IMG/VR virus record: IMGVR_UViG_3300030329_001564
Location: 1-31,688 of that record
Source of the DNA: a virus
Length of the DNA stretch: 31,688 nt
Strand: one strand, 5' to 3'
The stretch's first letter is position 1. Each line of letters begins with the position of its first letter. The translations under genes and the position numbers were made by a program. Under the pieces are notes generated by a model, which saw only the letters and a list, made by a program, of their open reading frames with translations, searched no databases and was not told where the DNA came from. Below are positions 1 to 31,688 of this stretch, in pieces.

Positions 1-1
1 A

Positions 2-2503
2 AAATATTCTTTTAATGATCTAAGCACTAAAGGAAGAAAATTAAAAGTTTTTGATGAAATTTATAAGATGTTTGATCTTAGAGATGAGTTATATAAGAAA
101 GATGTAATTCATCCAAAAACTGGAAAAAAAATTAAGTTTTTAGAGTTAATGCAAGAGGCGTATAACAAAGGGGCTGGTTATAGTTATGTTAAACCACCTT
201 ACGAGCTAGATCATGGTAAATCAGTTAAAAAAGAACCTTTTAAATTTATAAGACTTATACCTAGAAGAATTAATCAGGCTGCTGGCATAATAGATGAAAA
301 ATTATTTCAAGCAACTCAAAAAACTTTAACACCTGCTAAAAAGAAATTATATTCTAAAAAGAATGTTAAATTAATGAAAGAAAACATGGGTTATTTATTT
401 AATAAAAATATTGAGCAACTTTTTAAAGATGAAGTAAAATTAGCTAAAGATATTTTAGTACCAAGTAAGCGTTATCCAAAGGGAAGAAAATTAAGATCTC
501 CTATAGAACTAGGCAATGAAGTAATAATGAGACTGAATTCAGGTGTTCCTGTAGACCAGATATCACAAATAATATCAAATGATTTTGGTGTTCCATTAAA
601 AGCAGTTGGAAATGTTTTAGGAAAAACTTTAAAAGTATTAGGAGCAGCTAGTCTACCTTTAGATGTTATTCCATTTGCTCAAGCTAGAAATTTAGGAATA
701 GATGATTGGGGAAAAACTGGAGCTAAAAATTTAGCGCAAGAATATTTAAATCTTCCAAGAACTATTGAAGATCTATTTCATGTAGCAGGCGAAGGAACAT
801 GGAAAGACTTTGGATCTAAAAAAGAAGAAGATAGAGTTTTTGATTATGAACCTAAAACTTTTGGTACTAAAGAAACAGTGAAAGCTTTAAGAAATACTTC
901 TAATGAAGAGATAATAGAAAACATAAAAGCTAGATGGAGAGATATTGGACCTGGTAGATTGGGGATTGATAGCGAGGATTTAGGACTAGAAGTTGAAAAT
1001 CAAGAAGGTATAGAAAATCGAATTAAAAAAGCTTTAAAACAAAAAGCATGGGCCGATAGTTTACCACCAGATCATCCTTTGGTTAAGGAGGAGGAAGAAG
1101 TTAAAGAAGAAGTTAAAGAAACGGACAATGTTTTTGGAACACAGATTCCAATGGAAAGTATTACTGAAGGATTTTCTAGAGATAAATTTTTGGCGAAAGG
1201 TGGCCGTGTTGGATTTGCAGACGGCACTCCTCACGACGATAAATCTGATGAAGAAATTTTAGACTGGATTAAAAATCAAATGTTTGAAATGGAACAAGGT
1301 TGGAATACCGGTAAGAGTGTTCCAGGAAAAATTCTTGATGTAGCAAGAGTAGATAACTGGCCATACTACGCAGCTAGAATGTTAAGAGCTGGAATGAATG
1401 TTGCAGAAGTTTCTGCTAAACTTCCTTTTGTATCAATTGATTTATTACAAAAATTAGCAACACGACCTGCGTTTAAAATAAAAGAGGGAGAACCTAGATC
1501 TTCAGCTTCTATCGGAATGGGAGAAAAGTATATGGAAGGAGTTGATGATAGTTGGTTAACAGATCAACCTTATAATAAATTAGAAGGAACAGGGTTATTT
1601 ACAGAAGCATTTCAAAATTTAATGCCAGGCGCATTTTCAGAAAAAACAGGACTAGATTCTTTAATTGAAGGAATGGAAGATAAAATGATAGCGCAAGGAC
1701 AATCTAAATGGCCAACCATTGCTGGTAAGAATATTGAAATGGGATTAGATATAACATTACCATTTGGATATGTAATGGCAGCTAATAAATATAATGCTCT
1801 TAAAAAGTCTTTAGCTCCTTATGTTGCTGGTAGAAATGTAGATGAGGTTATTGAAGAAACCTTAACCGACAAAGGAATGAATAGAAGAGACTTTAATAAA
1901 CTTTTAGTTACAAGTGGTGCTATTGGTGCTCTTAAATATTTAGGTTTAGATAAATTATTAAAAGGCGCTACGCGTAATCCGATCCCTGGTCCAATTAAAA
2001 TGATTGAAAGATCAACCACTAAAATGCCTGTATGGTTTCCAAAATTTATAGATAAGGTAAATGATAAAATGACATATCACGGTGATGGTATGTGGTCGTT
2101 TACAGGTACAGATGATTTCCTTCCAGGGTTTCATATAGAGAGAATTGGTGATGATTATCATATCAGTGGTAAAAATCAGTACGAGCAAGATTTTAATATT
2201 ACATATGAGGCCCCTAAATGGGAAGGTGATGCAGATGGATCATTTTATAATCAGGGAGAATTTGTAGTTGAAGATTCTATTCCAATAAATGCTGATCCCG
2301 ATGGTAATGTAGATTTTGATGGATACAAAGTTGATGAGGTTCATGACGTTTTAGGTGGCACTAGAGAAATGGAAGAAATTGGCACTGGAAAAAAAATAGA
2401 AGGTACAACTAAAGGAGAAAATGCGGTTATAGAAGCTGAAGTAAGAGCAGATCAAGCTTATGATCAATGGAGGGAATCAGATGACTTCGTCCCGGATGAA
2501 TAA
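2..2503 (+). CDS. Large phage protein of unknown function, 5' end outside window
   Basis: The reading frame is open to the first bases of the window, and the first ATG (68) has no Shine-Dalgarno sequence, so this is very likely the 3' part of a longer gene; 811 residues follow the ATG at 68. Numbering from that Met, a basic N-terminal region carries YELDHGK (about 45-51) and then a conserved-looking IRLIPRRIN stretch, an arrangement that recalls HNH-type nuclease remnants but is not sufficient to call one. The motif KGGRVGFADG lies near residue 377, as in many large marine phage proteins. NRRDFNKLL followed by a small hydrophobic stretch starts at residue 605 and resembles a twin-arginine signal, but it is internal. 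The C-terminus is acidic. It sits directly upstream of the portal gene. A virion or multidomain accessory protein is possible; no function can be assigned with confidence. Confidence 0.75.
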   Translation, partial: KYSFNDLSTKGRKLKVFDEIYKMFDLRDELYKKDVIHPKTGKKIKFLELMQEAYNKGAGYSYVKPPYELDHGKSVKKEPFKFIRLIPRRINQAAGIIDEKLFQATQKTLTPAKKKLYSKKNVKLMKENMGYLFNKNIEQLFKDEVKLAKDILVPSKRYPKGRKLRSPIELGNEVIMRLNSGVPVDQISQIISNDFGVPLKAVGNVLGKTLKVLGAASLPLDVIPFAQARNLGIDDWGKTGAKNLAQEYLNLPRTIEDLFHVAGEGTWKDFGSKKEEDRVFDYEPKTFGTKETVKALRNTSNEEIIENIKARWRDIGPGRLGIDSEDLGLEVENQEGIENRIKKALKQKAWADSLPPDHPLVKEEEEVKEEVKETDNVFGTQIPMESITEGFSRDKFLAKGGRVGFADGTPHDDKSDEEILDWIKNQMFEMEQGWNTGKSVPGKILDVARVDNWPYYAARMLRAGMNVAEVSAKLPFVSIDLLQKLATRPAFKIKEGEPRSSASIGMGEKYMEGVDDSWLTDQPYNKLEGTGLFTEAFQNLMPGAFSEKTGLDSLIEGMEDKMIAQGQSKWPTIAGKNIEMGLDITLPFGYVMAANKYNALKKSLAPYVAGRNVDEVIEETLTDKGMNRRDFNKLLVTSGAIGALKYLGLDKLLKGATRNPIPGPIKMIERSTTKMPVWFPKFIDKVNDKMTYHGDGMWSFTGTDDFLPGFHIERIGDDYHISGKNQYEQDFNITYEAPKWEGDADGSFYNQGEFVVEDSIPINADPDGNVDFDGYKVDEVHDVLGGTREMEEIGTGKKIEGTTKGENAVIEAEVRADQAYDQWRESDDFVPDE
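2469..2474 (+). promoter_or_regulatory. Ribosome binding site for the 49-aa gene at 2481
   Basis: GGAGGG lies 6 nt before the ATG at 2481 and inside the end of the upstream gene. It supports 2481 over the in-frame ATG at 2496, which has no such sequence. Confidence 0.6.
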
Positions 2504-2630
2504 ACCAAAGAGATTAACTAAAACAATTCCCCCTTTAAAAGGACCAGTTCCTCAAGGTTTGCCTTATGGCAAGAAACCTGTTATAAAAACCAACAGTGGA
2601 TTAAAAAATGGCAGATACTCCGGAAGATAG
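2481..2630 (+). CDS. Small basic proline/lysine-rich phage protein
   Basis: This 49-aa frame overlaps the end of the large upstream gene by 23 nt and the start of the portal gene by 23 nt, each in a different frame. A good ribosome binding site precedes ATG 2481. The product is strongly basic, with a central PPLKGPVPQGLPYGKK segment. Similar short proline/glycine-rich proteins sit directly before the portal gene in related marine phages (recalled, not searched). Without it there would be about 100 nt of unexplained sequence between the flanking genes. It has no recognisable domain or membrane segment. Function is unknown; its position suggests a role in head or packaging. Confidence 0.6.
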   Translation: MTSSRMNKPKRLTKTIPPLKGPVPQGLPYGKKPVIKTNSGLKNGRYSGR

Positions 2631-5145
2631 AAAATTTTCGCCTATGGAAAAGGCATTACCAGGTATACCAGGGGTAGACCTAGACAAAGACGATGTTGCG
2701 TCTGACGTAAACGTTGAAGTAGAAGGACAAGCACCTTCACCAGAAGGTGGACCAGCAATTACAGAATTAGCAGATGGAGGTGTTGAAGTTAACTTTGACC
2801 CTACACAATTGATTCCAGGAAATCCTGATGATCATTTTGCAAACCTAGCAGAAATGCTTCCTGAAAATGTTTTAGGACCTTTAGCAGCTGATCTTTATGA
2901 AAAACAAATGGACTATAAAATGTCCAGAAAAGATTGGGAGAATACTTATATTGAAGGGCTTGATTTACTTGGATTTAAGTATCAACAAAGAACCCAACCA
3001 TTTCAAGGAGCTTCAGGTGCAACACACCCAGTGTTAGCAGAAGCAGTTACACAATTCCAAGCACAAGCGTATAAAGAATTATTACCGGCACAAGGACCTG
3101 TAAGAACACAAATTATGGGTATGCCGACTCCACAGAAAGATCAACAGTCTCAAAGAGTTAAAAATTATATGAATTACATGTTAATGAATCAAATGGATGG
3201 CTATGATGAAGATTTTGATAGAATGTTATTTTATTTACCATTAGCTGGTTCTACATTTAAAAAAGTATTTTTTGATGCAGTTAAACAACAACCAGTTTCT
3301 CAATTTGTTCAAGCAGATGATTTATTAGTTCCATATAGTGCAACTAATATTGAAGATGCTGATTGCGTTATTCACGTTTTAAAAATGTCTGGTAATGAGA
3401 TTAGAAAACAACAAGTTTCAGGATTCTATAGAGATGTAGAATTAGGCACACCGCAAATGTTTGAAGACCCATTAAAACAAAAAGAAAGAGAATTAGATGG
3501 GCAAAAGAAAACTAAACCTGAAGATATTTATACTCTTTTAGAGTGTCATACAAATTTGGACCTGGAAGGCTTCGAAGACATCAATCCACAAACCGGAGAA
3601 CCAACAGGTATCAAACTACCTTATATCGTAACCATCGATGCAGGTAGCCGTACAGTTCTTTCTGTAAGAAGGAACTTTGCGCCCAACGATCCGACAAAAA
3701 AGAAAATCCAATATTTTGTCCATTTCAAATTTCTGCCTGGACTAGGATTTTATGGTTTCGGATTAATACACATGATTGGCGGATTGAGCAGAACCGCAAC
3801 GGTTGCTCTCCGCCAATTATTAGATGCTGGTACATTATCTAATTTACCGGCCGGATTTAAAATGAGAGGTATTAGAATTAGAGATGATGCCGCTCCTTTA
3901 CAACCAGGGGAATGGAGAGACGTTGATGCTCCTGGTGGAAGTTTAAAAGATTCATTTATGAATTTGCCGTATAAAGAACCTTCTCCAGTTCTTTTTCAAT
4001 TACTAGGAACAGTAGTAGCGGCAGGACAAAGATTTGCATCCATTGCTGACACACAAGTTGGTGATGGAAACCAAAACGCTGCAGTTGGAACAACTGTAGC
4101 TTTATTGGAAAGAGGCTCTAGAGTTATGAGTGCAATACATAAAAGATTGTTTGCATCTCTTAAAGAAGAGTTTCAATTACTTGCAAAAATATTTGCTACT
4201 TCTTTACCACCAGAATATCCTTATGATGTTGTTGGTGCACAAAGAACTATCAAGGCAGCTGATTTCGACGACAAGGTAGATATTTTACCTGTTGCAGACC
4301 CGGATATATTTTCACAAACGCAACGTATAAGTGTAGCTCAAACTGAATTACAGTTAGCTATGTCCAACCCAAAAATGCACAACTTATATGAATGCTATAG
4401 AGCAATGTATACGGCTTTAGGAGTTAAAGATATCGATAGAGTCTTACCTCCTCCTGCTCCAGTGCAACCAAAAGACCCTGCGTTAGAACACATTGATGCT
4501 TTAGCACAGAAACCTTTTCAAGCATTTTCAGGTCAAGATCATAGAGCGCACGTTACCGCGCACTTACATTTTATGGCTTTGAACATGGTAAGAAATAATC
4601 CTGTCGTCATGGCTGCAGTTGAAAAAAATATTTTAGAACACATTTCATTAATGGCACAAGAACAAGTTCAAATGGAATTTCCACAAGAAATGCAGATGTT
4701 AGCTCAATTACAACAGATGTCTCAACAAAGTCCTGAGATGCAACAACAGATAGCACCTCAAATACAAGATATTACTCAAAAGATAGAAGCTAGAAAAGCA
4801 ATATTGATTGCTGAAATTACAGAAGACTTCATGAAAGAAGAGAAGAAAATTACTTCTCAATTTGATCATGATCCATTACTTAAACTTAAATCAAGAGAAG
4901 TTGACTTAAAAGCGATGGATACTGTGAGAAAACAAGAAGAAATGGAGCAAAGAAAATCTGTAGAACAAGCTAAAATACTATCTAAAGAAGGTATTGAAGA
5001 TGATAAGCTTGCACAAAACGAAGAATTAGCTATACTGCGAGCTGATACATCTTTGGTAAAACAAACAATGGCAGATGAGACTAAACGTGACATCGCAAGA
5101 ATGAAAGCTAAAGATGTCCGAACTTTAAAAGGTCCAAAATCTTAG
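2608..5145 (+). CDS. Portal protein (P22-type, long form)
   Basis: The portal forms the dodecameric ring at the capsid vertex through which DNA is packaged and ejected and to which the tail attaches. At 845 aa it is longer than P22 gp1 (725 aa) but within the range of marine podovirus portals. Family-like features are QRTQPFQGASG near residue 125 with the following ATHPVLAEAV segment, the central AAGQRFASIADTQVGDGNQ stretch near residue 470 followed by a long helical region, and a Gln/Met-rich, probably coiled-coil C-terminus from about residue 690, likely the barrel. The acidic first 80 residues look disordered. It heads the structural gene run. Bases 3541-3840 are GC-richer (42% by hand count) than 3181-3480 (30%), suggesting a recombined tract. 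Confidence 0.88.
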   Translation: MADTPEDRKFSPMEKALPGIPGVDLDKDDVASDVNVEVEGQAPSPEGGPAITELADGGVEVNFDPTQLIPGNPDDHFANLAEMLPENVLGPLAADLYEKQMDYKMSRKDWENTYIEGLDLLGFKYQQRTQPFQGASGATHPVLAEAVTQFQAQAYKELLPAQGPVRTQIMGMPTPQKDQQSQRVKNYMNYMLMNQMDGYDEDFDRMLFYLPLAGSTFKKVFFDAVKQQPVSQFVQADDLLVPYSATNIEDADCVIHVLKMSGNEIRKQQVSGFYRDVELGTPQMFEDPLKQKERELDGQKKTKPEDIYTLLECHTNLDLEGFEDINPQTGEPTGIKLPYIVTIDAGSRTVLSVRRNFAPNDPTKKKIQYFVHFKFLPGLGFYGFGLIHMIGGLSRTATVALRQLLDAGTLSNLPAGFKMRGIRIRDDAAPLQPGEWRDVDAPGGSLKDSFMNLPYKEPSPVLFQLLGTVVAAGQRFASIADTQVGDGNQNAAVGTTVALLERGSRVMSAIHKRLFASLKEEFQLLAKIFATSLPPEYPYDVVGAQRTIKAADFDDKVDILPVADPDIFSQTQRISVAQTELQLAMSNPKMHNLYECYRAMYTALGVKDIDRVLPPPAPVQPKDPALEHIDALAQKPFQAFSGQDHRAHVTAHLHFMALNMVRNNPVVMAAVEKNILEHISLMAQEQVQMEFPQEMQMLAQLQQMSQQSPEMQQQIAPQIQDITQKIEARKAILIAEITEDFMKEEKKITSQFDHDPLLKLKSREVDLKAMDTVRKQEEMEQRKSVEQAKILSKEGIEDDKLAQNEELAILRADTSLVKQTMADETKRDIARMKAKDVRTLKGPKS

Positions 5146-5153
5146 GAGGATAA

Positions 5154-5336
5154 ATGGCAAAGAACGGTAAAGAACCATTCTACAAAGGAGTTAATCAAAA
5201 ACAATTCATCAATAAAGATGGATACCTAAAAGGTGGTGTTGAGATTAAAATCCCTGAAGAGATTCCAACAGTAAATAAAGTTGGTGGTCAAAGAAGAATG
5301 CTTGCTGACAAAAAGTCAAAAGTTAAGTGGTATTAA
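5154..5336 (+). CDS. Small conserved-type phage protein, 60 aa
   Basis: The ATG follows a strong AGGAGG with 5-nt spacing, 8 nt after the portal stop. The product is short, basic and hydrophilic, with no membrane segment or known motif; the C-terminus is very Lys-rich and ends in KVKWY. Its place directly behind the portal in a tight operon suggests a minor virion or assembly role, but nothing in the sequence identifies one. Confidence 0.7.
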   Translation: MAKNGKEPFYKGVNQKQFINKDGYLKGGVEIKIPEEIPTVNKVGGQRRMLADKKSKVKWY

Positions 5337-5339
5337 CTC

Positions 5340-5729
5340 ATGGCTTGGTTCAGTTTAGCTAAAGTAGCCTTACAGGCTGGTACACATATATTTAAAAAAC
5401 GTCAAGAAACTAAAATGGCTATGGCGGACGCACAGCATATGCATGCTGCTCGTATGGCCTCTGGAGAGGAAGCTTACCAAGGCAAACTTTTAGAAGCTCG
5501 TCAAAACGATTACAAGGACGAATTCGTTCTTGTGATATTAAGCGCGCCCATAATCGTGCTCGCTTGGGGGGTCTTCAGCGACGATCCGGGAGCCCTTGAT
5601 AAAGTTAAAACGTTCTTTGAACACTTTGCTGCACTGCCGACCTGGTTTTCGACTTTATGGATACTTGTAGTTGGTAGTATTTTTGGTATAAAGGGTACTC
5701 AGATATTTAAAAACGGAGGAAAAAAATAA
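5340..5729 (+). CDS. Two-helix membrane protein, possible holin
   Basis: The 129-aa product has a basic, helical N-terminal half (to about residue 60) and then two hydrophobic helices at about 62-79 and 101-118, separated by a short acidic loop containing DDPGALDK. The DEFVLVILSAPI start of helix 1, the LPTW before helix 2 and the FGIKG end resemble gene-transfer-agent/phage holin families (GTA_holin_3TM-like), in which small membrane proteins permeabilise the inner membrane at lysis. No endolysin is visible in the window, so the holin call is tentative; a virion-associated membrane protein is the alternative. The ATG has no clear ribosome binding site and starts 3 nt after the previous stop, so translation is probably coupled. 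Confidence 0.65.
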   Translation: MAWFSLAKVALQAGTHIFKKRQETKMAMADAQHMHAARMASGEEAYQGKLLEARQNDYKDEFVLVILSAPIIVLAWGVFSDDPGALDKVKTFFEHFAALPTWFSTLWILVVGSIFGIKGTQIFKNGGKK

Positions 5730-5953
5730 TGGCAGATAAAAAAAATAGATTTCCTGGAGATTTTGACACTTTTATTAAATCTAAAGAATTCAAAGATAGA
5801 AAAGGTGTATCACATGACGAAGAAGTTAAAGCTTGGAAAAAATATAGAGTAAGAACAGCTAAAACTAGAGACGAAGCTAAAATTAAAAAAGTTAAAACAA
5901 AAAAACAAGGACCAGGCCCTGCTAACAGACCGAGTGGTGGCTGGACCAGTTAA
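5729..5953 (+). CDS. Small basic protein, 74 aa
   Basis: The start overlaps the preceding stop by one base (TAATG) and follows GGAGG. The protein is Lys-rich (FKDRKGVSHDEEVKAWKKYRV), hydrophilic, and ends in a Gly/Pro-rich tail PANRPSGGWTS. No domain is recognised. The charge would suit nucleic acid or capsid-interior binding, but that is only inference. It belongs to the run of small genes between portal and GroES. Confidence 0.7.
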   Translation: MADKKNRFPGDFDTFIKSKEFKDRKGVSHDEEVKAWKKYRVRTAKTRDEAKIKKVKTKKQGPGPANRPSGGWTS

Positions 5954-5971
5954 TTAACGGAGGAAAAAATA

Positions 5972-6211
5972 ATGAGACAGAACGGAGTTAGAAGTAATGT
6001 TAGATTTCCATACGCAAGTAGAACTAAAAAATCTACTGGTGGAAGATCTCAAGGTTACAATGACAGACTGGATGAATCATTAGGCGCAAGAGACGGTGCT
6101 GAGTCGACTAAATCTCAAAGCTTTAAAGCTAGAAGAGATGAGTCTAAAGGCATGGAAAAAGCTATGGGTAAAAGAGCTTATTCCTCTGTGTCTACAATGG
6201 ATAAATCTTAA
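5972..6211 (+). CDS. Small hydrophilic protein, 79 aa
   Basis: A GGAGG sequence precedes the ATG with 8-nt spacing. The product is rich in Arg, Lys, Ser and Gly with alternating charged residues and no hydrophobic core, which suggests an intrinsically disordered protein. It contains GRSQGYNDRLDESLGARDG and ends in TMDKS. The same type of short disordered protein is common beside marine phage portal genes. Function unknown. Confidence 0.7.
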   Translation: MRQNGVRSNVRFPYASRTKKSTGGRSQGYNDRLDESLGARDGAESTKSQSFKARRDESKGMEKAMGKRAYSSVSTMDKS

Positions 6212-6228
6212 TAATATAAGGAGCTAAA

Positions 6229-6435
6229 ATGGCAAACACAGGAAGAATGAATCTACTTGAAGAAGTAGGTCGTATAGATGCAGAAAAATCTAATCCTAAC
6301 CGTAGAGCTGAAAAGAAAAGAGTAATTGGCGAAATAAAAAAAGGCTACAAAAAAGGTGGTCGTGCTGGTTTCTCTCATGGCGGTAAAGGTAGTTGGGGCG
6401 CTGCAAAAAAAGGCAAAGGCTGCGAAATTAGATAA
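6229..6435 (+). CDS. Small GGRxGF-motif protein, 68 aa
   Basis: The start follows AAGGAG. The N-terminal half is helical and charged; the C-terminal half is Lys/Gly-rich and carries KKGGRAGFSHGG (nt 6352-6384), close in both protein and DNA to KGGRVGFADG in the large gene at 1196-1225. It ends in GKGCEIR. The GGRxGF motif recurs in many marine phage virion-related proteins; its biochemical meaning is not known to me. The stop overlaps the next start by one base. Confidence 0.7.
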   Translation: MANTGRMNLLEEVGRIDAEKSNPNRRAEKKRVIGEIKKGYKKGGRAGFSHGGKGSWGAAKKGKGCEIR

Positions 6436-6842
6436 TGGGTTATCAGGATAACAAAGCATTCCCTGGTTCGGGGATGAAAAAATATTTTTCATCTAATAAA
6501 GATTTGTATCCTAGTGGTGGAATTCCAATTAGAACTAATTTTAGCACTGGTGGGAATAAGCAAATGAAACAACATGCTGAACATCATTCAGCTAAGCATA
6601 TGGCCCACATGAAATCCAGCATGCAAAAAGGAGATAGTTTTAAAACTGCTCACAATAAAGCAATGGATAGAGTTGGAGCTAAAAGCGGTGGTGGTAAAGA
6701 TAAATGGATTCAAAGTGCCACTAAAAACATGCGTAAAGATAAACCATGCACAGGAAAAAAATTCGGGAGTGAAACATGCCCGCCAGGATCTAAAAGATAC
6801 AATTTAGCTAAAACTTTTAGAGCCATGAATAAAAAAAGTTAA
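6435..6842 (+). CDS. Small basic protein with DUF5872-like C-terminus
   Basis: This 135-aa protein shares one base with the genes on both sides, so it is translationally coupled. Residues about 45-75 are His/Met/Lys-rich (HAEHHSAKHMAHMKSSMQKG). The last 45 residues (KDKWIQSATKNMRKDKP, then two Cys, and KRYNLAKTFRAMNKK) look like the DUF5872-type motif found in phage and large-virus proteins. Two Cys and several His could bind a metal, but spacing is irregular. Role unknown; probably a DNA-binding or capsid-internal accessory protein. Confidence 0.68.
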   Translation: MGYQDNKAFPGSGMKKYFSSNKDLYPSGGIPIRTNFSTGGNKQMKQHAEHHSAKHMAHMKSSMQKGDSFKTAHNKAMDRVGAKSGGGKDKWIQSATKNMRKDKPCTGKKFGSETCPPGSKRYNLAKTFRAMNKKS

Positions 6843-7078
6843 TGGACGAAATACTAAAGTTAAAAAGACAAATTAAGCAAACCCTACAGGCTATATCACT
6901 TGCATTGACTTCAGGTGCAGGGGTTGACAATTTTGAGTCTTATAAGTATATGTTAGGACAGATAAACGCTTACGAAGCAATCTTACAGGAGATTTCCAAC
7001 CTGCTTGAAAAAAAGGAGCAATATGAAAAACACACAGGAAACGTCATCGACATCAACGACAGACATACCAAAAATTAA
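6842..7078 (+). CDS. Small helical protein, 78 aa
   Basis: The ATG overlaps the stop of the preceding gene by one base. The product is predicted largely helical with heptad-like Leu/Ile spacing (LKRQIKQTLQAISLAL, YEAILQEISNLLEKKEQYEK), so a small coiled-coil protein is likely. Its 3' end overlaps the start of the GroES gene by 56 nt in another frame, and the ribosome binding site of GroES lies inside it. The function is not recognisable. Confidence 0.68.
   Translation: MDEILKLKRQIKQTLQAISLALTSGAGVDNFESYKYMLGQINAYEAILQEISNLLEKKEQYEKHTGNVIDINDRHTKN
7014..7018 (+). promoter_or_regulatory. Ribosome binding site deciding the GroES start
   Basis: AGGAG lies 4 nt before ATG 7023. It favours this start over the upstream in-frame TTG at 7005, which has no such element and would itself cover the site. 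Confidence 0.5.
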
Positions 7079-7445
7079 ATCAGCATTAACAGATAAATAC
7101 AAAGAAGAATCAGCTAAGTTGCCAAAACCAACTGGTTGGAGAATTTTAGTTCTTCCTTTTCAAGGGAAGAAAAAAACTAAAGGAGGAATTCTATATTCCG
7201 ATGAACAAATCGATAGACAACAACTCGCAACAGTATGTGGAAACGTACTTGAGATGGGTCCCGATTGTTATAGGGATAAAGAAAGATATCCCGATGGTCC
7301 GTGGTGCAAAAAGGGAGACTGGGTAATATTTGCTCGGTATGCAGGATCTCGGTTTAAAATAGAAGGTGGAGAAGTACGACTGTTAAACGATGATGAAATC
7401 ATCGCAACAATTAAGAACCCAGAGGATATAATCCATGAGTTCTAA
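7023..7445 (+). CDS. groES: Phage co-chaperonin GroES (Cpn10 family)
   Basis: The 140-aa product carries the Cpn10 fold signature after a Ser/Thr-rich extension of about 40 residues. It has PTGWRILVLPF at the first strand, a KKKTKGGILYSDEQ mobile loop with the hydrophobic GGIL that docks to GroEL, then GNVLEMGPDCY, a GDWVIF strand and a terminal DDEIIATI strand. Bacterial GroES is about 97 aa, so this one has an N-terminal extension and an insertion around PDGPWCKK. It would cap the host GroEL cage to fold phage proteins; T4 gp31 is the established example of a phage co-chaperonin needed for capsid protein folding. Its place just before scaffold and capsid genes fits that role. No GroEL partner is present in the window. 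Confidence 0.9.
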   Translation: MKNTQETSSTSTTDIPKIKSALTDKYKEESAKLPKPTGWRILVLPFQGKKKTKGGILYSDEQIDRQQLATVCGNVLEMGPDCYRDKERYPDGPWCKKGDWVIFARYAGSRFKIEGGEVRLLNDDEIIATIKNPEDIIHEF

Positions 7446-7466
7446 TTTCTTACATAGGAGGAAACT

Positions 7467-8480
7467 ATGCCTGATCAAGAACAACAATCAGACAAAAAAG
7501 ACGAAAAGTTAGTTCCACTTGATACAACAGGTCCAGGAGCCGAAGTTGATTTACCAGATGATACGGTAAAACAAGAAGAAGCTCCAGCACCAGAAGTAAA
7601 AACGGAACCGGAACAAGAACCAGCAAAAGTTACTGAAGTACCAGCAGAAGAAGTAAAAACGGAACAAGAACCAGCAGAAGAAAAACAGCTAGAAGAGTAT
7701 AGTGAATCTGTTAATAGAAGAATCTCTAAACTAACTAGAAAAATGAGAGAAGCCGAGCGTAGAGAAAAAGCTGCGCTTGATTATGCACAGGGTGCTAAAC
7801 GTCAAATCGAGATTATGTCCGATAAGTTTAGAACTACTGAAGAAAAGTATGATAAAGCTTTCTCTGATAAAGTCTCTCAACAACTTAAATCAGCACAAGA
7901 AGAACTAGGTCAAGCTATAGAATCAGGTGATGCTGCTAAACAAGTTTTAGCAAATAAAAAAATCGCTGCTTTATCTATAGAAGAAGCTAGACTTTCTGCC
8001 GCTGAACAGTATAGAGCAGAAACTAAACCTAAGACTCCTGAGGAGCAGGATTATCTTAGACATAGGGAAACACCTTCAACCCTTCCAAGAGAACACGCGG
8101 CTCGGGGAACACCTGATCCAAAAGCTGAAACTTGGGCAGAAAAGAATAATTGGTTCGGTCAAGATAGAGCCATGACTTTCACTGCTTTTGAAATTCACAA
8201 AGATCTCGTGGAAAAAGAAGGATTCGATCCTAAATCTGACGAATATTATAAGGAAATTGACAAACGAATAAGAGTTGACTTTCCTCATAAATTTGATAAG
8301 AGTGATTATAACTCGACCAAAACCGTCCAGACGGTTGCTTCAGCGACTTCATCAGCTGCTAGAAGTATAAAACCTGGTCGCAAAACTGTGAAACTCACGT
8401 CTTCACAGGTAGCAATAGCTAAAAAGCTAAACGTGCCACTCGAAGATTATGCGAAACAATTATCCATGAAGGAGGTATAA
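7467..8480 (+). CDS. Capsid scaffolding protein (probable)
   Basis: Scaffolding proteins guide coat subunits into procapsids and then leave. The 337-aa product has a very acidic, Pro/Glu-rich disordered N-terminus (about 1-75) with a short internal repeat, then a charged helical coiled coil (SVNRRISKLTRKMREAERRE to about residue 180), a conserved-looking globular patch with PDPKAETWAEKNNWFG near residue 215, and a basic C-terminal helix-turn-helix-like tail (VKLTSSQVAIAKKLNVPLED). Acidic N-terminus, coiled coil and basic tail are typical of scaffolds, and the location between portal and capsid genes matches. AGGAGG precedes the start. No protease domain is seen. Confidence 0.72.
   Translation: MPDQEQQSDKKDEKLVPLDTTGPGAEVDLPDDTVKQEEAPAPEVKTEPEQEPAKVTEVPAEEVKTEQEPAEEKQLEEYSESVNRRISKLTRKMREAERREKAALDYAQGAKRQIEIMSDKFRTTEEKYDKAFSDKVSQQLKSAQEELGQAIESGDAAKQVLANKKIAALSIEEARLSAAEQYRAETKPKTPEEQDYLRHRETPSTLPREHAARGTPDPKAETWAEKNNWFGQDRAMTFTAFEIHKDLVEKEGFDPKSDEYYKEIDKRIRVDFPHKFDKSDYNSTKTVQTVASATSSAARSIKPGRKTVKLTSSQVAIAKKLNVPLEDYAKQLSMKEV
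7593..7665 (+). repeat. Short direct repeat in the scaffold N-terminus
   Basis: GAAGTAAAAACGGAAC occurs at 7593-7608 and again at 7650-7665, encoding two EVKTE units in the acidic disordered region. GAACAAGAACCAGC is also repeated (7611 and 7662), giving two QEPA units. It looks like a slippage duplication. Confidence 0.8.
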
Positions 8481-8484
8481 GCAT

Positions 8485-8943
8485 ATGGAAAAACAAACAA
8501 AAACTCCTCGTGCTCAACAAACTAGGTCGGAATCTGAACGACCAAAAGTTTGGGTGAACTCATCTCACTTAGATGCACCTAAGTGTCCAGACGGCTTTAG
8601 ACAGCGTTGGATTCGTTATGAAACGATGGGACAAGATGATACTAAAAATATCACGTCCAAGTTAAGGCAGGGTTGGGAACTCGTAAGAGCTGATGCCTAT
8701 CCTGATCTAAACTATCCCGCAATAGAGTCCGGTAGATACAAAGGTTACATCGGAGTAGGTGGTCTAGTGTTGGCTAGAATACCAGAAGAACTCGCACGTC
8801 AACGTGACGCTCACTTTAGTAAGCTCACAAAAGACAAACAGGAAGCTGTTGAAAACGAGCCTCTGAAGGACCAGCATCCAAGTATGCCAATGAGTAATCA
8901 AAGGCGTACTACGTATAGTTTCGGCGGTGGCAAAAAAGAATAA
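8485..8943 (+). CDS. Hypothetical head-module protein, 152 aa
   Basis: AAGGAGGT sits inside the end of the scaffold gene just before this ATG. Features include RQRWIRYETMGQDDTKNI, a RQGWELVRADAYPD segment and the hydrophobic strand pair YIGVGGLVLARIPEELARQR, followed by a charged helix and a Gly-rich tail. This pattern is familiar from marine phages between scaffold and capsid genes, but no biochemical role is known to me. A minor virion or capsid-assembly protein is the likely class. Confidence 0.72.
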   Translation: MEKQTKTPRAQQTRSESERPKVWVNSSHLDAPKCPDGFRQRWIRYETMGQDDTKNITSKLRQGWELVRADAYPDLNYPAIESGRYKGYIGVGGLVLARIPEELARQRDAHFSKLTKDKQEAVENEPLKDQHPSMPMSNQRRTTYSFGGGKKE

Positions 8944-8977
8944 TTCTTTTCAAAACTTTCCGAATTAACATTAACCC

Positions 8978-8999
8978 GTTTACATGTAAAAATGTGAAC
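8978..8999 (+). promoter_or_regulatory. RNA hairpin in the leader of the 206-aa gene
   Basis: GTTTACAT (8978-8985) can pair with ATGTGAAC (8992-8999) across a 6-nt loop: eight pairs including one G-U wobble. The DNA also contains the perfect palindrome TTTACATGTAAA (8979-8990). No T-run follows, so it is not a classical terminator. It lies in the 78-nt gap before the likely decoration gene and could be an RNA-processing, stability or operator site. Confidence 0.45.
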
Positions 9000-9021
9000 A
9001 CAATTGGAATAGGTAAACACT

Positions 9022-9642
9022 ATGGCAAACACACAAGCTGGTGGATATGGATTAAAACCTGTTAACACGCTAGGAAATACTCCTGCGACTTCAGGTCAAT
9101 CTAAATACACTATCAAACGTGCGCATGGTACAGCTATATACAATGGTGAACCAGTTAAAGGGATTGTAAGTAACACTCCTGGTACTGGTGGTTTTGTTGA
9201 AGGTGCAGCAGCAGGTTCAACTGATTTAGTCGTTGGAGTTTTCAACGGCTGTTTCTACAATGCAGCTACAACTGAAAAACCTACTTGGAGCAATTATTAT
9301 CCTGCTTCAACTACACCTGCGAATAGTGAAAACATCACTGCGTTCGTAAATGACAACCCATTCCAGGAATATCAGATTGCAACTGATTCAGCTATTAGTG
9401 CTACAGCAGACAACGTTCAAAAAACGTTCTTACAAGTTTGTGACACTACAGCTTCAGGTGAATCTACTGCGGGTAGAAGTAATACTACACTAGATCTTAC
9501 AAATGATTTAGCTACAGGTACTAAGCAGTGGAGAATCTTGAGATCAGCAGAAGATCCTGATAACTCAGACTTCAACGCGGCATATGCAAACGTAATTGTT
9601 GTTTTAAACAACAAATACAACGCATTTGTGGTTGGGGTATAA
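9022..9642 (+). CDS. Likely capsid decoration/stabilisation protein
   Basis: The 206-aa product lies directly before the major capsid gene, a usual place for head decoration proteins. It is Gly/Thr/Ala/Asn-rich and predicted mostly beta. It starts with GGYGLKPVNTLGNTP, followed by IKRAHGTAIYNGEPVKGIV, a VVGVFNGCFYN strand, and NDNPFQEYQIATD. These elements match the usual neighbour of this capsid type in marine phages from recall. No enzymatic motif is seen. The Shine-Dalgarno sequence is weak (AGGT, 8 nt before ATG), in contrast to the strong site of the capsid gene that follows after 15 nt. Confidence 0.75.
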   Translation: MANTQAGGYGLKPVNTLGNTPATSGQSKYTIKRAHGTAIYNGEPVKGIVSNTPGTGGFVEGAAAGSTDLVVGVFNGCFYNAATTEKPTWSNYYPASTTPANSENITAFVNDNPFQEYQIATDSAISATADNVQKTFLQVCDTTASGESTAGRSNTTLDLTNDLATGTKQWRILRSAEDPDNSDFNAAYANVIVVLNNKYNAFVVGV

Positions 9643-9657
9643 TAGGAGCATATAGAC

Positions 9658-10566
9658 ATGGCAATATCACGAGCACAGCTAGTTAAAGAACTAGAACCCG
9701 GTCTGAATGCACTATTCGGCCTGGAATACAAACGTTATGAAAACGAAGCAAGTCAGATTTTCGACAACGAATCTTCTGACAGAGCTTTTGAAGAAGAAGT
9801 AATGTTATCTGGTTTCGGTACTGCAGATGTTAAACCTGAAGGTAGCGGCGTTCAATACGACGATGCACAGGAAACATACACTGCTAGATACACTCACGAA
9901 ACAGTAGCATTAGCATTCGCGTTGACAGAAGAAGCTATCGAAGATAACCTCTACGACAGAATCTCTTCTAGATACACAAAGGCTTTAGCACGTTCAATGG
10001 CGACATCAAAACAAGTTAAAGGTGCAAACGTACTTAATAATGCGTTCCAAGCTTCCGGCTACAATGGCGGAGACGGCGAATCATTATGTGGTAACGCTCA
10101 CCCTACACTTAATGGTAACCAAACTAATATACCTACTACTGCAGCAGACTTATCTGAAACATCTTTAGAGCAAGCTTTGATTGACATCGCTTCTTTCCAA
10201 GATGAAAGAGGTCTTAAAATTGCAGCTCAAGGAATGAAAATGATCATCCCTAAAGAGCTTCAGTTTACTGCTGAGAGAATTATGAAATCTCAAGGTAGAG
10301 TTGGTACTGCGGATAATGATATCAATGCTGTTAAAAGCATGGGTATGATTCCTCAGGGATATATAGTTAATCACTATTTATCTGATACTGACGCTTGGTT
10401 TATCAAAACAGATGTACCAAATGGAATGAAGCACTTCGTTAGAGCACCATTAAAAACAGCTATGGAAGGCGACTTCGATACTGGAAACGTTAGATACAAA
10501 GCAAGGGAAAGATACAGTTTCGGCTGGTCTGACTGGAGAGGTATCTACGGAAACCAAGGTGCTTAA
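9658..10566 (+). CDS. Major capsid protein (HK97-like fold)
   Basis: The 302-aa product builds the icosahedral shell. Recognisable elements in order are ELEPGLNALFGLEYKRYENE at the N-terminus, the acidic FEEEVMLSGFGTADVKPEG stretch, HETVALAFALTEEAIEDNLY (spine-helix region), KALARSMATSKQVKGANVLNNAF, an NAHPTLNG loop, a LKIAAQGMKMIIPKELQF strand pair and a C-terminal RERYSFGWSDWRGIYG segment. This is the capsid type common in uncultured marine podoviruses, distantly related to HK97/Mu gpT capsids. There is no long N-terminal delta domain, consistent with a separate scaffold. AGGAG precedes the start, and a strong terminator follows. Confidence 0.9.
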   Translation: MAISRAQLVKELEPGLNALFGLEYKRYENEASQIFDNESSDRAFEEEVMLSGFGTADVKPEGSGVQYDDAQETYTARYTHETVALAFALTEEAIEDNLYDRISSRYTKALARSMATSKQVKGANVLNNAFQASGYNGGDGESLCGNAHPTLNGNQTNIPTTAADLSETSLEQALIDIASFQDERGLKIAAQGMKMIIPKELQFTAERIMKSQGRVGTADNDINAVKSMGMIPQGYIVNHYLSDTDAWFIKTDVPNGMKHFVRAPLKTAMEGDFDTGNVRYKARERYSFGWSDWRGIYGNQGA

Positions 10567-10577
10567 TAAATAATTAA
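10564..10577 (+). repeat. 14-bp repeat before terminator, copy 1
   Basis: TAATAAATAATTAA includes the stop codon of the capsid gene and recurs exactly at 11682-11695, where it again includes a stop codon and precedes a terminator. Confidence 0.8.
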
Positions 10578-10594
10578 GTCTTTAAACTAATATT

Positions 10595-10623
10595 AAGGGG
10601 CGGCTTGACCGCCCCTTTTTTTT
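10595..10623 (+). terminator. Rho-independent terminator after the capsid gene
   Basis: AAGGGGCGG pairs perfectly with CCGCCCCTT across a CTTGA loop and is followed by eight T in all (10616-10623). This is a strong intrinsic terminator that closes the head operon. Confidence 0.95.
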
Positions 10624-10654
10624 GTGATAGAAAGAAAAAATCAAAAGGTAATCT

Positions 10655-10906
10655 ATGAAAACATTCAGAATCCAAATAAGAGCTTACGGTTATTATGCTG
10701 ATTTTACTATAGAATCGAACGACACTCCCGAGGATATAGAAAAAGCTATAGTTGACAAACTGGGACAGAATGTTATAAAATGGGACAGTGCTGGAGAATT
10801 TTATGGTGGCACTAACTATATTACCTATGAGGAGGTCCAAGACTATGGTAACAGACCTATACAAACAAAAAAGGTCCTTGGAGTTGAACTGGCAACAGGA
10901 GTATAA
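10655..10906 (+). CDS. Small hypothetical protein, 83 aa
   Basis: This is the first gene after the capsid terminator. AAAAGGT lies upstream of the ATG. The N-terminal part looks like a small alpha/beta domain (KTFRIQIRAYGYYADFTI, then EDIEKAIVDKLGQNVIKW), similar in layout to short ferredoxin-like folds. It has no catalytic motif. The last 62 nt overlap the next gene in the +1 frame. Function unknown. Confidence 0.65.
   Translation: MKTFRIQIRAYGYYADFTIESNDTPEDIEKAIVDKLGQNVIKWDSAGEFYGGTNYITYEEVQDYGNRPIQTKKVLGVELATGV
10830..10836 (+). promoter_or_regulatory. Strong ribosome binding site for the overlapping gene at 10845
   Basis: AGGAGGT lies 8 nt before ATG 10845, inside the upstream coding region. 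It decides the start of the downstream gene against an earlier in-frame ATG at 10788 that has no such site. Confidence 0.75.
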
Positions 10907-11054
10907 TGAAAATGGTAAATATACTCTCAATATGGTCCAGATTGATAAAAAGGTGCAAGAAGTTATTGCAGCAATTAAGGCAGAAGAGTCTAAAATTGCT
11001 AATAGGGAAAACGCAATAACTAATGCTGCACCATCAGTATCAATAGCAACTTAA
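10845..11054 (+). CDS. Small helical protein, 69 aa, overlapping its neighbour
   Basis: Starting at the ATG that follows AGGAGGT, the protein begins MVTDLYKQKRSLELNWQQE and continues with a long charged helix (IDKKVQEVIAAIKAEESKIA), probably a coiled coil. It overlaps the 83-aa gene by 62 nt in the +1 frame. A programmed frameshift is less likely, because the independent ribosome binding site is excellent. Role unknown; it lies in the small unit between the two terminators. Confidence 0.65.
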   Translation: MVTDLYKQKRSLELNWQQEYNENGKYTLNMVQIDKKVQEVIAAIKAEESKIANRENAITNAAPSVSIAT

Positions 11055-11091
11055 GGCTTTTACAAAATCACACAAAATACCCTGGGATACC

Positions 11092-11120
11092 TTGCACTCT
11101 ACTAAAAATTAGAGTATATC
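11092..11120 (+). promoter_or_regulatory. Weak candidate promoter
   Basis: TTGCAC (11092-11097) and TATATC (11115-11120) are separated by 17 nt, the right spacing for a sigma-70 promoter, but each box matches the consensus only partly. Transcription from here would start just upstream of the pseudoknot leader. Confidence 0.25.
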
Positions 11121-11144
11121 TAACTCACTATACAATTATTTATA

Positions 11145-11199
11145 GAACATAGACGCAGTATAGTCGACGGCCTAGAGACTATGTTCGGAAACTAGGAGG
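11145..11199 (+). promoter_or_regulatory. Pseudoknot leader covering the ribosome binding site (candidate riboregulator)
   Basis: GAACATAG (11145-11152) is perfectly complementary to CTATGTTC (11179-11186). Alternatively AGTATAGTC (11157-11165) pairs with GACTATGTT (11177-11185) with two G-U wobbles. In both folds CCTAG (11171-11175) stays in the loop and is complementary to CTAGG (11192-11196), which overlaps the AGGAGG ribosome binding site (11194-11199) of ATG 11208. This is an H-type pseudoknot layout with the translation start as output. It does not match the consensus of any riboswitch I can recall. Confidence 0.55.
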
Positions 11200-11207
11200 A
11201 TATAATC

Positions 11208-11684
11208 ATGGCAACAACTACATTTTCGGGACCGATAAAAGCGGGAACGATTAAAGAAACAACTGGAACAACTCTTGGATCTGATGTTAAAAACACAGGA
11301 CAAGTAGTAATGGCACAGACATTTTCAACGGGGTCTGCTCTTTCGAGTGGAGCTTCTGCTGCAAATGCAACTACTGTCGTTATTCCAGCAAACTCACAAA
11401 TTATTGACATAGTTCTTGATTGTCCAACTGCGATGGGAAGTGCTACTTGCGTTTTCAGTATCGGAGATACAGTTGGTGGTAATGCAACTTTTGTTAATTC
11501 TTATTCTATCACAACAGGTTCTGGAGCTGGAAGAAAATATCCAACAACTGAAGCTGGTGGAGCATTAGCTTGGGCTGATACAGGTACTTCAGACGTAAAA
11601 CTTACGTGGACAAGTACTGGTGCAACTAACGCTGGTGAAGTTAGAGCTACTATTTTGTACCAACAAAATAATAATCTTGCGTAA
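11208..11684 (+). CDS. Virion structural protein, 158 aa, with structured leader
   Basis: The product is rich in Thr, Ser, Ala and Gly and predicted all-beta. It starts with TTTFSGPIKAGTIKETTGTT, a beginning seen in structural proteins of marine phages including cyanophages (recalled, not searched), and continues with VVIPANSQIIDIVLDCP and a C-terminal EVRATILYQ strand. It is most likely a head-fibre or decoration-type subunit. It stands alone between a structured 5' leader and a strong terminator, so it can be expressed at its own level, as expected for a high-copy virion protein. Ribosome binding site AGGAGG. Confidence 0.75.
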   Translation: MATTTFSGPIKAGTIKETTGTTLGSDVKNTGQVVMAQTFSTGSALSSGASAANATTVVIPANSQIIDIVLDCPTAMGSATCVFSIGDTVGGNATFVNSYSITTGSGAGRKYPTTEAGGALAWADTGTSDVKLTWTSTGATNAGEVRATILYQQNNNLA

Positions 11685-11695
11685 TAAATAATTAA
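11682..11695 (+). repeat. 14-bp repeat before terminator, copy 2
   Basis: This TAATAAATAATTAA is identical to 10564-10577 and overlaps the stop codon of the 158-aa gene and the base of the terminator stem. Confidence 0.8.
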
Positions 11696-11721
11696 AGATG
11701 CTCCTTCGGGAGCATCTTTTT
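11694..11721 (+). terminator. Rho-independent terminator with TTCG loop
   Basis: AAAGATGCTCC and GGAGCATCTTT form an 11-bp perfect stem around a TTCG tetraloop, followed by T residues. It closes the unit begun after the capsid terminator. Confidence 0.95.
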
Positions 11722-11736
11722 AGGAGATAAAAACAT

Positions 11737-12078
11737 ATGTCATATAATGGAATGGCGACGCCAGTAAAACAATTTTATACTGAAGCTAGTTCAACTTTAA
11801 GAACTGCTACAGGTGGATCAACTGTTGTAGGTGGTATTTGTATGCTTAAAGGTGTTACAATTAATCCAGGTGCAGCAAATTGTTCAATTAAAATTTTTGA
11901 TGGATCTGACAACAGTGGAGCTTTAAGATATCAATTCAGAGGAGGTTCGGCTGCTGGAGATATGTATCAAGAATACATAGCGGCAACTGGAATTAAATTT
12001 GATGCAGGAATGTATATTGAATTTCAAACTGGTGGCGGTTTAGGAGCAACTACTTCTGTACAAGTAATCTGGCAGTAG
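11737..12078 (+). CDS. Small beta-rich virion protein, 113 aa
   Basis: AGGAG just behind the terminator precedes the ATG. The product is predicted all-beta: FYTEASSTLRTATGGSTVVG, then LKGVTINPGAANCSIKIFDG and a terminal TSVQVIWQ strand. This type is common next to neck genes in marine phages. It could be a small decoration or fibre-tip domain; no function is established from sequence. Confidence 0.7.
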   Translation: MSYNGMATPVKQFYTEASSTLRTATGGSTVVGGICMLKGVTINPGAANCSIKIFDGSDNSGALRYQFRGGSAAGDMYQEYIAATGIKFDAGMYIEFQTGGGLGATTSVQVIWQ

Positions 12079-12088
12079 GAGGTCAATA

Positions 12089-12841
12089 ATGGCGACGTCC
12101 GGTTCGGTAAGTTTTGACTTATCAATAGAAGAAATAATTGAAGACGCATTTGAACGTTGCGGTGGTCAAGGAAGGTCAGGATATGATCTTAAGAGCGCTA
12201 GACGTTCATTAAATATTTTATTGTCCGAGTGGGGCAATAGAGGATTACATTTTTGGGAAGTAGCTAACGTAAGCATTAAATTAAATGAAGGTCAAAATCT
12301 TTATAGAATATATAAAGATGAAACAGCTAGAAATAGTGTGACTACTAATCCTGCTAAAATAGGGGATAGTGCAGATTATTTATATAATGCTACTGATGTA
12401 TTAGAAGTGGTTTATAGAAATGATCTAACTGAACCAACTGATACTACTATGTCCAAAATAGATAGATCTACTTACCAAGCATTAGCAAATAAAGAATCAA
12501 AAGGGACTCCTTCCCAATATTTTATACAACGATTTAGAGAATATACTGATTTAACTATTTATATGGCACCTAGTTCAAGTACCAATAAATATTTAAATTT
12601 TTATTATGTAAAAAGAATTCAAGATAGTGGAGTATATTCAAATAATCCAGATGCACCTTATAGATTTTTACCAGCGATGACGTCAGGATTAGCTTTTTAT
12701 TTAAGTCAAAAAGTATCTCCAGATAGAACACAAGCTTTAAAATTATATTATGAAGATGAACTTCAAAGAGCTTTAACAGAAGATGGATCTCCAACAAGTT
12801 CATATGTAACACCAAAAGCTTATTATCCATCAGTTAGTTAA
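12089..12841 (+). CDS. Tail adaptor, P22 gp4-like head-tail connector
   Basis: P22 gp4 binds below the portal ring and forms the base for the tail hub. This 250-aa product has the adaptor pattern: IEEIIEDAFERCGGQG at the N-terminus, ARRSLNILLSEWGNRG (37-52) forming the helical core, and LHFWEV directly after. The middle carries a beta region and the C-terminus a helix (FYLSQKVSPDRTQALKLYYEDELQRAL by segments), typical of the family; P22 gp4 is 166 aa, so this is a longer version. AGGAGG precedes the start. It is followed by further neck/tail genes, as expected. Confidence 0.82.
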   Translation: MATSGSVSFDLSIEEIIEDAFERCGGQGRSGYDLKSARRSLNILLSEWGNRGLHFWEVANVSIKLNEGQNLYRIYKDETARNSVTTNPAKIGDSADYLYNATDVLEVVYRNDLTEPTDTTMSKIDRSTYQALANKESKGTPSQYFIQRFREYTDLTIYMAPSSSTNKYLNFYYVKRIQDSGVYSNNPDAPYRFLPAMTSGLAFYLSQKVSPDRTQALKLYYEDELQRALTEDGSPTSSYVTPKAYYPSVS

Positions 12842-12843
12842 TT

Positions 12844-13719
12844 ATGGGAAAATTTGCATCAGGAAAACACGCTATCGCCATTTCAGATAGAAGTGGTTTA
12901 AGATTTCCTTACAGAGAAATGGTTAAGGAATGGAATGGTATGTGGGTTCATTATACAGAATACGAACCTAAACAACCCCAATTGGAATTAGCTGTTATAG
13001 GTGCAGATGGAATTGGTTTAGAACATCCAAGACCAGAACAAAGAGGTACGGTTACAGTTCCTATTATGCTTCCTGAAAATCCTTTTGAAACATATACTGC
13101 TGGTAGTGGATTAATTTTTGTTCATTCTCCTAATCATATGAGAAATGAAGGAGATACAGTTAGGTTTAGAGGAACTCCAGATCAATCAACAAGTACCGGT
13201 CCTTCCCAATTTCCTCCTACTAATAATGGGTCACCGGGTTTTTCTAGTTGTAAAGATATAGATGGAATTTCAGGATCCACTATTTGTAATGCAACAGGAT
13301 ATGTTATTGATGTAGGAAAAGGAATGCCTTTAAGACAAACTACGTTAGTTGATGCACTAGATGCAACTCAAACTACAGGAATTAAATTAACAAATGCTAC
13401 AGCTTTTTCTGCTGTGACAACAAATGATTTTTTACGTCAAGCAATTATGGTTGACAACGAACTTATAAGATATACAACTATAGCAACCGACAATACTTTA
13501 GGACAAGTAAGTCCTGAAGCAACGTCTATAAATCCTAATGTGGTTACCAGAGGAGCCTATGGGACAACAGCTGCGACTCATAATGCAGGAGCAACTGTGA
13601 CTTTAATTGAAGATCCAGATAATTATTTTCAATTTACTCAAGGTACTAATGCCACAGTGGGAGGAATTGAAGGAGGAGGATTTCCAGTTTCAGCTGGTCC
13701 TGTTACTATTACACCATGA
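12844..13719 (+). CDS. Tail/neck structural protein, 291 aa
   Basis: The product begins FASGKHAIAISDRSGLRFPY followed by MVKEWNGMWVHYTEYEPKQP, a start familiar from marine podovirus structural genes beside gp4-like adaptors. The second half is a Thr/Ala/Asn-rich beta region (FLRQAIMVDNELIRYTTIA, RGAYGTTAATHNAGATV) that looks like a repeated domain in phage tail proteins. There is no enzymatic motif. ATG 12844 has no clear ribosome binding site and starts 2 nt after the preceding stop; its own stop overlaps the next start by 4 nt (ATGA). Confidence 0.75.
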   Translation: MGKFASGKHAIAISDRSGLRFPYREMVKEWNGMWVHYTEYEPKQPQLELAVIGADGIGLEHPRPEQRGTVTVPIMLPENPFETYTAGSGLIFVHSPNHMRNEGDTVRFRGTPDQSTSTGPSQFPPTNNGSPGFSSCKDIDGISGSTICNATGYVIDVGKGMPLRQTTLVDALDATQTTGIKLTNATAFSAVTTNDFLRQAIMVDNELIRYTTIATDNTLGQVSPEATSINPNVVTRGAYGTTAATHNAGATVTLIEDPDNYFQFTQGTNATVGGIEGGGFPVSAGPVTITP

Positions 13720-14390
13720 CCTATTCAGAATTAGTACAAAAAATTAGAGATTATTGTGAAGTAGATGATACAGTATTTACTTCTACTATTGTGGATGGAT
13801 TTATAGAAAATGCTGAGTTTAGAATAATGACTGACGTTGATTTAGATGTCTTTAGAAGAAATGATTATTCTACATTATCAGTAGGAAATGAGTTTTTAAC
13901 CCTTCCAAGTGGTATATTATTAATAAGATGGCTAGAAATATACAATGGTTCTACAGGAGCTAGAGAGACTTTAATGCAAAAAGACGCTTCTTTTATTGAT
14001 GAATATACAGCTAATAGGACTACTCAGGGTACTCCTAAATTTTATGCCTATTGGAATGAGACTAAATTATTATTGGGTCCAACCCCTAATGCAGCCTTGA
14101 AAGTTGAGTGCGCTTATGTTAAAAGACCTAATACATCAGATGGAACTAAATTAGATTCATCTAACACAACTACGTATATAAGCTTAAATGCTCCAAATAC
14201 GCTCTTGTTTGCTTGCCTGGTCGAAGCATCCAGTTTTTTAAAAGACAAAGACCTGCTCAATACATATGAAGGTCGTTATCAACAATCCTTAACAGGATTA
14301 GGTATCGAACAACAAGGTAGAAGAAGAAGAGACGAATATGTGGACGGAGAAATTAGACAAAAACTAAGATCTGTTCCACCTAGTCCATAA
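13716..14390 (+). CDS. Neck/adaptor-type structural protein, 224 aa
   Basis: The layout is an N-terminal helix MTYSELVQKIRDYCEV, a second helix FIENAEFRIMTDVDLDVFRR, then beta strands with FLTLPSGILLIRWLEI, the GTPKFYAYWNETKLLLGPTP hairpin, and a C-terminal helix with CLVEASSFLKDKDLL and a basic RRRRDEYVDGEIRQKL tail. This organisation resembles T7 gp11/P22 gp4-class adaptor proteins and phage head-completion proteins. Two adaptor-like genes in one module are usual in this phage type. Exact position in the particle is inferred. Confidence 0.72.
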   Translation: MTYSELVQKIRDYCEVDDTVFTSTIVDGFIENAEFRIMTDVDLDVFRRNDYSTLSVGNEFLTLPSGILLIRWLEIYNGSTGARETLMQKDASFIDEYTANRTTQGTPKFYAYWNETKLLLGPTPNAALKVECAYVKRPNTSDGTKLDSSNTTTYISLNAPNTLLFACLVEASSFLKDKDLLNTYEGRYQQSLTGLGIEQQGRRRRDEYVDGEIRQKLRSVPPSP

Positions 14391-14407
14391 TAATATAAGG
14401 AGTAAAA

Positions 14408-14833
14408 ATGGCAAATACGGTAATGACGAGCTTTAAAAAAGAATTGCTTGAAGGTATTCATGACTTTGAAAATGGTGGCGATACTTTTAAGTTAGCTTTG
14501 TATAATAGTTCATATACAGGAAACGTAGCAACAACCACAGTTTATACTACAGGTAATGAAGTCGGTAACAGCGGAACTTATTCTGCTGGAGGCGGAACTT
14601 TACTTAGTCAGCTAACAAATACTGATGGTACGACTGCATATGTTGACTGGGCTGATCTAGATTTTACTAGTGCTACAATTAATGCAAGATATGCATTAAT
14701 TTATAATAGTAGTGAAAGTAACAAAGCATGCTGCGTATTAGATTTTGGTTCAGACCAAATATCTACTAATGGAACATTTACAATTCAGTTCCCTGCAGCA
14801 GGAGCAAGCACAGCTATTATAAGAGTCGCATAG
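14408..14833 (+). CDS. Small structural protein, 141 aa
   Basis: TAATAATATAAGGAG precedes the ATG, the same spacer sequence as before 6229. The N-terminus SFKKELLEGIHDFENG with TFKLALYNSS is shared by a widespread phage structural protein family (recalled). The rest is Thr/Gly/Ala-rich beta, with TYSAGGGTLLSQ and a C-terminal TIQFPAAGASTAIIRVA. Probably a tail or decoration subunit; exact role unknown. Confidence 0.72.
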   Translation: MANTVMTSFKKELLEGIHDFENGGDTFKLALYNSSYTGNVATTTVYTTGNEVGNSGTYSAGGGTLLSQLTNTDGTTAYVDWADLDFTSATINARYALIYNSSESNKACCVLDFGSDQISTNGTFTIQFPAAGASTAIIRVA

Positions 14834-14841
14834 GAGGATAA

Positions 14842-15489
14842 ATGGCTTTTAAAACAAATGATCGGGTTAAAGAAACCTCGACAACTACAGGTACTGTTTC
14901 AATGGTACTTACTGGTGCAGTCACTGGTTTCGTTAGTTTTAACTCTGGTATTGGAAACAGTAATAGTACTTACTATACTATCGTTGGGGAAGATAACCCT
15001 AGTGAATGGGAAGTAGGAATTGGAACTTATACTCACTCAGGTACTTCACTATCAAGAGATACCGTAATTGCTAGTAGTAACGGTGGGTCTAAAACAGTTT
15101 TCTCAGCAGGAACATCAATAGTTTTTGTTTCACTACCTTCAGAAAAAGCTTTAATGAAAGATGATTCTGGTAAAGTAGTATTTGGAGATAACTCCAGTAA
15201 TGTAGCTTTTAACGGAGATGTTTCCGTTGGTGCATTATTTAAATTACCAACTAATACAGCTAATAAAATATTAGTTGCAGATGGTACTTCATTTGAAGAA
15301 GTTGATATGTCCGGAGACGCGACTATCGCTACAGGTGGAGCACTAACATTAGCGAACACTGCAGTGTCGGCAGGTTCATACACTAATGCAAGTTTAACAG
15401 TCGACGCAAAAGGAAGATTAACAGCAGCATCGAGTGGATCTGCAGGGGCAAGCCAAGGTTTTGCCGTTGCAATGGCCGTTGCTTTGTAG
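14842..15489 (+). CDS. Tail-fibre protein with baseplate-type N-terminus, 215 aa
   Basis: Residues 1-110 form a beta domain beginning MAFKTNDRVKETSTTTGT and including GFVSFNSGIGNSNSTYYTI and WEVGIGTYTHSGTSLSRDTV, a layout seen at the start of many phage tail-fibre proteins. The second half has short repeated fibre motifs (NKILVADGTSFEEVDMSG, GALTLANTAV, SLTVDAKGRLTAASSG). No receptor-binding tip is evident at the C-terminus, so this may be a fibre base that other small proteins extend. AGGAGG precedes the start; this gene opens the fibre array. Confidence 0.72.
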   Translation: MAFKTNDRVKETSTTTGTVSMVLTGAVTGFVSFNSGIGNSNSTYYTIVGEDNPSEWEVGIGTYTHSGTSLSRDTVIASSNGGSKTVFSAGTSIVFVSLPSEKALMKDDSGKVVFGDNSSNVAFNGDVSVGALFKLPTNTANKILVADGTSFEEVDMSGDATIATGGALTLANTAVSAGSYTNASLTVDAKGRLTAASSGSAGASQGFAVAMAVAL

Positions 15490-15512
15490 TCTAAAAATGG
15501 TAAATATTTAAT

Positions 15513-15848
15513 ATGGCTCAAAACTTTAGAAACTATCTAAAAAGAAACACAGGCACAGTAGCTGTGGACCTTTTAGGAGGTGCAGTAGGTTCGAGTACTT
15601 ATGATTGTATTGTCAGTTTAAGATTAGCAAATACAACTACTTCTACAATTACTGTAGAAGTATATATTACAGATACCGATAATTTTTATCTAATTAAAAA
15701 TTGTCCGATTGTAAGTGGAGGATCATTAGAATTAATGGATGGTGGTAGTAAGGTTGTATTACAAGACGGACAACAATTATTTGGAAAATCGGATACAGCT
15801 TCATCTTTAGATACAATAGTTAGTGTAGTTGATCAAATCAGTACATAG
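15513..15848 (+). CDS. Small beta-sandwich-like virion protein, 111 aa
   Basis: The sequence alternates hydrophobic and polar residues in strands (YDCIVSLRLANTTTSTITVE, FYLIKNCPIVSGGSLELMDG, KVVLQDGQQLFGKSD). The last part resembles small phage proteins in which a beta sandwich ends in a Gly-turn strand pair, and 28725-29060 has the same general design. No catalytic residues are seen. The Shine-Dalgarno sequence is poor. Likely a virion subunit. Confidence 0.68.
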   Translation: MAQNFRNYLKRNTGTVAVDLLGGAVGSSTYDCIVSLRLANTTTSTITVEVYITDTDNFYLIKNCPIVSGGSLELMDGGSKVVLQDGQQLFGKSDTASSLDTIVSVVDQIST

Positions 15849-15856
15849 GAGGAATC

Positions 15857-16300
15857 ATGGCTTATTTAGGAAATGCCCCAAAAAATAATTTATTGACCAT
15901 GAACTCTTCGCAGTACAGTGGTGATAATTCTAATACAACTTTTACACTTACACAATCTGTAGGAAACGTTAACGAAATTGAAGTTTACGTTGGAAACGTC
16001 CGTCAGGATCCGTTTTCAGCTTATTCAGTAACAGGTGGAACTAGTTTAGTTTTTACCGCAGCTCCTCCTTTAGGAACTAATAACGTTTATGTAGTATACC
16101 AAGGTAAAGCTGTAGGTACGACTACACCTGGAGAAAATTCAATTGAATTCGGAATGATAAAATCAATTAACGGTGGTTATGAAAACAAAGCAACTGTATC
16201 AACAGCATTAACTATTGATGCAACCGATAATATGATGCTTTGTGGTCCAGTAAGTTTTACAGGAACAGTCACAGTAAATGGAACATTAACGGTAGTATAA
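15857..16300 (+). CDS. Fibre-base protein (AYLG type), copy 1
   Basis: The 147-aa product starts AYLGNAPKNN and has a beta domain with FTLTQSVGNVNEIEVYVGNV, RQDPFSAYSV and NNVYVVYQGKAVG, common at the beginnings of phage tail fibres. The C-terminus ends in CGPVSFTGTVTVNGTLTVV, a strand-turn pattern suited to joining another fibre part. 19252-19710 has the same start, order and ending (GPVTISGTITI), so the two are paralogues. Each is followed at once by an anchor-type-1 adhesin. AGGAGG precedes the start. Confidence 0.7.
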   Translation: MAYLGNAPKNNLLTMNSSQYSGDNSNTTFTLTQSVGNVNEIEVYVGNVRQDPFSAYSVTGGTSLVFTAAPPLGTNNVYVVYQGKAVGTTTPGENSIEFGMIKSINGGYENKATVSTALTIDATDNMMLCGPVSFTGTVTVNGTLTVV

Positions 16301-16301
16301 T

Positions 16302-16844
16302 ATGGCAACATTATTTGTAGATAAAGTAGACCCGCAATCAGGAACAAGTTTAGAGCTAGGTACATCAGGGGATACGGTTTCAATAGGATCAGGGGTTACA
16401 CAAACAATAGCTGTTAATACTCCATCCTTTCAAGCTACGGTAAATGCAGCACAAACTATAGCAACAGGAACAGCAACTAAAATAAATTTTAATACTGAAA
16501 ATTTTGATACGGACGGAACATATGATGTCAGCTCATATAGATTTACTCCTGCAGTAGCAGGTAAATATTTAATTCATGGAAGAATTGGTTGGGCAGATGA
16601 ACCTGTTGAAGATAAATCACAAGAAACTCGTATCTTTAAAAATGGTAGTTTAGTTTTTCAAGCCAATAGAAGAACAGCAGCGTCAACAGGAAGAGACGCT
16701 ACTGTTGCTTGTATAGCTATAGTAGATTTAGGTGCAAGTGATTATGTAGAAATTTTTGGTTATCACAACTCAGGATCAGATGCTGATACGCTTAATTCGA
16801 CTACAGCATGTTTATTTGAGGGGTACAAATTAATTGGGGTTTAA
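16302..16844 (+). CDS. C1q/TNF-like adhesin, copy 1
   Basis: Residues 1-40 form an anchor module (FVDKVDPQSGTSLELGTSGD, then TVSIGSG) shared with several neighbours. Residues about 42-180 look like a C1q/TNF-type jelly roll: SFQATVNAAQ, FDTDGTYDVSSYRFTPAVAG, KYLIHGRIGW, an IFKNG turn, DLGASDYVEIFGYHNSGS and a final FEGYKLIGV strand. Such trimeric jelly rolls serve as ligand-binding tips in phages and bacteria. No chaperone-like gene follows; the next genes are two further copies. The start lies 1 nt behind the previous stop and lacks a clear ribosome binding site. Confidence 0.75.
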   Translation: MATLFVDKVDPQSGTSLELGTSGDTVSIGSGVTQTIAVNTPSFQATVNAAQTIATGTATKINFNTENFDTDGTYDVSSYRFTPAVAGKYLIHGRIGWADEPVEDKSQETRIFKNGSLVFQANRRTAASTGRDATVACIAIVDLGASDYVEIFGYHNSGSDADTLNSTTACLFEGYKLIGV

Positions 16845-16850
16845 TAAATT

Positions 16851-17378
16851 ATGGGAACACTTAAAACAACAAACATACAATCGATATCTGGATCAGGAAC
16901 AGTGACTCTTGGTACATCGGGAGAGACTTTTACAGTTCCAAATGGTGTTACAGTAGCAGGAGGTTTGACTAACACTCCAATGTGGTACGCAAAATCTGCT
17001 GCAAATCAAACAGGAATTGCAACAGCCACAGCCACAAAATTAACTTATGGGACGGAAGTAATTGATACTGATAGTGCTTTTGCAACTAGCAAATTTACTG
17101 TTCCTGCTTCAAAGGCGGGTAAATATTTTATTAAAGGGACTATAACGTGGTCTAGCGGCGCTTGGACTTCTCAACAAATTTTATATATTTATAAAAACGG
17201 AGCAAACGCTTATGCAGAATATAGATATAAAGATGCAACAGATATGGGTATGGAAGTTACGGCTGTTTTAGATTTAGCAGTAAGTGATTATATAGAAATT
17301 TATTGTTATCAACCATCAGGTAGTAGTAGAGATACTTGGAGTTCACCATATTCATTTTTTGGATATAAATTAACGTAG
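16851..17378 (+). CDS. C1q/TNF-like adhesin, copy 2
   Basis: This 175-aa paralogue of its neighbour has an anchor with SGSGTVTLGTSGETFTVPNG, then the jelly-roll marks PMWYAKSAANQ, FTVPASKAGKYFIKGTITW, IYKNGANAYAEY, DLAVSDYIEIYCYQPSGSS and FFGYKLT. Outside these marks the loops differ greatly from copies 1 and 3, as expected if the loops contact different receptors. It has no partner chaperone gene and no clear ribosome binding site. Confidence 0.75.
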   Translation: MGTLKTTNIQSISGSGTVTLGTSGETFTVPNGVTVAGGLTNTPMWYAKSAANQTGIATATATKLTYGTEVIDTDSAFATSKFTVPASKAGKYFIKGTITWSSGAWTSQQILYIYKNGANAYAEYRYKDATDMGMEVTAVLDLAVSDYIEIYCYQPSGSSRDTWSSPYSFFGYKLT

Positions 17379-17385
17379 GAATATT

Positions 17386-17931
17386 ATGGGATCAATTATT
17401 AAAGTAAACGAATATAAAGATTTTAACAACAACGACATCATGACGAGTGATGGTTCGGGGAATGTTACTGTTAATGCAGATGGTTTAAAAAACGTTCCAG
17501 CTTTTTTTGCAACCCTTTCCGCAGATGATAGCTCAACTTATACAGACCAAGCTACTACAAAACTACGATTTAATTCTGAAATTTTTGACACTGCGGGTGC
17601 TTACGACAATAGCACAAATTACAGATTTACAGTACCATCTGGTCAAGCTGGTAAATATCAAATAAATGCCGCAGTTTATGGAAATAAATCTAATGATCTT
17701 TTTAATTTACAAATTAATTTATATTTAAATGGAAGCACCAGTAATTACACTTCAATAGGTAATGATAGTGATGAAAATGACTATTCGGCCTGGTGTAGTC
17801 TTAATCCAATTTTAAATTTATCGGCGGGCGATTATTTAGAATGCTACGTTTATAATGATGTAGGTTCTGGAACAATCACTATTGCTGGAACAAAAACTTA
17901 TTTTGGAGCATACAAATTAATAGGGGTATAG
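17386..17931 (+). CDS. C1q/TNF-like adhesin, copy 3
   Basis: The anchor is a variant (SIIKVNEYKDFNNNDIMTSD) related to ILKVDELQDSSG of the gene at 21466. The jelly-roll part shows PAFFATLSADD, FDTAGAYDNSTNYRFTVPSG, QAGKYQINAAVYG, a LYLNGS turn, NLSAGDYLECYVYNDVGSG and FGAYKLIGV, matching copies 1 and 2 in order and length (181 aa). Extra Asn/Asp/Ser-rich loops mark the middle. Probably a third fibre-tip or head-fibre adhesin. Confidence 0.75.
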   Translation: MGSIIKVNEYKDFNNNDIMTSDGSGNVTVNADGLKNVPAFFATLSADDSSTYTDQATTKLRFNSEIFDTAGAYDNSTNYRFTVPSGQAGKYQINAAVYGNKSNDLFNLQINLYLNGSTSNYTSIGNDSDENDYSAWCSLNPILNLSAGDYLECYVYNDVGSGTITIAGTKTYFGAYKLIGV

Positions 17932-17934
17932 ATT

Positions 17935-18549
17935 ATGGCATTAAGTAAAATAGACGGAACAAATTTAATAGAACCAACGATACCAGTAGCTTCTGGAGGA
18001 ACAGGTGTTACAACGGCCGCTAATTTGGCGAATACAGGAAATTTAGTCCTACTTGATACAACAACTATTGATAGTGGGGATGCAAGTAAAACTATTAATC
18101 CACCATTTAGCACTACATATAAATCTTACAGAATAATTGGGAAAGGAATAAATAATGCTACGGACAATGTTCATTTAAATTTTACATTAGTTCAATCTGA
18201 TGGCACAGAACAAACAGCTAGTTATTACTATTCAGCAGTTGGTCAAAGAGGAGCTGGAAATGCAGTTGATGATGGTGCTTCTAATACTACCGATTGGAGA
18301 ATAATTGGAAATGCAGCTAATACAGGTCAATCAATTAATTTTGACATGATTTTAACTTTTCCAGCTAATAGTGGCTATTATACAAGTTATATTTGTACTG
18401 CTGGTGGAAGAAGATCAGGAGGAGATGCACAAGTTTTAACTGCTGGAGGATATGTAAATGTAACAACAGCTTTTACACAATTAAAATTTATAGCATCATC
18501 AGGTAATCTTGGGGGCGGAGTTATAACAACTTACGGATTGGTAGAATAA
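17935..18549 (+). CDS. Family B adhesin on a GGTG anchor, copy 1
   Basis: The N-terminal 40 residues (KIDGTNLIEPTIPVASGGTG) form an anchor also seen at 22305 and inside the collar fibre at 23788. The C-terminal beta domain, called family B here, starts VLLDTTTIDSGDASKTI, continues with TTYKSYRIIGKGINN and a long Asn/Ser/Gly-rich loop region, and ends ITTYGLVE. Comparable domains occur at the ends of phage tail-fibre proteins. A tail-assembly-chaperone-like gene follows after 1 nt. Function as a receptor-binding tip is inferred. Confidence 0.7.
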   Translation: MALSKIDGTNLIEPTIPVASGGTGVTTAANLANTGNLVLLDTTTIDSGDASKTINPPFSTTYKSYRIIGKGINNATDNVHLNFTLVQSDGTEQTASYYYSAVGQRGAGNAVDDGASNTTDWRIIGNAANTGQSINFDMILTFPANSGYYTSYICTAGGRRSGGDAQVLTAGGYVNVTTAFTQLKFIASSGNLGGGVITTYGLVE

Positions 18550-18550
18550 T

Positions 18551-18793
18551 ATGAGTACATTAAAGGATGCATTAGATAATTTAAGACATTTACGAGATAG
18601 CTTTTTAAAAAAATGTGATTGGACAGTTTTATCGGATAGTCAATTATCAGAAGCTAAAATAAATGAATGGAAAATTTATAGACAATCTCTTAGAGATTTA
18701 ACTTCAGGTTTGGATACTATTGAAAAAGTAAACACTAAACTTGAAATAGGAGAGGATGGAAAGTATAAAAATTTTCCAACAAAACCAGAATAA
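18551..18793 (+). CDS. Tail assembly chaperone-like protein (PF16778 type), short form
   Basis: The 80-aa product carries the pattern LRHLRDSFLKKCDWTVLSDS, then WKIYRQSLRDLTSGLDTIEK. The sDWTvLpDS...W..YR..LRDL core is that of small phage tail assembly chaperones encoded beside tail-fibre genes. Compared with the homologue at 22975 it lacks the N-terminal 30 residues or so and has a different tail (KLEIGEDGKYKNFPTKPE). It is coupled to the family B adhesin upstream. A fossil of another chaperone tail lies just behind it. Confidence 0.75.
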   Translation: MSTLKDALDNLRHLRDSFLKKCDWTVLSDSQLSEAKINEWKIYRQSLRDLTSGLDTIEKVNTKLEIGEDGKYKNFPTKPE

Positions 18794-18799
18794 TTATGA

Positions 18800-18862
18800 T
18801 ATATAAAAGGAATTACGACCAAAGAACAAGCAGAAGCGGTTGTATTTTCAACAAAACCATAA
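18800..18862 (+). pseudogene. Fossil C-terminus of a tail assembly chaperone
   Basis: A 20-codon frame bounded by TGA (18797) and TAA (18860) reads YIKGITTKEQAEAVVFSTKP. Residues GITTKEQAEAVVFSTKP align without gaps to GLTTVEEVDAVIWPTEP at the end of the chaperone at 22975. It has no start codon or ribosome binding site, so it is best read as the remnant of a deleted or replaced chaperone gene. Confidence 0.6.
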
Positions 18863-18888
18863 TATAAGATAACAAAGGAGTAAAAACT

Positions 18889-19239
18889 ATGGCATCACTA
18901 TCAAGCAAAGTAAAGCAGTATTGCGCTAATAATGGCGTGGCATCTGTTGACTTTACAGTAGACGTTTTGCTTCAGGATGACTCAGACGGTAAAGGCCCTT
19001 ACATAAAAAGCTGGAATGTTTCTGGCTTGGCTCAACCAACTGACGATCAACTGAACTCTGTAGACTCTGCTGCTGATCTCGATGAGAGACAAAACGCTGC
19101 AAGATCTGCAAGAAGAAGCGCCTATGGTGACTGGAATAGCCAGCTCGACATGCAGTACCACGATTCAAAAGATGGTACATCTACTTGGGAAGACCACGTA
19201 GAAGCTGTCAAAACTGCAAATCCAATCCCAACAGAGTAA
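18889..19239 (+). CDS. Small fibre-associated protein with QLD-type C-terminus, GC-rich
   Basis: The 116-aa product ends in a module RRSAYGDWNSQLDMQYHDSK followed by WEDHVEAVKTANP, shared with the end of the gene at 20296. Related tails close many small proteins encoded beside phage fibres. The N-terminal part differs (YIKSWNVSGLAQPTDDQLNS). Hand-counted GC for 18901-19200 is 46%, against 27% for 18541-18660, and codons use more C and G, so this gene and the next probably came from another phage. AAGGAG precedes the start. A chaperone or fibre-assembly role is inferred from context. Confidence 0.72.
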   Translation: MASLSSKVKQYCANNGVASVDFTVDVLLQDDSDGKGPYIKSWNVSGLAQPTDDQLNSVDSAADLDERQNAARSARRSAYGDWNSQLDMQYHDSKDGTSTWEDHVEAVKTANPIPTE

Positions 19240-19251
19240 AGGAACTAACAC

Positions 19252-19710
19252 ATGGCCTACGTCGGAAAATCGCCCCAGACGGGTGCGTATCAAATTTTGG
19301 ACGATATATCAGGATCGTTCACCGGATCAACACCAGGACCGTTTAACTTAACGGTTGGCGGGACAGCTGTGTCTCCAGGAAACGAAGCATCAGTAATTAT
19401 TTCTGTTTCATCTGTGATTCAAGAACCAATTTCCGCGTTTACTATTACAGGGTCTACAATTTCTTTTACCGGCAATCCTGCTGCATCAGATACTTTTTTT
19501 GGTGTAGTCTTGGGTGATACATATGACATCGGCACACCGACAGACGCGACGGTGACCGCTGGTTCTTTAGCGTCAACTTTTTTTATGAAAAACGCTCAGA
19601 CATGGTCAAGTATATCTATGTCGGGTTCTAACAACGGAGCATTGGTTGGTCCAGTTACAATATCAGGAACAATCACTATTCCATCAGGGAGCACTTTCGC
19701 AATATTATAA
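19252..19710 (+). CDS. Fibre-base protein (AYVG type), copy 2, GC-rich
   Basis: This paralogue of 15857-16300 begins AYVGKSPQTGAYQILDDISG and has VIISVSSVIQEPISAFTITG and SDTFFGVVLGDTYDIG in place of the first copy's VYVGNVRQDP and NNVYVVYQGK. It ends GPVTISGTITIPSG. GC of 19261-19680 is 44% by hand count, clearly above the adhesin genes on both sides, and similar to 18889-19239. It overlaps the start of the next adhesin by one base. The high GC suggests recent arrival with its upstream neighbour. Confidence 0.7.
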   Translation: MAYVGKSPQTGAYQILDDISGSFTGSTPGPFNLTVGGTAVSPGNEASVIISVSSVIQEPISAFTITGSTISFTGNPAASDTFFGVVLGDTYDIGTPTDATVTAGSLASTFFMKNAQTWSSISMSGSNNGALVGPVTISGTITIPSGSTFAIL

Positions 19711-20294
19711 TGAGTACACTTGAAACAAATTTAGTTCAACCAGCTACAGGCACTACATTAACTTTAGGTGCTTCAGGGGATACAGTAGACATACCATCAG
19801 GCGCTACTCTTGATGTAACTGGTGCAACAGTATCAGGTTTAAGTGCAGGAAAAGTTTTACAAGTTGTTAGTGCAATTAAAACTGATACACAAAGTCTTAA
19901 TGCTACAACTTGGACAGATATAACTGGTTTAACAGTTGATATAACACCATCAGCAACTTCATCAAAAGTTTTAGTTCTTGGTTATATAACAGTTTCTTCT
20001 CCTAATCATGGTCATACAAGATGCGTAAGAGGTTCAACAGTTATTGGTGCTGGAGTTGCGTCAGGAAGTAGAGGAGCAGTTTCAGGTTATGCAAATTCAG
20101 ATGGTAATTCAGCAAATGTTCAACCATTTATTTTTCTAGATAGCCCCAACACAACCTCATCAACAACTTATCATTTTGAGTTAGAAAGTGATAATGGAGC
20201 ACAAAGTTATATTAATAGAACACCAAATGACACAGATGCTATTTATGGTAGTAGAGGTTCAAGTACAATAACAGTTATGGAGATAGGAGCTTAA
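19710..20294 (+). CDS. Family C adhesin on type-1 anchor, copy 1
   Basis: The anchor (TLETNLVQPATGTTLTLGAS, then GDTVDIPSGATLDV) matches those at 16302, 20593 and 21466. The C-terminal domain, family C here, starts GKVLQVVSAIKTDTQS, contains ITPSATSSKVLVLGYITVSS and FIFLDSPNTTSSTTYHFELE, and ends with a TITVMEIGA strand. The domain is shared with 21466-22041. It is an all-beta tip domain of phage fibres; ligand unknown. A small helical partner gene follows after 1 nt. AT-rich composition resumes at this gene. Confidence 0.7.
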   Translation: MSTLETNLVQPATGTTLTLGASGDTVDIPSGATLDVTGATVSGLSAGKVLQVVSAIKTDTQSLNATTWTDITGLTVDITPSATSSKVLVLGYITVSSPNHGHTRCVRGSTVIGAGVASGSRGAVSGYANSDGNSANVQPFIFLDSPNTTSSTTYHFELESDNGAQSYINRTPNDTDAIYGSRGSSTITVMEIGA

Positions 20295-20295
20295 T

Positions 20296-20589
20296 ATGAT
20301 AGATAGTTTTGTAGATAAAGCAATTTTAAAAATTAATCCTAATGCAAAATATTCCATAGATGCAGATGATACTTCAAGAATATCTGAAGATGATATTATT
20401 TCTAAAATAAATGAATTAAGAGCAGATTATAATTCTAAAGAATATCAAAGAATTAGACAATTTAAGTATGATCGAATTGAAAATCAATTAGATCAATTAT
20501 GGCACGATATTAATGATAATAAATTAGATAAAAGTGGCTCTTGGTTTAAATCAATTAAAGCAGTTAAAGACGCAAATCCAAAGGAGTAA
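20296..20589 (+). CDS. Small fibre-assembly protein: beta N-module plus QLD C-module
   Basis: The 97-aa product combines an N-module (VDKAILKINPNAKYSIDADD) related to the start of the gene at 22041 (EAVLKIKPDAQISVSGED) with a C-module (RIENQLDQLWHDIND, then WFKSIKAVKDANPKE) shared with 18889-19239. It is charged and mostly helical. GGAG lies upstream, inside the adhesin gene. By position it should be the assembly partner of the family C adhesin. Chaperone function is inferred, not shown. Confidence 0.7.
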   Translation: MIDSFVDKAILKINPNAKYSIDADDTSRISEDDIISKINELRADYNSKEYQRIRQFKYDRIENQLDQLWHDINDNKLDKSGSWFKSIKAVKDANPKE

Positions 20590-20592
20590 TCA

Positions 20593-21252
20593 ATGGCAGA
20601 CGGAATATTAAAAGTAGGACAAATTCAAACTAGCTCTGGATCAGGGACGATTACTATTGGTCAATCTGGAGAGACTATTTCTGTACCAACTGGTGCAACA
20701 ATTAATTTATCAAACGCTACTCAAACAGGAGTAGGAGATTGTGTTTTAATATCCACTACAACTATGAGCGGAACAGCAAGTACTATTGATATAACAAGTG
20801 GAATTGATTCTACTTACACAGTTTATAAACTTTATTTTACAAATGTAAGTGCAGAAGGAGCAGGGAATACTGTATGGATGACTATTTCCAACGATGGAGG
20901 ATCATCTTTTACTGGTTCCAATTATATTCACACAGGTTATGAAGTTAATTACACTGGAAGTGGTTCATCAAGTTCTATTCAAGGAGCAAATAATTTTGTT
21001 CAAATAGCAAATAATTTAGCTAACTATAATGATGCTACTACAGAAGGAGCCTGTGGGTATGTAGAATTTTACACACCTAATTTAACTAGAAAACCAGTAT
21101 TTACCGGAATGACAGCACAATATAATGACGCTGGTTCTGCAGACGCTTATTACTGGGGTGGTATGAATACAGTGGCCACAACAATTAATGCCATTAGATT
21201 TGGAGCATCTAATAACCTACATGGAACACTTAAATTATATGGGTATAAATAA
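20593..21252 (+). CDS. Family B adhesin on type-1 anchor, copy 2
   Basis: The anchor (GILKVGQIQTSSGSGTITIG, then QSGETISVPTG) is the same type as at 16851 and 19710, not the GGTG type carried by the other two family B proteins. The C-terminal domain begins VLISTTTMSGTASTIDI, continues with STYTVYKLYFTNVSAEG and YGYK at the end, matching family B in order, with a long variable middle. This is direct evidence that anchors and tips have been exchanged. AAGGAG precedes the start; a partner gene follows without a gap. Confidence 0.7.
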   Translation: MADGILKVGQIQTSSGSGTITIGQSGETISVPTGATINLSNATQTGVGDCVLISTTTMSGTASTIDITSGIDSTYTVYKLYFTNVSAEGAGNTVWMTISNDGGSSFTGSNYIHTGYEVNYTGSGSSSSIQGANNFVQIANNLANYNDATTEGACGYVEFYTPNLTRKPVFTGMTAQYNDAGSADAYYWGGMNTVATTINAIRFGASNNLHGTLKLYGYK

Positions 21253-21447
21253 ATGAAAAAATTAGTAAATGGTGTTTTAATGGATATGACAGCAGCGGAT
21301 TTAGCTCAAAGAGAAAAAGATTTAGCTCATGTTGAAGAATTAAAACAAAACAAAATTACAAAAGAAAATAACAAAACTTCAGGTAAAGCAAAATTAAAAA
21401 GTGGTGAAGCTTTAACGGATGCAGAAATAGATGCATTATTTGGATAA
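21253..21447 (+). CDS. Small fibre-assembly protein: alpha N-module plus KLK C-module
   Basis: The 64-aa product has an N-module NGVLMDMTAADLAQREKD that aligns with NNELIEITGSELTELETREK of the chaperone at 22975, and a C-module AKLKSGEALTDAEIDALFG that aligns with the end of 22041 (AKLKALGLTDDEIAAL). The start directly abuts the stop of the family B adhesin. It is helical and charged. It is probably a shortened tail-fibre assembly partner; alternatively a small fibre subunit. Confidence 0.68.
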   Translation: MKKLVNGVLMDMTAADLAQREKDLAHVEELKQNKITKENNKTSGKAKLKSGEALTDAEIDALFG

Positions 21448-21465
21448 TTATGGTAAAGGAATACA

Positions 21466-22041
21466 ATGACTAGTATATTAAAAGTAGATGAATTACAGGA
21501 TTCTTCAGGTAATTTAATAATTAAAGAAGTTGGAAATGCCATTACTATTGGAGCGAGTGGGGATACGATAACTGTACCTTCAGGAGCAACAATAACAAAT
21601 TCTGGAACGGCGACAGGTTTTGGAAAAATTTTACAGGTGGTTACTGCAACCGATAATAGTCTTAGGTCAACAACTTCTACAAGTTATGTAACTGCTTCTA
21701 ATACTTTAGCAGCTACTATAACTCCATCTGCGACTTCGTCAAAAATTTTTGTTACAACTCAATTTACTGTTGGACTTGCAGCAGATGACCAAGTTGCTAC
21801 GTATACAATTTATAGAGATAGCACTGATTTAGGAGATAGTGGTGGTGAGGGAATGGTAAGAGCAGCAGTATTTAATGCTGGTTATGATGCTTATTTTCCT
21901 GCGGCTATGAGTATTCTTGATTCACCTTCATCTACATCATCTTTAACGTACCAAGTCTATTTGAAAACAAGTAAAAGTACTGGTTATATTAATTATGGTG
22001 CCGGAAAAGTATCACTAACAGCATTTGAGGTAGCAGGATAA
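21466..22041 (+). CDS. Family C adhesin on type-1 anchor, copy 2
   Basis: The anchor (SILKVDELQDSSGNLIIKEV, then IGASGDTITVPSGATITNSG) is a longer version of type 1. The family C domain begins GKILQVVTATDNSLRS, contains ATITPSATSSKIFVTTQFTV and MSILDSPSSTSSLTYQVYLK, and ends LTAFEVAG. Core strands match 19710-20294, while the loops between differ. The stop overlaps the start of the partner gene by one base. Confidence 0.7.
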   Translation: MTSILKVDELQDSSGNLIIKEVGNAITIGASGDTITVPSGATITNSGTATGFGKILQVVTATDNSLRSTTSTSYVTASNTLAATITPSATSSKIFVTTQFTVGLAADDQVATYTIYRDSTDLGDSGGEGMVRAAVFNAGYDAYFPAAMSILDSPSSTSSLTYQVYLKTSKSTGYINYGAGKVSLTAFEVAG

Positions 22042-22295
22042 TGAAAAATAAAATTATAGAAGCAGTTTTAAAAATTAAACCTGATGCACAGATTAGTGTA
22101 AGTGGAGAAGATATTAATAGTATTGTTTGGGAAAATGGAGAAACTCCAATTTCTAAAGCTGATATAGAAGCTCAAATTCCTATTGTAGTAAAAGAAATGG
22201 AAGATGCAATTACTAAAAAAACAACCGACAAAGCTTCAGCTGATGCAAAATTAAAAGCACTTGGTTTAACAGACGACGAGATAGCGGCATTATAG
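22041..22295 (+). CDS. Small fibre-assembly protein: beta N-module plus KLK C-module
   Basis: The 84-aa product has the N-module of 20296 (KIIEAVLKIKPDAQISVSGE) but ends with the C-module of 21253 (DAKLKALGLTDDEIAAL). The middle is a charged helix (VVKEMEDAITKKTTDKASAD). It is translationally coupled to the family C adhesin. Both family C adhesins in the window are followed by a partner with this N-module. Confidence 0.7.
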   Translation: MKNKIIEAVLKIKPDAQISVSGEDINSIVWENGETPISKADIEAQIPIVVKEMEDAITKKTTDKASADAKLKALGLTDDEIAAL

Positions 22296-22304
22296 GAGAA
22301 TATT

Positions 22305-22982
22305 ATGGCACTAACAAGATTACCAATGGTTAACGCAGTTTCAGGAACACTTGCTGTTGCTAATGGTGGGACTGGCGTAGCTTCAGGAACTACAGGACAA
22401 TTTTTAAAATTTACAGGAAGTACGACACTTGCAAGTGCCGCAGCTGGATCTTGGGTGTTACTAGATACTCAAACTGTTTCTGGAACTCCAACAAGTATAG
22501 AACCAGGAGCAATATTTTCTGCTACTTATGATGATTATGTTGTTGTAATAGCACGATATAATAATGTTAGTGGCGGTGGATTACATTTTCAACTTGGAAC
22601 ATCATCTGCATATACAACAAGTGGTTATAGATGGAATGGAAGTGGTGTTGGTGGAGCTGGTTCTTCACTTGTAACAGGAAGTGCATCTGCCTCAGAAATT
22701 GATTTATTAGGTGGCACAAGTTCATCATATCACGTTAATAGTTCCCAAGATTGTTTAAGTGGAGTTATTTGGATTCACAATCCTTTCAATAGTGCAAGAA
22801 CATCTGTTCATGCGGAAATGGCATGGGAAAATGCAAGTGATGTTGATGCACATATAAATAATGTGGGAGCCCATCCTAATACAGATACATCATACGATAG
22901 ATGGAAATTAATTTGTCCAAGTACATCGCAAACATTTGAAGCTTCAACTATAATAGAGACATATGGAGTGGTTAATGGCTAA
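22305..22982 (+). CDS. Family B adhesin on a GGTG anchor, copy 3
   Basis: The anchor contains TLAVANGGTGVASGTTGQFL, close to the middle segment of the collar fibre (AVTEGGTG, then GTQGQFLRAG). The family B domain begins WVLLDTQTVSGTPTSIE, then ATYDDYVVVIARYNNVSGGG, a Gly/Ser-rich variable middle, and ends TIIETYGVVNG. AGGAG precedes the start. The stop overlaps the start of the following chaperone by 8 nt. Confidence 0.7.
   Translation: MALTRLPMVNAVSGTLAVANGGTGVASGTTGQFLKFTGSTTLASAAAGSWVLLDTQTVSGTPTSIEPGAIFSATYDDYVVVIARYNNVSGGGLHFQLGTSSAYTTSGYRWNGSGVGGAGSSLVTGSASASEIDLLGGTSSSYHVNSSQDCLSGVIWIHNPFNSARTSVHAEMAWENASDVDAHINNVGAHPNTDTSYDRWKLICPSTSQTFEASTIIETYGVVNG
22965..22968 (+). promoter_or_regulatory. 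Ribosome binding site deciding the chaperone start at 22975
   Basis: GGAG lies 6 nt before ATG 22975. The earlier in-frame ATG at 22963 overlaps this site and has no binding site of its own. Confidence 0.45.
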
Positions 22983-23274
22983 ATATAAACACGTAAACAA
23001 TGAATTAATTGAAATTACGGGAAGTGAATTAACAGAATTAGAAACTAGAGAAAAAGCATGGGATGATAATGCTTTAAACAGAGCTTTATTAAGTTTAAGA
23101 TTTAAAAGAAACAATTTATTAAAAGAATCAGATTGGACAGTTTTACCAGATTCACCAATAGCTGACAAAACAGCGTGGCAAAATTATAGAACAGAATTAA
23201 GGGATTTAACAAACGGATTAACGACAGTAGAAGAAGTAGACGCTGTTATATGGCCCACTGAACCAGGAGCGTAA
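22975..23274 (+). CDS. Tail assembly chaperone (PF16778 type), full form
   Basis: The 99-aa product has an N-module (NNELIEITGSELTELETREK), then the chaperone core SLRFKRNNLLKESDWTVLPD, SPIADKTAWQNYRTELRDLT and a tail GLTTVEEVDAVIWPTEPGA. This R..LL..SDWTvLPDSPi...W..YR.eLRDL pattern is the tail-assembly-chaperone family whose members are encoded directly after tail fibres and help the tip fold or attach. It overlaps the family B adhesin upstream. ATG 22975 is preferred because GGAG precedes it. Confidence 0.8.
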   Translation: MAKYKHVNNELIEITGSELTELETREKAWDDNALNRALLSLRFKRNNLLKESDWTVLPDSPIADKTAWQNYRTELRDLTNGLTTVEEVDAVIWPTEPGA

Positions 23275-23276
23275 AG

Positions 23277-23777
23277 ATGTTTGGTAATCTGGCTTTTTGT
23301 GAAGCACCTTTTGCAACACAAGGTGTTGAGATTAGAATTGTCTCGGTAAGTGGTGTTCAGGTAAACACTGCAATAGGTACCTCGACAATAACTGGTAATG
23401 CAACAGTTACTTTAAGTGGTAATGCATTACAAGTATTAACAGGGACTCCAACCATTTCTATCGATCATTCGGTAGCCGTAAGTGGAGTTGAAGTAGAAGT
23501 ATCTCTTGGAACTTCTACTATAAAAGGTGGGGCGACAGTTGCTGTAACGGGCAATGCGTTAAATGTATCGCTAGGAAACGTTACAGTAGTAGTTGGAGTA
23601 GATGTACCTGTCACAGGAGTACAGTTGCAAGCTTCAACAGGAAGTGTTACTATAAAAGGTAATGCTACTATTACCGTTTCAGGTAATGCATTAAACGTGG
23701 CTACTGGGGAATTAGTAGCACAAGCTTGGACCGAAGTGGACGATGCAAATCCAAACACTTGGACAAGAGTAGATTAG
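23277..23777 (+). CDS. Beta-repeat fibre protein with exact 22-residue period
   Basis: The 166-aa product begins MFGNLAFCEAPFATQGVEIR, as do other marine phage structural proteins. Residues 24-155 are six 22-residue repeats that alternate two types: SGV-x-V (24, 68, 112) and SGNAL-x-V (46, 90, 134), so the larger unit is 44 residues. Regular strand-turn repeats of this kind suggest a beta-solenoid or beta-roll shaft. The end carries two Trp repeats (WTEVDD, WTRVD). GGAG precedes the start. Likely a fibre shaft or virion surface protein. Confidence 0.72.
   Translation: MFGNLAFCEAPFATQGVEIRIVSVSGVQVNTAIGTSTITGNATVTLSGNALQVLTGTPTISIDHSVAVSGVEVEVSLGTSTIKGGATVAVTGNALNVSLGNVTVVVGVDVPVTGVQLQASTGSVTIKGNATITVSGNALNVATGELVAQAWTEVDDANPNTWTRVD
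23346..23741 (+). repeat. Three tandem 132-bp coding repeats
   Basis: Starts at 23346, 23478 and 23610 give three 132-bp units, each made of two 66-bp halves. Codons are diverged between units while the SGV and SGNAL positions are kept, so selection acts on the protein. Confidence 0.8.
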
Positions 23778-23787
23778 GAGATAAATT

Positions 23788-24993
23788 ATGGCGTCAACAT
23801 ATAGTACAACGCTCGGAATAGAAAAAATGGGAGCTGGTGATCAGTCCGGTACATGGGGTGATACAACCAACTACAACTGGGATATTATAGATAGATTAAT
23901 AGGATACAGTTCTATTACTCTTGGATCAACTTCCTATACTTTAGATATAAGAGCAGCAGCACCAAGTTCAGGTGCAAGTAATGTTAAAACAGGAATGTAT
24001 CGTGCTTTAAATTTTGGTGACGCAGGAGATTTAGGTGGAAATGCTACGGTGACAATTTCTACTGCTACTACTACAGCTTATTTTATTGTGCGTAATGGTC
24101 TTTCAGCTTCAAGAAGTATTATATTTACTCAAGGATCTGGAGCCGCAACTTTTACTTTACCTAATGGTAAAGACGCTATTATCTGGGCTGATGGAAGTGA
24201 TGAAGTTCACAGTGCAATGAAAAATCCACAGTTCACTACAATTGATACAAGTGGAAATGCAAATATACAAGGAGCATTAACTTTAGGAACTGATCTTGCT
24301 GTCACAGAAGGTGGAACAGGAGCAGGGACTTGGACATCAAAAGGAATTATGTATGGTAATGGTACCAGCGCATTACAAATTACATCAGCTGGAACACAAG
24401 GACAGTTTTTAAGAGCAGGTTCTGGTGGAACTCCAGCTTTTGAAACTATTAGTTCTGTCAATCCTACGGGAGCAATTATTATGTATGGAGCAGCTTCTCC
24501 TCCAACAGGATACTTACGTTGTGATGGATCAAACATATCAAGATCAACTTATTCAGATTTATTTTCTGCTATTAGTACAACCTATGGAGCTGGAGACGGC
24601 GCTACTACCTTTGGTCTTCCAAATTTAGAAGCAAGATTTCCAATTGGTTATGATGGTGGATCTTCATATAACTTAGCAGGGACTGGCGGAGCTACATCAG
24701 CTTCTTATACACCAGCTGGAACTAATTCTGGCACGGCGTTAACAGAAGCACAACTACCATCACACAGACACGATTCTTGGGGAACTAGTTTTCCTTCAGG
24801 AACATGGACAGGTGGTACTGGAACAACTCAGACTGCAGTGACTCAAGCATCAGGGTCAACGGCTTCCGGACCAACTTTAAGAACATTAGCAACAGGATCA
24901 GGTTCAACACACACTCACACGTTTACAGGTAATGCAGCTACTATAGCTACCTTATCACCTTACATTGTTGTTAACTATATAATTAAGACATAG
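23788..24993 (+). CDS. Tail fibre with phage tail collar domain
   Basis: The N-terminus (STYSTTLGIEKMGAGDQSGT, then WGDTTNYNWDIIDRLIGY) is the usual start of short-tailed phage fibres. A GGTG segment lies at about 170-205. A tail collar domain (PF07484) spans about 227-295: GAIIMYGAASPPTGYLRCDG, SRSTYSDLFSAISTTYGAGD, TTFGLPNLEARFPIG. The C-terminus has His-rich SHRHD (about residue 324) and THTHTF motifs, like the metal-binding tips of T4 short fibres, and ends SPYIVVNYIIKT. It is the largest fibre in the window and probably the main receptor-binding fibre or the scaffold on which the small adhesins sit. Confidence 0.87.
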   Translation: MASTYSTTLGIEKMGAGDQSGTWGDTTNYNWDIIDRLIGYSSITLGSTSYTLDIRAAAPSSGASNVKTGMYRALNFGDAGDLGGNATVTISTATTTAYFIVRNGLSASRSIIFTQGSGAATFTLPNGKDAIIWADGSDEVHSAMKNPQFTTIDTSGNANIQGALTLGTDLAVTEGGTGAGTWTSKGIMYGNGTSALQITSAGTQGQFLRAGSGGTPAFETISSVNPTGAIIMYGAASPPTGYLRCDGSNISRSTYSDLFSAISTTYGAGDGATTFGLPNLEARFPIGYDGGSSYNLAGTGGATSASYTPAGTNSGTALTEAQLPSHRHDSWGTSFPSGTWTGGTGTTQTAVTQASGSTASGPTLRTLATGSGSTHTHTFTGNAATIATLSPYIVVNYIIKT

Positions 24994-25001
24994 GAGATTG
25001 A

Positions 25002-26930
25002 ATGGCGCTAACAGCTATAAAATTAGCACCCGGCATTAACAAACAGCTCACTGAAACAGGAGCCGAAGGCCAATGGGTAGATTGTGATATGGTTAGATTT
25101 AGATATGGACTTCCAGAAAAAATAGGTGGTTGGACGCAAGTTGGAAATAAAGCTTTACTTGGCGCACCTAGAGCTCAACAAACTTTTTTATCTTTAGAAT
25201 CAGAAAAATTTGATTCAATTGCTACTAATAAAAAGCAATACATATTTCAAGAAACTAATACTACTTTCTATGATGTAAGCCCTCAAAGATATGGAGCTTA
25301 TGGTCATACAGGAGTTGCTCAAGCTTTAACTTCAGCCTTTACTACTGTTAGTGGTGACGCTACTGTCACGGTTCACTGGACAGGTAATGGAGCAGTAGCC
25401 GGAGATTTTGTAACATTTGCTAGTGTAACAGCTCCATCAGGTTCAGGATATTCTAATGGTGATTTTGAAAAAGAATTTGAAATACAAACGGTTGCTACTA
25501 ATAGTTTTACAATTGAAATGGCTAGCACTGCAAGTGGTAACGTTTCTACTAATGGGTCAGCTACAGCTACTATTCAATTAAATACTGGAGACGCAACTTC
25601 TGTATTAGGTTTTGGATGGAGTGCTGGAACATGGAGTCAATCTACATGGGGTACAGCTAGACCAAGTACAGTTGCAATTGATGCTGAAAACTGGACGATA
25701 GATTTATATGGAGAAGATATTATTGCTACAAAATTTAATGGTGGAACTTATATTTGGGACACTAGTGCTTTTAAATCAAGCATGCTACCGATGATTAATT
25801 TAATTGATTACGATACTTCAGTAGCAGCGCCTTATTTTACAAGAAATAAAAACACAGCAACTATGCCACATCAAAGTTTATTTAGTTTAATTTCAACACC
25901 AGACAGACATTTAGTTATGTTTGGAACTTCAGATTTAGGATCAAGTAATAATCAAGATCCTATGATGGTTAGATTTTCTAACCAAGAAGACATTACAGAG
26001 TTTACCCCTAAGTCAACAAATACTGCGGGGTTTCAAAGAATATCCGATGGATCAGAAATAAGAGCGGCTGTTCGTTCAAGAGGACAAATTCTGATTTGGA
26101 CTGACACTTCATTGCATTCTATGCAATTTATAGGACCTCCTTTTACTTTCGGATTTAAGCAACAAGGTAGACAGTGCGGATGCGTTGGGCAGCACGCGGC
26201 GGTAGATGTGGATGGTGTCGCTTATTGGATGGGTTCTTCAGGTGGATTCTTGAAGTATGATGGATCCGTTCAAACCATCCCATGTACAGTAGAAGATTAT
26301 GTATTTAATGATATTCGACTGGTACCTGAAATATATACAGCTGTTAATGATGAATTTAATGAAATTAGCTGGTTTTATCCAAGTGAAACTTCAAATGTTA
26401 TTGATAGAGTAGTGACCTATAATCACCTAGAAAATGTATGGTCAGTGGGTACTTTATCTAGAACCACATGGTCTGACAAAGGAGTATTTGCAAAACCTTA
26501 CGCAACAGAGTATAATCAAACTTCTACATCTACAGCAGCTCCTACTGTTCAGGGAGTTAGTTCAGGAAGAGGTTTTTTATATGCACAAGAAACAGGAAAC
26601 AATGCTAATGGACAAGCATTACCAGCAAATCTTACATCAGGAGATTTTTTCTTACAAGAAGGAGAAGATCTAGTGTCAATTTCTAGATTTATTCCTGACT
26701 TTAAAAATTTAGATGGAACAGTTAACGTAACATTACAGTTAACTAATTATCCAGCTACAGCAAAAACAGGAAGTCCTTTAGGACCTTTTGCTATTACAAG
26801 TTCAACAACTAAAAGAGATTGTAGAGCACGTGCAAGACAAGTTGCTTTATATATCGCTAGCTCAGCAGTAAATGATTCATGGAGATTTGGTACATTTAGA
26901 GCTGATCTTAAACCAGCGGGGAGACGTTAA
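25002..26930 (+). CDS. Tail hub/nozzle protein, P22 gp10-like
   Basis: The 642-aa product opens with KLAPGINKQLTETGAEGQWV and VRFRYGLPEKIGGW, the signature of the tail hub (packaged-DNA stabilisation) family that forms the hexameric tube below the gp4 adaptor. An inserted beta domain of about 75 residues (TVSGDATVTVHWTGNGAVAG to TATIQLN) follows near residue 113. The core then shows AAPYFTRNKNTATMPHQSL, DRHLVMFGTSDLG, IRAAVRSRGQILIWTDTSLH and YWMGSSGGFLKYDG, which look like beta-propeller blades. P22 gp10 is 472 aa. AGGAG precedes the start; location behind the fibres fits a podovirus. Confidence 0.78.
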   Translation: MALTAIKLAPGINKQLTETGAEGQWVDCDMVRFRYGLPEKIGGWTQVGNKALLGAPRAQQTFLSLESEKFDSIATNKKQYIFQETNTTFYDVSPQRYGAYGHTGVAQALTSAFTTVSGDATVTVHWTGNGAVAGDFVTFASVTAPSGSGYSNGDFEKEFEIQTVATNSFTIEMASTASGNVSTNGSATATIQLNTGDATSVLGFGWSAGTWSQSTWGTARPSTVAIDAENWTIDLYGEDIIATKFNGGTYIWDTSAFKSSMLPMINLIDYDTSVAAPYFTRNKNTATMPHQSLFSLISTPDRHLVMFGTSDLGSSNNQDPMMVRFSNQEDITEFTPKSTNTAGFQRISDGSEIRAAVRSRGQILIWTDTSLHSMQFIGPPFTFGFKQQGRQCGCVGQHAAVDVDGVAYWMGSSGGFLKYDGSVQTIPCTVEDYVFNDIRLVPEIYTAVNDEFNEISWFYPSETSNVIDRVVTYNHLENVWSVGTLSRTTWSDKGVFAKPYATEYNQTSTSTAAPTVQGVSSGRGFLYAQETGNNANGQALPANLTSGDFFLQEGEDLVSISRFIPDFKNLDGTVNVTLQLTNYPATAKTGSPLGPFAITSSTTKRDCRARARQVALYIASSAVNDSWRFGTFRADLKPAGRR

Positions 26931-28552
26931 TGCCTTTTAAATCAGATAAACAACAAAGATGGATGTGGGCTAACGAACCACGGATCGCGAGAGAATGGAC
27001 TGATCGTTATGGTGCTAAAGGTGGCGGTGGAATTATGGACTGGGTTGATCAAGGTGGAATGAAAAATTATTTAGGTGAACAAGAAATGGTTAGTGCTCCA
27101 AAAAAATGGAGATCAGGACCTGATTCACCTCCAACAGAATTAGCATACATTACTCAACCAGAAAAAGATATGATCATGAAAGCTAACATTCATGGTTCAT
27201 TAGCAGGAGGCCCTAATGAAGGTCCTTCAGGAATTATTTCTTTAGACTCACAAGGAGATTACACTAGAGATAGAAGTCCAGGTGCTTATGATAGCGGTCC
27301 TGCTGGTGATACTGGAGGAGGTAGCAGTCAACAAAATTTAAGAGACAGGGCTATGAATGAAAAGATGATGAAAGATCTTTTAACAGGTAATATTAAAGAT
27401 TTACCAGACAATTTTAAAAGTCAAACATCGGCCCCAGGTAAATTAACTCGAAAATATTCTGATCTTCCTGAATGGATGAATGTTAAAACTGGAGTAGATA
27501 AATTTGGAAACCCAGTTTATAAAAGAAAACATATGGCGTCTGCTTACAAATCTTATGGTACACCAAGTTTCTTTGGAAATTTATTTAGTAGAGGTGCTCC
27601 AGGATACAGAGGCATAAAAGGTTTACCTGCATGGGGTGATCCTACTAAAAATTATAGAAGAGGTGATGGGCCATTAGGACCAGGATATTATACTGATAAA
27701 GAAAATTTTGGAGAAATGAGAGATGCATTTCCATCTTTTGGTATCTTAGGTCTTTTAAAAGGTCTATTTGGAGGCAGAAAAAAACCAGCTAAAGATATGT
27801 CTCAATATAATAAGTTAGGTTTATTCGGAGAAGTCCCAGAAGATTTTGAAGTGGATGAAAAAATTGTAGCAGATAATGTCCCTATGGCAAGAACAGATAG
27901 ATGGACTGATCCTATTTACGATACGGACTATAATGAACATTATACAATGGGTAGCAGTGGACCCGGACCGTGGAACAATTTTAATAGACCTACTTCTAAT
28001 TTAGATAGACTAACAGGTGGGGCTTATAATTTAGATAACATGTTAATGGATAAACCAGGTGGACCATATGATAGTGGTTACACTATGGATGATGCAATTT
28101 TACAATCTAACTATGAAGACATACGAGGCAGTGGTGGTGATGATATAACATTTGCAGAATATATGGAGAATATAAATAGAAGACAACCTGACACTGGAGG
28201 AATTAGTTCAGTTGATAACTCAATGTGGGGTGGGGATCAAGAGATATATGGAGTTGAAAATGCAAGAGGATTATTTAGCCCTTCTCAACAATCAACAGAT
28301 TTTAATATTAAATATGGTCCAGATGGAATAACATATGATGATTTTGATGATCAAGCATCTTTACCAGGAAATAATTTATTAGCCGAAATTAAACCAAACA
28401 AATTAAAACAATTAAAAAGTTTGGGTATTTTTAAAGAAGGTCAAAAATCACCATACACTGATAAAGATGAAATAAGAATGATGGTGCCTGGTTTAGAAGA
28501 CGCTACGGATGCAGAGTTAGATCAAATTATAGCGGGGACATTTACAGTATAA
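26930..28552 (+). CDS. Large structural or ejection-type protein, 540 aa
   Basis: The N-terminus MPFKSDKQQRWMWANEPRIA with REWTDRYG is a small motif widespread at the start of phage structural proteins. The rest is rich in Gly, Asp, Asn and Tyr with little hydrophobic core and looks largely disordered, with a short basic patch near residue 283 (GGRKKPAKD) and a C-terminal helix pair (TDKDEIRMMVPGLEDATDAE). It is coupled by one base to the tail hub upstream. A virion-internal or tail-associated protein is likely; no enzyme motif is seen. Confidence 0.68.
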   Translation: MPFKSDKQQRWMWANEPRIAREWTDRYGAKGGGGIMDWVDQGGMKNYLGEQEMVSAPKKWRSGPDSPPTELAYITQPEKDMIMKANIHGSLAGGPNEGPSGIISLDSQGDYTRDRSPGAYDSGPAGDTGGGSSQQNLRDRAMNEKMMKDLLTGNIKDLPDNFKSQTSAPGKLTRKYSDLPEWMNVKTGVDKFGNPVYKRKHMASAYKSYGTPSFFGNLFSRGAPGYRGIKGLPAWGDPTKNYRRGDGPLGPGYYTDKENFGEMRDAFPSFGILGLLKGLFGGRKKPAKDMSQYNKLGLFGEVPEDFEVDEKIVADNVPMARTDRWTDPIYDTDYNEHYTMGSSGPGPWNNFNRPTSNLDRLTGGAYNLDNMLMDKPGGPYDSGYTMDDAILQSNYEDIRGSGGDDITFAEYMENINRRQPDTGGISSVDNSMWGGDQEIYGVENARGLFSPSQQSTDFNIKYGPDGITYDDFDDQASLPGNNLLAEIKPNKLKQLKSLGIFKEGQKSPYTDKDEIRMMVPGLEDATDAELDQIIAGTFTV

Positions 28553-28725
28553 TGGCACAGAAAATAGTTAGACTCGGATTTCCAAAAGCTAGACCTGAAT
28601 ATACACCAAGTCAGCTAGATCAATTAATGGATACACTAGAACAATTAATACAACAATTAAACACTACTTTTTCTAATCAAATACCAGAAGAAACTAGTGA
28701 ACAACAAGCATGGTTTTTTAAATAA
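28552..28725 (+). CDS. Small helical virion-type protein, 57 aa
   Basis: The frame begins at ATG 28552, sharing one base with the upstream stop, and its TAA shares one base with the next ATG at 28725, so it exactly fills the gap. The product has IVRLGFPKARPEYTPSQLDQ and a helix MDTLEQLIQQLNTTF, and ends QQAWFFK. A similar short protein with LEQLI-QLN and a terminal W-F-F/L is common after tail genes in marine phages. Function unknown; probably a small virion protein. Confidence 0.72.
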   Translation: MAQKIVRLGFPKARPEYTPSQLDQLMDTLEQLIQQLNTTFSNQIPEETSEQQAWFFK

Positions 28726-29060
28726 TGGCAAATACTTATAAAAATAATATAGCAAGTATAACATCTACAGGTTCAGATGAGGCAATATATACATGCCCTG
28801 CAGATGCAACAGCTATTGTTAATACTATTTTTGTCTATAATAGATCGGGAGGAGCAGCTACTTTCTCTCTTAAATTAACTGATACATCAGCGTCATCAAG
28901 TACAACAATCTACTACAATGCCTCTCTAGCTAATCTGGCTACAGACACTGTTTTAGGGGCTGGAAATGTTGTAGTTTTAGAAGATTCTGATATATTGAAA
29001 ATCAACACAAACGCACAACCTGTAGACGTTACAGTCAGTGCCCTACAAATAACAAGGTAA
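28725..29060 (+). CDS. Small beta-sandwich-like virion protein, 111 aa
   Basis: Strands can be read in EAIYTCPADATAIVNTIFVY, GGAATFSLKLTD, TIYYNASLANL and VVVLEDSDILKINTN, with a final DVTVSALQITR. The LEDSDILKI turn is typical of small phage accessory beta proteins that stand on the virion surface. It has the same design and length as 15513-15848 (also 111 aa), though clear identity is lacking. It is coupled to both neighbours. Confidence 0.72.
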   Translation: MANTYKNNIASITSTGSDEAIYTCPADATAIVNTIFVYNRSGGAATFSLKLTDTSASSSTTIYYNASLANLATDTVLGAGNVVVLEDSDILKINTNAQPVDVTVSALQITR

Positions 29061-29061
29061 T

Positions 29062-29271
29062 ATGAGCGAAGAATATGTAATGGTAGATGGCAAAAAAGTC
29101 CCGGTCTTACCGGCTAAAGCTACAGTCACTATCAAAAATAAAAGAACAGGAGCGGTTTATAATGATAAAGCGCATTTTGATTCTGATGTAGCTAACCCAG
29201 AAACAGATACAACTGATGATGATTTTAGACAAGATGTTAAAGTTCAAGTAGCGGAGGTAGTAGTTAAATAA
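29062..29271 (+). CDS. Small acidic protein, 69 aa
   Basis: The product has a short beta hairpin (EYVMVDGKKVPVLPAKATVT) and an acidic stretch (ETDTTDDDFRQDVKVQ). The KNKRTGAVYNDKAHFDSD part resembles small phage proteins found beside tail genes. It starts 1 nt after the preceding stop. No function is recognisable. Confidence 0.68.
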   Translation: MSEEYVMVDGKKVPVLPAKATVTIKNKRTGAVYNDKAHFDSDVANPETDTTDDDFRQDVKVQVAEVVVK

Positions 29272-29272
29272 T

Positions 29273-30745
29273 ATGCAAAGTATAAACATGCCACAAGCAG
29301 CATTACTAGCAGGAATGCAACAAGGCCAAGCTCAAAATCCTATGATACAACAAGGATTTAGGGGTGGTGGTTTGGCTTCTTTACGTCCAACGTATAGAGG
29401 TGGTGGAAGTATTGGTGGTGGAATTATTCATGGTACTCCAATGGGAAGTAGAACTGGATATTTTAAACCTTGGAAAAAAGCAAAGAAAGCTGCTAAAAAA
29501 ATTTTTAAGCCTGTTAAAAAATTTGCACAGAAATTAGTACCAAAAGAATTAGCTCCGGCTATGACTTGGGCTGCACCTTTCATGGGTCCTATTGCAGGTC
29601 CTATGATGGCTGGTCTTGGTTCATTAAAAATGCATGGCAAACTTGATCCACGGATCATGGCTATGTCTATGTTACCACACATGAGATTTGGTATGCCACA
29701 AAGTATGGGTGGCTCAGGTATGGGTTATGGAAAATGGGGAGGAGGATCTTCTCTTAGAAATCTTTTAACTGGAGAAGGCGTGGGATCATCTAAAGGAATT
29801 TTAAATACTAGATTCGGTGACTTTGGAAAACAATTAGATGCAAATTTATTTGGGAGTAAAGGTAAATGGATTAATGAAGGTCCTGCTAATATGGAAAGAA
29901 CTTTTATTCCAGGTAAAAAAGGTTTATTCATGGATCTTCAAGGTGGAGCTTTACCACAAGGTCAAGGAAGCTTTGGAGAAATATTTGAAACTTTATCTAA
30001 GGCACGTGGTGGCGGAACTAAAGGAAAATTTGAAGTTGTAAGTTCAATTCTAGCTGCTTCTAGTTCTTATGCTGATGCATTAGAAATGGCAAACAGAGCT
30101 GGTGTTGGAGATGCAATGCCAGGAAGTGAGGCAGAATATGAATATTGGAGAGATAAAATTGGAGGACAAACAGAAGGATGGGCTGAAGGAACTATCTATG
30201 AAGGAGAAGGAAATGCAATGGGTGGTTTACCTAGAACTAGATATAGTCACGGATCTATGAATGAAGAACTTCATAAATCTTATGTAAAAGCAATATCAAG
30301 TGGTCAATTTAATGGAAGCTTTGATGATTTCTTAGATTATATAGATCAAATGAGAGATGATATAGACGCTGATGGAAATGCTATGGGTGGTTTACCTAGA
30401 ACTAGATATGCTATGGGTAGTGCACAGTTTCCCCCACAAAAAAGAACAGGATTAAAATGGGGAAGTGATCAAGGCGAAGGTCTTGGTGGAGAAGAAGTTG
30501 AAGCAGACATGAGATACACTGGTGGGTTTATGCCTTATGGTGAAGAGCCTAAAGCAGATGATGTACCAGCAAGATTAAGTAAAGATGAATTTGTATTTAC
30601 TGACCAAGCGGTAGCAGGTGCAGGTGATGGAGATGTTGAACTTGGAGCAGAACGTTTATATAATGTAATGAAAAATTTAGAACAAGGCGGAAGACTTTCT
30701 AAAGAATCAGAAGGTATGGGAGAAGGGATAGGTACTATAATATAA
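29273..30745 (+). CDS. Large glycine/methionine-rich virion protein, 490 aa
   Basis: Order of features: a Gly-rich N-terminus (about 30-55), a basic helix (KPWKKAKKAAKKIFKPVKKF, about 65-85), a hydrophobic Met/Pro/Gly-rich segment (APAMTWAAPFMGPIAGPMMA) that could insert into a membrane, two copies of GNAMGGLPRTRY, and a C-terminal domain with ADDVPARLSKDEFVFTDQAV followed by AGAGDGDVELGAERLYNVM. That C-terminal motif is widespread in marine phage structural proteins near tail genes. An internal virion or ejection protein acting at the host envelope is plausible. The stop overlaps the next start by one base. Confidence 0.7.
   Translation: MQSINMPQAALLAGMQQGQAQNPMIQQGFRGGGLASLRPTYRGGGSIGGGIIHGTPMGSRTGYFKPWKKAKKAAKKIFKPVKKFAQKLVPKELAPAMTWAAPFMGPIAGPMMAGLGSLKMHGKLDPRIMAMSMLPHMRFGMPQSMGGSGMGYGKWGGGSSLRNLLTGEGVGSSKGILNTRFGDFGKQLDANLFGSKGKWINEGPANMERTFIPGKKGLFMDLQGGALPQGQGSFGEIFETLSKARGGGTKGKFEVVSSILAASSSYADALEMANRAGVGDAMPGSEAEYEYWRDKIGGQTEGWAEGTIYEGEGNAMGGLPRTRYSHGSMNEELHKSYVKAISSGQFNGSFDDFLDYIDQMRDDIDADGNAMGGLPRTRYAMGSAQFPPQKRTGLKWGSDQGEGLGGEEVEADMRYTGGFMPYGEEPKADDVPARLSKDEFVFTDQAVAGAGDGDVELGAERLYNVMKNLEQGGRLSKESEGMGEGIGTII
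30209..30409 (+). repeat. 36-bp direct repeat, two copies
   Basis: 30209-30244 and 30374-30409 are identical except for one base, encoding GNAMGGLPRTRY twice. They lie 165 bp apart, an exact multiple of three, so recombination between them would delete 55 codons and keep the frame. Confidence 0.85.
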
Positions 30746-31671
30746 TGTCAACACAAACAACTATAAGTAAACCATTTCCAGCGTTAGAAGCAGGTGCAGG
30801 TAAAGCCATTGATATGGCATCAACAATTGCCGGTAAGCCGTTAACTACCGCGCAAATGGGACTGCCTCAACAAGCAGGTCTCGATAAGTTTACACAACAA
30901 GCACAAGATTTAGCAGCTAGCCAACTAGGACTGGGTGCATTTACAAGAGACCCAACTACTGGAGCTGTAACTGGTATTGGAACAGGTACAGGTATTGCAG
31001 GTTATCAACCATATTTAACAGGAGCTGGTTCACAAGTTGGAGCGGCACAATTAACAGGTACTGGAGCAGGGACAGGAGTAGGATCTTTATCTACTTATAT
31101 GTCTCCTTATCAATCTGCTGTTAAGTCTACAGCATTACAAGAATTTGATGATCAAAGATTAAGAGACCAGCAAACTTTACAAGCTGACGCATTAAAAGCA
31201 GGAGCTTTTGGTGGTGGTAGACATGGCCTAGCAGAATCAGATTTTATGCAACAATCATTAGTAGATAGAGCAAGATTAATAGCTGGTCTAGACGCAGACG
31301 CATTTGCTGATGCAAGAGCGGCAAGAACAGATGATAGAGAAGCATTAATGGATCTTGCTAAACAACAACAATTAATGAAGTCAGGTGACATTGCACAACT
31401 AGGTCAACTAGGTCAAGCTGGACAGTTATATGGACAAGCAGGTTTAGACACATCTGCCCTAGCAGCACAAAGACAATACCAAGAACCTAAAGATAGAGTT
31501 AGTTGGTATGCTAATTTATTAGCTGGTTTAGGTGGAGGAATGGGAACAACTCCTTACTCTTCAGGACCTATGATGCCACAAACTAGCCCTGGTATGTCTG
31601 CAGTTCAAACAGGACTTGGTTCATTAAATGTAATGGACTACCTAAAAGGAATTTGGAACCCACAAGGATAA
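30745..31671 (+). CDS. Internal virion / DNA-ejection-type protein, 308 aa
   Basis: A Gly/Thr-rich segment (residues about 70-115) is followed by the helical core: YMSPYQSAVKSTALQEFDDQ, RLRDQQTLQADALKAGAFGG, GRHGLAESDFMQQSLVDRAR. The MSPYQ...GAFGGgR pattern marks a family of internal or ejection proteins found downstream of tail genes in marine podoviruses. The C-terminus is Gly/Pro-rich with a short hydrophobic stretch (SWYANLLAGLGGGMG). Such proteins are thought to form a channel for DNA through the cell envelope. It is coupled to the upstream virion gene. Confidence 0.75.
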   Translation: MSTQTTISKPFPALEAGAGKAIDMASTIAGKPLTTAQMGLPQQAGLDKFTQQAQDLAASQLGLGAFTRDPTTGAVTGIGTGTGIAGYQPYLTGAGSQVGAAQLTGTGAGTGVGSLSTYMSPYQSAVKSTALQEFDDQRLRDQQTLQADALKAGAFGGGRHGLAESDFMQQSLVDRARLIAGLDADAFADARAARTDDREALMDLAKQQQLMKSGDIAQLGQLGQAGQLYGQAGLDTSALAAQRQYQEPKDRVSWYANLLAGLGGGMGTTPYSSGPMMPQTSPGMSAVQTGLGSLNVMDYLKGIWNPQG

Positions 31672-31672
31672 T

Positions 31673-31688
31673 ATGGCAACAGTTTTAA
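31673..31688 (+). CDS. Start of a further gene, cut by the window end
   Basis: ATG 31673 follows the preceding stop by one base in the spacing typical of this operon and reads MATVL before the sequence ends. Nothing can be said about the product. Confidence 0.45.

Follow-up and report, generated by a model that had tools for sequence, protein, structure and literature searches.

Two putative four-position adhesin sets with exchangeable tips and tip-linked chaperone partners in a probable SAR11-related phage

Gene layout of the adhesin region

The window, i.e., the whole 31,688-nt stretch of viral DNA analysed, belongs to a marine, podovirus-like and probably SAR11-related phage; a search of phage records found no near DNA match to its positions 10000-31688. 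It carries two sets of genes, each composed of an adaptor/shaft gene (S) and four tip genes, in the array at 16302-23274 plus the first S gene upstream at 15857. The ORF check revealed that all genes in the array are open, co-directional (+ strand, as is the upstream S gene) and tightly packed. The eight tip ORFs and five partners listed in an earlier reading of this DNA (the first-pass annotation) were open where it had placed them, and its tip-to-partner spacing was confirmed (+1, +1, 0, -1 and -8 or -20 nt, the last depending on whether the ATG at 22975 or at 22963 is used). That list had overlooked the S genes at 15857 and 19252 and the partner at 18889-19239.

Set 1 opens with S1 (15857-16300), a 147-aa adaptor/shaft protein matching phrog_18673 (tail fiber protein N-terminus, 1e-11); an S1-type gene also lies upstream of slot 1 in the related loci L035, L068, L069, L103, L122 and L127. 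Slots 1 to 3 hold C1q-like tips (tip A) behind the anchors MATLFVDK (16302-16844; anchor aa 1-38), MGTLKTTNI (16851-17378) and MGSIIKVNE (17386-17931), and slot 4 joins a GGTG-type anchor, MALSKID, to tip B (17935-18549). The slot 4 partner (18551-18793) is a PF16778 (APC) module alone (8.9e-12). At the junction with set 2 lies a partner with a beta-type XkdW N-module and a QLD C-module (18889-19239; PF09636, 1.4e-11; phrog_9114, 2.8e-27).

Set 2 opens with S2 (19252-19710), an adaptor/shaft protein of 152 aa (phrog_18673, 1.3e-46), and each of its slots is followed by a partner. Slot 1 carries the anchor MSTLETN and tip T (19710-20294), with a partner made of beta N-module and QLD C-module (20296-20589; phrog_9114, 1.3e-17; phrog_1787, 1.4e-15). 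Slot 2 has the anchor MADGILKVGQI and tip B (20593-21252), with an alpha N-module plus KLK C-module partner (21253-21447). In slot 3, the anchor MTSILKVDELQD precedes a tip T with a predicted TNF-like lectin fold (21466-22041), and the partner combines a beta N-module and a helical KLK C-module (22041-22295). Slot 4 consists of the GGTG-type anchor MALTRLP and tip B (22305-22982), followed by an alpha N-module with an APC C-module (22963-23274, alternative start 22975; PF16778, 1.9e-15; PDB 2kz6, 1.2e-6). The tip assignments rested on family and slot comparisons, on tip or payload matches in L039 (16302), L034 (19710) and L051 (21466) and on the 21466 structure model; the partners at 21253 and 22041 were assigned by module comparison, the latter also by a structure model. 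DNA matches of relatives place a chimera junction at 23275-23292, with the array on its left and a P22-gp10-type tail backbone on its right: L007, L011 and L017 match rightward from 23275-23292 (74-84% DNA) and have different fibres upstream, and L022, L026, L027 and L028 match up to 23273-23279, with none beyond.

The three tip families recognized earlier held up in an all-against-all comparison, namely the C1q-like family A (16302, 16851 and 17386; E values from 8e-29 to 3e-16), family B (17935, 20593 and 22305) and the former family C, here called T (19710 and 21466; 9e-20). In the tip proteins (175-225 aa), the N-terminal anchor takes up ~38-50 aa and the C-terminal tip, which is exchangeable, ~130-175 aa. 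The model of tip T (21466; pLDDT 89.2) is a jelly-roll resembling the lectin PLTL (9ib7; Z 15.9, rmsd 1.7 over 124 residues) and the BC2L-C N-domain (Z 14.8), and tip T is predicted to adopt a TNF/C1q-like lectin fold. Its profile matched the C-terminus of PDB 9efk "orf22" (8e-18); PDB sequence searches with tips A and B gave no match. Tip A is C1q-like but falls short of Pfam C1q membership (16302 against PF00386: E 0.0026 and 18.4 bits, below the cut-off of 23.7). The tips are probably sugar-binding TNF/C1q-like trimers.

The six partners in the window (64-116 aa) contain at least three C-modules (APC, KLK and QLD). The APC module, previously described by its TAC core, proved to be real, with PF16778 scores of 45.1 bits for 18551 and 56.9 bits for 22963 (gathering score 26.6). 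The 18889 product likewise exceeded the gathering score of XkdW (PF09636, 44.4 vs. 24.6 bits). The beta/QLD module was equally substantiated: 20296 corresponds to phrog_9114, and 22041 matches the same family in its N half (7e-5), this being the only family found for the two products, which had no Pfam match. A KLK module common to 21253 and 22041 and a beta N-module common to 20296 and 22041 were also corroborated, with E ~1e-3 in the window alone and strongly once relatives were added. The model of partner 22041 (pLDDT 91.5) shows a small alpha/beta N part and a long helical C part (helices 39-73 and 78-83), with no confident match among known folds (VIA/Foldseek; XkdW 2hg7, Z 3.3). Over 178 nonredundant tip-partner pairs, the commonest gaps were -1, +1 and -4 nt.

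Slots, anchors and exchange of tips

We have compared the window with a sample of ~140 related loci. Every S gene was followed by exactly four tip genes, each slot having its own N-terminal anchor; the four tips were counted in sets bounded on both sides, and two script counts were corrected by eye. The earlier modularity scheme, while right about the partner modules, had overlooked this second layer of slot-specific anchors on the tips. For 84 of the 85 tips of set 2 and 23 of the 23 of set 1, the closest anchor from any other phage came from the same slot, whereas this was true of the closest tip domain in only 38/85 and 9/23, these counts being non-independent events, as the loci share kinship. 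Such anchor agreement was reached in 0 of 1000 within-locus permutations, computed without a phylogeny model. Some tips showed a slot preference (A for 2, A' for 3 and T for 4).

The content of the slots varied widely, with 62 distinct architectures among the 72 loci having at least three tips. Identical fixed arrays in all relatives, an outcome that the first-pass annotation had set against its own proposal, are thus excluded for content, although slot number does prove fixed. A variable-number tandem array was rejected for this clade, as slot number is constant across loci. The same S-plus-four order was present in two cultured SAR11 phages, HTVC115P and Lederberg (S2 identity of 53% and 60%, respectively), neither of which had a match to the gp10-like protein of the window. 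Given that other pelagiphage groups have two-tip or three-tip sets, "four" is a rule of the clade.

That tips and partners recombine, as formerly proposed, was supported by the variation of arrays between relatives and by three DNA-level transfers with sharp edges. The L039 tip is 85% identical to that of 16302 starting exactly at 16416, the anchor/tip edge; in L034, the payload and partner of set 2 slot 1 are 84% identical from 19848 on and S-fused; and the payload of set 2 slot 3 (21466) is 94.7% identical to that of slot 1 of L051. The block at 18.87-19.73 kb (the XkdW partner region) is kept at 72-85% DNA in ~20 loci. In the window, the B tip at 20593 bears an ITLG anchor and those at 17935 and 22305 bear GGTG anchors, the ITLG repeat being common to anchors of different slots.

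Intragenomic recombination through this repeat is plausible, and payloads do shift slots, as seen with L051, which would suit a loose reservoir of tandem duplicates, with one or few used at once and swapped when needed. However, slot number and order stay constant across phages while contents vary, the genes are all open, tightly packed and co-directional, and we found no invertase or reverse transcriptase among the genes scanned (the window being a fragment) and no inverted repeats in 15.8-23.3 kb. We consider such a reservoir very improbable, and the "reservoir for switching" suggested earlier is unsupported, the scan having revealed no switching machinery and a fixed slot number being unlike a loose reservoir. 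The other suggestion made there, that one particle has several specificities, is the preferred one, given that the four slots are fixed and have their own anchors across phages; judging from this slot conservation, the tips of a set are probably displayed simultaneously.

Coupling of tips and partner modules

B, T and A' tips were followed by a small partner, and plain C1q-like A tips were usually without one. In the window, a partner does follow each of the five B and C adhesins, as claimed earlier; in relatives, a same-family run can share one. Same-family runs end in one partner, which can serve three or four tips. A strict 1:1 pairing of tips and partners was rejected, since T or B runs share a partner and A tips usually lack one. 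A T tip never stood directly before a tip of another family (0/122), and neither did a B tip (0/29).

The partner N-module followed the tip family (T with beta in 98/98, B with alpha in 9/9 and A' with gamma in 29/33). Over 162 classified pairs, the mutual information between tip family and N-module was 1.33 of 1.50 bits (0/2000 shuffles, again without a phylogeny model), and it was 1.80 of 1.89 bits in 62 pairs recruited without a partner query; between tip family and C-module it reached only 32% (full set). Window sequences served as seeds for the module HMMs, and the A' seeds were picked beside gamma partners; a label-free matrix correlation, which uses neither label, gave 0.80 for tip and N-module, 0.33 for tip and C-module, 0.00 for anchor and N-module and 0.26 for anchor and C-module. 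Within T/beta/KLK pairs the corresponding values were 0.19 for tip and N-module (0/500), -0.01 for tip and C-module and 0.38 for anchor and C-module (0/500); within A'/gamma, the finer correlation of tip and N-module was not significant. The partner C-module differed between GGTG and ITLG slots (0/300) and the N-module did not.

Chance was rejected by the profile matches and permutation tests, and free shuffling of partner modules by the N-module tracking the tip. Hence, the module shuffling originally described stands for the C-module, which is exchangeable, and not for the N-module, tied by the pair statistics to the tip family. This pattern indicates that the C-module goes with the anchor/slot frame and, given that the N-module matches the tip family, that the evolving, mobile unit is the tip plus the partner N-module, straddling the gene boundary.

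Shared descent and linkage could produce fixed slots without four docking sites, with tip and N-module co-varying by DNA adjacency: the loci are related, the permutation tests ignore phylogeny, and tip and N-module would co-transfer from adjacency alone. Yet anchor and partner C-module co-vary though non-adjacent in the cassette, the slot order is the same in HTVC115P and Lederberg, neither of which matched the gp10-like protein of the window, and a T or B tip preceded an other-family tip without an intervening partner in 0/151 cases despite slot reshuffling. We regard this explanation as unlikely.

Proposed assembly and related systems

We favour, with a probability of roughly 0.7, two fixed four-position adhesin sets with exchangeable tips and tip-linked chaperone partners. 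Each anchor would have a docking place of its own on the tail, so that all four tips of a set would be present in one particle. The partner N-domain would grip its cognate tip and the helical C-domain would trimerise; tip and N-domain would therefore have to travel together, and any C-domain would suffice. The tip plus N-module would move between slots and phages, the upstream recombination site probably being the conserved anchor repeat (ITLG/GASGDT..PSGAT) and the downstream one the partner C-module or the next anchor. We give about even odds to a broader version, in which heteromeric adhesin complexes with four docking positions (two sets) are filled combinatorially from an ocean-wide pool of TNF/C1q-like tips, with the chaperone N-half as the "passport" of the tip and separate anchor and chaperone assembly codes.

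SAR11 and its phages rank among the most abundant biological entities of the ocean, yet to our knowledge little is known about the receptors that these phages use. With a slot-and-payload grammar, tip genes, partners and their place would become readable from metagenome sequence. The grammar predicts several specificities on one particle, which can be tested directly in the two SAR11 phages in culture that have the set, and gives an explicit, testable code of which chaperone half serves which tip.

By analogy, the partners are best read as two-domain tail-fibre chaperones like Pam3 gp25 and Mu Tfa, small proteins with a variable tip-binding N-domain and a conserved helical C-domain; the N-domain of gp25 binds a TNF-like tip, its helical C-domain trimerises, and the protein was undetected in virions by MS (PMC9608196). 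The window partners share the position of a small gene directly 3' of the tip gene, a tip-matched N-domain and a separately conserved C-domain. They differ in being six, with at least three recombinable C-modules, in an N-module rule that extends over ~160 pairs, and in that some serve runs of several tips. Natural tip-partner fusions, which would prove interaction, were absent among the loci compared. Alternatively, the partners might stay on the tips as structural end-caps or receptor-binding subunits, as does phage S16 gp38, a tip adhesin remaining on the fibre (comparison in PMC9608196); a transient "cap" role has also been proposed for Alteromonas phage chaperones (PMC10579305). Given the PF16778 and XkdW family matches, the partner size of 64-116 aa, the ability of one partner to serve three or four tips and the fact that gp25 was undetected in virions, this seems distinctly unlikely.

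The kind of system is known from the Ackermannviridae TSP1-TSP4 and the Tfa chaperones; the combination looks new. TSP1-TSP4 (CBA120; PMC8432352, PMC11414711) are four adjacent receptor-binding proteins forming branched tailspikes, with N-termini conserved per position and proposed as recombination sites, and variable C-terminal receptor modules, sometimes found on another TSP. The likeness lies in four receptor-binding proteins with position-specific N-termini and exchangeable C-termini. TSP1-TSP4, however, are large tailspikes of the beta-helix type, linked through T4 gp10-like XD domains and with no partner chaperones mentioned in the accounts consulted, whereas the window has tip proteins of 175-225 aa, TNF/C1q-like tips, two sets of four and tip-linked partners. 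Profile searches found no gp10-type (XD domain) match in the window tips, and the anchors, at 38-50 aa, do not reach the 88 residues of XD2 in CBA120 TSP2; the system would thus work like the branched TSP1-TSP4 family but is no member of it.

The host-recognition metaviromic islands of HTVC010P-like pelagiphages, reported as under-recruiting, are the same kind of locus, with metagenomic hypervariability of genes for tail fibre, C1q, XkdW and tail fibre assembly (PMC3909814). A term search found neither "chaperone" nor "recombination" in the text of that paper, which therefore probably does not describe slots, anchors or the partner rule. Alteromonas phages A5 and V22 illustrate the sharing of a tail fibre together with its cognate chaperone between unrelated marine phages (PMC10579305); that case involves one fibre/chaperone pair, whereas the window holds arrays, and the transferred unit may end inside the chaperone gene.

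Organization of the adhesin array

About 140 related loci, cultured pelagiphages among them, were collected from public collections; many are fragments, and they are related to one another. Profile HMMs were seeded from the window for tips, the exchangeable C-terminal domains of the small adhesins (A, C1q-like; A', an A-like subset with seeds picked beside gamma partners; B; and T, family C of the first-pass annotation), for anchors, their N-terminal pieces (ITLG, GGTG and S), and for partners, the small chaperone-like genes 3' of the tips (N-modules alpha, beta, gamma and xkd; C-modules APC (= PF16778), KLK and QLD). All HMMs were mapped onto all loci.

The 31,688-base IMG/VR virus record encodes an SU10-like portal, a capsid protein and a P22-gp10/"stabilization"-type protein (25002-26930), through which its closest named relatives are DSL-LC04, the Pelagibacter phages HTVC023P and HTVC027P, and 023Pt_psg01 (40-47% identity). 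A phage-encoded GroES co-chaperonin (7005-7445; phrog_3188, 1.9e-19) is also annotated in HTVC027P and 023Pt_psg01. The fibre regions of the named backbone relatives (L003, L004, L005 and L006) contain at least one gene annotated as 2OG-Fe(II) oxygenase, a recurrent neighbour of such fibre loci.

Every gene of the array (15857-23274) is open, closely packed and in one direction. The eight tips, three families and five partners previously described were borne out by profile searches and all-against-all comparison. The earlier description lacked one further partner, at 18889-19239 (XkdW, PF09636, 1.4e-11), which brings the partners to six. It also lacked the adaptor genes S1 (15857) and S2 (19252), both with matches to the N-terminal part of the tail fibre family phrog_18673.

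Four slots with specific anchors

When the arrays are read in order, S is followed by four tips, each with a slot-specific anchor. The anchors of slots 1-4 begin MATLFVDK, MGT.KTTNI, M[AG]SIIK.N and MALSKID in set 1 (16302, 16851, 17386 and 17935), and MS[TK]LETN, MA[DN]G.LKV..I, MT[SA]ILK.D.IQD and MA[LI]TR in set 2 (19710, 20593, 21466 and 22305). The closest anchor in another phage occupied the same slot in 84/85 (set 2) and 23/23 (set 1) cases, but the closest tip domain in only 38/85 and 9/23. This anchor contrast was reached in 0/1000 within-locus permutations, which do not model phylogeny.

The sets bounded on both sides, by our own reading 19 of type 2 and 3 of type 1, hold four tips. 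Two of the counts were corrected by eye: in L046 the script had halted at an unrecognised partner, and L122 has a frameshift in slot 2. The L122 tip lies at ~7.2-7.8 kb in two pieces in different frames, a 42-aa anchor and a 163-aa C1q-like part; either the tip is broken or frameshifted, or the split stems from a sequencing error. Cultured HTVC115P and Lederberg carry S and four tips in the anchor order of the window; the four slots hold A, A, A, other in HTVC115P and T, T, T, T in Lederberg. A protein search found no match to the gp10-like protein of the window in either phage. Since other pelagiphages carry two-tip sets (HTVC026P, 035P and 203P) or B-runs (HTVC010P and 034P), four is a clade rule. 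We found no paper describing this slot grammar in the open-access literature searched; an earlier description may exist elsewhere.

At times (L051, L046, L056, L059 and L069) slot 4 is a longer protein, of 348-381 aa, that keeps the customary MA[LI]TRI anchor. In most cases a distinct gene of 56-69 aa comes next, many of these with an MINTVTK-like start. The two represent a further tip/partner family beyond the four classes.

Linkage of tips and partner modules

Among 178 nonredundant tip-partner pairs, T tips went with beta N-modules in 98/98 classified pairs, B with alpha in 9/9 (11 more were unclassified), A' with gamma in 29/33 and A with xkd in 21/22. Tip class accounted for 89% of the N-module entropy vs 32% for the C-module (mutual information); the C-modules of T pairs were KLK (73), QLD (12), APC (7) or none (9). 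As L061-L134 had been recruited by a beta+KLK query, mutual information was recomputed without these loci, giving 1.80 of 1.89 bits for tip and N-module. The partner N-module is thus tied to the tip, and the C-module is not.

A label-free matrix test, run without class definitions, gave r = 0.80 for tip and N-module, 0.33 for tip and C-module, 0.00 for anchor and N-module and 0.26 for anchor and C-module. Within T/beta/KLK, with permutations that ignore phylogeny, the values were 0.19 (0/500) for tip and N-module vs -0.01 for tip and C-module, and 0.38 (0/500) for anchor and C-module vs 0.03 for anchor and N-module. The correlations, also inside this class, thus separate two linkage groups: tip and partner N-module make up an inner payload, anchor and partner C-module an outer frame.

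A tip of another family directly followed a T tip in 0/122 cases and a B tip in 0/29. Same-family runs terminate in one partner, and A tips mostly lack one. In L141/L143 (Lederberg), L135 (HTVC010P), L136 (HTVC034P), L037 and L038, three or four tips of one family stand in a row with just one partner downstream of them, so a partner is probably able to serve more than one tip.

At the DNA level, the window slot 3 payload and partner (21559-22291) share 94.7% identity with L051 slot 1, the anchors upstream being unrelated. The set 1 slot 1 tip matches L039 (85%) from base 16416, the exact anchor/tip edge, and the set 2 slot 1 payload and partner match an S-fused gene of L034, starting at base 19848. 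At the right end, a tail backbone common to the window and L007/L011/L017 runs rightward from 23275-23292; L007 and L011 extend further upstream, where their fibres are unrelated to the array. L022/L026/L027/L028 have DNA in common with the window only as far as ~23279. Immediately right of the array lies an internal-repeat protein (23277-23777; VTGVQ..TGxxTI..G), conserved in the backbone relatives L007, L011 and L017.

Comparison with known adhesin systems

The chaperone gp25 of cyanophage Pam3 has a variable N-domain, which grips the TNF-like tip, and a conserved helical C-domain, through which it forms trimers; it was undetected in virions (PMC9608196). This anatomy predicts an N-module that follows the tip and a C-module that does not. 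In Ackermannviridae, the position of TSP1-4 is fixed by their N-termini and the receptor modules are swappable (PMC8432352, PMC11414711). The likeness lies in slot-specific anchors with exchangeable tips, whereas the family-defining gp10-like XD domains were not found in the window tips. Based on the Pam3 anatomy and the TSP1-4 resemblance, we infer that each set would form a single four-position adhesin complex, with every position present in the same particle.

Fold evidence covers one tip and, weakly, one partner: tip T is predicted to fold as a jelly roll of the TNF type, and its nearest structural neighbours are two sugar-binding lectins, PLTL (Z 15.9) and the N-domain of BC2L-C (Z 14.8). 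The tip T profile (21466-22041) matches the last 160 residues of "orf22" in PDB 9efk (18 chains, E 8e-18), a solved structure that may reveal how this tip family is mounted.
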